From Fusobacteriaceae bacterium (lineage in GTDB: Bacteria; Fusobacteriota; Fusobacteriia; Fusobacteriales; Fusobacteriaceae), in assembly GCA_017984315.1 (NCBI GenBank), contig JAGNZR010000007.1, forward strand, positions 1 through 52,929: a stretch of DNA of 52,929 nucleotides, given 5' to 3'. Positions 1 through 52,929 of this stretch are shown piece by piece (the first letter of the stretch is position 1; each line of letters starts with the position of its first letter). The position numbers and the translations under genes are program-made. Under the pieces are notes generated by a model. The model was not told the origin of the DNA. It ran no database searches and was given only the letters and a program-made list of their open reading frames with translations.

Positions 1-717
1 AACAGAGTCATTATTGAAGAGTATTTAGAAGGGTTTGAATTTTCTTTAATCGCCATGATTCATAACAAAATTATTATCCCTCTTGAAGTTGCTCAAGACC
101 ATAAAAGGGTAGGGGATAATGATATGGGACCTAATACTGGTGGGATGGGTGTTTACTCCCCTGTTCCAGCTATTACACCTGAAATAGTAGATAAAACTAT
201 AAAAGAGATTATTAGACCAACTGTTGAAGCTATGGAGTTAGAAGGAGTTCCTTTTACAGGGTTTCTTTTTGCAGGGATTATGCTGACTAAAACAGGGGTT
301 AAGACTATAGAGTTCAATGCAAGACTTGGAGATCCTGAATCTCAGGTAATCTTACCAAGAATGAAAACTGATTTTTTAGATGTTATTTTAAACCTACTTA
401 ACAATGAAGAAACTGAGATTAGCTGGGATAAAAGATTTGCTATTGGTGTGGTTATGGCTTCAGCTGGTTACCCAGAATCTTTTACAAAAGATGCTATTAT
501 TGAGATAGACCCACTTTTAAATGATACTCTTCTTTTCCATATGGGGACTAAATTAGAAAATAACAGATTACTCACTAACGGGGGAAGAGTTTTAATCCCT
601 GTTACTTTTGGAGATACTCTGAAACAAGCTCAAGAGCTGAATTATTCAGAATTAAAAAAAATAAGATGCAGTAAACTTTTCTTTAGAAATGATATTGGAA
701 ATAAGTCTTTAATTTAA
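1..717 (+). CDS. purD: Phosphoribosylamine-glycine ligase, C-terminal part (start outside window)
   Basis: This is the last 238 codons of GAR synthetase, which joins glycine to phosphoribosylamine with ATP in purine synthesis. The frame is open from base 1 without an upstream stop, so the gene starts before the window; the first visible ATG (55) is internal. The ATP-grasp signature GPNTGGMGVYSP is present near the start, followed by the metal-binding stretch EFNARLGDPESQ typical of PurD. The C-terminal domain ends with FRNDIGNKS, close to the usual FRxDIGxxA ending, so the 3' end appears intact. guaB follows 40 bp downstream on the same strand, which would place two purine genes together. The identification is firm. 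Confidence 0.95.
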   Translation, partial: NRVIIEEYLEGFEFSLIAMIHNKIIIPLEVAQDHKRVGDNDMGPNTGGMGVYSPVPAITPEIVDKTIKEIIRPTVEAMELEGVPFTGFLFAGIMLTKTGVKTIEFNARLGDPESQVILPRMKTDFLDVILNLLNNEETEISWDKRFAIGVVMASAGYPESFTKDAIIEIDPLLNDTLLFHMGTKLENNRLLTNGGRVLIPVTFGDTLKQAQELNYSELKKIRCSKLFFRNDIGNKSLI

Positions 718-757
718 ATATTTTTATACTTTTTAATTTATAAAAGGAGATGAATAA

Positions 758-2215
758 ATGTTAAACGGAAAAATTATAAAGAAAGCAATAACTTTTGATG
801 ATGTACTACTTGTTCCAGCTCACTCTGCTGTGCTACCTTATGAAGTTGATTTAAAAACTAAACTTACTAAAAATATAACTCTAAATATACCTATTATCAG
901 TGCTGCTATGGATACTGTAACAGAGAGCGATCTAGCTATAGCTCTTGCTAGACAAGGTGGAATCGGGTTTATCCATAAAAATATGAGCATTGCTGAACAG
1001 GCTGCAGAGATTGATAGAGTAAAAAGATCTGAAAGCGGGATGATTAAAAACCCTGTTACTCTACTTAAAGAATCTACTGTTATTGAAGCTAACGATATAA
1101 TGAGAAGATATAAAATATCTGGACTTCCTGTTATTGAAGAGGGGGGAAAGCTTATTGGAATAGTTACAAACAGAGATCTGAAATATAGAAAAGAGTCTGA
1201 TGAATCTATAGAAGAGATTATGACGAAAGACAATATTATAACTGCTCCTATAGGTACAACACTTGAAGAGGCTAAAGAGATTCTACTTTATAACCGTATT
1301 GAAAAACTTCCAATTGTTGATGATCATGGGTATTTAAAAGGGCTTATCACTATTAAAGATATAGATAATCTTGTTGAGTACCCTAATGCCTGCAAAGATT
1401 CTCAAGGTAGATTGAGAGTTGGAGGAGCAATAGGAATAGATAAAGATTACCTACAAAGAGTTAAAGCACTTGTAAATGCCGGAGTAGATATCATAACTGT
1501 GGATTCTGCCCATGGACATTCAAAAGGTATTTTAGAAGCTATTAAAAAAATTCGTGAAAAGTACCCTACTTTAGATATTATCGGTGGAAATATTGTAACT
1601 GCTCAAGCGGCTATAGACCTTATCTCTGCTGGAGTTAACGCTGTTAAAGTTGGAATAGGTCCTGGATCTATCTGCACAACAAGGGTTATTGCAGGGGTAG
1701 GAGTGCCACAATTAACTGCTGTTAATGATGTTTATGAAATATGTAAAGAGCTTGGAATCGGAGTTATTGCAGATGGTGGTATTAAATTCTCTGGAGATAT
1801 TGTAAAAGCTATTGTTGCTGGTGCTGACTGTGTTATGCTTGGTGGGCTTTTAGCTGGAACAACTGAAGCTCCAGGTGAGGAAATTATATATGAAGGTAGA
1901 AGATATAAAGTTTATGTAGGTATGGGGTCTTTAGCTGCTATGAAAAGAGGTTCTAAAGACAGATATTTCCAAAAAGATGAGCAAAAACTTGTTCCTGAAG
2001 GGATAGAGGGTAGAGTTGCATTTAAAGGGGATATAAAAGATGTTGTATTCCAATTATGTGGTGGAATCCGTTCTGGTATGGGGTATTGCGGAACTCCAAC
2101 TATCCAAAATTTAAAAGAGGATGCTAAATTTGTTAAAATAACTGGTGCAGGTTTAAAAGAGAGTCACCCACATGATATTATTATAACGAAAGAGGCTCCT
2201 AACTATTCAAAATAA
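758..2215 (+). CDS. guaB: Inosine-5'-monophosphate dehydrogenase
   Basis: Converts IMP to XMP with NAD+, the committed step of guanine nucleotide synthesis, in the cytosol. The 485-residue length is normal for the bacterial enzyme. The TIM-barrel starts with [10 protein letters not shown]; two CBS domains are inserted at about residues 93-205; the catalytic loop GPGSICTTR carries the active cysteine at residue 306; the flap region near residue 400 has the conserved GRVAFKG segment. The start ATG is preceded by AAAGGAGATG at good spacing. It lies 40 bp after purD in the same direction and may be co-transcribed with it. No terminator is obvious in the 128 bp after it. Confidence 0.98.
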
Positions 2216-2273
2216 TTCTGTATTAAAAATAATTAAAAATAACTAAAAAAGTATACTCGAATCTATAATAAAA

Positions 2274-2282
2274 TGCTATAAT
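2274..2282 (+). promoter_or_regulatory. Extended -10 promoter for the binding-protein gene
   Basis: TGCTATAAT matches an extended -10 element (TGnTATAAT) 62 bp before the lipoprotein start. No good -35 hexamer is seen 17 bp upstream (TACTCG). The site is inferred from sequence only. Confidence 0.45.
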
Positions 2283-2343
2283 GGCCTCACTAATTTATTT
2301 ATAATAGTTATTATTCAGCTATTTTTAAGGAGGGGGAGTCATT

Positions 2344-3078
2344 TTGAAAAAAATTATCAGTTTAATAATTATTCTTTTTTCAATTTTTATAGGGTGTGAA
2401 AAAGATTCTAAAATTGAAGAGGTAAAAAATTCTTATATTATTGGAATTGATGATGCTGACTATCCCTTTGAGTATAGAGACCCTATTACAGGAAAACTTA
2501 CAGGGTTTGAGTATGAACTTATCTCTGAAATAGCAAAAGAAGGGGATTTTGAAATAAAGATAGTTATTATCCCTTTTGCTAATTTGATTCCAGAGTTGGC
2601 TAAAAATACAATTGATATTGGTATTGGGCATTTTTCAATAACAGATGAGAGAAAAAAATTAGTTAATTTTAGTAACTCTTATTTAAGCTCAAATGAAGTT
2701 GTTTTAGCAAATAAAAATAATACTTCCACAAATGAGGATGCACCTATTTATGCAGAGCCTCCTGGAACTACGTTTTTAGATTATGCAAAAAAAATACCTA
2801 ATGCAAAAATAGTTGAAGAGGTAAAATATGATAAAATCATTGAAAAACTACTTCAAAAAGAGATTGACTATACTATAATAGATGAGCCTACAGCTACTGT
2901 ATATTCATCTATGCACTCTGAGCTTTATATAAAAGAAAATATTCAAAGAACATATATTGGTCTGGCTCTTTCAAAAAAATTAAGCAAAGAGGATACTAAA
3001 AAAATCAACAAGATTATTGATAAATTTATAGAAGATGGAACAATCGACAAATTAAAAGAAAAATATAATATAAGATAA
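2344..3078 (+). CDS. Amino-acid-type ABC transporter substrate-binding lipoprotein
   Basis: A 244-residue periplasmic binding protein of the SBP_bac_3 family, which captures polar amino acids for an ABC importer. The N-terminus is a lipoprotein signal (MKKIISLIIILFSIFIGC) with the lipidated cysteine at residue 18. The mature part begins with the family's early motif (DDADYPFEYRD, then TGFEYEL) and contains the usual DIGIGHFSITDERKK segment. The start is TTG, supported by the strong upstream GGAGGGGG. No permease or ATPase gene lies beside it, so it is an orphan or works with a transporter encoded elsewhere. The ligand cannot be told. A hairpin terminator follows directly. Confidence 0.88.
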   Translation: MKKIISLIIILFSIFIGCEKDSKIEEVKNSYIIGIDDADYPFEYRDPITGKLTGFEYELISEIAKEGDFEIKIVIIPFANLIPELAKNTIDIGIGHFSITDERKKLVNFSNSYLSSNEVVLANKNNTSTNEDAPIYAEPPGTTFLDYAKKIPNAKIVEEVKYDKIIEKLLQKEIDYTIIDEPTATVYSSMHSELYIKENIQRTYIGLALSKKLSKEDTKKINKIIDKFIEDGTIDKLKEKYNIR

Positions 3079-3099
3079 GATATAATGCCTTGATAAATT

Positions 3100-3142
3100 A
3101 AAGGGATTTTGTAGAAAAATAAACTATAAAATCCCTTTTTTA
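3100..3142 (+). terminator. Rho-independent terminator
   Basis: A 15-bp stem (AAAGGGATTTTGTAG with CTATAAAATCCCTTT, one G-U pair), a 9-nt loop and a run of Ts. It closes the binding-protein transcript. A nearly identical copy closes the oadB transcript at 11620-11663. Confidence 0.9.
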
Positions 3143-3186
3143 CTTATTTGAAAAGTATATATTAATATTATCATATAAAAATAAAT

Positions 3187-3215
3187 TTGATTTGTATTGA
3201 ACTTTGGATTATTAT
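3187..3215 (+). promoter_or_regulatory. Possible promoter of the GntR regulator
   Basis: TTGATT (3187-3192) and TATTAT (3210-3215) are separated by 17 bp, about 35 bp before the regulator's start. This is a fair sigma-70 match in a very AT-rich background, so chance is possible. Confidence 0.4.
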
Positions 3216-3248
3216 TATAAGTAGGAAAATACAATTAAGGAGACATTT

Positions 3249-3902
3249 ATGATTATAGAAAAAAGTAAATCTATGAGAGAAAAAGTGTATGATAGACTAA
3301 AAGAGATGATAATTAATGAAGAGTTAAAACCTGGTGAAAGGATTATTGAAGTCGAGTTTTCAGAAAAGTTTAAAGTTAGCAGAACCCCTTTAAGAGAAGC
3401 TATTAGAATGCTTGAATTAGAAGGACTATTGGAAGATAGTGGTGGAAATGGAATGGCAGTAAAAAAAATAGGTATCTCTGATATTCAAGAAGTATATGAA
3501 ATAAGAATAGCATTAGAAGGGATTATATTAAAAGAGATTGTAGAAAATAAAGATAAAAATGGAATAAATCAATTAGAAGAGTTATTAAATAAAACTAAAA
3601 AACTTTTAGATACCTCTAAAGATGCAGATCAACTTTTTAAGTTATTTTCTGAGTTTAATGATATTTTATATAATCTATCTAAATATCAAAAAGTTGTGAA
3701 CCTTATAAAAAATATAAATATGTATCTTAGAATTTTTAGAAAATACTCTATTGATAATGAAGAGAGAAGATTAAAGGCTTATAATGACCACGTAGGAATT
3801 GTAGAAGCATTGAAAGATTGGGATTTAGAAAAAGCTTTAAACTTGAATAACCTACATTTATCAAATTCAAAAGACTTTATAATTAAAAATCTAAAAAAAT
3901 AA
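3249..3902 (+). CDS. GntR-family (FCD subfamily) transcription regulator, probable citrate-operon regulator
   Basis: A 217-residue regulator with an N-terminal winged-helix domain (about residues 1-75; LKPGERIIEVEFSEKFKVSRTPLREAIRMLE is the classic GntR pattern) and an all-helical FCD ligand domain (about 80-215). FCD regulators bind small carboxylates, often through a metal held by histidines. Here histidines in DHVGIVEA and LHLSNS are present, but the position that is usually FH reads FN, so the metal site may be altered. The gene stands just before citDEF, whose promoter carries a perfect palindrome. A GntR/FCD protein, CitO, activates the citrate operon of Enterococcus faecalis, so a CitO-like role is a reasonable inference. 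Start ATG has AAGGAGA upstream. Confidence 0.88.
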   Translation: MIIEKSKSMREKVYDRLKEMIINEELKPGERIIEVEFSEKFKVSRTPLREAIRMLELEGLLEDSGGNGMAVKKIGISDIQEVYEIRIALEGIILKEIVENKDKNGINQLEELLNKTKKLLDTSKDADQLFKLFSEFNDILYNLSKYQKVVNLIKNINMYLRIFRKYSIDNEERRLKAYNDHVGIVEALKDWDLEKALNLNNLHLSNSKDFIIKNLKK

Positions 3903-3966
3903 AAAACAAATAATCCTAAAAAGAAGTTTTATGTTTAAAAAAAGAATATAAATCTTCTTTTTTTTA

Positions 3967-3995
3967 TTGACAACAGTTTTTGTATACAGTATACT
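3967..3995 (+). promoter_or_regulatory. citDEF-oad operon promoter
   Basis: A consensus -35 box TTGACA (3967-3972), a 17-bp spacer and a -10 box TATACT (3990-3995), 33 bp before citD. The -10 and most of the spacer lie inside the palindrome at 3979-4004. Confidence 0.8.
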
Positions 3996-4004
3996 GTATA
4001 CAAA
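3979..4004 (+). promoter_or_regulatory. Perfect 26-bp palindromic operator
   Basis: The left half TTTGTATACAGTA and right half TACTGTATACAAA are exact reverse complements, with no spacer. TGTATACA-like cores are typical of GntR/FCD targets. Covering the -10 region suggests repression by the neighbouring GntR protein, relieved by an effector such as citrate. The binding partner is inferred. Confidence 0.75.
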
Positions 4005-4028
4005 GAAAACATAAAAAAGGAGTTATAA

Positions 4029-4313
4029 ATGGAATTAAAGGTAAAAGCCGTGGCTGGAACTATCGAGTCTAGTGATATTCAAATTATTGTAGAACCACAT
4101 GATTCTGGAGTTGAAATAATTTTAGAAAGCGTTGTTATAAAGCAATATGGTGAAGATATCAAAAAAGTAATTGAAGAAACTATAAAAGAGTTTGGAGTAA
4201 CTTCAGCGAAAGTCTATGCTAATGATAAAGGTGCAATAACCCCAGTTATCAGAAGTAGAGTTCAAACAGCTGTATACAGAGCACTAGAATTAAAAAAATA
4301 TATGTGGAATTAG
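4029..4313 (+). CDS. citD: Citrate lyase acyl carrier protein (gamma subunit)
   Basis: A 94-residue acyl carrier subunit of citrate lyase. It carries the phosphoribosyl-dephospho-CoA prosthetic group, to which acetyl and then citryl groups are attached. AGTIESSDI matches the attachment region, with Ser14 as the expected linked residue. The length is normal for the family. The start ATG is preceded by AAAAAGGAGTTATAA. citE starts 9 bp after its stop, so the two are translated from one message. The genes for loading the cofactor (citC, citX, citG) are not in this window and must lie elsewhere if the enzyme is active. Confidence 0.96.
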   Translation: MELKVKAVAGTIESSDIQIIVEPHDSGVEIILESVVIKQYGEDIKKVIEETIKEFGVTSAKVYANDKGAITPVIRSRVQTAVYRALELKKYMWN

Positions 4314-4322
4314 GGGGATATA

Positions 4323-5222
4323 ATGAAATTAAGACGTTCAATGCTTTTTGTTCCAGGAAATAATCCTGCAATAATAAAAGATGTACATATATATAAACCA
4401 GATGCAGTTATGTTCGATTTAGAGGATGCCATAGCTGTAACAGAAAAAGATTCAGCACGTTTTTTAGTATTAAATATGCTTTCAAAATTTAAAGATTATT
4501 ATAAAAAATTAAATATAGAAACTGTTGTCAGAATAAACCCATTAGATTCAGAGTATGGACTTGAAGATTTAGAGTTTATCGTAAGGGCTCAACCAGATAT
4601 AATAAGGCTTCCAAAAACAGAAACAGCTCAAGATGTTTTAGATGTAGAATCACATATTGAAAGAATTGAAATTGAAGCTGGAATCCCATGTGGGCAAATA
4701 AAAATGATGGCAGCTATTGAGAGTCCTTTAGGAGCTTTTAATGCTCAGTCAATAGCTACATCTTCAAAAAGACTAATTGGAATTGCTATTGGTGGAGAAG
4801 ATTATGTGACTAATATGAAAACTAACAGATCTCCTGAGGGAGTAGAACTTTTAATGGCTAGGAGCATGATTGTTATGGCGGCAAGAGCTGCTGGAATATC
4901 AGCTTTAGACACAGTTTACTCTGATATTAATAACGATGAAGGTTTTCTAAATGAGGCAAAATTAATAAAACAACTTGGATTTGATGGAAAATCTCTTATT
5001 CATCCAAAGCAAATTGAACTTGTTCACTCTATATATACCCCTACTGAAAAAGAGATAAAAAAATCTTTAAAAATAGTTGCAGCAACTGAGGAAGCCCTAA
5101 AGAACAATTTAGGTGTATTTACAGTTGATGGGAAGATGATTGACAATCCTATTATAGAGAGAGCAAAACATGTTTTAGCTCTAGCAAAAGCTGCTGGTCT
5201 AAAATTAGAAGGTGAGGAGTAG
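4323..5222 (+). CDS. citE: Citrate lyase beta subunit (citryl-ACP lyase)
   Basis: Cleaves citryl-ACP to oxaloacetate and acetyl-ACP. The 299-residue protein is a TIM-barrel of the HpcH/CitE family. It begins RRSMLFVPGNNPA, has the metal-binding DAVMFDLEDAI, and later VVRINPLDSEYG and MAAIESPLGAFNA with the catalytic glutamate. SLIHPKQIELVHSIYTPT near residue 240 is also typical. A GGGGGAT ribosome-binding site precedes the ATG. It lies between citD and citF with gaps of 9 and 2 bp. Confidence 0.97.
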   Translation: MKLRRSMLFVPGNNPAIIKDVHIYKPDAVMFDLEDAIAVTEKDSARFLVLNMLSKFKDYYKKLNIETVVRINPLDSEYGLEDLEFIVRAQPDIIRLPKTETAQDVLDVESHIERIEIEAGIPCGQIKMMAAIESPLGAFNAQSIATSSKRLIGIAIGGEDYVTNMKTNRSPEGVELLMARSMIVMAARAAGISALDTVYSDINNDEGFLNEAKLIKQLGFDGKSLIHPKQIELVHSIYTPTEKEIKKSLKIVAATEEALKNNLGVFTVDGKMIDNPIIERAKHVLALAKAAGLKLEGEE

Positions 5223-5224
5223 TT

Positions 5225-6772
5225 ATGAAAAATCTAAGAGTTACAGAGGATTTATTAAAGAGCATAAAAGGTTATGAGAATAAAAAAGTATATTCATCTC
5301 CATTTGAATATTCTCCATTGGGAAATCTTACAGAATCTCAAGAGTTAAAAGAAAAATTAAAAAGAACAAAAATTTTAAACTCATTAGAAGAAGCAATTAA
5401 AACTTCTGGTTTAAAAGATGGGATGACAATCTCTTTCCATCACCATTTTAGAAATGGTGATAAAGTTTTACCTATGGTATTGGAAAAGTTAGCTGAAATG
5501 GGCTTTAAAAACTTAAGAGTTGCCTCAAGTTCTCTAACAGCAGCTCATGTATGCTTAGTAGACCATATAAAAAACGGTGTTGTAAACAGAGTTGAATCAA
5601 GTGGACTGAGAGGTAAATTAGCAACAGAGATATCTAACGGTATACTAGGTGATTACCCCGCTGTTATCCGTTCTCATGGTGGAAGAGCTAGAGCAATAGT
5701 ATCTGGAGATTTAGAAATAGATGTAGCATTTTTAGGAGTTTCTTCTTCAGATTGTATGGGAAATTCAAATGGCGTAGTAGGAAAATCAGTTTGTGGTTCA
5801 TTAGGATATGCAAAAGTTGATGCAGCTTATGCCAAAAATGTAATAGTAATAACAGACACTTTAGTTGATTATCCAAACCATCCTATAAGTATTCCACAAA
5901 CAGATGTCGATTTTGTAGTTGTTGTTGATGAAGTTGGGGATTCTTCAGGGATAATGTCTGGAGCAACGAGGTTTACTTCAAATCCAAAAGAGCTTTTAAT
6001 GGCTAAGAAAGTTTTAAGTGCTATGTTAGCATCAGGACTTTTTGTAGATGGATTCTCAATGCAGACTGGGACGGGAGGTGCTTCCTTAGCTGTTACTAGA
6101 TTTATTAAAGAGGAATTAATTAAAAGAAATATAAGATGTAGCTTTGCATTAGGTGGAATAACAAACGCTTTCGTTGAACTTTTAGAAGAGGGATTAGTTA
6201 ATAAATTATTCGACACACAAAGTTTCGATTTAGGTGCTGCTAATTCTGTAATAAAAAATGAAAGACATGAAGAAGTAAGTGCAGATTTTTATGCAAATCC
6301 TTCAAATAAATCTTGTGCGACAAGTAAATTGGATTTTGTTGTATTAAGTGCTTTAGAAGTAGATAAAGATTTTAATGTAAATGTTATTTCAGGTTCTGAT
6401 GGAGTAATAAGAGAAGCATCTGGAGGCCATTCCGATACAGCTGCTTCAGCTAAAGTTGCAATAGTAGTTGTCCCTTTAGTGAGAGGAAGAATGGCAACAT
6501 TAATGGATAAAGTAACAACTGTAGTAACTCCAGGAAGCACTGTTGATGTGGTTGTAACAGATTATGGAATAGCTGTAAATCCATTAAGAAAAGATTTATT
6601 AGAGCGTTTCAAAAAAGCAAATTTAGAATTAAAAACTATGGAAGAGTTAAGAGAGATTGCTATATTTATATCAGGAGAACCAAAAGAGATAGAGTTTACA
6701 GATAAAGTTGTTGCTGTTGTAGAATATAGAGATGGTAGTATTATAGATGTAGTAAGACAAATAAAAAATTAA
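5225..6772 (+). CDS. citF: Citrate lyase alpha subunit (citrate:acetyl-ACP transferase)
   Basis: Transfers citrate onto the acyl carrier, releasing acetate. The 515-residue length matches CitF proteins. Seen in the sequence: the N-terminal DGMTISFHHHFRNGDKVLP segment, the glycine-rich CoA-transferase-like folds, and ASGGHSDTAASAKVAIVVVPL in the second half. The ribosome-binding site GAGGAG lies inside the end of citE, with only 2 bp between the two genes, so translation is probably coupled. Together with citD and citE it makes the complete lyase complex. Confidence 0.97.
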   Translation: MKNLRVTEDLLKSIKGYENKKVYSSPFEYSPLGNLTESQELKEKLKRTKILNSLEEAIKTSGLKDGMTISFHHHFRNGDKVLPMVLEKLAEMGFKNLRVASSSLTAAHVCLVDHIKNGVVNRVESSGLRGKLATEISNGILGDYPAVIRSHGGRARAIVSGDLEIDVAFLGVSSSDCMGNSNGVVGKSVCGSLGYAKVDAAYAKNVIVITDTLVDYPNHPISIPQTDVDFVVVVDEVGDSSGIMSGATRFTSNPKELLMAKKVLSAMLASGLFVDGFSMQTGTGGASLAVTRFIKEELIKRNIRCSFALGGITNAFVELLEEGLVNKLFDTQSFDLGAANSVIKNERHEEVSADFYANPSNKSCATSKLDFVVLSALEVDKDFNVNVISGSDGVIREASGGHSDTAASAKVAIVVVPLVRGRMATLMDKVTTVVTPGSTVDVVVTDYGIAVNPLRKDLLERFKKANLELKTMEELREIAIFISGEPKEIEFTDKVVAVVEYRDGSIIDVVRQIKN

Positions 6773-6798
6773 AAACATAAAATATGGAGGAAAATATT

Positions 6799-8145
6799 AT
6801 GGCAAAAAATTTTAAAGAGTTATTTGACCCCAACGAATCTAAATGGGGTGGACTTAATATTAAGTTGTTTATAAGTATGTCATTAATTGTTGCGCTAGTA
6901 ATCTACTCACCATTTGGAGGAAAAGAGTCAGGATTTCTAAGACCTAATTTCTTAATTGTTATGACAATCCTAGCAGTAATAGGACTTTTCTTTGGAGAAC
7001 TAGGGGATAGAATACCCTTCTGGAATGATTATGTAGGAGGAGGGACAGTTCTTGTTTTCTTCGCTACAGCAGTAATGGGGACATATAAAATGGTTCCAGA
7101 ACCTGTATTAAAATCTATCGATACTTTTTATGATTCAAATCCTGTAAATTTTTTAGAGATATTTATTCCTGCATTAATTGTAGGATCAGTTTTAACTGTA
7201 AATAGAAAAGCTTTAATAAAATCTGTTGCAGGATATATCCCTTTAATTCTAATTGGAGTAGTCGGTGCTTCTGTTTGTGGAATATTAGCAGGACTTTTGT
7301 TTGGAAAAGCTCCTATAGATGTAATGATGAACTATGTACTACCAATCATGGGTGGAGGAACTGGAGCTGGAGCAATTCCAATGTCAGAAATGTGGGCACA
7401 AAAAACAGGGGAAGATCCTAAAAAATGGTTTGCTTTTGCTATATCTATATTAACAGTTGCTAATATAATCGCTATTTTATCAGGAGCTTTATTAAAACAG
7501 TTAGGAAAGAAAAAACCTAGTTTAACTGGAAATGGTGAGTTAGCTATTAATAACTCTAGAGATGTAACTGAAGAGAAAGAGAAAAAATATGAAGCGGGAC
7601 AAAAAGAGTTTGCAGCAGCATTATTTTTTACAGGAGTAATGTTCATGGTAGCCTGTATAGCTGAAAAATTATGGGGCGCAATGAAAATGCCATTTGAAAT
7701 TCATAAACTAGCATTTTTAGTTTTATTAACAATAGCAGCAAATGTTGCAGATATTGTTCCAGGTGAAATAAAAGAAGGAGCTAAAAAGATGCAATCTTTT
7801 TTTTCTAAGCATACAATTTGGATTTTGATGGCAGCAGTAGGATTTGGAACAGATGTGCAAGAGATAATAAACTCTTTAACATTAGGAAATTTAGTTATAG
7901 CTATAGCTATAGTTGGTGGAGCAGTAGGTGCAATAATGCTTGTTGCTAAGAAAATGAAATTTTACCCTATTGAAGCTGCAATAACAGCTGGGCTTTGCAT
8001 GGCTAATAGGGGTGGTTCAGGTGATATAGCTGTTTTAGGTGCAGCTGATAGAATGGAACTTATGTCTTTTGCGCAAATATCTTCAAGAATAGGGGGAGCA
8101 ATAATGTTAATAATAGCTTCTCTAGTATTTGGTATGTTTGCATAA
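6799..8145 (+). CDS. 2-hydroxycarboxylate (2HCT) family Na+/citrate symporter
   Basis: A 448-residue integral membrane carrier of the CitS/MaeN/CimH family that takes up citrate or malate with sodium (or protons). Both re-entrant-loop GGxG signatures are visible: MGGGTGAGAIP and ANRGGSGDIAVLGA. The arginine of SSRIGGA near the C-terminus corresponds to the substrate-binding Arg428 of Klebsiella CitS. About eleven hydrophobic segments can be counted. The ATG at 6784 overlaps the GGAGG ribosome-binding site, so the ATG at 6799 (8 bp after it) is the real start. The position between citF and oadA makes citrate the most likely substrate. Citrate versus malate cannot be proved by reading. Confidence 0.92.
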   Translation: MAKNFKELFDPNESKWGGLNIKLFISMSLIVALVIYSPFGGKESGFLRPNFLIVMTILAVIGLFFGELGDRIPFWNDYVGGGTVLVFFATAVMGTYKMVPEPVLKSIDTFYDSNPVNFLEIFIPALIVGSVLTVNRKALIKSVAGYIPLILIGVVGASVCGILAGLLFGKAPIDVMMNYVLPIMGGGTGAGAIPMSEMWAQKTGEDPKKWFAFAISILTVANIIAILSGALLKQLGKKKPSLTGNGELAINNSRDVTEEKEKKYEAGQKEFAAALFFTGVMFMVACIAEKLWGAMKMPFEIHKLAFLVLLTIAANVADIVPGEIKEGAKKMQSFFSKHTIWILMAAVGFGTDVQEIINSLTLGNLVIAIAIVGGAVGAIMLVAKKMKFYPIEAAITAGLCMANRGGSGDIAVLGAADRMELMSFAQISSRIGGAIMLIIASLVFGMFA

Positions 8146-8177
8146 TTAAATTTAAAAAATTTTAATTCAAAGAACTT

Positions 8178-8207
8178 AAAAGGGTGTCTTTTAAAAGCAC
8201 CCTTTTT
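8178..8207 (+). terminator. Hairpin with T-run inside the operon
   Basis: AAAAGGGTG (8178-8186) pairs with CACCCTTTTT (8198-8207), and the inner CTTTT/AAAAG extends the stem. It has the form of an intrinsic terminator between the symporter and oadA. It probably lowers, rather than stops, transcription into the decarboxylase genes, since no clear new promoter follows. Confidence 0.75.
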
Positions 8208-8229
8208 CAATACTAAGGAGGGAAGCTTT

Positions 8230-9615
8230 TTGAAAAAATTACTAATAACAGAAACTGTGTTAAGAGATGGACATCAGTCTCTTATTGCTACAAGACTAAA
8301 AACATCTGAAATATTACCAATTTTAGAAAAAATGGACAATGTTGGTTATCACTCTTTAGAAGTTTGGGGTGGAGCAACATTTGATGCTTGCATTAGATTC
8401 TTAAACGAAGATCCTTGGGAGAGATTAAGAGAGATCAAAAAAAGGGTAAAAAATACAAAATTACAAATGCTGTTGAGAGGACAAAATCTTTTAGGGTACA
8501 GACATTACGGTGATGATATAGTTGAAAAATTTGTTAAAAAATCAATCGAAAATGGAATTGATATTATAAGGATATTTGATGCTTTAAATGACTTAAGAAA
8601 TGTAAAAGTAGCAGCGGAAGCTACTAAAAAATATGGTGGCCACTGCCAAATAGCAATCTCTTATACTATAAGTCCAATTCATACATTAGAATATTATACA
8701 AACTTAGCAAAAGAGATAGAAAAAATGGGAGCAGACTCAATTGTAATTAAGGATATGTCTGGAATACTTCTACCTGAGCTTGGTTATAAACTGATAAAAG
8801 AGATAAAATCTGTAACATCACTACCTTTAGAATTACATACCCATGCAACGTCTGGAATAGCAGAGATGCTATATTTAAGAGCCGTTGATGCAGGAATAGA
8901 TATTTTAGATACAGCCATTTCAACTTTTTCAGGAGGAACAGCACAACCAGCAACAGAGTCATTAGTGTATACTTTAAAAGAATCAGAAAGAGCTACAGGA
9001 TTAAATATAGATTTTTTAAAAGAGATTGCCGAGTATTTTAAGCCAATAAGAAAAAAATATTTAGATGAGGGAATCCTAAACCCACAAGCTCTGTTTACAG
9101 AACCTAGTATACTGGAGTATCAATTACCTGGTGGAATGCTGTCTAATTTAGTTTCACAACTTACAGCACAAAAAGCAGTGCATAGATATGAAGAAGTTTT
9201 AAGAGAGATACCTAGAGTTAGGGAAGATATGGGATTCCCTCCTTTAGTAACTCCTCTTAGCCAAATGGTAGGGACACAAGCAGTATTTAATGTGCTCACA
9301 GGTGAAAGATATAAAATGGTTCCAAAAGAGATAAAAGACTTAGTAAAAGGACTTTATGGAAAGACACCTGCACTTATAAGTGAAGATATTATAAAAAAAA
9401 TAGTAGGTCAGGAAGAGCTATTCACAGGAAGACCTGCTGATTTAATATTACCTGAGTTTGATAAATTAAAAAATGAAATAAGTGATTATGCAAAATCAGA
9501 AGAAGACGTACTAATTTATGCAATGTTTCCTCAAGTAGCTAGAACTTATTTTGAAAACAGAGATAATAATATGAAAAAAGAAAGCAAAGTGCAGACTATA
9601 AATATAGTATTTTAA
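8230..9615 (+). CDS. oadA: Oxaloacetate decarboxylase alpha subunit, carboxyltransferase without biotin domain
   Basis: Transfers the carboxyl group of oxaloacetate to biotin, leaving pyruvate. The 461-residue protein starts with TETVLRDGHQSLIATR, has MLLRGQNLLGYRHY and the metal/lysine motif SIVIKDMSG, and ends shortly after the conserved PADL domain. Classical OadA (about 590 residues) carries a C-terminal biotin domain. It is absent here and is supplied by a separate protein at 10054-10443. The start is TTG with AAGGAGGG upstream. The same enzyme family includes pyruvate carboxylase subunit B, but oadG and oadB next to it decide for the decarboxylase. Confidence 0.95.
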   Translation: MKKLLITETVLRDGHQSLIATRLKTSEILPILEKMDNVGYHSLEVWGGATFDACIRFLNEDPWERLREIKKRVKNTKLQMLLRGQNLLGYRHYGDDIVEKFVKKSIENGIDIIRIFDALNDLRNVKVAAEATKKYGGHCQIAISYTISPIHTLEYYTNLAKEIEKMGADSIVIKDMSGILLPELGYKLIKEIKSVTSLPLELHTHATSGIAEMLYLRAVDAGIDILDTAISTFSGGTAQPATESLVYTLKESERATGLNIDFLKEIAEYFKPIRKKYLDEGILNPQALFTEPSILEYQLPGGMLSNLVSQLTAQKAVHRYEEVLREIPRVREDMGFPPLVTPLSQMVGTQAVFNVLTGERYKMVPKEIKDLVKGLYGKTPALISEDIIKKIVGQEELFTGRPADLILPEFDKLKNEISDYAKSEEDVLIYAMFPQVARTYFENRDNNMKKESKVQTINIVF

Positions 9616-9654
9616 AATAAAAAATATTAAAAGTATTTAATAAAAGGAGTTTTT

Positions 9655-9993
9655 ATGAATAGCATGTTTGGAAAGTATCTTTCCCTATTAGATTCATTGT
9701 TAGTAACAGCAATTTGCATGGGAATCGTATTTTTGGTACTAATTATTATTGCTTATATACTATCATTATTTGAGCATATTCCAAAAAATTTAAGCAACAC
9801 CCATACAAAAAATATAGGTCAAGAAACTATAAATAATGCAGTAAAAAAATCTAATGATGCAATAGAAACAACGCTTAATCCAGAAAAAATAACTGATGAA
9901 AATATGGTTATAGCAATGTTAGTTGCTTCAATGGAAGCTGCAGAAGAAAATGATGGAGCTTATATAAAAATTAGAAATATAAAAGAGATATAA
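9655..9993 (+). CDS. oadG: Oxaloacetate decarboxylase gamma-type small membrane subunit
   Basis: A 112-residue protein with one hydrophobic helix at about residues 13-37 and a polar tail ending in VASMEAAEEN...YIKIRNIKEI. It has the size, topology and position of the OadG/MmdD subunit, which assembles the decarboxylase and joins the alpha subunit to the membrane pump. Sequence conservation in this family is low, so the call rests mainly on position between oadA and the biotin carrier. AAAAGGAG precedes the ATG. Confidence 0.82.
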   Translation: MNSMFGKYLSLLDSLLVTAICMGIVFLVLIIIAYILSLFEHIPKNLSNTHTKNIGQETINNAVKKSNDAIETTLNPEKITDENMVIAMLVASMEAAEENDGAYIKIRNIKEI

Positions 9994-10053
9994 TTATCTT
10001 AAAAATCTAAAATTCTAACTAAAAATAATGAAGATTAAACAAAGGAGAAAACA

Positions 10054-10443
10054 ATGATAAAAGTTTATAAAATTAAAGTTGGAGAAAAAGTCTATGAAGT
10101 AGAAGTAGAATCTGTTACTGAAAAAGAGGGAACAATATTAAAAGAAAAAATAGATTTTATACCAGAAAAAAAACATGTTTCAACTCAAGGTGAAAAAATA
10201 GAGGCTCCTATGGAGGAGGCTGTAGTGGCTGTTGAAGAGATAGAGTCTCCTATGCAGGGGGCTGTAGTAAGTATTGAAGTAACTGTAGGTCAAAAAATTA
10301 ATAAAGGTGATACATTGCTTATTATAGAAGCTATGAAAATGGAAAATCCAATAGTTTCGCCAATTGATGGAACTGTTGTTTCAATTTTAACTTCAAAAGG
10401 AGCTACAGTAGAAGGTGGAGATGTCCTAGTAGTAGTAGCTTAA
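10054..10443 (+). CDS. Biotin carboxyl carrier protein of the decarboxylase
   Basis: A 129-residue carrier whose C-terminal half (about 63-129) is a biotinyl domain with the modification site EAMKMEN; Lys95 is the expected biotin attachment residue. It accepts the carboxyl group from OadA and hands it to OadB. The N-terminal third is a lysine- and glutamate-rich stretch. Residues 50-63 and 64-77 are an imperfect tandem copy (EAPMEEAVVAVEE and ESPMQGAVVSIEV). The second copy is the true first strand of the domain, and the first looks like a recent 42-bp duplication. ATG follows AAAGGAGAAAAC. The free-standing carrier resembles the arrangement in Gram-positive citrate operons. Confidence 0.93.
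   Translation: MIKVYKIKVGEKVYEVEVESVTEKEGTILKEKIDFIPEKKHVSTQGEKIEAPMEEAVVAVEEIESPMQGAVVSIEVTVGQKINKGDTLLIIEAMKMENPIVSPIDGTVVSILTSKGATVEGGDVLVVVA
10201..10284 (+). repeat. Imperfect 42-bp tandem duplication inside the biotin carrier gene
   Basis: Unit 1 is 10201-10242 and unit 2 is 10243-10284. Roughly 28 of the first 36 positions agree; the last six diverge. The reading frame is kept, adding 14 residues before the biotinyl domain. Confidence 0.8.
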
Positions 10444-10469
10444 TCTAAACACAATAAAGGAGATTAAAG

Positions 10470-11588
10470 ATGGAATTATTAAAAAATCTTTATATGACTA
10501 CAGGGTTATATTTAATGACTTGGTCACAACTTACAATGATCTGCATAGGTCTATTTCTATTATATTTAGCAATAAAAAAGCAATATGAACCATACCTATT
10601 ACTTCCAATCTCTTTTGGAATATTTTTAGTGAATCTTCCATCAATACCGGGAGAGGGTTTAATGGATAAAGGTGGATTATTATATATATTATATCAAGGG
10701 GTTAAAATGGGAGTTTACCCCCCATTAATTTTTTTATCAATAGGTGCCTGTACAGATTTCGGGCCTCTTATTGCAAATCCAAAAAGTTTACTTTTAGGTG
10801 CAGCAGCCCAATTAGGGGTATTTGCAGCATTTATAGGGGCTAATATGTTAGGGATGACTGGAGCTGAAGCGGCATCAGTTGGTATTATCGGTGGAGCTGA
10901 TGGACCTACAGCAATTTATTTAACATCTAAATTAGCACCTCATATGTTAGGACCAATAGCTGTTGCAGCATACTCATATATGGCTTTAGTTCCGGTTATT
11001 CAACCTCCTATAATTAGAGCTTTAACAACTAAAAGTGAAAGAGCCGTAAAAATGACTCAACTTAGAAATGTAAGTAAAAGGGAGAAAATATTATTTCCTA
11101 TAATAGTATCTGCAGTAGTTATTCTTTTAATACCTTCTTCAGCTCCATTAATTGGAATGCTTATGCTAGGAAACTTAATAAAAGAGTGTGGGTTAGTAAA
11201 TAATTTAGTTGATAATATCAAAAATGCAATGCTTTATATAATAACTATTTTCATAGGTTTAACAGTAGGAGCAACTACTTCTGCAGATGCATTTTTAAAT
11301 ATTAATACTATAAAAATAATTGTAATGGGGTTAATGGCTTTCGCCTGTGGAACAGCTGGTGGTGTTCTATTTGGAAAAATTATGTATAAAGTAAGCGGAG
11401 GAAAAATTAATCCAATGATCGGAGCAGCAGGAGTATCTGCAGTTCCTATGGCAGCAAGAGTTGTCCAAAAAGTAGGTCAAGAGGAAAATCCAAGTAACTT
11501 TTTACTTATGCATGCAATGGGACCAAACGTTGCAGGAGTAATAGGATCAGCTGTTGCAGCAGGAGTATTACTAGCAATATTTAAATAA
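10470..11588 (+). CDS. oadB: Oxaloacetate decarboxylase beta subunit, Na+ pump
   Basis: The 372-residue membrane subunit that decarboxylates carboxybiotin and exports sodium. The family signature GIIGGADGPTAIYLTSKLAPH is present; its aspartate corresponds to the essential Asp203 of Klebsiella OadB. About nine to eleven hydrophobic segments follow, with the second conserved region MIGAAGVSAVPMAARVVQK and HAMGPNVAGVIGSAVAAG near the end. AAAGGAGATT stands before the ATG. It is the last gene of the citrate operon and is followed by a strong terminator. Confidence 0.97.
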   Translation: MELLKNLYMTTGLYLMTWSQLTMICIGLFLLYLAIKKQYEPYLLLPISFGIFLVNLPSIPGEGLMDKGGLLYILYQGVKMGVYPPLIFLSIGACTDFGPLIANPKSLLLGAAAQLGVFAAFIGANMLGMTGAEAASVGIIGGADGPTAIYLTSKLAPHMLGPIAVAAYSYMALVPVIQPPIIRALTTKSERAVKMTQLRNVSKREKILFPIIVSAVVILLIPSSAPLIGMLMLGNLIKECGLVNNLVDNIKNAMLYIITIFIGLTVGATTSADAFLNINTIKIIVMGLMAFACGTAGGVLFGKIMYKVSGGKINPMIGAAGVSAVPMAARVVQKVGQEENPSNFLLMHAMGPNVAGVIGSAVAAGVLLAIFK

Positions 11589-11619
11589 AAATCAAATATT
11601 AATCAGATTAAATTTTATT

Positions 11620-11663
11620 AAAGGGATTTTGTAGAAAATTAAACTACAAAATCCCTTTTTTTA
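11620..11663 (+). terminator. Rho-independent terminator of the citrate operon
   Basis: AAAGGGATTTTGTAG pairs perfectly with CTACAAAATCCCTTT over 15 bp, followed by seven Ts. It differs at only a few positions from the terminator at 3100-3142. Confidence 0.93.
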
Positions 11664-11671
11664 TTTTAATA

Positions 11672-11712
11672 TTGACAAATATTTATTATAGGTATACCAT
11701 ATAGGGGTATAC
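11672..11712 (+). promoter_or_regulatory. Promoter with CsoR-type operator
   Basis: A TTGACA -35 box lies at 11672-11677. About 17 bp downstream the likely -10 (TACCAT or nearby) is inside an inverted repeat at 11692-11712, GTATACC-7 nt-GGTATAC. CsoR-family repressors bind GC-tract inverted repeats of this kind. Autoregulation of the following two genes is inferred. Confidence 0.65.
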
Positions 11713-11740
11713 AGTATATTGATTAAAAGGGGAGTAATAA

Positions 11741-12016
11741 ATGGGAAAATGTATAGATAATTCAGCTGTAATCAAACGTTTAAAGCGTGTTGAAGGTCAG
11801 ATTCGTGGGATTATAAAAATGATTGAAGAGGATAAGCCATGTGAAGATATTTTAATCCAAATAGGTGCTTCTAAAGCTGCACTTCATAAAACAGGGCAGT
11901 CTATTTTAGAGGAGCATCTACATCACTGTGTTTTAGACGAATTAAAAAATGGGGATGAAGAGGTAGTAATGAAAAAACTTATATCAGCACTGAACCAATT
12001 TTCAAAGACTTTATAA
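11741..12016 (+). CDS. CsoR/RcnR-family (DUF156) metal-sensing repressor
   Basis: A 91-residue all-helical DNA-binding protein of the CsoR family. The N-terminal RLKRVEGQIRGIIKMIEED is characteristic. Cys34, His59 and Cys63 fall at the same spacing as the Cu(I)-binding Cys36-His61-Cys65 of M. tuberculosis CsoR. In apo form such proteins bind the operator; metal binding releases them. The gene is followed 14 bp later by a P-type metal ATPase, so the pair forms a metal-efflux operon. The true metal is open, because the ATPase looks zinc/cadmium-type (see findings). GGGGAG precedes the ATG. Confidence 0.9.
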   Translation: MGKCIDNSAVIKRLKRVEGQIRGIIKMIEEDKPCEDILIQIGASKAALHKTGQSILEEHLHHCVLDELKNGDEEVVMKKLISALNQFSKTL

Positions 12017-12030
12017 AAGGGGGATAAATC

Positions 12031-14193
12031 ATGATTTTAAAAAAAGAGTATATAATTAAAAATCTTCACTGCACTAATTGTGCCAGTAAAATTGAAGCAA
12101 ATATAAAAAAAATGAATATAGTCTCTGATGCTAACATAGATTTCTATACAGGGAAGCTGACTCTTACTCTAAAAGAGGAGACAGATGATGAGCCTTTTAT
12201 AAAAAAGCTCTCTTTTATATGTGATAAAATTGAGCCTGGAACTTTTGTTAAAAAAATAGATTACACACAGGAAGATTCATCACCTTTAGAGGAGCTTTCA
12301 AATATTGATGAAGAGATTATAAAAGATGAAGATTCAGAGGAGAATAGAAAAGAGCATATAAAAGAGTTAATAATAAACTCTGGACTGATAGTTAGTATAT
12401 TTATCTTTTTAATCTCATTTTTTATAGATTCTAATTTTAATAAAAATTTACTACTGGTAATAGCTTATTTTTTATCTGCTACGGATATTTTAATAATCTC
12501 CCTGAAAAATATTAAAAGAGGGAATTTTTTAGATGAGAATTTTTTAATGAGTATAGCTACAATAGGTGCTTTTGCATTAGGGGATTTTTCTGAAGCAGTT
12601 GCTGTTATGATTTTTTATAAAATTGGTGAATTTTTCCAAGAAAAAGCAGTTGCTAATTCAAAAAAATCAATTGAAAAGCTTCTATCTTTAAAAGCTAATT
12701 ACGCTAATCTGAAAACAAGTTCAGGGGAGTTAAAAAAAGTTTCTCCTGAAACTGTAAAAATTGGAGAGATTATCACAATCAAAACAGGGGAAAAAATACC
12801 TTTAGATGGAACTGTTGTCACAGGGGAATCTTTAATTGATAACTCCGCTTTAACAGGGGAATCTATCCCAGTATCAGTAAAAGTCGGAACTACTATTTTA
12901 AGTGGTGGAATACTTTTAGGAAGCAGCATAGATGTTGAAGTTATCTCTGTTTATTCAGATTCAACAGTAAGTAAAATTATTGAACTTGTAAAAAATGCTA
13001 ACTCGAGAAAACCTGAGTCTGAAAAATTTATAACTAAGTTTGCACGTTTTTATACGCCAACTGTGGTAGCTTTAAGTATCATCATAGCAATTTTTCCCCC
13101 TTTTATATTAGATCAACCTTTTAATATCTGGTTTGGAAGAGCTCTTATATTTTTAGTTATCTCTTGCCCTTGCGCCCTTGTTTTATCAATCCCATTAACT
13201 TTCTTCAGTAGTATTGGGTATGCTTCTAAAAACGGTTTGCTCATAAAAGGGGGGAACTATTTAGAAAAAATTTCTAAAATAGACACTATAGTATTTGATA
13301 AAACTGGAACAATAACTAAAGGAAATTTTAAAGTTGATGAGATTATATTGAATAACTGCACTGAAGAGCAATTAATACTTTGTGCAAAAGCAGCAGAGTA
13401 TTTATCTAATCACCCTATAGCAAAAGCTATTTTAGATTATGAATCTTCACCTCTAAATAAAGAAGCCATCTTAAACCATGAAGAGATCCCTGGAAGGGGA
13501 GTTTCAGTTCAATATATGGGGGATGAGATTTTAGTTGGAAATTATCTGTTGCTGAGAGAGGCTGGGATTGAAATAACCCCTTATGACACTTTTAAGACAG
13601 CTATATATGTAGCTAAAAATGGTATCTATATAGGAATTATTTTAATAACTGATCAAATAAAAGATGGTGCCTCAGAAACTATAAAAAGTTTAAAAGAGCT
13701 AGGAATAAACCTTTATATGCTTACAGGGGACTCTAACAGTATTGCCAAAAATGTTGGTGAAAAAGTGGGACTGAACCCTTCTAATATATTTAGCAGTCTA
13801 TTGCCTCAAGATAAAGTAGAGCATTTAGAAAAAATAAAATCTAAATCGAAAAATGGAGTAATTTTTGTTGGTGATGGTATAAATGACGCTCCTGTCCTTG
13901 CTTTGGCTGACGTAGGAGTAGCTATGGGAGGTATTGGAAGCGATATAGCCATTGAATCATCTGATGTTGTAATTATGAATGATGAGTTTGAAAAGATTAA
14001 CACCCTTATCCTTTTAGCTAAAAAAAATAAGAAGATATTAATAGAAAATATAATTTTAGCATTAGGGATTAAAATTATTGTTATGATACTTGGAGTATTA
14101 GGGTATGCTAATCTATGGCTAGCAATATTTGCTGACGTTGGTGTTTCTATTTTAGCTATTTTAAACGCATCTAAAATTTTAAATAAAAAATAA
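12031..14193 (+). CDS. Heavy-metal P1B-type ATPase, Zn/Cd/Pb-like exporter
   Basis: A 720-residue metal-exporting ATPase. Visible in order: an N-terminal HMA domain with HCTNC (Cys14, Cys17), a charged linker, membrane helices from about residue 115, the TGES actuator motif, the membrane CPC motif (379-381) in SCPCALVLS, the phosphorylated DKTGT (Asp423), an HP motif (NHPIAKA), the hinge GDGINDAPVLA, and the last helices. The last helices contain IKIIVMILG and FADVGVSILAILNA. The lysine and the DxG aspartate are marks of the P1B-2 group (ZntA/CadA) that exports Zn2+, Cd2+ or Pb2+, and the Cu-type signatures are missing. Cadmium versus zinc cannot be decided. Translation starts after AAGGGGGAT. 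Confidence 0.93.
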   Translation: MILKKEYIIKNLHCTNCASKIEANIKKMNIVSDANIDFYTGKLTLTLKEETDDEPFIKKLSFICDKIEPGTFVKKIDYTQEDSSPLEELSNIDEEIIKDEDSEENRKEHIKELIINSGLIVSIFIFLISFFIDSNFNKNLLLVIAYFLSATDILIISLKNIKRGNFLDENFLMSIATIGAFALGDFSEAVAVMIFYKIGEFFQEKAVANSKKSIEKLLSLKANYANLKTSSGELKKVSPETVKIGEIITIKTGEKIPLDGTVVTGESLIDNSALTGESIPVSVKVGTTILSGGILLGSSIDVEVISVYSDSTVSKIIELVKNANSRKPESEKFITKFARFYTPTVVALSIIIAIFPPFILDQPFNIWFGRALIFLVISCPCALVLSIPLTFFSSIGYASKNGLLIKGGNYLEKISKIDTIVFDKTGTITKGNFKVDEIILNNCTEEQLILCAKAAEYLSNHPIAKAILDYESSPLNKEAILNHEEIPGRGVSVQYMGDEILVGNYLLLREAGIEITPYDTFKTAIYVAKNGIYIGIILITDQIKDGASETIKSLKELGINLYMLTGDSNSIAKNVGEKVGLNPSNIFSSLLPQDKVEHLEKIKSKSKNGVIFVGDGINDAPVLALADVGVAMGGIGSDIAIESSDVVIMNDEFEKINTLILLAKKNKKILIENIILALGIKIIVMILGVLGYANLWLAIFADVGVSILAILNASKILNKK

Positions 14194-14206
14194 TAGATAT
14201 ATAAAT

Positions 14207-14240
14207 AAAAATAGAATGGGGATACCCCATTCTATTTTTT
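14207..14240. terminator. Bidirectional terminator
   Basis: ATAGAATGGGG and CCCCATTCTAT form an 11-bp stem with a 3-nt loop, with T-rich tails on both strands. It separates the convergent ATPase gene and the minus-strand membrane-protein gene, whose stop codon lies in the right arm. Confidence 0.9.
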
Positions 14241-14618
14241 TAACTTTAAAATTATTAGTTCAATTCCAAAAATAAAAAGTGAAAATAAAAGTATAACATG
14301 ATGAATCATCTCACTTGGAAATAGATTAAATTTGATTAAAAGCAGCATAAATACAGAGATACCTATAGCATAAAAATACTTTTTTTCCTTATATTTAAAA
14401 GTTTTAACCATAAAAATTATTATTGAGAGTATGACTATTATCAGTATAAATTTTATACTTTTTTCTGTTAAAAGATTTTTTGAGATCTCTCTATTAATAA
14501 AATATGCATATCTCATTACTCCCATTTTTTTTCCCCCTAAATAATATAGTATTCCTGGGGGGATTAAAAGTAAGAGTTGAAATATTCTAAAAAACCTAAT
14601 TAAATTGTACTTATTCAA
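14232..14618 (-). CDS. Small hypothetical membrane protein
   Basis: A 128-residue protein with about four hydrophobic segments (near residues 9-26, 55-70, 80-96 and 105-122) and basic loops. I do not recognise a family. The start is TTG with AGGAGAG located in the end of the rhodanese gene; the gap between the two genes is one base, so they are very likely one operon and translationally coupled. A role related to sulfur or to membrane placement of the exported sulfurtransferase is possible from the context, but nothing in the sequence shows it. Confidence 0.7.
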   Translation of the reverse strand: MNKYNLIRFFRIFQLLLLIPPGILYYLGGKKMGVMRYAYFINREISKNLLTEKSIKFILIIVILSIIIFMVKTFKYKEKKYFYAIGISVFMLLLIKFNLFPSEMIHHVILLFSLFIFGIELIILKLKK

Positions 14619-14619
14619 A

Positions 14620-15921
14620 TTACTCTCCTATTGTAACAGGATTTTTTGGATTATCGCTCCACTCATACCAACCATTTGAATATAGTGCAGCATCTTTTAC
14701 CCCTATAACTCTAGCATATACTAAAACTTCAGCAGCTCTCCATCCACTTCCACAGAAGAATGTTAATCTCTTATTAGTATCAATACCTAGCTCTTTCCAT
14801 CTTGCAATAATCTCTTCACCATTTTTTAAAGTATTGTCTATATTTCTATAAGCTTCTAACTGGTTAGGATCTGATCCAGCTTCTCCCCAAAGAGCTCCAG
14901 TAGGTCTCCCTTTATATTTTAAATCAGAGTATCCAGTGATTTTTCCAATATGCTCATCCTTACTTCTAATATCAACTAATATCTCTTTTGAATTATTTGC
15001 AATAGCAGCTTTTGCTCTGTCTATTCCAACTATTAACTCAGGGTTTAACGGTTTATCAGCTCCATAAGATGCAACTGGTTTTTTAGGATTGCTTTTTGTT
15101 TCAAGAGCAAGATTTTCTCTCTTCCAAGCAGGTAGTCCCCCATTTAAAACAGTAACTTCAGCTACTCCTAAGTATTGTAAAATAGCAGCTATTCTATAAG
15201 AAGGCATAGGGTTTGTACTGTATAATACTACTTTGCTGTCTTTTGTTATCCCATTATTCTTAGCAAACTGAATAAGTTTATCATCAGACACAATGCTCCA
15301 AAGAGGTGGAAACTCAATCTCATCTGTATTTATATGAACAGCTCCAGGTAGATGCCCTTTAACATAATCTTCATCATTTTTTTCCTCTCCCCAAGCAACT
15401 TCAAATACCATTACATCTTTTTCATTTTTGATTTTATCTGCAATAATTTTAGCAGGTGCTATCATCTTATATCCTGCATAAGAGATTAAAGGTTTGTTTG
15501 CTTTGTCCCACTCTTTTATATCAAATAATGAGATATTAGTAATTCCTTTAGAAGATAAATAATCAGCAACTATTTTAGCATCTTTTCCATTAGCATCATA
15601 TATAATAACTTTTTTATCTTTAGTAATCCCTTTAGAAGATAAAGTTTTATTTAAAATCTCCTCTTTATCTTTAGCATCTGCACTAACCCAATTATATGCA
15701 AAATCAGTAGCGCCCTCTATATGACCACCTTTGCTCATCCCATCTAAAGCCCATCCATTAAAAGCATCCCCTATTCTTGAATCAATAACAATAACATCTT
15801 TTTCATTTTTTAATTTTATAACCTCATTCAATGATATAGTTTTGTAGTTTTGTGCAAAAGTAGTAATAGCACAAATTAAAAACATTGTAATTATAGATAA
15901 AAATTTTTTTAATTTTAACAT
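14620..15921 (-). CDS. ynjE: Exported triple-domain rhodanese sulfurtransferase (YnjE type)
   Basis: A 433-residue secreted protein: signal peptide (about 1-24, ending ITTFAQ) followed by three rhodanese folds (about 27-140, 148-270, 280-430). Only the last has a catalytic cysteine, Cys390 in FFCGSGWRA; the matching loops of the first two read YDANGKDA and YSTNPMPS, so they are inactive. Size, domain number, export signal and place of the active cysteine match E. coli YnjE (435 residues, Cys385), a thiosulfate:cyanide-type sulfurtransferase. An in-frame upstream start at 16005 would add 28 residues before the signal; the ATG at 15921 has AGGAGAG directly upstream and is preferred. The physiological sulfur donor is unknown. 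Confidence 0.9.
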   Translation of the reverse strand: MLKLKKFLSIITMFLICAITTFAQNYKTISLNEVIKLKNEKDVIVIDSRIGDAFNGWALDGMSKGGHIEGATDFAYNWVSADAKDKEEILNKTLSSKGITKDKKVIIYDANGKDAKIVADYLSSKGITNISLFDIKEWDKANKPLISYAGYKMIAPAKIIADKIKNEKDVMVFEVAWGEEKNDEDYVKGHLPGAVHINTDEIEFPPLWSIVSDDKLIQFAKNNGITKDSKVVLYSTNPMPSYRIAAILQYLGVAEVTVLNGGLPAWKRENLALETKSNPKKPVASYGADKPLNPELIVGIDRAKAAIANNSKEILVDIRSKDEHIGKITGYSDLKYKGRPTGALWGEAGSDPNQLEAYRNIDNTLKNGEEIIARWKELGIDTNKRLTFFCGSGWRAAEVLVYARVIGVKDAALYSNGWYEWSDNPKNPVTIGE

Positions 15922-16056
15922 TTGAACTCTCCTAATTTTTAATTTAATAGTTTTTATATAAAAAATACCACTTAATCTATATTTAAAGTTTTTGTATAAT
16001 ATCACACTAATATTATCTTTTTATTATTGATAAGTAGCATATAAATTTTATCTACA

Positions 16057-16109
16057 CTCTTAACCTAAGAGGTAAAAAATATCACTGTCATCTCATGCAA
16101 AAATACCTC
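16057..16109 (-). other. Potential alternating RNA structure upstream of ynjE
   Basis: On the minus strand two hairpins compete: GAGGTA (16109-16104) with TACCTC (16074-16069), and CTCTTA-GGT-TAAGAG (16071-16057). They share bases 16069-16071. It lies 136 bp before the ynjE start. No known riboswitch class is recognised, and it is not known to be transcribed. Confidence 0.3.
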
Positions 16110-16274
16110 CAAATTATAATTAAAATTCTTTTATAATTATAACATAAAATTGTAAAGCATGTAAAAAAACATAATTATTACTATAATTTAATAGTTAAAT
16201 ATTGTATAATAAAAAGTAAAATAAAAATTATTATATTATTATAGAAATAATATTAAAGAATAGGAGAAAAACTT

Positions 16275-18122
16275 ATGAATAACTATGAAATAATTGTAGT
16301 TGGTGCTGGGCATGCTGGAGTAGAAGCAGCTCTCGCTTCAGCAAGATCAGGAAAGAAAACGGCATTGTTCACACTGTATTTAGATAATATCGGGATGATG
16401 TCTTGTAACCCATCTATAGGTGGTCCTGGAAAGAGTAATCTAGTTGCAGAGATTGATGTTTTAGGTGGACAAATGGGGTGCCATACAGACAGATATAATC
16501 TTCAGCTTAAACATTTAAATACAAGTAAAGGACCTGCTGCTAGAATCACAAGAGGGCAGGCTGATAAATATCAATACAGAATAAAAATGAAAGAAGTTAT
16601 CGAACAGACAGAAAATTTAGATATAATTCAAAGCTGTATTGATGAGCTGATTGTTGAAGAGGGAAGATGTATCGGTGTCATCTCTAATTTAGGGATAAAG
16701 TATTTTTCAGATGCAACAATACTTTGTACTGGAACATTTTTAAAAGGTAGAATAGTAATCGGTGATGTTGAATATAAAGCTGGAAGACAGGGGGAAAACT
16801 CTGCTGATAAACTTTCAGATAGTTTAAGAGCTAACGGCATAAAAATAGAGCGTTATCAAACAGCAACACCGCCAAGAATTGATAAAAGAACTGTAGATTT
16901 TTCTGTTATGCAGGAGCTATACGGGGAAGAGAACCCTGTTTATTTTTCAATTTTTACAGAAAAAGAGAAAAACAGTATTGTTCCAACTTGGTTAACACAT
17001 ACAACAGAGCAGACAATAAAAGTGACACAGGATCTTTTAAAATATTCCCCTATAGTTAGTGGAATAATTGAGACTCATGGTCCAAGACACTGTCCGTCAC
17101 TAGATAGAAAAGTTTTAAACTTTCCAGAAAAACATAAACATCAAATTTTCCTAGAACTGGAATCTGCTGATTCAAATGAGCTTTATGTAAATGGACTGAC
17201 TACAGCTATGCCGCCATTTGTCCAAGATGAGATGCTTAAAACTATAACAGGGTTAGAAAATGCTAAAATAATGAGATACGGTTATGCTGTTGAATATGAT
17301 TATGCACCTGCTGCACAACTTTATCCAAGTTTAGAATCTAAAAAAGTAAAAAATCTATTTATGGCAGGTCAGGTTAACGGAACATCTGGTTATGAGGAAG
17401 CAGCAGCTCAAGGTTTCATGGCAGGGGTAAATGCCGTAAAAAAAGTTGAAGGAAAAGAGCCTGTTATAATAGATAGAAGTGAAGGTTATATCGGAGTTAT
17501 GATTGATGACCTTATTCACAAGAAAACTCCAGAACCATACAGAGTTCTCCCTTCAAGAGCGGAGTACAGATTAACTCTTAGATTCGATAACGCATTTATG
17601 AGACTTTGCCACCATGCAAAAGAGATCGGTTTAGTTTCAAAAGAGAGATTAAATGTAATGGAGAAAGGGATTTTAGATATAGAGAGAGAGGTTTCAAGAA
17701 TTAGAGAGACAAGTATTCCTATGAATGAAGCAAACAGGGTTTTAGAACTTGTTGGAGAGGAGCAAAGACTGACTAAAGGGGTTAAAGCATCTGAAATTCT
17801 AAAATTCAAAAAGGTTAATTACAGTGATTTAAAGAATATTATGGAGATAGAGGATTACCCTTACTTTATAACTAATCAGATAGAGACTATAGTTAAATAT
17901 GAAGTATTTATAGAAAGAGAGAGAGAGCAGATAGAGAGATTTAAAAAGTTAGAGGATATGAAGATCCCTCATGATATTGACTATAATGAGATTAGAGGGA
18001 TTTCAAATATAGCTCGTTCAGGTCTTTTAGAAGTTCAGCCTTTTTCAATAGGGGAAGCTTCAAGAATAAGTGGAGTAACAGGTCATGATATTGCACTTTT
18101 AATAGGGCAGATAAAAAAATAA
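16275..18122 (+). CDS. mnmG: tRNA uridine-5-carboxymethylaminomethyl modification enzyme MnmG
   Basis: A 615-residue flavoprotein that, with MnmE, adds the carboxymethylaminomethyl group to wobble uridine 34 of several tRNAs. The N-terminal dinucleotide-binding site VVGAGHAGVEAALASAR (residues 7-23) is clear, followed by the family signatures MSCNPSIGGPGKSNLV, GPAARITRGQADKYQY and GRQGENSADKLS, and later GTSGYEEAAAQG and VLPSRAEYRLTLR. The length is normal. Its partner mnmE is at 28532-29899 on the other strand, about 10 kb away, instead of adjacent as in many bacteria. AGGAG precedes the ATG. A terminator follows. Confidence 0.98.
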   Translation: MNNYEIIVVGAGHAGVEAALASARSGKKTALFTLYLDNIGMMSCNPSIGGPGKSNLVAEIDVLGGQMGCHTDRYNLQLKHLNTSKGPAARITRGQADKYQYRIKMKEVIEQTENLDIIQSCIDELIVEEGRCIGVISNLGIKYFSDATILCTGTFLKGRIVIGDVEYKAGRQGENSADKLSDSLRANGIKIERYQTATPPRIDKRTVDFSVMQELYGEENPVYFSIFTEKEKNSIVPTWLTHTTEQTIKVTQDLLKYSPIVSGIIETHGPRHCPSLDRKVLNFPEKHKHQIFLELESADSNELYVNGLTTAMPPFVQDEMLKTITGLENAKIMRYGYAVEYDYAPAAQLYPSLESKKVKNLFMAGQVNGTSGYEEAAAQGFMAGVNAVKKVEGKEPVIIDRSEGYIGVMIDDLIHKKTPEPYRVLPSRAEYRLTLRFDNAFMRLCHHAKEIGLVSKERLNVMEKGILDIEREVSRIRETSIPMNEANRVLELVGEEQRLTKGVKASEILKFKKVNYSDLKNIMEIEDYPYFITNQIETIVKYEVFIEREREQIERFKKLEDMKIPHDIDYNEIRGISNIARSGLLEVQPFSIGEASRISGVTGHDIALLIGQIKK

Positions 18123-18167
18123 ATAACTTCAAATATTAATCCATAAAAAAATGAACCAAATAGTTAT

Positions 18168-18199
18168 AAAAAAAGACCTTAAAAGAAGGTCTTTTTTTA
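18168..18199 (+). terminator. Rho-independent terminator of mnmG
   Basis: AAAAGACCTT (18171-18180) pairs with AAGGTCTTTT (18186-18195), with a 5-nt loop and seven Ts. Confidence 0.92.
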
Positions 18200-18245
18200 T
18201 ATGTATACAGATAATAATAATTCATGATTATTAAACTTTAACTCT

Positions 18246-18773
18246 TTAAGAATATAATATAATCCCTATAACTGCAGATGTAAATACAGTAGGGATAGGA
18301 CCTATTTTGAATTTAATAGAGGTAACAATTGCAAGAAGCAAAATTATATAGCTTTTATAATCAATTAAATTTTCTTTATTCATAAGTAAAAACGCTGCAC
18401 CTAAAATTAAACCGATTACTACAATTCTCAGCCCTTTAAAAGCATAGTCAACAAAGTCTAAATGTTTATATCTAGCAACAAGTTTCATCAGTATAAGCAT
18501 AATAACAATAGATGGAAAAATTACTCCCAGTGTAGCCATAATAGCTCCTAATACACTATTTGTTGCAGTATATCCTACGTACGTTGCAGCATTTACAGCT
18601 ATAGGTCCTGGTGTTACTTGTGATATTGCAACAATATCTGTAAATTGACCCATTGTAAGCCACTTATTTTTTATTACAACTTCTTGGGAGATAAGAGACA
18701 GCATAGCATACCCTCCCCCAAAACTAAATACTCCTATTTTTAAGAAAGTTAAAAAAAGATTTAAATATATCAT
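18246..18773 (-). CDS. Chromate transporter family protein, second half-size subunit
   Basis: A 175-residue membrane protein of the short CHR family, which usually works as a pair of homologous halves. The motif FSFGGGYAMLSLIS near the N-terminus and ITPGPIAVNAATYVGY (here VTPGPIAVNAATYVGY) are diagnostic. About five or six hydrophobic segments. Its start overlaps the stop of the preceding chr gene by four bases (ATGA), a sign of coupled translation. Family members export chromate or related anions; the true substrate in an anaerobe is uncertain. Confidence 0.9.
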   Translation of the reverse strand: MIYLNLFLTFLKIGVFSFGGGYAMLSLISQEVVIKNKWLTMGQFTDIVAISQVTPGPIAVNAATYVGYTATNSVLGAIMATLGVIFPSIVIMLILMKLVARYKHLDFVDYAFKGLRIVVIGLILGAAFLLMNKENLIDYKSYIILLLAIVTSIKFKIGPIPTVFTSAVIGIILYS

Positions 18774-19306
18774 TTTTTATCACGTCCATAATATAAATTT
18801 CCAATAATAATTCCACCAACAATAAAAATAATTGGAGATACTTTTGCAACTGAGATTAAAAGGGCAATTCCAAGAGGGAATATAAAATTCTTATGAGTTA
18901 CCCCTGCTTTTTTTGACATAGTAATTGCCGGTACAAAAATAAGTGCAATGACAGCTGGTTTTACCCCTTTAAAAGCTGCAATAACATAGTGATTATCCTG
19001 AATGTTTTTAAAAAAAATAGCTATGATTAGTATAATGAAAAAAGATGGAAGAACAGCTCCTAAAGATGCAACTAGTGTCCCTTTAGCTCCTCTTAATTTA
19101 GCACCAACAAAAACAGAAGTATTGACAGCCATTACCCCTGGAGCTGATTGGGCTACAGCTAAAGCATCTAAAAACTCCCCTTCTTTTAACCAACCTCTTT
19201 TATCCACAATCTCTTTTTTTATTATAGGGATCATGGCGAACCCTCCGCCTATAGTAAACATCCCTATTTTAAAGAAGATTAAAAATAGTTCTAAATAAAA
19301 TTTCAT
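18770..19306 (-). CDS. Chromate transporter family protein, first half-size subunit
   Basis: A 178-residue short CHR protein, homologous to its downstream partner. It shows MFTIGGGFAMIPIIKKE and QSAPGVMAVNTSVFVG, the family signature in slightly diverged form. TAAGGAGTGG precedes the ATG. The two half-genes probably form an antiparallel heterodimer that does the work of one full-length ChrA. The operon holds only these two genes and has no terminator on its left except the mnmG hairpin. Confidence 0.9.
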   Translation of the reverse strand: MKFYLELFLIFFKIGMFTIGGGFAMIPIIKKEIVDKRGWLKEGEFLDALAVAQSAPGVMAVNTSVFVGAKLRGAKGTLVASLGAVLPSFFIILIIAIFFKNIQDNHYVIAAFKGVKPAVIALIFVPAITMSKKAGVTHKNFIFPLGIALLISVAKVSPIIFIVGGIIIGNLYYGRDKK

Positions 19307-19571
19307 TAATCCACTCCTTAATAAAAATAATGAATATATTATACTCCAATACCAATGTAATGACTAGAAAAATTATAAAAAAATTTTAAAATAAAAAAAT
19401 ATTGCTCTCTTTTTTATATAATCATCTGAGAATGTCTGTAATCGATTTTGAGAGTGGCTATATGTTGAGATGATAAAAATTACAAGGATATTTATTTAAA
19501 TGTGCGTATATTCTCTTATAATTTAATAAAGATAAGCTGGAATTATATTTTTTATAAAAAGGAGTTATCTA

Positions 19572-20000
19572 ATGAAACTGTGGAGAATTTGTATTTTATT
19601 TATCTTAGTATTATCTATAGGGTATGGGAAAGAAATAGATGAAAAAGAATTAGTATTTAGAAACGGACTTGCTTATGAAGTAAATTCTACTTCAGAATTC
19701 ACAGGAACAATGACTAAAACCTACAAAAGTGGTCAACTTTTTTCAAGAAAAAACTATCAAAATGGCCAACTTGAAGGGATCACAGAATACTACTTTGAAA
19801 ATGGTGAACTTCGGGGAGAAGAAAACTATAAAAATGATAAACTTGAAGGGATAGCAAAGTCCTACTATCCAAATGGTCAACTTCAGTCAGAAGTAAACTA
19901 TATAAATGGTAAACGTGAAGGGATATCGAAAATGTACTATGAAAACGGTGAACTTCAGTCAGAAAGAAACTATAAAAATGGTAAGCTAGTCTCTTATTAG
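19572..20000 (+). CDS. Exported MORN-repeat protein
   Basis: A 142-residue protein with a signal peptide (about 1-20, MKLWRICILFILVLSIGYG) and at least four MORN_2-type repeats of 24 residues, each following YxNGxLEGxxxxYYxNGxLxSExN. The repeats cover residues 50-140. Such proteins are common in fusobacteria in many paralogs. Their function is unknown; they may bind surface material or partner proteins. AAAAGGAG lies before the ATG. The gene stands alone, flanked by the divergent chr operon and the hut terminator. Confidence 0.85.
   Translation: MKLWRICILFILVLSIGYGKEIDEKELVFRNGLAYEVNSTSEFTGTMTKTYKSGQLFSRKNYQNGQLEGITEYYFENGELRGEENYKNDKLEGIAKSYYPNGQLQSEVNYINGKREGISKMYYENGELQSERNYKNGKLVSY
19748..19990 (+). 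repeat. 72-bp tandem repeats coding for MORN units
   Basis: Around three and a half imperfect copies with a 72-bp period, recognisable by the recurring AAxxTGAAGGGAT and AATGGTxAACTTC stretches. They are coding repeats within the MORN gene. Confidence 0.75.
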
Positions 20001-20063
20001 TTTAAATTATTCCAATTTTATACGAATGTTCTAACACCAATAAATTAAGAAAAAAATTATAAA

Positions 20064-20112
20064 ATAGAATAGGGGTTTATATTTAATTTTTTAATATAAA
20101 TCCCTATTCTAT
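20064..20112 (-). terminator. Long terminator hairpin of the hut operon
   Basis: A 20-bp stem (20064-20083 with 20093-20112, one G-U pair) with a 9-nt loop. On the minus strand it is followed by a T-rich tail, so it ends hutI transcription; it may also stop the MORN transcript. Confidence 0.85.
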
Positions 20113-20164
20113 AAAATAACTACCACAATTCAAATTATTAGTAAATATATTTTGCTATTTAAAT

Positions 20165-21412
20165 CTATTTAACTTTAAATACTGATTCACCATTTTTATA
20201 AACTTCAGATACATGATTTATTCCAAAATTATAAAAAATATAATCTATATTCTTAGTATCAAAAATAACAAAATCAGCTTTTTTACCTTTTTCTAATGAA
20301 CCGATAACCTTCTCTTTTCCAATAGCTTTAGCACCGTTTATAGTAACAGCTTTAAAAATCTCTTTTGGCGTCAATTTAATCTGTGAAGAAGCTATCTGCA
20401 TAGCTAGTTGAAGATTTTCACAAGGACAAGATCCAGGGTTATAATCAGAAGAGATTGCAACCTCTACACCTTCATCTAACATCTTTTTAACTGGAGCAAA
20501 TGCCTTTCCAAGATTAAATGATGTTCCAGGAAGTATATTGGCAATTACTCCACCTTTTTTAAGAGCTTTTATCCCTTCATCGCTAACTGCCATTAAATGA
20601 TCAGCACTTATACAGTATAACTCCCCTGCTAACTCTCCTCCACCTAAAGAGACAATCTCATCAGCATGAATTTTCAGTTTAAATCCATACTCTTTAGCTT
20701 TATTTAAAATTTTTCTAGTATTTTCTACAGTGAAAACTGCATCTTCACAGAAAACATCACAAAACTCTGCTAAATCCAATTCTTTAACAATTGGCATCAT
20801 TCTAATAACTTCATCAACGTACTCTTCTCCCCTTCCTTTAAACTCCTCTGGTATAGCGTGAGCGGCCATAAAAGTAGAAACAACATCTATAGGGTGAGTT
20901 TCATTTAAAATTTTATTGATTTCTAACTGTTTAATCTCTGTTTCTAAGTTTAAACCATATCCACTTTTTGATTCAACAGTTGTAACTCCAAAACTCAGCA
21001 TTCTATTAAGAGTGGCAGTAGCTTTTTCTATTAATTGCTCAGTTGTAGCAGCACGAGTAGCCCTTACACTGCTTAAAATACCTCCACCTGCTTTTAATAT
21101 ATCTAAATAAGGAACCCCTTTAATTTTTAAAGCAAGTTCATTTTCTCTACTACCATAATGCACTAAATGAGTATGTGAATCTACAAGTCCAGGAGTTATA
21201 ACTTTACCTTCAGCATCAATCACCTGTGTGTGTGAATTTCTTAAAGATTCAGGAAACTCCCCTGAACCAACTTCATAAATTCTACCGTTTTTTACAGCAA
21301 TATAACCATTTTTTAAAACCTCTATATTTTCTAAAGAAGTTTCATTCTCCTGTCTGTCTAATTCACGAGATGTAACTAACTCTCCAATATTATAGATAAT
21401 AAGATCTGTCAT
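20165..21412 (-). CDS. hutI: Imidazolonepropionase
   Basis: Hydrolyses 4-imidazolone-5-propionate to N-formimino-L-glutamate, third step of histidine breakdown. A 415-residue amidohydrolase with the metal-binding VDSHTHLVHYG, the later histidine in FMAAHAIPEEF, KIHADEIVSLGG and ISSDYNPGSCPCENLQLAMQ. The reading frame is open up to a TTG at 21427, but the ATG at 21412 has GAGGAGGGG immediately upstream and is taken as the start. It is the last gene of the fhs-hutU-ftcD-fchA-hutI series. Confidence 0.97.
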   Translation of the reverse strand: MTDLIIYNIGELVTSRELDRQENETSLENIEVLKNGYIAVKNGRIYEVGSGEFPESLRNSHTQVIDAEGKVITPGLVDSHTHLVHYGSRENELALKIKGVPYLDILKAGGGILSSVRATRAATTEQLIEKATATLNRMLSFGVTTVESKSGYGLNLETEIKQLEINKILNETHPIDVVSTFMAAHAIPEEFKGRGEEYVDEVIRMMPIVKELDLAEFCDVFCEDAVFTVENTRKILNKAKEYGFKLKIHADEIVSLGGGELAGELYCISADHLMAVSDEGIKALKKGGVIANILPGTSFNLGKAFAPVKKMLDEGVEVAISSDYNPGSCPCENLQLAMQIASSQIKLTPKEIFKAVTINGAKAIGKEKVIGSLEKGKKADFVIFDTKNIDYIFYNFGINHVSEVYKNGESVFKVK

Positions 21413-21442
21413 TTTTCCCCTCCTCAATGAAAATGTATAAAA

Positions 21443-22084
21443 TTAAACTAGCTTTGCTTCAATTTTTGCTTCAAGTTCAGAAGAAAGTTTTACAACTTTA
21501 GCCAACACATGTTCACATTGAGATTTAATCTCTTTAACAAGCATCTCATTTTCAATTCCTGGAAGATTAATTTTTACATTATAAATAGAACCTTTAGCTC
21601 CAGCTGTAGCAAGAAGTACTGCAACTCCTACATCTGTTATAGCATTTTTATTTCCGTACTCAACAAAATCATCTAAAACTTCTAAAGCTTCTAAAGAAAG
21701 CTCAGCCATTTTTAAAGGTGTTTCAGTAGCTAAAATAGTAGCTTTTTGAATAGCTGCACTTCTAACTGCTTTCTCCTCATCTGTCTCTTTAGGCATTTTA
21801 AATGCAGCCATAACTAAATTAAAGTTATCTGTATCTTTGTCAATTAAATCAACTAATTTTTGATTAACTGTATCTAACTTATCAAAACTTTGAGTAAATT
21901 TTTCTTTAACTTCATCAGAAAACTCATTATATTTTTTCTTTCCAAAAGTCAAATGTCCAACCATTCTTGCAAGTGATACTCCAAGAGATGATGCAAGGGC
22001 TGATACTGAACCTCCACCTGGTGCTGGTGATGCTGAATCAACTTCTTTTATAAAATTTTCCACTGTCATATTAATTAATTTCAT
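21443..22084 (-). CDS. fchA: Formiminotetrahydrofolate cyclodeaminase / methenyl-THF cyclohydrolase family
   Basis: A 213-residue all-helical protein of the FTCD_C family. The glycine-rich SASPAPGGGSVSALASSLG and the following MVGHLTFGKKKY are characteristic. Next to ftcD it most likely turns 5-formimino-THF into 5,10-methenyl-THF and ammonia; in acetogens a close relative, FchA, is named methenyl-THF cyclohydrolase, so both activities are possible. In animals the same domain is fused to the transferase; here it is separate. GGAGGAAG precedes the ATG. It is 128 bp downstream of ftcD, with a hairpin between them, and 30 bp before hutI. Confidence 0.92.
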   Translation of the reverse strand: MKLINMTVENFIKEVDSASPAPGGGSVSALASSLGVSLARMVGHLTFGKKKYNEFSDEVKEKFTQSFDKLDTVNQKLVDLIDKDTDNFNLVMAAFKMPKETDEEKAVRSAAIQKATILATETPLKMAELSLEALEVLDDFVEYGNKNAITDVGVAVLLATAGAKGSIYNVKINLPGIENEMLVKEIKSQCEHVLAKVVKLSSELEAKIEAKLV

Positions 22085-22128
22085 TTTCTTCCTCCAACTT
22101 TTTTATTTTAAAATTTTAAATTGATAAA

Positions 22129-22160
22129 ATAGGGATTACAAGAAATAACCCCTATTTTTA
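22129..22160 (-). terminator. Hairpin between ftcD and fchA
   Basis: AAAATAGGG pairs with CCCTATTTT (one bulged G on the longer arm) around a roughly 14-nt loop. T-rich stretches flank both sides. It could be a weak internal terminator or an mRNA-stability hairpin in the hut operon. Confidence 0.55.
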
Positions 22161-22212
22161 TTTTTGTATATATACATATAATTAGAAATTATTTTTTAAT
22201 TTCCTTTTAATT

Positions 22213-23109
22213 TTACTTAATTAATTGAGTTTCAATGATTTTATCAGTTGAGAACCCTTCAAGTCCTAAGTAGTACTCTAAAGATTCAGAAACAGCCTCT
22301 AAAGGTAATGCTCCTATAACTTCAGATCCAATAACAGCAACTCCATATCTAGCAGCTTCCATTTTAACAGTTTCAAATACTCTGTAAATAGGGTTCTTTT
22401 TGAAGTCTTTGATGTTCATAGTAACTTGAACAAACCCTTTCTCTTTTATTTCAGCAGGTCCTGCTTGGATAAACTTGAACCCTCCACTTGAGAATCTAAT
22501 AGCTTGAGCAATTTTTTTAGCTATTTCAACATTAGTAGTTCCTAAATTGATATTATAAGCAACTAATGGCATTCTTCCACCAACTGCAGTAACTCCAGCT
22601 GTTGGGTGAATTTCAGCAGGTCCATAATCAGGTGCCCATTCAGGAAGTTTAATTTTTTCAGCCATCCCTTCAAATTGACCTTTTCTAATATCAGGAAGTG
22701 ATACTCTGTTAGGAGCTGTTGCTGAATTTTCATATAAGAAGATAGGAACTCCAAACTTTTCATTTACTGCTTTAGCAACATATTTAGAAAGTTCTACACA
22801 CTCTTCCATTTTCATATCTTTGATAGGGATAAAAGGTACAACATCTGTAGCTCCCATTCTTGGGTGCTCCCCTTTTTGAACTCTCATATCTATAACTTCA
22901 GTAGCTATTCCTATTGCTTCAATTACTGCATCTGCAACTGCTTGAGGTTCCCCAACAACAGTTATAACAGTTCTATTATAATCTTTATCTGGTTCACATC
23001 CCATAAGAGTAACTCCAGGTTTATTTTTAAATGCTGCTTCGATTTTTGCTACTTTTTCTAAATCTGTTCCTTCACTGAAATTAGGTACGCATTGAACAAC
23101 TTTTGCCAT
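22213..23109 (-). CDS. ftcD: Glutamate formiminotransferase
   Basis: Moves the formimino group from N-formimino-L-glutamate to tetrahydrofolate, releasing glutamate. The 298-residue protein opens with VQCVPNFSEG and has the conserved MGATDVVPFIPI and VTAVGGRMPLVAYNINL, matching the transferase half of animal FTCD. Its ATG is one base after the hutU stop and its AGGAGG lies in the end of hutU, so translation is coupled. This places the histidine pathway on the tetrahydrofolate branch instead of the formamide (HutG) branch. Confidence 0.97.
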   Translation of the reverse strand: MAKVVQCVPNFSEGTDLEKVAKIEAAFKNKPGVTLMGCEPDKDYNRTVITVVGEPQAVADAVIEAIGIATEVIDMRVQKGEHPRMGATDVVPFIPIKDMKMEECVELSKYVAKAVNEKFGVPIFLYENSATAPNRVSLPDIRKGQFEGMAEKIKLPEWAPDYGPAEIHPTAGVTAVGGRMPLVAYNINLGTTNVEIAKKIAQAIRFSSGGFKFIQAGPAEIKEKGFVQVTMNIKDFKKNPIYRVFETVKMEAARYGVAVIGSEVIGALPLEAVSESLEYYLGLEGFSTDKIIETQLIK

Positions 23110-23110
23110 C

Positions 23111-25132
23111 TTATTTTCCTCCTGTTAATCTCTTAATTAAATTTTCATCTGCTTGGTAAGGTAAAGTTATATGATCTGTACCTGAATTATTTTTATTAAA
23201 TTCAATAACTGTATCTATAGAGTTTTTGTTTCTAGCCCAAGCTCTTCTTGCAACTCCTCCCATAACATCCCAAGGCATTGCAGTTCTAAGGATCTCATCA
23301 ACTCTTAAACTTCCGTCAAGAACCATTCCAAATCCACCGTTTATAGATTTTCCAATTCCAACTCCTCCACCGTTATGAAGAGCTATCATAGTCATCCCTC
23401 TTGCAGCGTTTCCAGCGAAACAGTGAGTAGCCATCTCTGCCATGATATTTGATCCATCTTTAATATTTGATGTCTCTCTAAATGGAGAATCAGTTCCAGA
23501 AACATCATGGTGGTCTCTTCCTAGCATAACTGGTCCAATTTCACCTTTTCTAACCATATCATTAAATTTAAGTGCAATGTTTGTTCTACTCATAGCATCT
23601 TGATAGAATATTCTCGCTTGAGTTCCAACAACTAATCCATTTTTATCTGCATCTTTTATCCACATATAGTTGTCTCTATCTTGGTATCTTCTTGTAGGGT
23701 CAACTAAGTCTAGAGCAGCTTTATCTGTTTTTAATAGATCCTCTTTCTTTCCACTTAAACAAACCCATCTAAATGGTCCATATCCATAGTCAAATAGTTC
23801 AGGTCCTAAAATATCCTCAACATATGAAGGGAATATAAATCCACCTTTATCATCTACACCGTTTTTAGCAATCTCTTTAATACCGATATCATAGATAGCT
23901 TTTAAGAAACTGTTTCCATAGTCAAAGAAATAAACTCCTCTATCAGATAATTTCTTAACTACTCTGTAATGCTTCTCTAAAGTCATATCAACTAATTTAT
24001 TGAATTTAGGTCTATCTTCAGCTAAAAGTCTAGTTCTCTCTTCAAAAGTTATCCCTACAGGGCAGTATCCACCGTCATAAACAGCATGACAAGATGTTTG
24101 GTCTGATAATAGATCTATTCTTTTGTTGTTAGCTTCAGCATACTCAAGTAAATCTACTGTATTTCCGTGGAAAGCTATAGCGTATGCAGTTTCAGATGCC
24201 ATTTTCTCTTCAGCAATTGCAAATGCCTCTTCAGGAGTTTTAGCTATTTTATTAACCCACCCTTGCTCTAATCTTGTGTGAATTCTTGATAAATCAACTT
24301 CAGATATGATAGAAACTCCGTTAGCTATTACAGCAGCTTTACCTTGAGCTCCAGACATCCCTCCAAGACCAGAAGTTACAAATAATTTTCCTCTTAAATC
24401 TCCATCTTTAGGAACTCCACAGAAAAGTCTAGCAGCGTTTAATATAGTAGAGTAAGTACCGTGAACTATCCCTTGTGGTCCGATGTACATCCATCCTCCA
24501 GCAGTCATTTGTCCATAGTTTGCAACACCGATTGCTGCTCCTCTTGCCCAATCATCATAGTTATCAAATGCCCCAATCATAAGACCATTTGTGATGATTA
24601 CTCTTGGTGCAGATGGGTGAGACTTGAAAAGTCCAACTGGGTGTCCAGATGATACTGCTAAAGTTTGCTCTTGAGTCATAACTTCTAAATATTTTTTAAT
24701 TAAGATATACTGCATCCAGTTTTGACAAACTTGCCCTGTCTCTCCATATGTTACTAACTCATAAGGGTATAAAGCAATTGCGAAATCTAGGTTATTATCA
24801 ATCATAACTTGAACAGCTTGAGCTTCAGTAATACCTTTATACTCATGTACAGGTTTTCCTACAATATTTCCAGCTGGTCTAAATCTATATCCATAAATTC
24901 TACCGTGAGTCATTAACTCTTCATAGAACTCTTTTCCTAACTCTTCATGAAACTCTTCAGGTATATATCTTAAAGCATTTTTTAAAGCTAACTCTATATC
25001 AGATTGGCTTAATTTTACAACTCTTTTAGGTGCTCTTCTAATTTTTGGATCGAATTCCAGGGGTTTTTGAGGAATATCCTCAGCAGTTAATTTTATATCC
25101 ATTGCATCAAAAACAAATTTATTGATCTCCAT
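23111..25132 (-). CDS. hutU: Urocanate hydratase
   Basis: Adds water to urocanate to give imidazolone propionate, using tightly bound NAD+ as an electrophile. The 673-residue length fits the longer type of urocanase. Conserved stretches include SSGHPVGLFKSHPSAPRVI, GVANYGQMTAGGWMYIGPQG, the NAD site VTSGLGGMSGAQGKA, LLSDQTSCHAVYDGGYCPVG and HNGGGVGIGKSINGGFGMV. GGAGGATAATT precedes the ATG. The histidine ammonia-lyase gene (hutH), which would make urocanate, is not in this window. Confidence 0.97.
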   Translation of the reverse strand: MEINKFVFDAMDIKLTAEDIPQKPLEFDPKIRRAPKRVVKLSQSDIELALKNALRYIPEEFHEELGKEFYEELMTHGRIYGYRFRPAGNIVGKPVHEYKGITEAQAVQVMIDNNLDFAIALYPYELVTYGETGQVCQNWMQYILIKKYLEVMTQEQTLAVSSGHPVGLFKSHPSAPRVIITNGLMIGAFDNYDDWARGAAIGVANYGQMTAGGWMYIGPQGIVHGTYSTILNAARLFCGVPKDGDLRGKLFVTSGLGGMSGAQGKAAVIANGVSIISEVDLSRIHTRLEQGWVNKIAKTPEEAFAIAEEKMASETAYAIAFHGNTVDLLEYAEANNKRIDLLSDQTSCHAVYDGGYCPVGITFEERTRLLAEDRPKFNKLVDMTLEKHYRVVKKLSDRGVYFFDYGNSFLKAIYDIGIKEIAKNGVDDKGGFIFPSYVEDILGPELFDYGYGPFRWVCLSGKKEDLLKTDKAALDLVDPTRRYQDRDNYMWIKDADKNGLVVGTQARIFYQDAMSRTNIALKFNDMVRKGEIGPVMLGRDHHDVSGTDSPFRETSNIKDGSNIMAEMATHCFAGNAARGMTMIALHNGGGVGIGKSINGGFGMVLDGSLRVDEILRTAMPWDVMGGVARRAWARNKNSIDTVIEFNKNNSGTDHITLPYQADENLIKRLTGGK

Positions 25133-25187
25133 TTTTAATTATCCTCCAAATTTATCTCTATATTATATATATTTATCTAAAGTTGGT

Positions 25188-25238
25188 TTAAGGATAGAGT
25201 GCTTTTTAGCTTTTAAAAGCATCAGCACTCAACCTTAA
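25188..25238 (-). other. Structured leader between fhs and hutU
   Basis: Three stacked helices: TTAAGG/CCTTAA, GAGTGCT/AGCACTC and GCTT-TTAA-AAGC, separated by small internal loops. It lies in the 144-bp gap upstream of hutU. There is no T-run after it, so it is not a plain terminator. It may be a regulatory or processing element; no known class is recognised. Confidence 0.45.
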
Positions 25239-25276
25239 TCAAATTTATATTTTATTTTTTAATGAGTGGCCTCTTT

Positions 25277-26944
25277 CTAGAATAAACCAGAGATTTTTCC
25301 ATTTTCATCAATATCAATAAGCTCAGCTGAAGGTATTTTTGGAAGTCCTGGCATATCCATTATTCCACCTGCCATAGCTACTATAAATCCTGCTCCTGCA
25401 GCAAGTCTGATTGTATCAATTTTAACAGTAAAGTTTCTTGGTCTTCCTAATAAAGCTGGGTTGTCTGATATAGATTTTTGAGTTTTAGACATACAGATTG
25501 GTAAGTTTCCATACCCTAACCCTTCTAAAGTCTCAATAGTCTTTTTAGCAGAAGATTCAAATATTACTCCGTCAGCTCCATAGATCTCTTTACATATTTT
25601 CTCTATTTTATCTTTGATTGGTAACTCTAATTCATATAACGGCTTATATGTAGATGTAGAATTTTCAATAGCTTCTATAACTAAATTACCAAGTTCAGCT
25701 CCACCTTCTCCTCCGTGAGCCCAAACTTCACATAAAGCTACATTAGCACCTAATTTTTTGCAGTGATCTTTAATAAATTTAAGCTCAGCCTCTGTATCTG
25801 TTAAGAATCTGTTAATTGAAACTACTGCTGGGATTCCAAATTTTTGAATATTTTCAATATGCTTTTCTAAGTTTTCAATACCTTTTTCTAAAGCAACTAA
25901 ATCTTCAGGTCCTAAATCTTTAGCTCCACCGTGGTGCTTAAGTGCTCTAACTGTTGCAACTATAACAGCACAGTGTGGAGTAAGTCCACCTTTTCTACAT
26001 TTTATATCTAAGAATTTCTCTGCTCCTAAATCAGCAGCAAATCCAGCTTCAGTAACAACATAGTCAGATAATTTTAAAGCCATTTTAGTAGCTAATATTG
26101 AGTTGCATCCATGAGCTATATTAGCAAATGGTCCTCCATGAATAATTACAGGAGTATTCTCTAAAGTTTGAACAAGGTTAGGTCTTATAGCATCTTTTAA
26201 TAAAGCTGCAACAGCTCCTTGAATTTTTAAATCTTTAATTCTTAAAGGTTCATTTTTAAAGTTATAAGCAAAAACCATCTCTCCTATATTCTCTTTTAAC
26301 TCCATTAAAGAGTTTGATAAACAAAGAGCTGCCATGATTTCAGAAGCAACAACTATTTGGAATGACTCCTCTCTAGGGATTCCATTTTCTCTTCCACCTA
26401 AACCAATAGTAATCTTTCTTAATGATCTATCATTCATATCAACAACTCTTTTCCAAGTCATTCTTGTAATATCTATTCCTAAAGAGTTACCCCATTTAAT
26501 ATGATTGTCAACACATGCAGAAACTAAGTTATGAGCAACACCGATTGCATGGAAATCTCCATTAAAGTGTAAATTGATATCTTCCATAGGTACTACTTGT
26601 GCATATCCTCCACCAGCAGCTCCTCCTTTAACTCCAAAAACAGGTCCTAAAGAAGGCTCTCTTAATGTAGCTATCGAATTTTTACCTAATTTGTTAAGAG
26701 CTTGTGTTAAACCAACAGTTGTAGTAGATTTCCCCTCTCCAGCTGGAGTAGGTGTTATAGCTGTAACCAATATAAGTTTACCATCTTTTTTGTGCTCTAA
26801 TTTTTTTAATAAACTTAACTCTAACTTAGCACGATATTTTCCATAATTTTCAAAATCGTCCTCACTTAAACCCATCTTCTTTGCAATGTCCGTAATTTTT
26901 TCTAATTTAGCTTCTTGTGCTATTTGGATATCAGATTTTACCAC
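25277..26944 (-). CDS. fhs: Formate-tetrahydrofolate ligase
   Basis: Joins formate and tetrahydrofolate with ATP to 10-formyl-THF, or runs backwards to make ATP. The P-loop [49 protein letters not shown] and the C-terminal [17 protein letters not shown] are all typical. From the GTG at 26944 the protein has 555 residues, as usual for Fhs (about 556). A TTG at 26965 is in frame but sits in front of the GAGGGGG ribosome-binding site, so GTG is chosen. As the first gene before hutU, it probably disposes of the one-carbon unit from histidine. Confidence 0.96.
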
Positions 26945-27201
26945 TTTGTGTTCCCCCTCAATCAATTTGTGTTTTTATTATAACTTATTTTTTTAATTAT
27001 TAAAATCAATTTAATAATTCGGTAAAAATATAGTATACTTTTACAAAGTATTCATGATAATAAGATAACAAAAAAAAATAAAAAAAGCAACTATATTTTT
27101 TAAAAAATAAAAAAATTTTGTTCTTTTTATATTTCAAGTGTTTTAATTAAGAAAAAAATAGTTGTTTTTAGTGCTTAAAACTTTTTAAAAATAAAAAATA
27201 G
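26945..27201. other. Divergent intergenic region between fhs and the ROK gene
   Basis: About 300 bp with no gene, extremely AT-rich with A and T runs. On the minus strand a TATAAT (26982-26977) near the fhs start is a possible -10. An inverted repeat ATACTTT-TAC-AAAGTAT lies at 27035-27051. The ROK promoter and operator follow at 27202-27229. Confidence 0.5.
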
Positions 27202-27229
27202 TGTTATAATTATAAAGCTTATAATTATA
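27202..27229 (+). promoter_or_regulatory. Extended -10 promoter overlapped by an inverted repeat (ROK operator candidate)
   Basis: TGTTATAAT (27202-27210) is an extended -10 element. TATAATTATAA and TTATAATTATA (27205-27229) form perfect 11-bp arms around AGC. The repeat covers the -10 and lies 22 bp before the ROK start, so autoregulation by the ROK protein is plausible. Confidence 0.6.
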
Positions 27230-27251
27230 TAGATACCATGAGGTGAAAAAA

Positions 27252-28391
27252 TTGTATCAAAAAATAATAAAACTTAGTAATGAAAAAAAAGTATTTTCAT
27301 TTATATTTAATCAGATGAATAATTTTACAGTCTTAGACATAGGAGAGGCTTTAAATATAACTTTTCCTACAGTAAAAAGAGTTATTGATATATTTTTAGA
27401 AAAAAATATTATACATAAACAGGAAAAAGTTGGAAATAGTGTAGGTAGAAAATCTTTAACATATTCATATAATCAAAATTGTTTTTACTCTATAGGTATA
27501 AAAATCTCTTATGAAAATATTGAGATAGTTTTATCTAACACTAAAGGGGTATTTTTAAAAAAAGCAATTCTCCCTTTCAAAATAGAGTCAGAAGGTTTGT
27601 TTAACACTATATTATCAGAACTAAACTCTTTTTTTCATGATATAGATCCTGAGATAAAAAAAGTTATACTAGGGATAGGAATCTCTATACCAGGAATTGT
27701 AATTTCTGAAAGACAAATAATAGAAATAAAAGAAGGTGTAAATATCCCTATTGAAGCATTAGATGAAATTAAAAATAGTTTCAATCTCCCAGTATTTATA
27801 GAGAATGAATCTAACTTAAGCTCTATCACAGAGGTTTTTTTAAATTATTTTTATAAATTTAAATTATTAGATGTAGTAACTGTAAATGAAACTATAGGGA
27901 TGACTACCCTTTATATGGAAGAGGGACTTAACAGTTTTTATTTCAGAGCAGGAAAAATAAACCATATGGTTGTTGCAGAAAAAAGTGGAAAAAAATGCAG
28001 CTGCGGAAATATTGGGTGTTTAGGATTATATACTGGAGAAAATGTATTAATAGAAGATTTTAGAAATCATTTTCCAGAGATTAATAGCTACTCAGATATT
28101 TTTTTAAAAGGTTATGCTAAAACAGATATAGGAAAAGAGATATTGAGCAACCACATCACATATTTTGCAATTGGACTTAAAAATTTAATTGTTTTCTCTA
28201 ATCCTGAAAAAATAATAATAAGCGGCCGAATCTCTAGATATAAAGAGTATGTAGAAAAAGAGTTATTAGAAAAGGTTTATGCAACTGGAAATTTTTATAG
28301 AGATAAAAATATAATTGTTTTTTCTGATTATTATGAAGATTCAAGTTTAATAGGAGCAGCACTGTTTCCTATTGTTGATATATTATTTTAA
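27252..28391 (+). CDS. ROK-family transcription regulator
   Basis: A 379-residue protein with an N-terminal winged helix (about 10-65, VLDIGEALNITFPTVKRVIDIF) and a C-terminal ROK sugar-kinase-like domain. The zinc site CSCGNIGCLG is present, but the usual glutamate after GCL is glycine, and the ATP-site motifs are weak, so kinase activity is unlikely. Relatives are NagC/Mlc/XylR repressors that sense sugars. The frame is open from a GTG at 27243, which overlaps the GAGGTG ribosome-binding site; the TTG at 27252, six bases after it, fits better. It diverges from fhs-hut; its target and ligand are unknown. Confidence 0.85.
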   Translation: MYQKIIKLSNEKKVFSFIFNQMNNFTVLDIGEALNITFPTVKRVIDIFLEKNIIHKQEKVGNSVGRKSLTYSYNQNCFYSIGIKISYENIEIVLSNTKGVFLKKAILPFKIESEGLFNTILSELNSFFHDIDPEIKKVILGIGISIPGIVISERQIIEIKEGVNIPIEALDEIKNSFNLPVFIENESNLSSITEVFLNYFYKFKLLDVVTVNETIGMTTLYMEEGLNSFYFRAGKINHMVVAEKSGKKCSCGNIGCLGLYTGENVLIEDFRNHFPEINSYSDIFLKGYAKTDIGKEILSNHITYFAIGLKNLIVFSNPEKIIISGRISRYKEYVEKELLEKVYATGNFYRDKNIIVFSDYYEDSSLIGAALFPIVDILF

Positions 28392-28445
28392 AAAAATTTG
28401 TTGCTATCAATACTATGCTTTACTTTTTTTATCTAATAAATGAGA

Positions 28446-28495
28446 AATGGGATTCCATAGTCTAATTCACTATGAAATCCCATTATTTTATTTTT
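28446..28495 (+). terminator. Rho-independent terminator of the ROK gene
   Basis: AATGGGATT..CATAGT and ACTATG..AATCCCATT form a 15-bp stem with single mismatch, loop CTAATTC, followed by a long T-rich tail on the plus strand. Confidence 0.9.
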
Positions 28496-28531
28496 ATTTT
28501 TTTTATTTTTGGTTATATACATATTTTTTTT

Positions 28532-29899
28532 CTATTTACCTACACAGAAATTTTTAAAAATATGATCTAACAGATCTTCACTGCTTATCTCACCTGTAAC
28601 TTCAGAAAGAGCATCTAATCCCTCTTTCAAATCCACAGCAATAAGGTCCATTGGAAGCCCTGACTCAATTGTTTCAAAAATATTTTTTACAGCATCTTTT
28701 GTTTTTTCCAGAGCTGATTTGTGTCTTATATTTGTTATTATTAGTTTTTGAGAGTTATCTTCAATATCCCCTTTTACAATATAAGAGTAGATTCTTGATT
28801 CCATCTCTTCTATTCCAATACTCTCTTTAGCTGAGATCTCTATCCAGTTCTCAACTTTATTTAAAGGAGTAATATCTACTTTTTTCTCTACATCTATTTT
28901 ATTTATAATACCAATAACATTAGCTGCTTTTATCTTTTCATGTATCTTTAAATCTTCCTCTGATAAAGGCTCTGATCCATCTATAACAAAAAGGACTAAA
29001 TCAGCTGTTTCCATTAACTCTTTAGATTTTTCTACCCCTATTGTTTCAACAATATCTTCAGTTTTCCTAATACCTGCAGTATCTACTAAAACAAGAGGGA
29101 TCCCTTTTAAATTAATGACTTCCTCTATAATATCCCTTGTAGTTCCTGCTACATGAGTTACTATAGCTCTCTCCTCTCTTAAGACAGAGTTCAAAAGTGA
29201 TGATTTTCCTACGTTAGGTTTTCCAACTATAGCGGTCTTTATCCCCTCTTTAATCATTTTACCTTTATCGTAAGACTTTATAAGCTTATCTGCTGTTACC
29301 ATTACATATTTAAGATTATCTACTAAACCTTCAGGTAGAGGATCATCTATCCCCTCTTCTGGATAATCTAAAACTACATTGACATGAGCAGCTACATCTA
29401 ATAAAAGTTTCTTTAAGTAAGCTATCTGCTCTTTTAGATCCCCTCTTAGCTGATTCAAAGAGAGAGAAACACTCTTCTCTGTTTTACCATGAATAAGATC
29501 CATAACAGCTTCTGCCTGAGTTAAATCTATCCTTCCATTTAAAAAGGCTCTTCTTGTAAACTCACCTACTTCTGCATGTCTTGCACCATATCTCAAAACA
29601 GTCTCTAAAACTTTCTCAGTTATGACAAAACCACCGTGGCAGTTTATCTCAACGATATCCTCTCTTGTATATGTTTTCGGTCCTTTTAAAATAGAAACAA
29701 GAACTTCATCAACAATCTCATCGCCATTGTATATATGTCCATAATTAATGGAGAAGTTTTTCAACTCCTCTACTTTTTTTCCTGATTTTGGTTTAAATAT
29801 TTTACTTAGAATCTCAATAGCCTTTTGCCCTGAAATTCTAACAATACCAATACCGCCCTCTCCCCTTGGTGTAGATATGGCTGCTATTGTATCATACAT
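28532..29899 (-). CDS. mnmE: tRNA modification GTPase MnmE
   Basis: Partner of MnmG in making the carboxymethylaminomethyl group on wobble uridine 34. The 455-residue protein has the N-terminal formyl-THF-binding domain ([21 protein letters not shown]), helical region, and an inserted G domain with [22 protein letters not shown] and NKID. It ends with FCVGK, the conserved C-x-G-K tail carrying the active cysteine. Upstream is AGGTG at good distance. It is the last gene of the rpmH-rnpA-yidD-yidC-jag-mnmE run. Confidence 0.98.
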
Positions 29900-29909
29900 T
29901 GGTTTTCAC

Positions 29910-30686
29910 CTACTTTTTTCTTTTAATTACAATATATCTCTTAGGATCTTTTCCTTCACTGAAAGTATCTAACTCTGAATATTGATTTATAATTTCATGA
30001 ATTATTTTTCTCTCTCTTGGAGGCATAGGATTTAATCTTATTGTTTTGTTTGTTGATAGAGCTTTTTCAGCCATTTTTTTAGCTAACTCTCTTAAAGTTT
30101 CATTTCTCTTATCTTTAAATCCTTCAACATCTATCTCCATTCTGCAATCTTTTATCATAGAGTTTAATAAGTACTCAAAACTGTTAAGAGTTTTTCCTTT
30201 TTTACCTATAATAATTCCATTATCATCACCAAAAAGATTAACAACATAGTATTTGCCTTCTACTGATGTTATCTCTGCATCTAAATTTAAATTCATAAAA
30301 TTTAATAAAGTTCTAGTTTTTGATAAAATAATATCATTTTTAGGTGCTTTATCCACTTTTACAGCTGGTTTATCTTTTCTTTCTTCTTTTTTTTCAGACT
30401 TTACTGTCTCAATTTTTTGCTCTTTTTTTATAACTTTTTCTTCAGATTTTTTTACTTCATTTATTTCTGGCTTTGCAACAAGTTTCTCTTTTTTCTCTTC
30501 TTCTTTTTTGTCTTTATCAACAGTTATTGCATATAGACCCTCTTTATTAAATAACCCTAAAAAAGATTTACTTTTTTCTTTTTCTATAACACTTACTACC
30601 TGTTCAGAAGTTGCTTCTAATATTTTTAATGCTCTTTGAATTGCTGCATCTTTACTCATTGCTTTTATTTCAATTGTATTTTGCAT
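29910..30686 (-). CDS. jag: RNA-binding protein Jag/KhpB
   Basis: A 258-residue protein: N-terminal Jag domain (about 1-55, AAIQRALKILEATSEQV...FLGLFNKEG), a long lysine/glutamate-rich linker (about 58-120), a KH domain with GIIIGKKGKTLNSFEYLLN, and a C-terminal R3H domain (NPMPPRERKIIHEII). Such proteins bind RNA and influence cell envelope growth and division in Gram-positive bacteria. It starts one base after the yidC stop; the GAGGAG is 15 bp upstream, so translation probably depends on coupling. Position after yidC is usual. Confidence 0.95.
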   Translation of the reverse strand: MQNTIEIKAMSKDAAIQRALKILEATSEQVVSVIEKEKSKSFLGLFNKEGLYAITVDKDKKEEEKKEKLVAKPEINEVKKSEEKVIKKEQKIETVKSEKKEERKDKPAVKVDKAPKNDIILSKTRTLLNFMNLNLDAEITSVEGKYYVVNLFGDDNGIIIGKKGKTLNSFEYLLNSMIKDCRMEIDVEGFKDKRNETLRELAKKMAEKALSTNKTIRLNPMPPRERKIIHEIINQYSELDTFSEGKDPKRYIVIKRKK

Positions 30687-30687
30687 C

Positions 30688-31356
30688 TTATTTTTTGCAC
30701 TCTCCTCTTTTTATAATCAAGTATTGTTGAATAATTCCAGCTATACTTGAAATTACCCAGTAAAGCTGTAATCCAGCTGGCATTTTGTAAGAGATAAACA
30801 CCATCATAACAGGAAATGAATATAACATATGCTTCATTTGAGGGTTATCTGATGTTGAAGTTATTTTTTGCTGTAAATATGATAAAACTCCATTTAATAT
30901 TGGAAATATATAATATGGATCTGGAGAACCTAATGACAGCCATAAAAATGTTTCTGTACTTGGTATTGTAGGTAAGTAGATATATGGATAAACAACCTCT
31001 CCAGCTTTAGAAATAATATCTGGATTTGTTTTAAAAACTCCAAATAAAGCAAATAATATAGGCATTTGAATAAGTAAAGGTAAACATCCACCTGCAGGAT
31101 TAATCTTTCTCTCTTTGTATAGCTCCATAGTTTTTTGATTTAATAAAGCTTTATCATGACCATAGTTTTCTTTTATCTTATCTATTTCAGGTTGTATATC
31201 TTTCATTGCCTTCATTGATTTATCTTGCTTCAATGTCAAAGGTAATGTTACTATTTTTGTTAAAATTGTAATTGCTATAATTGCTAAACCAAAATTTCCT
31301 GTTAATATGTAAAGCTCCATCAGGGCCTTAGCTAAAATATCATATAAAAATTGCAT
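30688..31356 (-). CDS. yidC: Membrane protein insertase YidC (short form)
   Basis: A 222-residue YidC/Oxa1 insertase that places proteins into the inner membrane. Five hydrophobic segments are seen, with the conserved FGLAIIAITILTKIVTLPL and GGCLPLLIQMPILFALFGVFK. The large periplasmic domain found in proteobacterial YidC is missing, and no lipoprotein signal is present. An in-frame ATG at 31374 overlaps the GGAGG, so the ATG at 31356 is chosen although the spacing (11 bases) is long. Confidence 0.95.
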   Translation of the reverse strand: MQFLYDILAKALMELYILTGNFGLAIIAITILTKIVTLPLTLKQDKSMKAMKDIQPEIDKIKENYGHDKALLNQKTMELYKERKINPAGGCLPLLIQMPILFALFGVFKTNPDIISKAGEVVYPYIYLPTIPSTETFLWLSLGSPDPYYIFPILNGVLSYLQQKITSTSDNPQMKHMLYSFPVMMVFISYKMPAGLQLYWVISSIAGIIQQYLIIKRGECKK

Positions 31357-31478
31357 TATTTTTATTTCCTCCATTTTTTATTTTATAATATTTATTTTTT
31401 AGTGTTTCTTTTTAAAAAAAATTTATTGAATTCCGTTCATTTGATTATATCATTTTTATTTATAAAAGAAAAGGACAA

Positions 31479-31515
31479 ATATCCTAAGGACTTATTAAAA
31501 AACTCCTTAGGATAT
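31479..31515. terminator. Hairpin between yidD and yidC
   Basis: ATATCCTAAGGA and TCCTTAGGATAT are inverted repeats (12-bp arms) around a roughly 13-nt loop containing CTTATTAAAAAAC. It is flanked by AT-rich sequence. It may be a terminator after yidD or an mRNA-processing hairpin. Confidence 0.6.
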
Positions 31516-31547
31516 TCAGTAAAAAAATTTTTATATAATTATTTTTT

Positions 31548-31757
31548 TTATTTAAGAGGATCATTTCCACCTGGATGAAAAGGGTGACATTTAAGAATTC
31601 TTTTTATGCCTAAAAAAATCCCTTTTAAAACACCATATTTTTCAATAGCTTCATATGTATATTGTGAACAAGTAGGATAAAATCTACATTTTTTTCCAAA
31701 AAATTTTGAAATAAACTTTTGGTATATTTTTATTAAAATTAAACAAAATTTTTTCAT
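31548..31757 (-). CDS. yidD: Membrane protein insertion efficiency factor YidD
   Basis: A 69-residue protein with the whole family signature: [26 protein letters not shown] and [20 protein letters not shown]. It supports YidC-dependent insertion. Its ATG overlaps the rnpA stop by four bases (ATGA). A 190-bp gap to yidC follows on this strand and holds AT-rich sequence with a hairpin, CCTAAGGA...TCCTTAGG, around 31480-31514, that can act as a terminator or spacer. Confidence 0.95.
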
Positions 31758-32098
31758 TTTACTATACTAGCTCTTTTAAAAATTTTATTTAAATCTTTTT
31801 CTATATCTTTATATTTTAAAGTTTTTATATTTTCTCCAGCTTTTTTCTTAGCTACACAAACAATATCAAAACCTTTTTCAAATTTTAAATTATTAAGCCT
31901 AAAATACTCTCTAATTAGTCTTCTTATTCTATTCCGACAAACAGCATTTCCAGTTTTTTTACTAGTAACAGCTCCTAAATGAATTTCATCATCCTTATTT
32001 TCTTCAAAAAAAATAAGAGTATAATAACCAAATTCTTTTTTTCCTTTATTATAAATTAATTGAAAATCTCTGTTTTTTTTTATTTTTTCAATTTTCAT
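31754..32098 (-). CDS. rnpA: Ribonuclease P protein component
   Basis: The 114-residue protein subunit of RNase P, which trims 5' ends of tRNA precursors together with the RNA subunit. Motifs [13 protein letters not shown], the [22 protein letters not shown] with the RNR signature, and DIVCVAKK are visible. An upstream in-frame start at 32152 lies inside the rpmH terminator hairpin; the ATG at 32098 has AGGAGC upstream and gives the usual length. No own promoter is evident, so it may depend on read-through past the rpmH terminator. Confidence 0.97.
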
Positions 32099-32130
32099 AA
32101 AGCTCCTAACACTGTTATTAAAATTTTTAA

Positions 32131-32160
32131 AAAAACCCGGTGAATTATGCACCGGGTTTT
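32131..32160 (-). terminator. Terminator/attenuator of rpmH
   Basis: AAAACCCGGTG and CACCGGGTTTT form an 11-bp stem with a 7-nt loop; seven Ts follow on the minus strand. The rpmH stop codon touches the right end of the stem (32159-32161). Confidence 0.92.
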
Positions 32161-32293
32161 ATGCTGATAAAACTGCTCTTCCTCTGTCTCTTCTTCTTTT
32201 TAAAACCTTTCTTCCGTTTTTAGTTTTCATTCTAGATCTAAATCCGTGGTCTTTTTTTCTCTTTTTGTTGTTAGGTTGGAATGTTCTTTTCAT
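32159..32293 (-). CDS. rpmH: 50S ribosomal protein L34
   Basis: A 44-residue, very basic protein: it starts [19 protein letters not shown] and ends [12 protein letters not shown], as in all bacterial L34 proteins. AGGAGGTGA stands before the ATG and a near-consensus promoter is 43 bp upstream. It is the first gene of the minus-strand block leading away from the origin-like region. Confidence 0.97.
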
Positions 32294-32335
32294 TGTTACT
32301 TCACCTCCTAAAATATTCCTGTATTTCAGATTAGT

Positions 32336-32364
32336 ATTTTATAGTAATTTTATAATTTTGTCAA
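32336..32364 (-). promoter_or_regulatory. rpmH promoter
   Basis: On the minus strand TTGACA (32364-32359), a 17-bp spacer and TAAAAT (32341-32336). It is the best promoter match in the window's central part and fits a highly expressed ribosomal gene. Confidence 0.8.
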
Positions 32365-32519
32365 TATTTTTTTACTAATTACTTATTCTAAAAAAAATAA
32401 CAACAAATTTCATTTTAGTATGTTTATGTAATAATGTTTAATGTAGAGAGCAAAGTTTTATAATCTATGAATAAAAACTTAATTATAACAAGGGAAAAAT
32501 CAAATAAAAAAAAATGAAA

Positions 32520-32538
32520 TTATTATTATATATATACA
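32520..32538 (+). repeat. 19-bp direct repeat, copy 1
   Basis: TTATTATTATATATATACA, identical to 32932-32950, 412 bp apart. Low sequence complexity lowers the weight of the match. Confidence 0.6.
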
Positions 32539-32647
32539 AATAAAAAAACTACTCTCTTTGCTAAGTTTTTAGAGTTAAAACTAAATAATGATAAATTTTT
32601 TATGTAGATTTTTCAATAAAAAAAGAAGGAAAGGAGAATATTTGAAA

Positions 32648-32671
32648 TATTATTGCTTATATACAAATAAT
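32648..32671 (+). repeat. 15-bp direct repeat with dyad, copy 1
   Basis: TATTATTGCTTATAT (32648-32662), followed by AATAATA, which is complementary to the TATTATT at its start. The same arrangement is repeated at 32897-32920. Confidence 0.65.
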
Positions 32672-32874
32672 AAACCCTTTATTTTTCTACAAAATTTTTT
32701 AATGAGATTTTAGTATACAAAAAAAATGTAAGAGTTTATTGAGAAAAATTAAAAAAACTAAAAATATAAATTATTTTTGATGGTATACATTAAAAAAATC
32801 ACTCTTTTTTATAATAAAATTAAAATATAAATTAATAAACACAGTATTAAAAATTATTAAGGAGAGAGAATAAT

Positions 32875-32913
32875 ATGAAAAATACATTAAAAAAATTATT
32901 ATTGCTTATATGA
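32875..32913 (+). CDS. Short leader ORF upstream of the RepA-like gene
   Basis: A 12-codon ORF, MKNTLKKLLLLI, ending in TGA 68 bp before the RepA-like gene. It has a convincing ribosome-binding site (AAGGAG at 32859-32864, about ten bases upstream). Four leucine codons in a row (TTA TTA TTG CTT) overlap the 15-bp repeat/dyad. It could be a leader peptide that senses translation, a small membrane peptide, or a chance ORF. No attenuator with a T-run is visible after it. Confidence 0.4.
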   Translation: MKNTLKKLLLLI

Positions 32914-32920
32914 ATAATAA
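32897..32920 (+). repeat. 15-bp direct repeat with dyad, copy 2
   Basis: TATTATTGCTTATAT followed by GAATAATAA; arms TATTATT and AATAATA can form a hairpin. It overlaps the end of the short leader ORF. Confidence 0.65.
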
Positions 32921-32931
32921 TATAGTATAAT

Positions 32932-32950
32932 TTATTATTATATATATACA
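32932..32950 (+). repeat. 19-bp direct repeat, copy 2
   Basis: TTATTATTATATATATACA, identical to 32520-32538, 31 bp before the RepA-like start. It lies just after a TATAAT (32926-32931), a possible -10 for that gene. Confidence 0.6.
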
Positions 32951-32980
32951 TATTTAAAATTAATATTTTAGGGGAGTTTT

Positions 32981-34912
32981 ATGGGTGCAAAAATAAAAAA
33001 AGAAGAGGAAATTAAAGTTGAAAATGATGAAATTATTGTTTTAGAAGACAATGATATTGAAGATGAAAAATTATTAGAAGCAGATGTTGATTCTTTTAAT
33101 ATTTCTACTTCAGGAGCACTTAGCAGTGATATAAAAAAAATGGAAATCAAATTAAATGAAGTTCCTGATATTGAAGTTAGAGAAGTTATAATAAAAAAAA
33201 CAGGGAATTTTTTAAATTTAAAAGATAATATTATTAATATACCTATAGAGATGTTGATATTTCCTTTTTTTACTCCTCAAAAACAGAATAAAAGAATAAA
33301 TTTCCAATATACTTTTGAAGATATGGGAGTTAGCATGCATTGTACTTTGATTGCAAAAAATTCTGCTGACAAAGTTTTTCAACCTTCAATATTTGAAGAA
33401 AAAATTTATACATATTTAATATCTATGTATGAAGGAAAAAAAGATGCTGATGATGATAATGAGTATATAGATTTTGAAATTAATGATTTTATTGTTAATT
33501 TTATTGGGAATAAAATGAATAGAACTTATTATACAAAAGTTGAGCAAGCTCTTAAAAATTTAAAAAATACAGAGTACCAATTTGTTGTTTCTAATCATAC
33601 AAAATTAGGACAATACAAATTCGAAGATGAAGAGTTTAAGCTTTTAACTTACCAAAAATTAAAAATTGGAAAAAAAATATATTATAGAGTAACACTGAAT
33701 AAAAATATTAGAAAAAAAATAAAAGATAAAAGATATATAAAATATAACTCTAAAACTTTAGTTGAGATGATGAATATAGATCCTATAGCTGCAAGGATAT
33801 ATAAATATATAAGTCAGATGAGATATGATAAGAACAGCAACATCATAAATATAAGGACTTTAGCAGCTATCATCCCATTAAAAACAGAGCAAATAACAGA
33901 AAGAGTAAGTAAAAATGGAGAAGTTAAAAACTATGTTTTATGTAGGTTGAAACAAGTTTTAGGAAGGATAGAGAAAGCTTATGAGATCTTAATGGATTTA
34001 AAATATATAAAATCATATGAATCAACTTATAATTCTAAAGAAAATACATACTATATAAAATACTTCTTTAATGCTGAGAAAGATGGAACTTGCCATATTT
34101 CTGAGTATATAATGAAAAATGCACTAAAAAATAAAGCTAATTTAATTGAAGCTAAAGAGAGTTCTAAAAGTGCCAGTTTTGAATCTAAAAAAGATGAAGA
34201 GGTTCATGTAATTGAAAAAACAAACAGTAAGCCTAAAGCAAGCAAAAAAGTTCCACAATTTGAATTCCCTGATACTGTTGTAGAAAAAATAAAAAAAGTT
34301 AAAAGAAATAGATTTGTTAATAAAGCATGGGATAAAAGAGCTGAAAATAAAATTCAAACAACTTTTATAAGATATGGAGAGGAGTTTACTTTAAAACTAT
34401 TAAATGAAGTTTATAAAAGTTTAAATAGCCAGATTACACTGTCCTTAGTTCAATATTTAAATGGTGTAATTAATAATATGTTGTCAGAAAATAAACCTAC
34501 TGTTGTTAAGAAAAAAGAGGAAAACTTAACTCTTTTTGGAAATTTTGGTTCAACATCTGAAGCGTCAAATCTTAATAAATTAACTAAAACAGGGATAAAA
34601 AGGGCTGCTAAAACATTTGTAAATACAGGGATAGCAATGACACCGATAAAAAAAGATGAAGAGATAAAAACTTTAAAAGATTTTATTACTGAGGATATAC
34701 ATGAAAAGAAAGCAGGTGTCTTTGGTGCTAAATATGATGATTTAGATGAATACGAAAAATTAAAAATAGAGGACAGAGCTATAAAATTATGTTGTAGTGA
34801 AACTAATATGCCGGAAAAAACATTGTTAATAGTAAAACAAAAATTAAAACCAGCATATGAAAACACCATAAAAAAGTACATTGAAAGACTTTTAAATGAA
34901 GATTCATTTTAA
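32981..34912 (+). CDS. RepA-like (RPA-family) replication initiator at the dnaA locus
   Basis: A 643-residue protein that replaces dnaA-dnaN in the usual rpmH/dnaA-dnaN-yaaA-recF-gyrBA order. Layout: acidic N-terminus (1-60); a core of about 85-360 that begins MLIFPFFTPQKQNKRINFQY and contains FEEKIYTYLIS, MNRTYYTKVEQALKNLKNT and MNIDPIAARIYKYIS (267-281), the pattern of winged-helix plasmid initiators of the replication initiator protein A/TrfA kind; a lysine-rich linker; and helical C-terminal parts (about 415-515 and 580-643). There is no Walker A or B motif, so it is not DnaA. GGGGAG precedes the ATG. Its role in chromosomal replication is inferred from fold resemblance and position only. 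Confidence 0.72.
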   Translation: MGAKIKKEEEIKVENDEIIVLEDNDIEDEKLLEADVDSFNISTSGALSSDIKKMEIKLNEVPDIEVREVIIKKTGNFLNLKDNIINIPIEMLIFPFFTPQKQNKRINFQYTFEDMGVSMHCTLIAKNSADKVFQPSIFEEKIYTYLISMYEGKKDADDDNEYIDFEINDFIVNFIGNKMNRTYYTKVEQALKNLKNTEYQFVVSNHTKLGQYKFEDEEFKLLTYQKLKIGKKIYYRVTLNKNIRKKIKDKRYIKYNSKTLVEMMNIDPIAARIYKYISQMRYDKNSNIINIRTLAAIIPLKTEQITERVSKNGEVKNYVLCRLKQVLGRIEKAYEILMDLKYIKSYESTYNSKENTYYIKYFFNAEKDGTCHISEYIMKNALKNKANLIEAKESSKSASFESKKDEEVHVIEKTNSKPKASKKVPQFEFPDTVVEKIKKVKRNRFVNKAWDKRAENKIQTTFIRYGEEFTLKLLNEVYKSLNSQITLSLVQYLNGVINNMLSENKPTVVKKKEENLTLFGNFGSTSEASNLNKLTKTGIKRAAKTFVNTGIAMTPIKKDEEIKTLKDFITEDIHEKKAGVFGAKYDDLDEYEKLKIEDRAIKLCCSETNMPEKTLLIVKQKLKPAYENTIKKYIERLLNEDSF

Positions 34913-34922
34913 ATAAAAAAAA

Positions 34923-34960
34923 TGGAAGTTTGATAGAAATATCACACTTCTTTTTTTTTT
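34923..34960 (+). terminator. Rho-independent terminator of the RepA-like gene
   Basis: GAAGTTTGATA and TATCACACTTC pair with one mismatch around GAAA, followed by ten Ts. Confidence 0.9.
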
Positions 34961-35032
34961 AAAAATTAGCTGATAATGTGAAGTTTTGTAGTAAAATCAG
35001 ATAATTAAAAACTATACATTTTATTAAATTTA

Positions 35033-35079
35033 TGGTATTATTTTTAAATGAAGCATGCTATTTTTGCTATAAAAAATAG
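35033..35079 (+). promoter_or_regulatory. Promoter and small hairpin upstream of yaaA-recF
   Basis: TGGTATTAT (35033-35041) is an extended -10 element. Downstream, CTATTTTT (35058-35065) and AAAAATAG (35072-35079) form a hairpin next to the yaaA ribosome-binding site, which might modulate translation. Confidence 0.45.
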
Positions 35080-35099
35080 TGTTTTTAGGGGGGGAAAAA

Positions 35100-35318
35100 T
35101 TGGATATAATAACTATAAAAACAGAGTTTATAAAACTAGATCAATTTTTGAAATGGGTTGGAGTTGTAGAGAGTGGAGTAGATGCTAAATACTTCATTCA
35201 AGAAGGGATGGTTTTTGTTAATGGTGAAGTAGAGACAAGAAGAGGAAAAAAACTTTACCCTGATGATAAAGTTAAATTTCAAGATCATGAGTATATAATA
35301 AAAAAAATGGATTTTTAA
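35100..35318 (+). CDS. yaaA: S4-domain RNA-binding protein YaaA
   Basis: A 72-residue protein made of one S4-like fold: IKLDQFLKWVGVVESGVDAKYFIQEGMVFVNGEVETRRGKKL is the family pattern. It is the small gene found between dnaN and recF in many Firmicutes; it probably binds RNA or the ribosome. The frame is open from a GTG at 35079, but this lies before the AGGGGGGG site; the TTG at 35100 is chosen. Its presence here marks the dnaA-dnaN-recF locus even though dnaA and dnaN are missing. The gap to recF is 22 bp. Confidence 0.9.
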   Translation: MDIITIKTEFIKLDQFLKWVGVVESGVDAKYFIQEGMVFVNGEVETRRGKKLYPDDKVKFQDHEYIIKKMDF

Positions 35319-35340
35319 TTAATTTTAGTGGAGGGGGAAA

Positions 35341-36429
35341 TTGGAGTTAAAGATAGTAAACTTTATAAATTTTAGAAATTTAGAAGATTATAGTCTTAAT
35401 ATTCCAGATGGAATTACTCTTTTTCACGGGAAAAACGGACAAGGAAAAACAAGTGTTTTAGAAGCTATCTATTTTGCAGCAACAGGTAAAAGCTTTAGAA
35501 CAGCAAAAATTCAAGAGTTAATTAAATACAATAAAGAGAAGTGTGGAGTTTTTCTTTTGTATAAAGATAAAATAGATGAAAAAACCATATCTATAAAATT
35601 TTCAGACAAGAAAAAGGAGTTTAGCTATAACGGAAAAAGGATAACATATGATGACTACTACGGAAAATTAAATGTAGTCTCTTTTATTCCAGAAGATATA
35701 GAGTTAATAACAGGAGCTCCTAGCATAAGAAGAAAATTTTTTGATGAAGAGATCTCTCAAGGTGATGAAGAGTATTTTAAAAATATAAAAGATTACTCTA
35801 AGATTCTAAAAATAAGGAACCACTATTTGAAATCAGGAGTTTATAAAGGTGATATTTATGAAGTTTATGAAGAGGAGTTTATAAAACTTGCTGCAAAAAT
35901 CATAAAAAAAAGGTTAAATTATATAAAAAATATAGGGATAATTCTTAATTTAAATTATAGAAAAATTTTCGATAATAAAAAAGAGTTAGGGATTAAATAT
36001 GTTTCAGAAATAGGTTATGATAAAAAAGATACACTAAATTCTATAGAGGAAAAAATAAGAGATAGTTTGAAAGAGAGAGCCTTTCAGGAAAAAAAATATG
36101 GCTATACTCTTGTAGGTCCTCAAAAAGATGAATTTAGATTTTACTTAAACGATAAAGATGCTAAAAGTTACTCTTCCCAAGGGGAGAAAAAATCAATCGT
36201 TTTTGCACTAAAACTTTCTGAGATAGATATGATATTTAAAGAAAAAAAGGAGAAACCTATATTCATAATAGATGATATCTCCTCTTATTTTGATGAGAGC
36301 AGAAAACAGAGTATATTAACTTTTTTAAAAGGCAGAGGGGTTCAGCTTTTAATAAGCTCAACAACTGAGATAAAAATAGATTGTAAGGTTCTTAAAGTTG
36401 AAAATGGTGTTGTGTATGATAGAGATTAA
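35341..36429 (+). CDS. recF: DNA replication/repair ATPase RecF
   Basis: A 362-residue SMC-like ATPase that helps load RecA at single-strand gaps. Walker A HGKNGQGKTSVLEAIYFAATG at about 30-50, the ABC-type signature YSSQGEKKSIVFALKLSE near 290, and Walker B FIIDDISSYFDESR near 315 are visible. The start is TTG, supported by GGAGGGGG. Its end overlaps the following DUF721 gene. Confidence 0.97.
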   Translation: MELKIVNFINFRNLEDYSLNIPDGITLFHGKNGQGKTSVLEAIYFAATGKSFRTAKIQELIKYNKEKCGVFLLYKDKIDEKTISIKFSDKKKEFSYNGKRITYDDYYGKLNVVSFIPEDIELITGAPSIRRKFFDEEISQGDEEYFKNIKDYSKILKIRNHYLKSGVYKGDIYEVYEEEFIKLAAKIIKKRLNYIKNIGIILNLNYRKIFDNKKELGIKYVSEIGYDKKDTLNSIEEKIRDSLKERAFQEKKYGYTLVGPQKDEFRFYLNDKDAKSYSSQGEKKSIVFALKLSEIDMIFKEKKEKPIFIIDDISSYFDESRKQSILTFLKGRGVQLLISSTTEIKIDCKVLKVENGVVYDRD

Positions 36430-36706
36430 AAATACTTGTGATATTATAGATGAAGCTTTAAAAAAGAGCAAAAAATTAAGAGAAGTATATTTAAAAGCAA
36501 GATGGAGTGAAGTTATAGGGGATTCTTTGGATAAAAGATGTTTTCCTTTAAAAATAGTTGTGGGTTGCCTTTATATAATTGCAGATACAAGTTCTGTAGC
36601 TAATTATTTGAAATTATCTCAAGATAACATCATTTTTAAAATTAATAATATTTTTAAAAGTGAAGTTGTAAAAGATATAAAAATAAAAATAGGTACATAT
36701 AAATAG
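36416..36706 (+). CDS. DUF721 protein, DciA-like helicase loader
   Basis: A 96-residue protein of the DUF721 family: WSEVIGDSLDKRCFPLKI and GCLYIIADTSSVANYLKL follow the family pattern (W..vvG..l.....P..l..g.L.v.v.ss..a..L). DciA proteins of this family help load the replicative helicase in bacteria without DnaC/DnaI. The start is uncertain: ATG 36416, ATG 36404 or TTG 36398 are possible, all inside the recF end, and no clear ribosome-binding site is seen, so translation is probably coupled to recF. Its position between recF and gyrB is common. Confidence 0.8.
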   Translation: MIEIKNTCDIIDEALKKSKKLREVYLKARWSEVIGDSLDKRCFPLKIVVGCLYIIADTSSVANYLKLSQDNIIFKINNIFKSEVVKDIKIKIGTYK

Positions 36707-36734
36707 AGATAAGATAAGAGTTTTGGAGGAATAA

Positions 36735-38657
36735 ATGGATAATTATCAAGCGGAAAATATAACGGTATTAGAAGGTTTAGAAGCTGTAAGAAAAAGACCA
36801 GGGATGTATATTGGAACAACATCTGAAAGAGGGCTGCACCATTTAGTATGGGAGATAGTAGATAACGCTGTAGATGAGGCATTAGCTGGTTATTGTGATA
36901 AGATAACTGTTTCTATACTACCGGATAACATTATAGAAGTATCAGATAACGGAAGAGGTATTCCTACAGGGATTCATCCAAAATATGGAAAATCAGCATT
37001 AGAGATAGTTTTAACTGTACTTCATGCTGGTGGAAAATTTGAAAATAATAACTATAAAGTTTCAGGAGGACTTCATGGTGTTGGGGTTTCAGTTGTTAAC
37101 GCCCTTTCTACATGGTTAGAAGTTATTGTAAATAGAGATGGAAAAGTATGGTATCAAAAATATGAAAGAGGGATCCCTCAAGAGGATGTAAAGGTTATAG
37201 GTGATGTTGCTGATGGTACAACAGGGACTACAGTAAGATTTAAGCCAGATGGTGATATTTTTGAGACTTTAGTTTATGACTTTGGAACTCTTCAGACAAG
37301 ATTAAAAGAGTTAGCTTATTTAAATAAAGGGCTGACTATTAATATAAAAGATATAAGAAAAGAGGATAAAGAGAAACATAAAGATGAGACACTGAAATTT
37401 GATGGTGGTATTGTAGATTTTTTGAATGATGTAGTGGGAACAGAGACTTTAAGAATAGTTAAAGATCCTATCTTCATGTCAGGGGAACAGGATGGAGTGA
37501 TAGTTGAGATCTCTATGCTGTATACAGTTAATCAATCTGAAATTATTTATTCTTTTGTAAATAACATCAATACACATGAGGGTGGTACTCATGTAAGTGG
37601 TTATAGAACGGCTTTAACTAGAATAATGAATGATGTTGCAAAAGATCAAGGTCTAATAAAAGATAAAGATGGAAAGCTCCAGGGTTCTGACGTAAGAGAG
37701 GGTATTGTAGCTATAGTTTCTTTAAAAATACCGGAGCCTCAATTTGAAGGTCAGACTAAAACTAAATTAGGTAACTCAGAAGTTACAGGGATAGTCTCTT
37801 CTGTTGTTGGTGCACACTTAAAGATGTATCTAGAAGATGCCCCAGCTATAACAAGAGGGATAGTTGAAAAGATATTGAACTCAAAAAAAGCAAGGGAAGC
37901 AGCTCAAAGAGCAAGAGAGTTAGTTCTTAGAAAATCAGCATTAGATATAGGATCATTACCTGGTAAATTAGCAGACTGCTCATCTAAAAATGCAGCAGAG
38001 TGCGAAGTATATATAGTTGAGGGAGATTCAGCAGGTGGATCTGCAAAACAGGGTAGAGATAGAGCTTTCCAGGCGATACTGCCACTTAGAGGAAAAATTA
38101 TAAATGTGGAGAAATCTGGTCTTCACAAAGCCTTAGAAAATAATGAGATAAGATCCCTTATAACAGCTTTTGGAACAGGGATTGGAGACAATTTTAATAT
38201 AGAAAAATTGAGATACGGTAAAATAATAATAATGACAGATGCCGATGTTGATGGAGCACATATAAGAACTCTTATACTGACATTTTTTTATAGATACATG
38301 GTAGATCTTATACAGAGTGGAAATGTATTTATTGCCCAACCGCCGCTTTATAAAGTATCAGCTGGAAAAACAGTTATTTATGCATACAGCGATAAGCAGA
38401 TGAAAGATATTGCTGTAAATTTAGAAGCAGAAGGGAAAAAATATACTCTTCAAAGATATAAAGGATTAGGAGAGATGAATCCAGAGCAATTATGGAGTAC
38501 TACAATGAATCCTGATTCAAGAACATTATTAAGAGTAACAATAGATGATGCAAGAGCTGCTGATATGCTTTTTGATAAACTGATGGGAGATAGAGTTGAA
38601 CCTAGAAAAGAGTTTATAGAAGAGCATGCAGAGTATGTAAAAAATCTAGATATTTAA
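36735..38657 (+). CDS. gyrB: DNA gyrase subunit B
   Basis: ATPase subunit of gyrase, which puts negative supercoils into DNA. The 640-residue protein has the GHKL ATP site ([37 protein letters not shown]), the [11 protein letters not shown] region of the transducer domain, and the TOPRIM domain with [18 protein letters not shown] and [11 protein letters not shown]. It ends with the short GyrB tail ([13 protein letters not shown]...). The insertion found in proteobacterial GyrB is absent. TTGGAGGAAT precedes the ATG. Confidence 0.99.
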
Positions 38658-38740
38658 TAGAGTGAAATTAATAGGTTATAAAAATAAAAACATATGTATA
38701 TGATGATTAATAAAATGTTTTTTAAGTTGGAGGGAAATTA

Positions 38741-41278
38741 ATGTCGAATAGTATTACAAATTCAATAGATGCTGTAAGTAATAGATATATAGAAGATGAG
38801 TTGAAACAGTCATATTTAGATTACTCAATGAGTGTAATAGTAAGCAGAGCTTTACCGGATGTAAGAGATGGATTAAAACCAGTTCATAGAAGAGTACTTT
38901 TTGCTATGAATGAAATGGGGATGACTTATGATAAGCCACATAAAAAATCTGCAAGAATAGTGGGAGAAGTTTTAGGTAAATATCACCCACACGGAGATTC
39001 ATCAGTTTATAACACAATGGTAAGAATGGCTCAAGAGTTTAGTTATAGATACCCTCTTGTAGATGGACATGGAAACTTCGGTTCTATAGATGGAGATTCA
39101 GCGGCAGCAATGAGATATACTGAAGCTAGAATGTCTAAAATCACAGGGGAGTTATTAGAGGATATAGATAAGAACACAATAGATTTTAGAAAAAACTTTG
39201 ATGACTCTTTAGACGAACCAACTGTTTTACCAGCTAAAGTTCCACACCTTTTAATTAACGGAGCAACAGGGATAGCAGTAGGGATGGCAACAAATATACC
39301 ACCTCATAATTTAGGAGAGGTGTGTGATGGTGTTTTAGCTTTAATAGATAACAAAGATATAACTCCTGCAGAGCTTATCCATTACGTAAAAGGTCCAGAT
39401 TTCCCAACTGGGGGGATAATAGATGGAACTAAAGGGATCTATGATGCTTATCTTACAGGTAGAGGCAGAGTAAGAGTAAGGGGAAAAGTTGAGATAGAGG
39501 AAGGTAAAAACGGTAAAGTTTCCATTATAATAAAAGAGATCCCTTATCAGTTAAATAAAGCTAGTTTAGTTGAAAAAATTGCTGAACTTGTAAAAGAGAA
39601 AAAGTTGACAGGGATTACAGATTTAAGAGATGAATCTGACAGAGATGGTATAAGAGTTGTTATTGAGGTTAAAAAAGGTGAAGAGCCTGAACTTATCCTT
39701 AATAAACTTTACAAATATACTGAACTTCAAAATACATTCGGTATAATCCTTCTTGCTCTTTCAAATAATATACCTAAAGTGCTTACTTTAAAGCAGATTT
39801 TAGAAGAGTACTTGAAGCATAGATTTGAAGTTATAGTAAGAAGAACAAAATTTGATTTAGATAAAGCTGAGAAAAGAGCTCATTTATTGCAAGGTTTTAT
39901 AATAGCTCTAGAAAATATAGACAGAATAATAGAGATTGTTAAAGGATCTCCAGATTCTAACTCAGCTAAAGATAATTTAATAGCTAAATACTCTTTTAGT
40001 GAAGCACAGGCTAAAGCTATATTAGAGCTTAGAATTCAAAGATTGACAGGTATGGAGAGAGAAAAAATCGATTCAGAATATAAAGAGATTCAGACTTTGA
40101 TAATAGATCTTCAAGATATATTAAACAATGATTCAAGAGTATATACTATTATAAAAGAGGATCTTATCTATATTAAAGAAAAATACTCTGATGAGAGAAG
40201 AACTCAAATAGAAGCTGAGAGATTAGATATAAATGCAGAAGACCTTATTAAAGATGAAAATGTTATTATAACAATAACAAATAAAGGTTATGTAAAGAGA
40301 ATGGAAGTATCAAAATATAAAGCTCAAAAAAGAGGTGGAAAGGGTGTCTCTACTCAAAACACTGTTGAAGATGACTTTGTTGAGAAGATATATTCGGCGT
40401 CTAACCTTAACAGCTTAATGATATTTACTGATAAAGGTAGAGCATTTAGTTTAAAAGTATATGAGATACCTGATTTCTCTAAGCAGTCGAGAGGAAAGCT
40501 TATTGCTAATATAATAAAATTAGAAGAGAATGAGAAAGTTCAATCTATAATAAAAGTTGCTGAATTTTCAGAGCATAGAAGCATCATATTTGCCACAAAA
40601 AAAGGGATAATAAAGAAAACGAGTCTAGACGAGTTCAAGCATTTAAGAAGCAATGGTATAAGAGCCATAAAACTTAAAGAGGATGACGATATTATTTATG
40701 TTGGTCTTATGGATGACGAAAAAGATCAGATGTTTATGGCAACAAAACAGGGAAATGCAATCAGATTCCCAATGGGTGAGATAAGAGAAATTGGAAGAAA
40801 TGCTTCTGGAGTAAAAGGGATCTCACTGAAAACTGGTGATGAAATTGTTTCTGCTTCTATTATAAAAGAGGAAGCTACAATCTTAACAGTAACAGAAAAT
40901 GGATATGGAAAACGTACGAGAATAGAGGAGTATCCACTTCAAGGTAGAGCAGGAAAAGGTGTAATCAATATCAGATGTAACTCTAAAACTGGGGTTGTTG
41001 TTTCAGTAACTCCAATAGTTGAAGAAGAGGAAGTAATGGCAATTACGTCTTCAGGAATAGTTATAAGAACTCCTGCACATCATATCTCTATCTATGGTAG
41101 AGCAACACAAGGTGTAATGATAATGAGAATTGCAGAAGAGGAAAAATTAGTTTCTATAGCTACAGTTCAAGCAGAGCCAGAGGAAGAATTTTTTGATTTA
41201 GAAATAAATGAAGAGGGATCTGTAAAAGAGGAAGCTGTTGATGTTGAATCAGAAATTCCAGATGGTAATAACGAGTAG
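38741..41278 (+). CDS. gyrA: DNA gyrase subunit A
   Basis: Cleavage-and-reunion subunit of gyrase. The 845-residue protein has the N-terminal breakage domain with the active tyrosine at residue 126 (AAMRYTEAR), and a C-terminal beta-pinwheel with the GyrA box QKRGGKG, which distinguishes it from ParC. In the quinolone region, residues corresponding to E. coli Ser83, Ala84 and Asp87 are Ser87, Ser88 and Asn91. The tail is acidic. TTGGAGGG precedes the ATG, 83 bp after gyrB. Confidence 0.99.
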
Positions 41279-41302
41279 TATAAAACTTTTGGAGGGGTAA
41301 AA

Positions 41303-42064
41303 ATGAAAAAAGCCTTAGTTTTATTTGGAAATGAAGAAAATACACATAATTTAATAAAAAGCTGTATCTATTTAAAAGAGAGATTTGGGTACAGTTTAAA
41401 TGCAATCTTAGTAAGAGATGTAATGACTGAGACTATAGCTGTAGGTCAGGGTTTAATAACAGATGTAAGTTACCCACTTTTCGTAGAGGATATGTTAAAA
41501 ATAGAAAAAAATGAACTGAAGTTTTTAATTAAAAAATTGGATGAAGAAAAACTAAAAATAGATTTAACTTATGAAGTTGGGATTATCAAAGAAACTATAA
41601 GAGAGTATATGAAGAGTTATGATTTATTAGTTGTAGGCAAAGGTGTAGTTGCTTCAGATGTTCTAATGGATGTTTTAAAAGAGAATTATAAAGCTACTTT
41701 GATAATAGGGGAAGAGGAGTTGAAGTTCTCAGATATCTATATAGCTAATGACGACAGTGTGGAAGTTAATAGAAGCTGCTATAGTTTTATGAATGATTTT
41801 CCAGAGATAAAAGAGTTTATCTCAATTCAAGAAAATTCTGATGAAGAAAATATACTTGATGAATATATTACTTCAAAAGATAAAAAAGTAGAAATAAAGA
41901 AATTTTCAAATGCAGATAGTCTAGTGGAATTTTTTAACAATGTTGAAAAAAATGGCGTAACAATTATGGGAAATCTTAGCAGAAACTACTTTATTGAAAA
42001 AATAACAGGAAGATCAGGATTAAAAATATTAGAAAAAGCCAAAATGGCATTATATATAGGTTAG
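41303..42064 (+). CDS. Hypothetical protein with a Usp-like fold
   Basis: A 253-residue cytoplasmic protein. The first half (KKALVLFGNEENTHNLIKSCIYLKERFG... SYDLLVVGKGVVASDVLMDVL...) resembles one universal-stress-protein domain with alternating strands and helices; the second half may be a degenerate copy. No ATP-binding G-2x-G-9x-G motif is convincing. I do not know its function. It follows gyrA by 24 bp, with GGAGGGG before the ATG, and precedes a phosphodiesterase gene by 12 bp, so it is probably co-transcribed with both. Confidence 0.6.
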   Translation: MKKALVLFGNEENTHNLIKSCIYLKERFGYSLNAILVRDVMTETIAVGQGLITDVSYPLFVEDMLKIEKNELKFLIKKLDEEKLKIDLTYEVGIIKETIREYMKSYDLLVVGKGVVASDVLMDVLKENYKATLIIGEEELKFSDIYIANDDSVEVNRSCYSFMNDFPEIKEFISIQENSDEENILDEYITSKDKKVEIKKFSNADSLVEFFNNVEKNGVTIMGNLSRNYFIEKITGRSGLKILEKAKMALYIG

Positions 42065-42076
42065 GAAAATTTTAAT

Positions 42077-42535
42077 ATGAAAATTTTAGTTATAACTGAT
42101 TCTCATGGAGAGTTATCAAATATAATCAATGCTTATGAAACGGAGCACCCTGATATTATTTTATCTGCTGGAGATTGCTATGATGATATCAAAGAGTTAA
42201 GCTACATTTATAATGATTTAAAATATGAAAGTGTAAGAGGAAATTGTGATTATTTTACAGATATCCCTGATCAAAATAGACTGCTTCAACTAGAGGGGCA
42301 AACTATATTTCTGACTCATGGGCATTTATATGGTGTAAAATTAAGATTGGATGAATTAGAGAGACAATCTCAAAAATTGTGTGCAGACATTGTAGTATTT
42401 GGACATACACATAAACCGTATTTAAATAAATTAGATAACGTAATCTATTTTAATCCTGGAGCCATGAGAGATGGCAGATATGGAGTAATAACCATACACA
42501 AAGATGAAGTTCAGTGTTTTCAAAAGCAAATTTAA
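42077..42535 (+). CDS. Metallophosphoesterase of the YfcE/MJ0936 family
   Basis: A 152-residue phosphodiesterase. The metal-binding motifs are complete: TDSHGE at the N-terminus, SAGDCYDD, RGNCDY, LTHGHLYG and FGHTHKP. Family members hydrolyse small phosphodiesters in vitro; the natural substrate is unknown. The ATG has a modest AGGA site. The gene lies between the Usp-like gene and pheS, 16 bp before the pheS start. Confidence 0.92.
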   Translation: MKILVITDSHGELSNIINAYETEHPDIILSAGDCYDDIKELSYIYNDLKYESVRGNCDYFTDIPDQNRLLQLEGQTIFLTHGHLYGVKLRLDELERQSQKLCADIVVFGHTHKPYLNKLDNVIYFNPGAMRDGRYGVITIHKDEVQCFQKQI

Positions 42536-42551
42536 ATTTTTTGGAGGAGTA

Positions 42552-43568
42552 ATGTATAGTACAATGGAAACAATTAATAAGTTAGGGATAGAGCAAATAG
42601 AAAAAGCTGAATCTGTTGCTGAATTAGAGGAGTTAAGAGTTAAGCTTTTAGGTAAAAAAGGAACAATAACAGAGTTGTCAAAGGGTATGAAAGATCTGTC
42701 TCCTGAAGAGAGACCTGCTTTTGGTCAAAAAGTTAATGAGGTAAGAGATAGTGTAACAACTGCTTTAGAAAATAAGAAAGAGATTTTAAAAAATATTGAG
42801 AAACTTAAAAAAATAGAGGAGGAGAAGATTGATATAACTCTTCCAGGGGAGAGAGTAGAACTAGGTTCTTACCACCCTATAACAGAAACAACTAATTTTT
42901 TAAAAGAAATATTTATTAAAATGGGATTTGATATTTCAGAAGGACCTGAGATAGAGAGAGTGGAGTATAATTTTGATGCACTTAATATCCCTGATAATCA
43001 CCCTTCAAGAGATTGGCAAGATACATTTTACATAAGAGAGGACAGAGTTTTAAGAACACATACATCTCCAGTTCAAGTAAGATATATGTTAAAAAATGAG
43101 CCACCTTTTAGAATGATCTGTCCAGGTAAAGTTTATAGATCAGATTATGATATATCTCATACACCTATGTTCCATCAATTAGAGGGGTTAATGGTAGGAG
43201 AGAATATCTCTTTTGCTAATTTAAAAGCGATTTTAACAGAGTTTGTGAAAAATGTTTTCGGTGATACAAAAGTTAGATTTAGACCTCATTTTTTCCCATT
43301 TACAGAACCAAGTGCCGAGATGGATGTTCAATGTGTAATCTGTAAAGGTGAAGGGTGCAGACTTTGTAAAAATAGTGGTTGGTTAGAGATAATGGGGTGT
43401 GGAATGGTTGACCCAGAAGTTTTAAAAGCAGCAGGGTATGATCATAAAGTCTATACAGGATTTGCATTTGGAATGGGAATAGAAAGAATAACAATGTTAA
43501 GATATGGAATAGATGATTTAAGAGCTTTTTTTGAAAATGATATAAGATTTTTGAGACAGTTTAAATAG
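42552..43568 (+). CDS. pheS: Phenylalanine-tRNA ligase alpha subunit
   Basis: Catalytic subunit of the alpha2beta2 enzyme that charges tRNA-Phe. The 338-residue protein has an N-terminal coiled coil (about 1-85) and a class II core with HPITETTNFLKEIF, DTFYIRED.RVLRTHTSPVQVR, the FRPHFFPFTEPSAEMDV motif and GFAFGMGIERITMLRYGI. The frame extends upstream to 42504 but the ATG at 42552 has GGAGGAGT and gives the usual length. pheT follows after 49 bp. Confidence 0.98.
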   Translation: MYSTMETINKLGIEQIEKAESVAELEELRVKLLGKKGTITELSKGMKDLSPEERPAFGQKVNEVRDSVTTALENKKEILKNIEKLKKIEEEKIDITLPGERVELGSYHPITETTNFLKEIFIKMGFDISEGPEIERVEYNFDALNIPDNHPSRDWQDTFYIREDRVLRTHTSPVQVRYMLKNEPPFRMICPGKVYRSDYDISHTPMFHQLEGLMVGENISFANLKAILTEFVKNVFGDTKVRFRPHFFPFTEPSAEMDVQCVICKGEGCRLCKNSGWLEIMGCGMVDPEVLKAAGYDHKVYTGFAFGMGIERITMLRYGIDDLRAFFENDIRFLRQFK

Positions 43569-43617
43569 AATAGTATCAAAAAATAAAAAAACTCAAAAAT
43601 AGGAGAAGAGATATAAA

Positions 43618-46005
43618 ATGTTAATTTCGTTAGATTGGTTAAAAGAGTATGTGGAGATAAAAGAGGATATAAAAGAGTTAGAAAATAGTTTGACAATGAT
43701 AGGACAAGAAGTTGAAGCTATTGAAATTCAAGGAAAAGATTTAGCTAATGTTGTTATTGGAGAGATTGTAGAGTATGGAAAGCATCCAGAATCAGACAAA
43801 TTATCTCTTCTGAAAGTTAATGCAGGACAAGAGGAGCTACTTCAGATAATTTGTGGAGCTCCAAACCACAAACTTGGAGACAAAGTTGTTGTAGCTAAGA
43901 TTGGAGCAGTACTTCCTGGAGATTTTAAAATAAAAAAGAGCAAAATTAGAGGTATAGAATCTCAAGGGATGCTGTGCTCAGAAGTTGAATTAGGAGTAGG
44001 AAAAGATGGTGATGGAATCATTATTTTACCTGAAGATGCTGAAATAGGAAAAGAGTACAGAGAGTATTTAGGTATGAATGATGTAATATTTGAACTAGAG
44101 ATAACTCCAAACAGACCTGACTGTCTTTCACATATAGGGATAGCAAGAGAGATTGCAGCTTACTACGGTAGAAAAGTAAAATATCCAAACTCAGATATAA
44201 ATGAAGCTATAGAGAGAATAGAACAAAATATCTCTGTAGATATAATCGATAAAGAGAGATGTAAAAAATATTTCGGAAAATATATAAAGAATGTTACAGT
44301 AAAAGAATCACCACAATGGCTAAAGAAGAGAATAATGGCAATGGGGTTAAAACCCATAAACAATATTGTAGATATCTCTAATTACATTATGTTTGAGTAT
44401 AATCAGCCAGTTCATATTTTTGATGCTGAAAAAATTGTAGGATCAAAAATAGAGATAAGAGCAGCAGTTAAAGGTGAAAAGCTTATAACTCTTGACGGTG
44501 TTGAAAGAGAGCTAGATGGAGAGTTAGTTATAGCAGACTGCGAAAAACCTTTAGCAATAGCTGGAATAATAGGTGGAGCTAATAGTGAAGTAGATGAAAA
44601 TACAAAAAATATATTTATAGAAGTTGCTTATTTTACTCCTGAAAATATAAGAAAAACTTCAAAAAATATAGGTGTGTCAACAGATGCATCATATAGATAT
44701 GAAAGAGGTATTGATAGAGGGAATAAAGAGGGCGTAATTAATAGAATAACTCACCTTCTACAAAGTGTAGCAGATGGAGATGTATTAAAAGGGATAATTA
44801 ATGAAAAAGTTGAAAAAGTCGAAAAAGTTGAAATCCCTTTAAATATCGCAAAATTAAGCTCTTTTGTTGGTAAAAAAATTGAAACTGAAATAGTTGCAAA
44901 AATCCTTAGAAACTTAGAGTTAGAAGTTAATACTATTGATTTAGAAAATATGTTAATTGTTCCCCCTTCATATAGAGAGGATTTAAGAAGAACTGAAGAT
45001 TTATATGAAGAGATCATAAGGATGTATGGATTTGAAAATATAGAAGATATAATGCCAGTTGAAGATATCAGTGCAGGAAAGAAAGATGAAGGGATTGCTC
45101 TTGTAGATGACCTTAAAGAGATAATGAGAAAAATAGGTCTAAAAGAGGTAATAAACTATAGTTTTGTTTCAAAAAAAGCTATTGAAATAATGGGAATAAA
45201 AGAGCAAACAATAGATATATTAAACCCTATAAATGAAGATTTTATAACAATGAGACCAACTCTTCAATACAGTTTACTTAGCAATATAAGAGATAATTTT
45301 AATAGAAACCAAGATAATTTGAGATTTTTTGAAGTTTCTAAAGTATTCCTGCCAGATGAAGATTTATCAAAAGAGGAGTACAGAATAGGTATTGCTCTTT
45401 CAGGTAAAAAAGACAGAACTTTATGGGATCCAAAACCTACTGCTTATAATTTTTACTCTATAAAAGGGTATGTTGAACTTATGTTTGAGGAGTTAGGGGT
45501 TACAAAATATAATCTATTAAAAACAACAGATTTAAATTTCCATCCAGAGAGAGCTGTAGATGTGTTTATAGGTAATGAAAAAATAGGTGTTTTTGGAGAG
45601 ATACATCCAGATATGGCTGAAAAAATGGATATAAAGAGAGAGAGAGCTCTTTTAGGGGAGTTTAATTTAGAACTTATAAAAAAATATATAAAGAAAAAGT
45701 CTAAATATGAAAAAATAGTTAAATATCCAGAAGTAAAAAGAGATTTAGCAATCCTTTTAGATGACAGTGTGAAAGTTGGAGATATGTTAAATGATATAAA
45801 AAGAGTATCACAGTTAGTAGAAAGTGTAGAAATTTTTGATGTGTATAAAGGTCAAAATATTGAAAAATCTAAAAAATCTGTGGCAATTACTTTTGTTCTT
45901 AGAAATAAAGCTAGAACATTAGAAGAGCAGGAGATTAAAGAGGTAGTTGAAAAGGTTTTATCTTTAATCAATGAAAAATATAAAGGGCAAATAAGAGAAG
46001 CGTAG
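43618..46005 (+). CDS. pheT: Phenylalanine-tRNA ligase beta subunit
   Basis: A 795-residue subunit with an N-terminal tRNA-binding OB domain (about 40-150, KHPESDKLSLLKVNAG), B3/B4 editing domain, the B5 domain, a catalytically inactive class II core, and the C-terminal anticodon-binding FDX-ACB domain (YPEVKRDLAILLDD... IFDVYKG). The length is typical. AGGAGAAG stands upstream. The product removes mischarged tyrosine and recognises tRNA-Phe. Confidence 0.98.
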   Translation: MLISLDWLKEYVEIKEDIKELENSLTMIGQEVEAIEIQGKDLANVVIGEIVEYGKHPESDKLSLLKVNAGQEELLQIICGAPNHKLGDKVVVAKIGAVLPGDFKIKKSKIRGIESQGMLCSEVELGVGKDGDGIIILPEDAEIGKEYREYLGMNDVIFELEITPNRPDCLSHIGIAREIAAYYGRKVKYPNSDINEAIERIEQNISVDIIDKERCKKYFGKYIKNVTVKESPQWLKKRIMAMGLKPINNIVDISNYIMFEYNQPVHIFDAEKIVGSKIEIRAAVKGEKLITLDGVERELDGELVIADCEKPLAIAGIIGGANSEVDENTKNIFIEVAYFTPENIRKTSKNIGVSTDASYRYERGIDRGNKEGVINRITHLLQSVADGDVLKGIINEKVEKVEKVEIPLNIAKLSSFVGKKIETEIVAKILRNLELEVNTIDLENMLIVPPSYREDLRRTEDLYEEIIRMYGFENIEDIMPVEDISAGKKDEGIALVDDLKEIMRKIGLKEVINYSFVSKKAIEIMGIKEQTIDILNPINEDFITMRPTLQYSLLSNIRDNFNRNQDNLRFFEVSKVFLPDEDLSKEEYRIGIALSGKKDRTLWDPKPTAYNFYSIKGYVELMFEELGVTKYNLLKTTDLNFHPERAVDVFIGNEKIGVFGEIHPDMAEKMDIKRERALLGEFNLELIKKYIKKKSKYEKIVKYPEVKRDLAILLDDSVKVGDMLNDIKRVSQLVESVEIFDVYKGQNIEKSKKSVAITFVLRNKARTLEEQEIKEVVEKVLSLINEKYKGQIREA

Positions 46006-46068
46006 TATATAGTATTAACATGTTACGGTATATTAGATATATAATATAAAAATATGGAGGTATATAAA

Positions 46069-47271
46069 ATGGATTCATTAAAAGAGTTATTTAAAATTGG
46101 AAACGGACCATCAAGCTCTCATACAATGGGACCTGAAAGAGCAGCAAAACAATTCAAAGCGAAGCATCCAGATATAAAAAATTTCAAAGTAGAGCTATAT
46201 GGTTCTCTAGCTTTAACTGGAAAAGGGCATTTAACAGACTGGATAATTATTGAGACATTAAAACCTGCAGCAACAGAGATAATATGGAAACCAACTTATA
46301 TTCATCCATACCATACAAATGGTATGAAATTTATAGCAGTTGATGACTCTGGAAAAGAGGTAGATACATGGCTAGTATTCTCTGTAGGTGGAGGAATAAT
46401 CATGGAAGAGAACCAACCTAGAAGTGGAGGTTCAACAGTTTATCCTCATGGAACAACAGATGAAATAAAAAAATGGTGTGAAACAGAGAAAAAAGAGTTA
46501 TGGGAATATGTAGAGGCTTATGAAGGAAAAGAGATCTGGGATTTCTTAAAAACAATTTGGGAAGCTATGGAAGCTGCTGTTGAAAGAGGTATATCTACAA
46601 GTGGTGTAATTCCAGGAACTTTAAAAGTTGCAAGAAGAGCTCAAACTTTTTATAGAAAAGCTAGACAAAATCAGTCTAGAACTGGATTTGTAGGAAGAAC
46701 ATTTGCGTATACTTTAGCTGTTTCAGAAGAGAATGGAGCTGGTGGAAGAGTAGTTACTGCTCCAACATGTGGTGCAGGAGGTGTAATTCCAGGGCTATTA
46801 TACTCTTTAAAAGAGGAGTATAAACTTTCTATAGAGGAGATTTTAAAAGGTCTAGCAGTGGCAGGTATAATCGGAAATATAATAAAAGAAAATGCAACTA
46901 TCTCTGGAGCAGAGGGTGGATGTCAGGCAGAAGTTGGTTCAGCATGTGCAATGGCAGCAGCAATGACTTGCTTCTTACTTGGAGGTTCATTAGAGCAGAT
47001 AGAGTATGCAGCAGAAGTTGGTTTAGAGCACCATTTAGGACTTACATGTGACCCAATTGGTGGATATGTACAGATCCCTTGTATAGAGAGAAATGCAGTG
47101 GCTGCAACAAGAGCATTAGATGCAGCAACATATTCACTTTATACAGATGGAAAACACCTTATCTCTTTTGACCAGGTTGTTCAAATAATGAAAATAACTG
47201 GAAGAGATATGAAAGAAGAGTATAGAGAGACATCTCTTGGTGGTCTTGCAATACTTCAAACAGGATGCTAA
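46069..47271 (+). CDS. sdaA: L-serine dehydratase, iron-sulfur type, single chain
   Basis: Deaminates L-serine to pyruvate using a [4Fe-4S] cluster. The 400-residue chain starts with LKELFKIGNGPSSSHTMGPERAA and includes TAPTCGAGGVIPG, GCQAEVGSACAMAAA and GLTCDPIGGYVQIPCIERN; these cysteines supply cluster ligands. It is shorter than the E. coli enzyme (about 454), mostly in the middle linker. An ATG at 46054 overlaps the GGAGG, so the ATG at 46069 is the start. It provides an energy-yielding route from serine, fitting an amino-acid fermenter. Confidence 0.94.
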   Translation: MDSLKELFKIGNGPSSSHTMGPERAAKQFKAKHPDIKNFKVELYGSLALTGKGHLTDWIIIETLKPAATEIIWKPTYIHPYHTNGMKFIAVDDSGKEVDTWLVFSVGGGIIMEENQPRSGGSTVYPHGTTDEIKKWCETEKKELWEYVEAYEGKEIWDFLKTIWEAMEAAVERGISTSGVIPGTLKVARRAQTFYRKARQNQSRTGFVGRTFAYTLAVSEENGAGGRVVTAPTCGAGGVIPGLLYSLKEEYKLSIEEILKGLAVAGIIGNIIKENATISGAEGGCQAEVGSACAMAAAMTCFLLGGSLEQIEYAAEVGLEHHLGLTCDPIGGYVQIPCIERNAVAATRALDAATYSLYTDGKHLISFDQVVQIMKITGRDMKEEYRETSLGGLAILQTGC

Positions 47272-47290
47272 TCTTTAGGAGAAATTAATA

Positions 47291-47854
47291 ATGAAACTTA
47301 TAGTAGGACTGGGAAATCCAGGGAGTAAATATGAGCATACAAGGCATAATATAGGCTTTGATGTGGTTGATTTAATAGCAAAAAAATTAAATGCAAATCA
47401 ATATAAAGAAAAATTTCAAGGTCTAATAACTGAAGGAAGCTATAAAGGGGAGAAGTTTTATATTTTAAAACCCCAAACTTTTATGAATTTAAGTGGAGAT
47501 TCAATTGGAGCTGTAGCTAAATTCTATAAAATAGAGCCTAAAGATATTGTTGTTATTTATGATGATATGGATCTTCCCCTGGGAAAATTAAGGTATAGAG
47601 AGGATGGATCTTCAGGTGGACACAACGGTATAAAATCTACAATTGCACATATAGGGGATAGATTTAGAAGAATTAAATGTGGAATAGGAAAACCTCAAAT
47701 AAAAGATGTTAATATAGACTTTGTTTTAGGGAGATTTATGAAAGAGGAGCAACCTTTTGTTGATGAAATGATGGAGAATGCTTCTTGTTGTGTGGAGGAT
47801 ATTTTAATTGAATTAGACTCTCAAAAATTAATGCAAAAATATAATAAAAAATAG
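47291..47854 (+). CDS. pth: Peptidyl-tRNA hydrolase
   Basis: Frees tRNA from peptidyl-tRNA dropped by ribosomes. The 187-residue protein begins LIVGLGNPGSKYEHTRHNIGFDV (with the catalytic histidine in TRHNIG), and has KPQTFMNLSGDS, YDDMDLPLGKLRYR and GSSGGHNGIKS. Length and motifs are normal. TAGGAG lies before the ATG, and the gene is 19 bp after sdaA. Confidence 0.98.
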   Translation: MKLIVGLGNPGSKYEHTRHNIGFDVVDLIAKKLNANQYKEKFQGLITEGSYKGEKFYILKPQTFMNLSGDSIGAVAKFYKIEPKDIVVIYDDMDLPLGKLRYREDGSSGGHNGIKSTIAHIGDRFRRIKCGIGKPQIKDVNIDFVLGRFMKEEQPFVDEMMENASCCVEDILIELDSQKLMQKYNKK

Positions 47855-47875
47855 AGTCCTTAAGGAGGAGATTGC

Positions 47876-48706
47876 ATGTTGCCTAATATAACAGGAGCTT
47901 TGATGAAGTATTTTGAGCAATTAATTGATTTTTGCTTAAATTCAGCAGGAAAAATTATAGCAGTATGTATAATACTATTTTTATCTAAAAAATTATTTAA
48001 TTTAATAATCTCTAATTATAAAAAAATAGCTGAAAAAAAGGGGTTAGACCCTCTCTTAAAGAGTTTTTTATCTTCACTGATTAAAACTGTATACAATGTA
48101 ACAATCTTCTTAATTGTAATAGATATAATAGGGGTAAAAGCTGTTTCTATAGCGACTTTATTAGGAACTGCAGGTTTAGCAATTGGTCTTGCACTGCAAG
48201 GAAGTTTGTCTAATTTAGCAGGGGGAATCTTAATCCTTTTCTTTAGACCTTTTAATCAAGGGGATTATATCTCTAATAATGCAGGGATAGAGGGAAGCGT
48301 TTTTAAAATAAGAATACTTTATACAGAACTTCTTACTGTAGACAATAAAAGTATTATAGTACCTAACAGCCAACTTTCTAATAATTCTGTAATAAATTTT
48401 TCAAGAAATCCTGAAAGAAGAGTGGATTTAGTTTTCTCTGTCTCTTATGATACACCTGTTGAAAAAGCGATCTCTTTAATGTCAGATATAGCAGATAATC
48501 ACGCTAAAATTTTACATGAAAAAGATAAAACAATAAGACTTATAAAGCAAGGAGCAAGTTCATTGGATTTTACATTTAGAGTTTGGACTAAAAAAGAGGA
48601 CTATTGGGATGTTTATTTTGATTGTAATGAGCAGATAAAGAAAACTTTTGATTTAAATGGAGTGGAGATCCCTTATCAAAAAATTGATGTATATAACAAA
48701 CATTAA
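47876..48706 (+). CDS. Small-conductance mechanosensitive channel, MscS family
   Basis: A 276-residue channel of the size of E. coli MscS (286). Three membrane helices at about 17-40, 57-82 and 88-118; the third is the pore helix, rich in glycine and alanine (LGTAGLAIGLALQGSLSNLAGG). The cytoplasmic beta and alpha-beta domains follow (VPNSQLSNNSVINFS). It opens under membrane tension to release solutes after osmotic downshock. AAGGAGGAG precedes the ATG. Confidence 0.94.
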   Translation: MLPNITGALMKYFEQLIDFCLNSAGKIIAVCIILFLSKKLFNLIISNYKKIAEKKGLDPLLKSFLSSLIKTVYNVTIFLIVIDIIGVKAVSIATLLGTAGLAIGLALQGSLSNLAGGILILFFRPFNQGDYISNNAGIEGSVFKIRILYTELLTVDNKSIIVPNSQLSNNSVINFSRNPERRVDLVFSVSYDTPVEKAISLMSDIADNHAKILHEKDKTIRLIKQGASSLDFTFRVWTKKEDYWDVYFDCNEQIKKTFDLNGVEIPYQKIDVYNKH

Positions 48707-48731
48707 TTAAAAATAAAAAAATTATATAATG

Positions 48732-48775
48732 AAAAGGTATATAGAGATTAAATGAAATCTTTATATACCTTTTTT
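48732..48775 (+). terminator. Rho-independent terminator of the mscS gene
   Basis: AAAAGGTATATA pairs with TATATACCTTTT (12 bp), with inner GAGATT/AATCT pairing, and a T-run. Confidence 0.88.
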
Positions 48776-48799
48776 ATAGATTTTAATTTTGATTTGTAC

Positions 48800-48830
48800 A
48801 TAAAAAAAAGGGCTTATATTTAAGCCCTTT
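48800..48830 (-). terminator. Rho-independent terminator of cspA
   Basis: AAAGGGCTT and AAGCCCTTT form a perfect 9-bp stem with a 6-nt loop; eight Ts follow on the minus strand. Confidence 0.92.
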
Positions 48831-48841
48831 GAAGTTTTTAA

Positions 48842-49042
48842 TTATTTAGTTGTAACGATGTTAGATGCTTGAGGTCCTTTAGCTCCTTCTGAAACATCAA
48901 AAGTTACTTCTTCTCCCTCATTTAAAGTTTTGAACCCTTCTTTTTGGATTTGAGAGAAGTGAGCGAATACATCTTTCCCATCTTCACCTGTAATAAATCC
49001 AAATCCTTTCTCTTGATTGAACCATTTAACTGTACCTTTCAT
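48842..49042 (-). CDS. cspA: Cold-shock protein
   Basis: A 66-residue single-domain nucleic-acid chaperone. The RNP motifs KGFGFIT and VFAHFS are intact, and the protein opens [16 protein letters not shown], as is usual. AGGTATC lies before the ATG. The probable promoter leaves an untranslated leader of about 125 bases, a feature common to cold-shock genes. Confidence 0.97.
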
Positions 49043-49339
49043 TTGATACCTCCATAAAAAATTTAAAATAGAAATTAATGCTATAACTCTAAATTTATTA
49101 TTTTAATAAAGGTAATCAGAACGAAACATATTAAAATATAACAAATAAAGAATATAACCAAAAATTCTTGTGCATATTATACAATATAAAAATATTTTTG
49201 TATATAAAAAAAACAAAAAAATAATTATTAAAAAAAAAATAAAAAAATAAAAAAACATTAATTTGATAAACTACTTTATTAAAACGATAAAAAAATACAA
49301 TTTTTAAATAGTAATAAGAGAAATTTTTTTTTTATTTTC
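49043..49339. other. Divergent intergenic region between cspA and rnfC
   Basis: About 400 bp up to rnfC, extremely AT-rich with long runs of A and T and no gene. It holds the cspA leader and promoter on the left and the rnf promoter on the right (49340-49369). No repeats beyond homopolymer runs were noticed. Confidence 0.6.
49176..49204 (-). promoter_or_regulatory. Probable cspA promoter
   Basis: On the minus strand TATACA (49204-49199), a 17-bp spacer and TATAAT (49181-49176). It implies a leader of about 125 nt. Confidence 0.55.
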
Positions 49340-49369
49340 TTGATTATATAAAATAAAATGTGATAGAAT
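49340..49369 (+). promoter_or_regulatory. Probable rnf operon promoter
   Basis: TTGATT (49340-49345) and an extended -10 TGATAGAAT (49361-49369; -10 hexamer 49364-49369) with an 18-bp spacer, 74 bp before rnfC. Confidence 0.6.
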
Positions 49370-49443
49370 ACAATGTAAAAATCACAAATTAAAGTCATAA
49401 AAAAATTAAAGTAATATATAAATTATGAGGGAGAGGTGCAAAA

Positions 49444-50760
49444 ATGAAAATTTTTGGTTTCAAAGGTGGAGTTCACCCAGCTGACAATAAAAGTCAAACT
49501 GAAAACAAGCCAACAGAAAGATTAGCAATGCCAAAGATGTTGTATATACCATTATTACAGCATATAGGAGCGGTCTTAGAGCCAACAGTAGCAATAGGGG
49601 AAAAAGTTTTAAAGGGTCAAAAAATAGCTGATTCTCAAGCTTTCTTAGTATCACCTATACACGCTTCAACAAGTGGAACAATCAAAAAAATAGAGAACTA
49701 CGAATTTCCATTAATGGGAAGAGTAAAAACTATATTTTTAGAGCCAGATGGGGAAGATAAATGGTGTGAACTGACAACTATTCCAAACTGGAAAGAGTCT
49801 GCAAAAGAGCAGTTAATTGCAAAGATTAAAGAGTGCGGTATCGTAGGAATAGGGGGAGCAAGTTTTCCAACTCATGTAAAACTAAATCCGCCAGCTGATG
49901 CTAAAATAGATACGCTACTTTTAAATGGTGCTGAATGTGAACCATATTTAAACTCAGATAACAGACTGTTAATAGAAAATTCATCATCTGTTATAGAGGG
50001 TATAAAAATATTAAAGCATATCCTTAATGTAGAAAAAGCTGTTATCGGAATTGAAGATAATAAACAGGAAGCTATTTCAAAACTTCAAGAAGCTGTAAAA
50101 GGTGTAGAGGGTATTGAGATTGCAGTTTTAAAAACTATGTATCCACAAGGTGGAGAGAAACAGCTTATAAAAGCAGCTTTAAATAGAGAGGTTCCTTCAG
50201 GAAAACTTCCTTTAAACGTAGGGGTAGTTGTTCAAAATACTGGAACAGCTGCAGCTGTGTATAATGCTATAGTTTTTGGAAAACCTTTAGTAGAGAAAAT
50301 AGTAACTGTATCAGGACTTGCAGTAAAAGAGCCTAAAAATATAGTAGCACTAATAGGAACTCCAATATCTGAACTTTTAGATGTATGTAAGACTAATATA
50401 GAAGAGATAGATAAATTAGTAATGGGTGGACCTATGATGGGAATGGCTCAACACACATCAGATGTACCAGTAATAAAAGGAACATCAGGAGTTTTAGCTT
50501 TAACAGCAAAAGAGACAAACAGATGTAAAGCAAGAGCTTGTATCGGTTGTGGAAAATGTGTTGACGTATGTCCAATGGGATTACTTCCTATTATGTACGC
50601 AAGACTAGGAGAGTTTCAAATTTGGGAAGATTTCAAAAAATATGATGTTATGGATTGTATTGAATGTGGTTCATGTGCATATATCTGTCCAGCAAATAGA
50701 CCTTTAACTGAAGCAATTAAATTAGGAAAAGGTAAAGTTAGAATGATGATGACTAAATAA
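49444..50760 (+). CDS. rnfC: Rnf complex subunit C
   Basis: The 438-residue peripheral subunit that passes electrons between NAD(H) and the membrane part of the ferredoxin:NAD+ oxidoreductase. Visible: the N-terminal barrel-sandwich domain (about 1-110), the Nqo1-like NADH/FMN part (GIVGIGGASFPTHVKL, LLNGAECEPYL), and two [4Fe-4S] motifs near the end, CIGCGKCVDVCPMG and CIECGSCAYICPANRP. The extra C-terminal repeats of the E. coli protein are missing, as in other anaerobes. GGGAGAGG precedes the ATG. It opens the rnfCDGEA(B) operon. Confidence 0.97.
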   Translation: MKIFGFKGGVHPADNKSQTENKPTERLAMPKMLYIPLLQHIGAVLEPTVAIGEKVLKGQKIADSQAFLVSPIHASTSGTIKKIENYEFPLMGRVKTIFLEPDGEDKWCELTTIPNWKESAKEQLIAKIKECGIVGIGGASFPTHVKLNPPADAKIDTLLLNGAECEPYLNSDNRLLIENSSSVIEGIKILKHILNVEKAVIGIEDNKQEAISKLQEAVKGVEGIEIAVLKTMYPQGGEKQLIKAALNREVPSGKLPLNVGVVVQNTGTAAAVYNAIVFGKPLVEKIVTVSGLAVKEPKNIVALIGTPISELLDVCKTNIEEIDKLVMGGPMMGMAQHTSDVPVIKGTSGVLALTAKETNRCKARACIGCGKCVDVCPMGLLPIMYARLGEFQIWEDFKKYDVMDCIECGSCAYICPANRPLTEAIKLGKGKVRMMMTK

Positions 50761-50779
50761 TAATGGAGGATGAAATAAA

Positions 50780-51718
50780 GTGTTAAATATGTTTAGAATG
50801 GGGCCTTCCCCACATATAAGAACTTCTGAAACAGTAGATAAAGTAATGTATGATGTTATAATCTCATTAATACCAGCACTATTAATGGCTGTTTATATTT
50901 TTGGAACAAGAGCAATAACTATGACAGCATTTTCAGTAGCAGCATGTATGGCAACTGAGTATGTATGTCAAAAAATTATGAAACAGGATATTAATATTTT
51001 AGATGGAAGTGCAATAATAACAGGAATTTTACTAGCTTTTGTTGTTCCACCATATATGAGTTTAATATATGTTGTAATTGGTGGTATTATATCAATCCTT
51101 TTAGGAAAAATGCTGTTTGGAGGGTTAGGTCATAATATATTCAACCCTGCTTTAGTAGGAAGAGCATTTATCCAAGCTTCTTGGCCAGTAGCAATAACAA
51201 CATTTGCTTATGACGGAAAAGCAGGAGCAACAGTTCTTGATGCTATGAAAAGAGATATTCCATTGGATCAAGCTTTAATTGCTAATGGAGCAGTAGATGC
51301 TTATTTACAAGCCTTTATAGGAAATATGGGTGGATGTTTAGGAGAAACTTCAGCTTTAGCAATTTTATTAGGTGGAGCTTATTTAATATATAAAAAGCAT
51401 ATAGATTGGAAAGTACCTGCAATTATGATTACTACGGTATTTGTGTTAACGATGGCTATGGGACAGAACCCTATTATGCATATACTGTCAGGGGGTCTTT
51501 TTTTAGGAGCTTTCTATATGGCAACAGATATGACAACATCTCCACAAACATCAACTGGAAGAGTTATTTTTGCAATCTTATTAGGAGTTTTAATCTCTGT
51601 AATTAGAGTAAAGGGTGGATATCCTGAAGGTACTGCTTATGCAATATTAATAATGAATGGTGCTGTGCCACTTATTAATAAATATATTGTGCCTAAAAAA
51701 TTTGGGGCGGTGAAGTAA
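50780..51718 (+). CDS. rnfD: Rnf complex subunit D
   Basis: A 312-residue membrane subunit that carries covalently bound FMN and probably takes part in ion movement. It begins MGPSPHIRTSETVDKVMYDVI, has about eight to ten hydrophobic segments, and shows GHNIFNPALVGRAF and ATDMTTSPQTSTGR, where the threonine of the TSP-like motif is the expected FMN-binding residue. The start is GTG at 50780, ten bases after GGAGG; an ATG at 50789 is less well placed. Confidence 0.95.
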   Translation: MLNMFRMGPSPHIRTSETVDKVMYDVIISLIPALLMAVYIFGTRAITMTAFSVAACMATEYVCQKIMKQDINILDGSAIITGILLAFVVPPYMSLIYVVIGGIISILLGKMLFGGLGHNIFNPALVGRAFIQASWPVAITTFAYDGKAGATVLDAMKRDIPLDQALIANGAVDAYLQAFIGNMGGCLGETSALAILLGGAYLIYKKHIDWKVPAIMITTVFVLTMAMGQNPIMHILSGGLFLGAFYMATDMTTSPQTSTGRVIFAILLGVLISVIRVKGGYPEGTAYAILIMNGAVPLINKYIVPKKFGAVK

Positions 51719-51723
51719 TAGAA

Positions 51724-52257
51724 ATGGAAAAAAATCGTTATATACACTATGGAATTGTTCTTACAGGAATAGCATTTTTATCTGCTTTAATCCTTGCACT
51801 AGGAAATGATTTTACAGCAGCGACAATTGAAGCTAATGCTAAAAAAGTTGTAGAGGCAGCTAGAATAAAAGTTTTACCAGTTGCAAAAACTTTCTCTGAA
51901 GAGGAAGGAAAAGAAGCAAGTGGAATGAAATTTATACCTGGAAAAGATGAAGCAGGAAATTTAGTTGGATACGTAGTATCAGCTTCAGAAAATGGATATG
52001 CAGGAGCAATTGATTTTGTTTTAGGTATAGATAAAGAAGGAAAAATAACGGGTCTTGATATAGTAGGCTCTCAAGAGACACCAGGATTAGGTTCTAAAAT
52101 AAACAATCAAGATTGGAAAAATTTATGGGTAGGAAGAGATTCTCAGTATAAATTCAATAAATCAGTAGATGCTTTTGCTGGTGCAACAATATCTCCAGAA
52201 TGTACTTATAATGGGATAGTAAAAGTTTTAACAGCATATGAAAAAGAGGTGAAGTAA
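51724..52257 (+). CDS. rnfG: Rnf complex subunit G
   Basis: A 177-residue subunit with one N-terminal membrane helix (about 8-27) and an outward-facing FMN-binding domain. GATIS in FAGATISPECTYNGI matches the flavin attachment motif SGATxS/T, except that the first serine is alanine; the threonine that bonds FMN is kept. GGSQETPGLGSK (here VGSQETPGLGSKI) is also typical. Its ATG lies 5 bp after rnfD. Confidence 0.95.
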   Translation: MEKNRYIHYGIVLTGIAFLSALILALGNDFTAATIEANAKKVVEAARIKVLPVAKTFSEEEGKEASGMKFIPGKDEAGNLVGYVVSASENGYAGAIDFVLGIDKEGKITGLDIVGSQETPGLGSKINNQDWKNLWVGRDSQYKFNKSVDAFAGATISPECTYNGIVKVLTAYEKEVK

Positions 52258-52259
52258 AA

Positions 52260-52871
52260 GTGGCAAATGGATATAAAGATATGTTAACAAGAGGGTTAAT
52301 AAAAGAAAACCCAGTATTCGTTCTTTTACTTGGACTTTGTCCAACTCTAGGAACATCAACTTCAGCAATTAACGGAATGGCAATGGGACTTGCTACAACT
52401 GCAGTTTTAGTATTTTCAAATATGTTAATCTCTGCTGTAAAAAATATAATACCTGATAAAGTAAGAATACCAGCATATATTATGATAATTGCAACACTTG
52501 TAACAATTGTAGAGATGTTTATGAAAGCGTACCTTCCAGCTTTATATGCAGTTTTAGGGTTATTTATTCCACTTATAGTTGTTAACTGTATAGTTTTAGG
52601 AAGAGCAGAAAGTTTTGCTTCTAAAAATGGTATAATCCCTTCAGTATTAGATGGTATCGGTTCAGGGCTTGGATTTACACTTGCTTTAACTGTATTAGGT
52701 GCAATCAGAGAGGTATTAGGAAATGGTTCTTTATTTGATGTTGTAGTAATGCCAGCATCATTTACACCAGCATTAATATTTATATTAGCACCAGGAGCAT
52801 TTATAACAATAGGATTCATAATTGCTACTCAAAACTATTTAAATGCAAAAAAGGCTAAGGAGGGTAATTAA
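52260..52871 (+). CDS. rnfE: Rnf complex subunit E
   Basis: A 203-residue membrane subunit homologous to RnfA and NqrD. It has about six hydrophobic helices, opening with GLIKENPVFVLLLGLCPTLGTSTSAINGMAMG, whose cysteine is conserved and thought to hold an iron-sulfur centre between RnfA and RnfE. The start is GTG with GAGGTGAAG upstream; the gap after rnfG is 2 bp. Confidence 0.95.
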   Translation: MANGYKDMLTRGLIKENPVFVLLLGLCPTLGTSTSAINGMAMGLATTAVLVFSNMLISAVKNIIPDKVRIPAYIMIIATLVTIVEMFMKAYLPALYAVLGLFIPLIVVNCIVLGRAESFASKNGIIPSVLDGIGSGLGFTLALTVLGAIREVLGNGSLFDVVVMPASFTPALIFILAPGAFITIGFIIATQNYLNAKKAKEGN

Positions 52872-52873
52872 TT

Positions 52874-52929
52874 ATGGATTTAGGAAAATTATTTTCAATA
52901 ATCATCGGTTCTATATTTATAAATAACTT
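52874..52929 (+). CDS. rnfA: Rnf complex subunit A, first 18 codons (runs out of window)
   Basis: ATG at 52874 after AAGGAGGG, reading MDLGKLFSIIIGSIFINN; the last two asparagines match the conserved VNN of RnfA. The remainder lies beyond the window. Position after rnfE is as expected in the rnfCDGEAB order. Confidence 0.88.
   Translation, partial: MDLGKLFSIIIGSIFINN

Follow-up and report, generated by a model that had tools for sequence, protein, structure and literature searches.

A plasmid-type initiator has probably replaced DnaA at the main chromosomal origin of Fusobacteriaceae

The locus and the question it raises

Free-living bacteria are regarded as having DnaA almost without exception. 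As of 2020, no free-living dnaA-less species had been reported outside the cyanobacteria (PMC7198777). The window analysed here, i.e., a 52,929-nucleotide stretch of contig JAGNZR010000007.1 (assembly GCA_017984315.1, Fusobacteriaceae bacterium), carries in the place of dnaA a gene for a 643 aa plasmid-type, RPA/PF10134-like initiator (rep, 32981..34912, + strand). Between rpmH and rep lie 616 bp of ~16 % GC (32365..32980, no strand assigned), which on account of a skew sign change and conserved iterons are regarded as a candidate oriC region. By which initiator is replication started at this locus, and of which replicon is it the origin? An earlier note, prepared from the DNA letters alone, had proposed a candidate origin of the iteron type, lacking DnaA boxes and with the adjacent RepA-like protein as the possible binder of its repeats. 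Comparative evidence from related genomes supports this proposal, and the iteron type of the origin may be retained; what the note had not seen are the status as main chromosomal origin, the loss of dnaA, the long period of the 18-mer array and the presence of a separate heptad element.

Gene order and GC skew

The general gene order in DnaA-bearing Fusobacteriota is mnmE-jag-yidC-rnpA-rpmH, followed by dnaA-recF-dciA-gyrB-gyrA. Fusobacteriaceae share this order, with rep in the dnaA slot. In the window, the left border of the origin is formed by rnpA (31754..32152, - strand) and the adjoining rpmH (about 32163-32294, - strand). On the other side, rep is accompanied by (i) recF (35341..36429, + strand), a conserved neighbour of dnaA in relatives and of rep in Fusobacteriaceae, (ii) dciA (36398..36706, + strand; PF05258, 3.4e-14), the product of which is likely a DnaB helicase loader, and (iii) gyrB (36735..38657, + strand), also a conserved neighbour.

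The GC skew of the window changes sign at this locus. In case of two complete relatives sampled round the chromosome, the skew flips at rep, within a few kb, and in one of these two the opposite change is located about half-way round. Since a single sharp skew flip indicates one fixed origin at rpmH-rep, this locus is, as judged from skew, the main chromosomal origin.

Absence of DnaA

A search of 61 Fusobacteriaceae genomes, of which 47 have a completeness of 90 % or more and a contamination of no more than 5 %, did not detect the C-terminal domain of DnaA (PF08299) in any, contrasting its presence in 36 of 37 other Fusobacteriota. The window genome is only 78 % complete, and the absence of dnaA therefore rests on the relatives, several of which are complete isolate genomes. 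Matches to Bac_DnaA (PF00308) in Fusobacteriaceae were weak throughout and restricted to short proteins of ~150-300 aa, which are probably IstB/DnaC-like. In addition, no similarity to DnaA was detected for Rep (encoded at 32981) by BLAST or profile, and a hidden DnaA was rejected on these grounds.

A search for the exact DnaA box TTATNCACA confirmed that there is none in 32365-32980, as the earlier note had stated from inspection by eye. Across the whole window, TTATNCACA occurs five times (2.9 expected), with the sites nearest to the region at 23656 and 45840. Of the features of a DnaA-oriC, the locus thus shows neither, there being no dnaA in the 61 Fusobacteriaceae genomes and no cluster of TTATNCACA in the region.

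Affiliation and distribution of Rep

Compared with the Pfam family RPA (PF10134), the Rep of the window scored 25.3 bits (1.4e-5), just below the 27-bit cut-off, and several chromosomal orthologues scored above this cut-off (up to 37.9 bits). The family model matched 13 of 17 aligned Rep members (best 1.4e-7). These profile matches place Rep in RPA, a family of plasmid initiators. A homologue is encoded in 59 of 61 Fusobacteriaceae genomes; the two genomes without a match are 93 % and 70 % complete, respectively.

The structural models of Rep are of low confidence (mean pLDDT 54 and 63). Their top fold match, for the full as well as the core model, is to domains 2-3 of RctB (E values 3e-6 and 5e-4), followed by Rep-type initiators, namely a Rep WH1 domain and RepE (5.9e-3), the latter ranking second for the core model. 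A search of the Rep profile against PDB sequences yielded chance matches only and did not retrieve RctB.

Related rep genes reside on plasmids pILYOP01 and pILYOP02 of Ilyobacter and pHIC of Haliovirga, with parA adjoining two of the three; all three are annotated as hypothetical proteins. Besides the plasmid rep, Haliovirga possesses dnaA in its usual place on the chromosome. The direct repeats upstream of the rep genes of pILYOP02, pILYOP01 and pHIC (TTCTCCGCAAGTGTGATG; TATAATTNNNAAGGATGATAA; TTCTAAAATNNNNRTANNG) all differ from each other and, as read by eye, none matches the chromosomal consensus TATTATTGNNNATATACA described below, i.e., the iteron changes with its cognate Rep.

In the phylogenetic tree, a branch supported at 100/99 sets the chromosomal Reps apart; the tree has long branches, and the exact placement of the plasmid Reps is unsure. 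The simplest history would be a single takeover of the dnaA slot, in the family's ancestor, with vertical inheritance thereafter. A phage source of Rep was also considered and discarded, as no relatives were found in viral contigs or phage records. One relative (G009, C6:11921-13737) contains a degenerate rep-like copy with many stop codons, a few kb from an intact copy of rep.

An array of co-oriented 18-bp iterons

The candidate region harbours five copies of an asymmetric 18-bp iteron (consensus TATTATTGNNNATATACA), all on the + strand: iteron 1 (32521..32538, TATTATTATATATATACA, 1 mismatch), iteron 2 (32648..32665, TATTATTGCTTATATACA, exact match), iteron 3 (32772..32789, TATTTTTGATGGTATACA, 2 mismatches, on the 124-125 bp period), iteron 4 (32897..32914, TATTATTGCTTATATGAA, 2 mismatches, containing the candidate -35 hexamer of rep) and iteron 5 (32933..32950, again TATTATTATATATATACA, 1 mismatch). 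Their starts are spaced by 127, 124, 125 and 36 bp, whereas iterons usually follow each other at about two helical turns, a trait that is typical, not strictly defining. At up to 2 mismatches, the five matches compare with a mean of 0.04 in 1000 dinucleotide shuffles of 32365-32980, none of which reached five. In the whole window, 13 matches were found versus 0.9 expected.

The exact pairs listed in the earlier note were all recovered, i.e., the 19-bp repeat TTATTATTATATATATACA at 32520/32932, the 15-bp repeat TATTATTGCTTATAT at 32648/32897 and 13-bp repeats at 32531/32658 and 32761/32822; a further 15-bp pair at 32785/32882 was missing from it. Their excess over composition-matched shuffles likewise held, a 19-bp exact repeat appearing in 3 of 1000 and the array of five in none. 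Two distinct repeat families, as which the note had taken the 19-bp and 15-bp pairs, are ruled out, since both pairs align as the single 18-mer and represent four of its copies, with the fifth at 32772. Nor are the repeats placed symmetrically towards the two halves of the region, because they share a single orientation and the uneven spacings given above. The proposed dyad TATTATT...AATAATA does occur at each of the two 15-bp copies. Its lack of conservation in relatives rules out a palindromic binding site.

Conservation of the iterons in Fusobacteriaceae

The repeats are conserved in relatives, with position and orientation kept across Fusobacteriaceae. In nearly every genome of the family examined, the rpmH-rep interval contains 3-8 co-oriented iterons, often ~105 bp apart, and the arrays of the relatives span 400-700 bp. 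Of 34 intergenic regions examined on Fusobacteriaceae chromosomes, which are mostly, not all, the rpmH-rep interval, nearly all have this array; motifs of the TATTATTGNNNATATACA type were found in them 170 times in forward versus 2 times in reverse orientation. The exact motif occurs in 35 of 37 Fusobacteriaceae genomes versus none of 24 AT-rich relatives from other families; the reversed control pattern yielded 3 matches in those same 61 genomes. Column frequencies of 165 iterons from relatives display near-invariant T-A-T-T....T and ..T-A-T-A-C-A blocks with a variable centre between them, the sites having been picked by allowing no more than 2 mismatches from the consensus, a choice that itself favours near-invariant columns.

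The commonest spacing in relatives is 104-106 bp, from which the ~125 bp of the window differs. Period analysis of all iteron distances revealed peaks near 94, 105, 117 and 126 bp, suggesting helical steps. A Rayleigh scan of the distances did not single out 10.5 bp, and a claim is therefore made only for the distance of 70 or 80 bp between the heptad element (see below) and the iterons.

Two variations of the array were observed among the relatives. In case of G016 (2063-3144), it is apparently doubled, the stretch upstream of rep containing two sets of four boxes that resemble each other and lie ~680 bp apart. In origins of the Cetobacterium type, the iterons are interspersed with CCTTGATTTTATT / AAAATCAAGG repeats, which may form hairpins and which the window does not have.

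The TGT-heptad element and the candidate rep promoter

Upstream of the first iteron, the window contains a conserved T-rich element composed of TGTNNNN heptads (TAGTATGTTTATGTAATAATGTTTAATGTAGAGAGCAAAG, 32416..32455, + strand), a candidate DNA-unwinding or single-strand-binding element. In about 30 Fusobacteriaceae chromosomes, the heptad run (e.g., TTGTTTTTTGTATAATGTTATATGTACAGAC) precedes the first iteron by 68-70 or 78-82 bp (80 in the window), these two distance classes being one helical turn apart. The element is also found upstream of the Haliovirga plasmid rep.

A candidate rep promoter (32902..32931, + strand) consists of a -35 hexamer TTGCTT within iteron 4, 18 nt and a -10 hexamer TATAAT. 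In most relatives, the TTG of the rep-nearest iteron is likewise followed, after 16-18 nt, by a TATAAT-like hexamer. A generic promoter scan of the region performed no better than with shuffles and did not call the promoter at 32902-32931; it is for its conservation only that the iteron-embedded promoter is kept as a candidate.

Dispersed Rep boxes

Outside the array, dispersed Rep boxes are situated on the + strand inside rep (34684..34701, TATTACTGAGGATATACA), just 3' of mnmE (28504..28521, TATTTTTGGTTATATACA), where some relatives have boxes nearby, in an intergenic position (22159..22176, TATTTTTGTATATATACA) and at 9744..9761 (motif match TATTATTGCTTATATACT). The genome of the window contains 17 boxes, seven of them on this contig. 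In five complete or near-complete genomes, non-array boxes are concentrated at distances of up to 50 kb from the origin (p 2e-8 to 3e-17). By analogy, the dispersed boxes resemble titration or regulatory sites, as known for DnaA.

Proposed initiation and alternative explanations

The reading preferred here, to which a probability of roughly 0.87 is assigned on comparative sequence evidence, is that a plasmid-type winged-helix Rep replaced DnaA in situ at the main chromosomal origin. Likely as well is its extension to the family, according to which all Fusobacteriaceae including Fusobacterium would start their primary chromosome without DnaA, a plasmid-derived initiator with RPA/RctB fold having displaced dnaA in the common ancestor. 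The resulting new layout would comprise co-oriented 18-bp iterons with a period of ~10-12 helical turns, an unwinding element of TGT heptads at fixed distance and origin-centred titrating boxes.

Rep would bind each iteron, and Reps bound ~105-125 bp apart may form a looped complex, the long spacing pointing to looping or bridging rather than to a contiguous filament. Such a complex could melt the heptad element and may hold one of its strands, as TrfA and RepE do, Rep proteins which can bind one strand of the DUE (PMC4081077). DciA, encoded two genes downstream of rep, would then load DnaB on the opened DNA. The location of the -35 hexamer inside an iteron suggests that Rep represses its own promoter. 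The boxes within 50 kb of the origin may titrate Rep, in which case the timing of initiation would follow the amount of Rep per origin, much like DnaA boxes do for DnaA.

Alternatively, the 18-mers could be operators only, for autoregulation of rep and for other genes, with replication starting independently of an initiator by recombination or R-loops, as might hold in dnaA-less cyanobacteria. Such cyanobacteria do exist as free-living organisms (PMC7198777), the rep-nearest iteron, as seen in relatives, carries the -35 of the candidate rep promoter, and boxes are scattered outside the origin as well. However, 3-8 copies over 400-700 bp together with heptads at fixed distance exceed the need of one operator, and the single sharp skew flip speaks for one fixed origin versus the multiple origins of dnaA-less cyanobacteria, which renders this explanation unlikely.

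Still less probable is a role of the boxes as centromere-like (parS-type) segregation sites instead of initiator sites. Clustering near the origin is typical of parS, but the motif is not a palindrome, being asymmetric, and reaches its highest density immediately upstream of rep, where the plasmid-borne rep paralogues have different repeats; moreover, some of these genomes possess canonical parS-like sequences elsewhere and none at this locus.

The plasmid-borne occurrence of the Rep family in Ilyobacter and Haliovirga would also agree with an integrated plasmid remnant beside rpmH and a normal DnaA origin elsewhere; with no DnaA in 61 genomes, a skew that pivots at the locus, and rep and its synteny conserved across Fusobacteriaceae, this is very improbable. 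Chance repeats in very AT-rich intergenic DNA, although shuffling alone can produce the 19-bp repeat, are hardly conceivable for a consensus that recurs family-wide in a single orientation and was not found in relatives beyond Fusobacteriaceae.

Relation to known replication systems

The proposed replacement of DnaA by Rep makes use of known parts: Rep, iterons and the AT-rich element are also those found in iteron plasmids and on chromosome 2 of Vibrio. With ori2/RctB of Vibrio cholerae chromosome 2, the Fusobacteriaceae origin shares a large initiator of plasmid descent (RctB 658 aa, Rep 643 aa), for Rep of putative winged-helix fold, as well as head-to-tail iterons, an AT-rich element and distant extra sites that may be bound by the initiator, and the best structural match of the Rep models, RctB domains 2-3, would fit this relation. 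In contrast, ori2 requires a DnaA box and drives a secondary chromosome of a DnaA-containing cell; its 12-mer iterons are separated by gaps of 10-11 bp, whereas those of Fusobacteriaceae are 18-mers ~105-125 bp apart, and RctB has no sequence match to Rep.

Well-studied iteron plasmids such as RK2 combine DnaA boxes with closely spaced iterons. The Fusobacteriaceae origin resembles those of RK2 (TrfA), F (RepE) and R6K (pi) in its Rep with putative tandem winged-helix domains, co-oriented iterons beside rep and an AT-rich repeated element on one side, but differs by the lack of DnaA boxes and the long iteron period. With the DnaA-oriC of Leptotrichiaceae and Haliovirgaceae it has the locus and neighbours in common, whereas dnaA is substituted by the unrelated rep and DnaA boxes are absent. 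The dnaA-less cyanobacteria are likewise free-living bacteria; they replicate from multiple origins (PMC7198777), contrasting the single sharp origin and substitute initiator of Fusobacteriaceae.

No paper was found describing Rep and iterons as the primary and sole recognisable system of chromosomal initiation, family-wide and without DnaA; literature coverage is incomplete and earlier notice possible. If true, the loss of DnaA from a whole family and the use of a plasmid-type initiator at its former locus would amount to integrative suppression fixed in nature, and would provide a system for asking about roles of DnaA beyond origin opening, once-per-cycle control by Rep and helicase loading by DciA without DnaA. 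Oral and gut species of Fusobacterium would then have an initiator unlike that of other bacteria, and there would be an explanation for a gene listed in annotations as hypothetical or weak DnaA. As a minor observation on annotation, a Fusobacterium vincentii record listed as plasmid (NZ_CP084075.1, 2.1 Mb) carries the chromosomal rep together with iterons and is probably a mislabelled chromosome.
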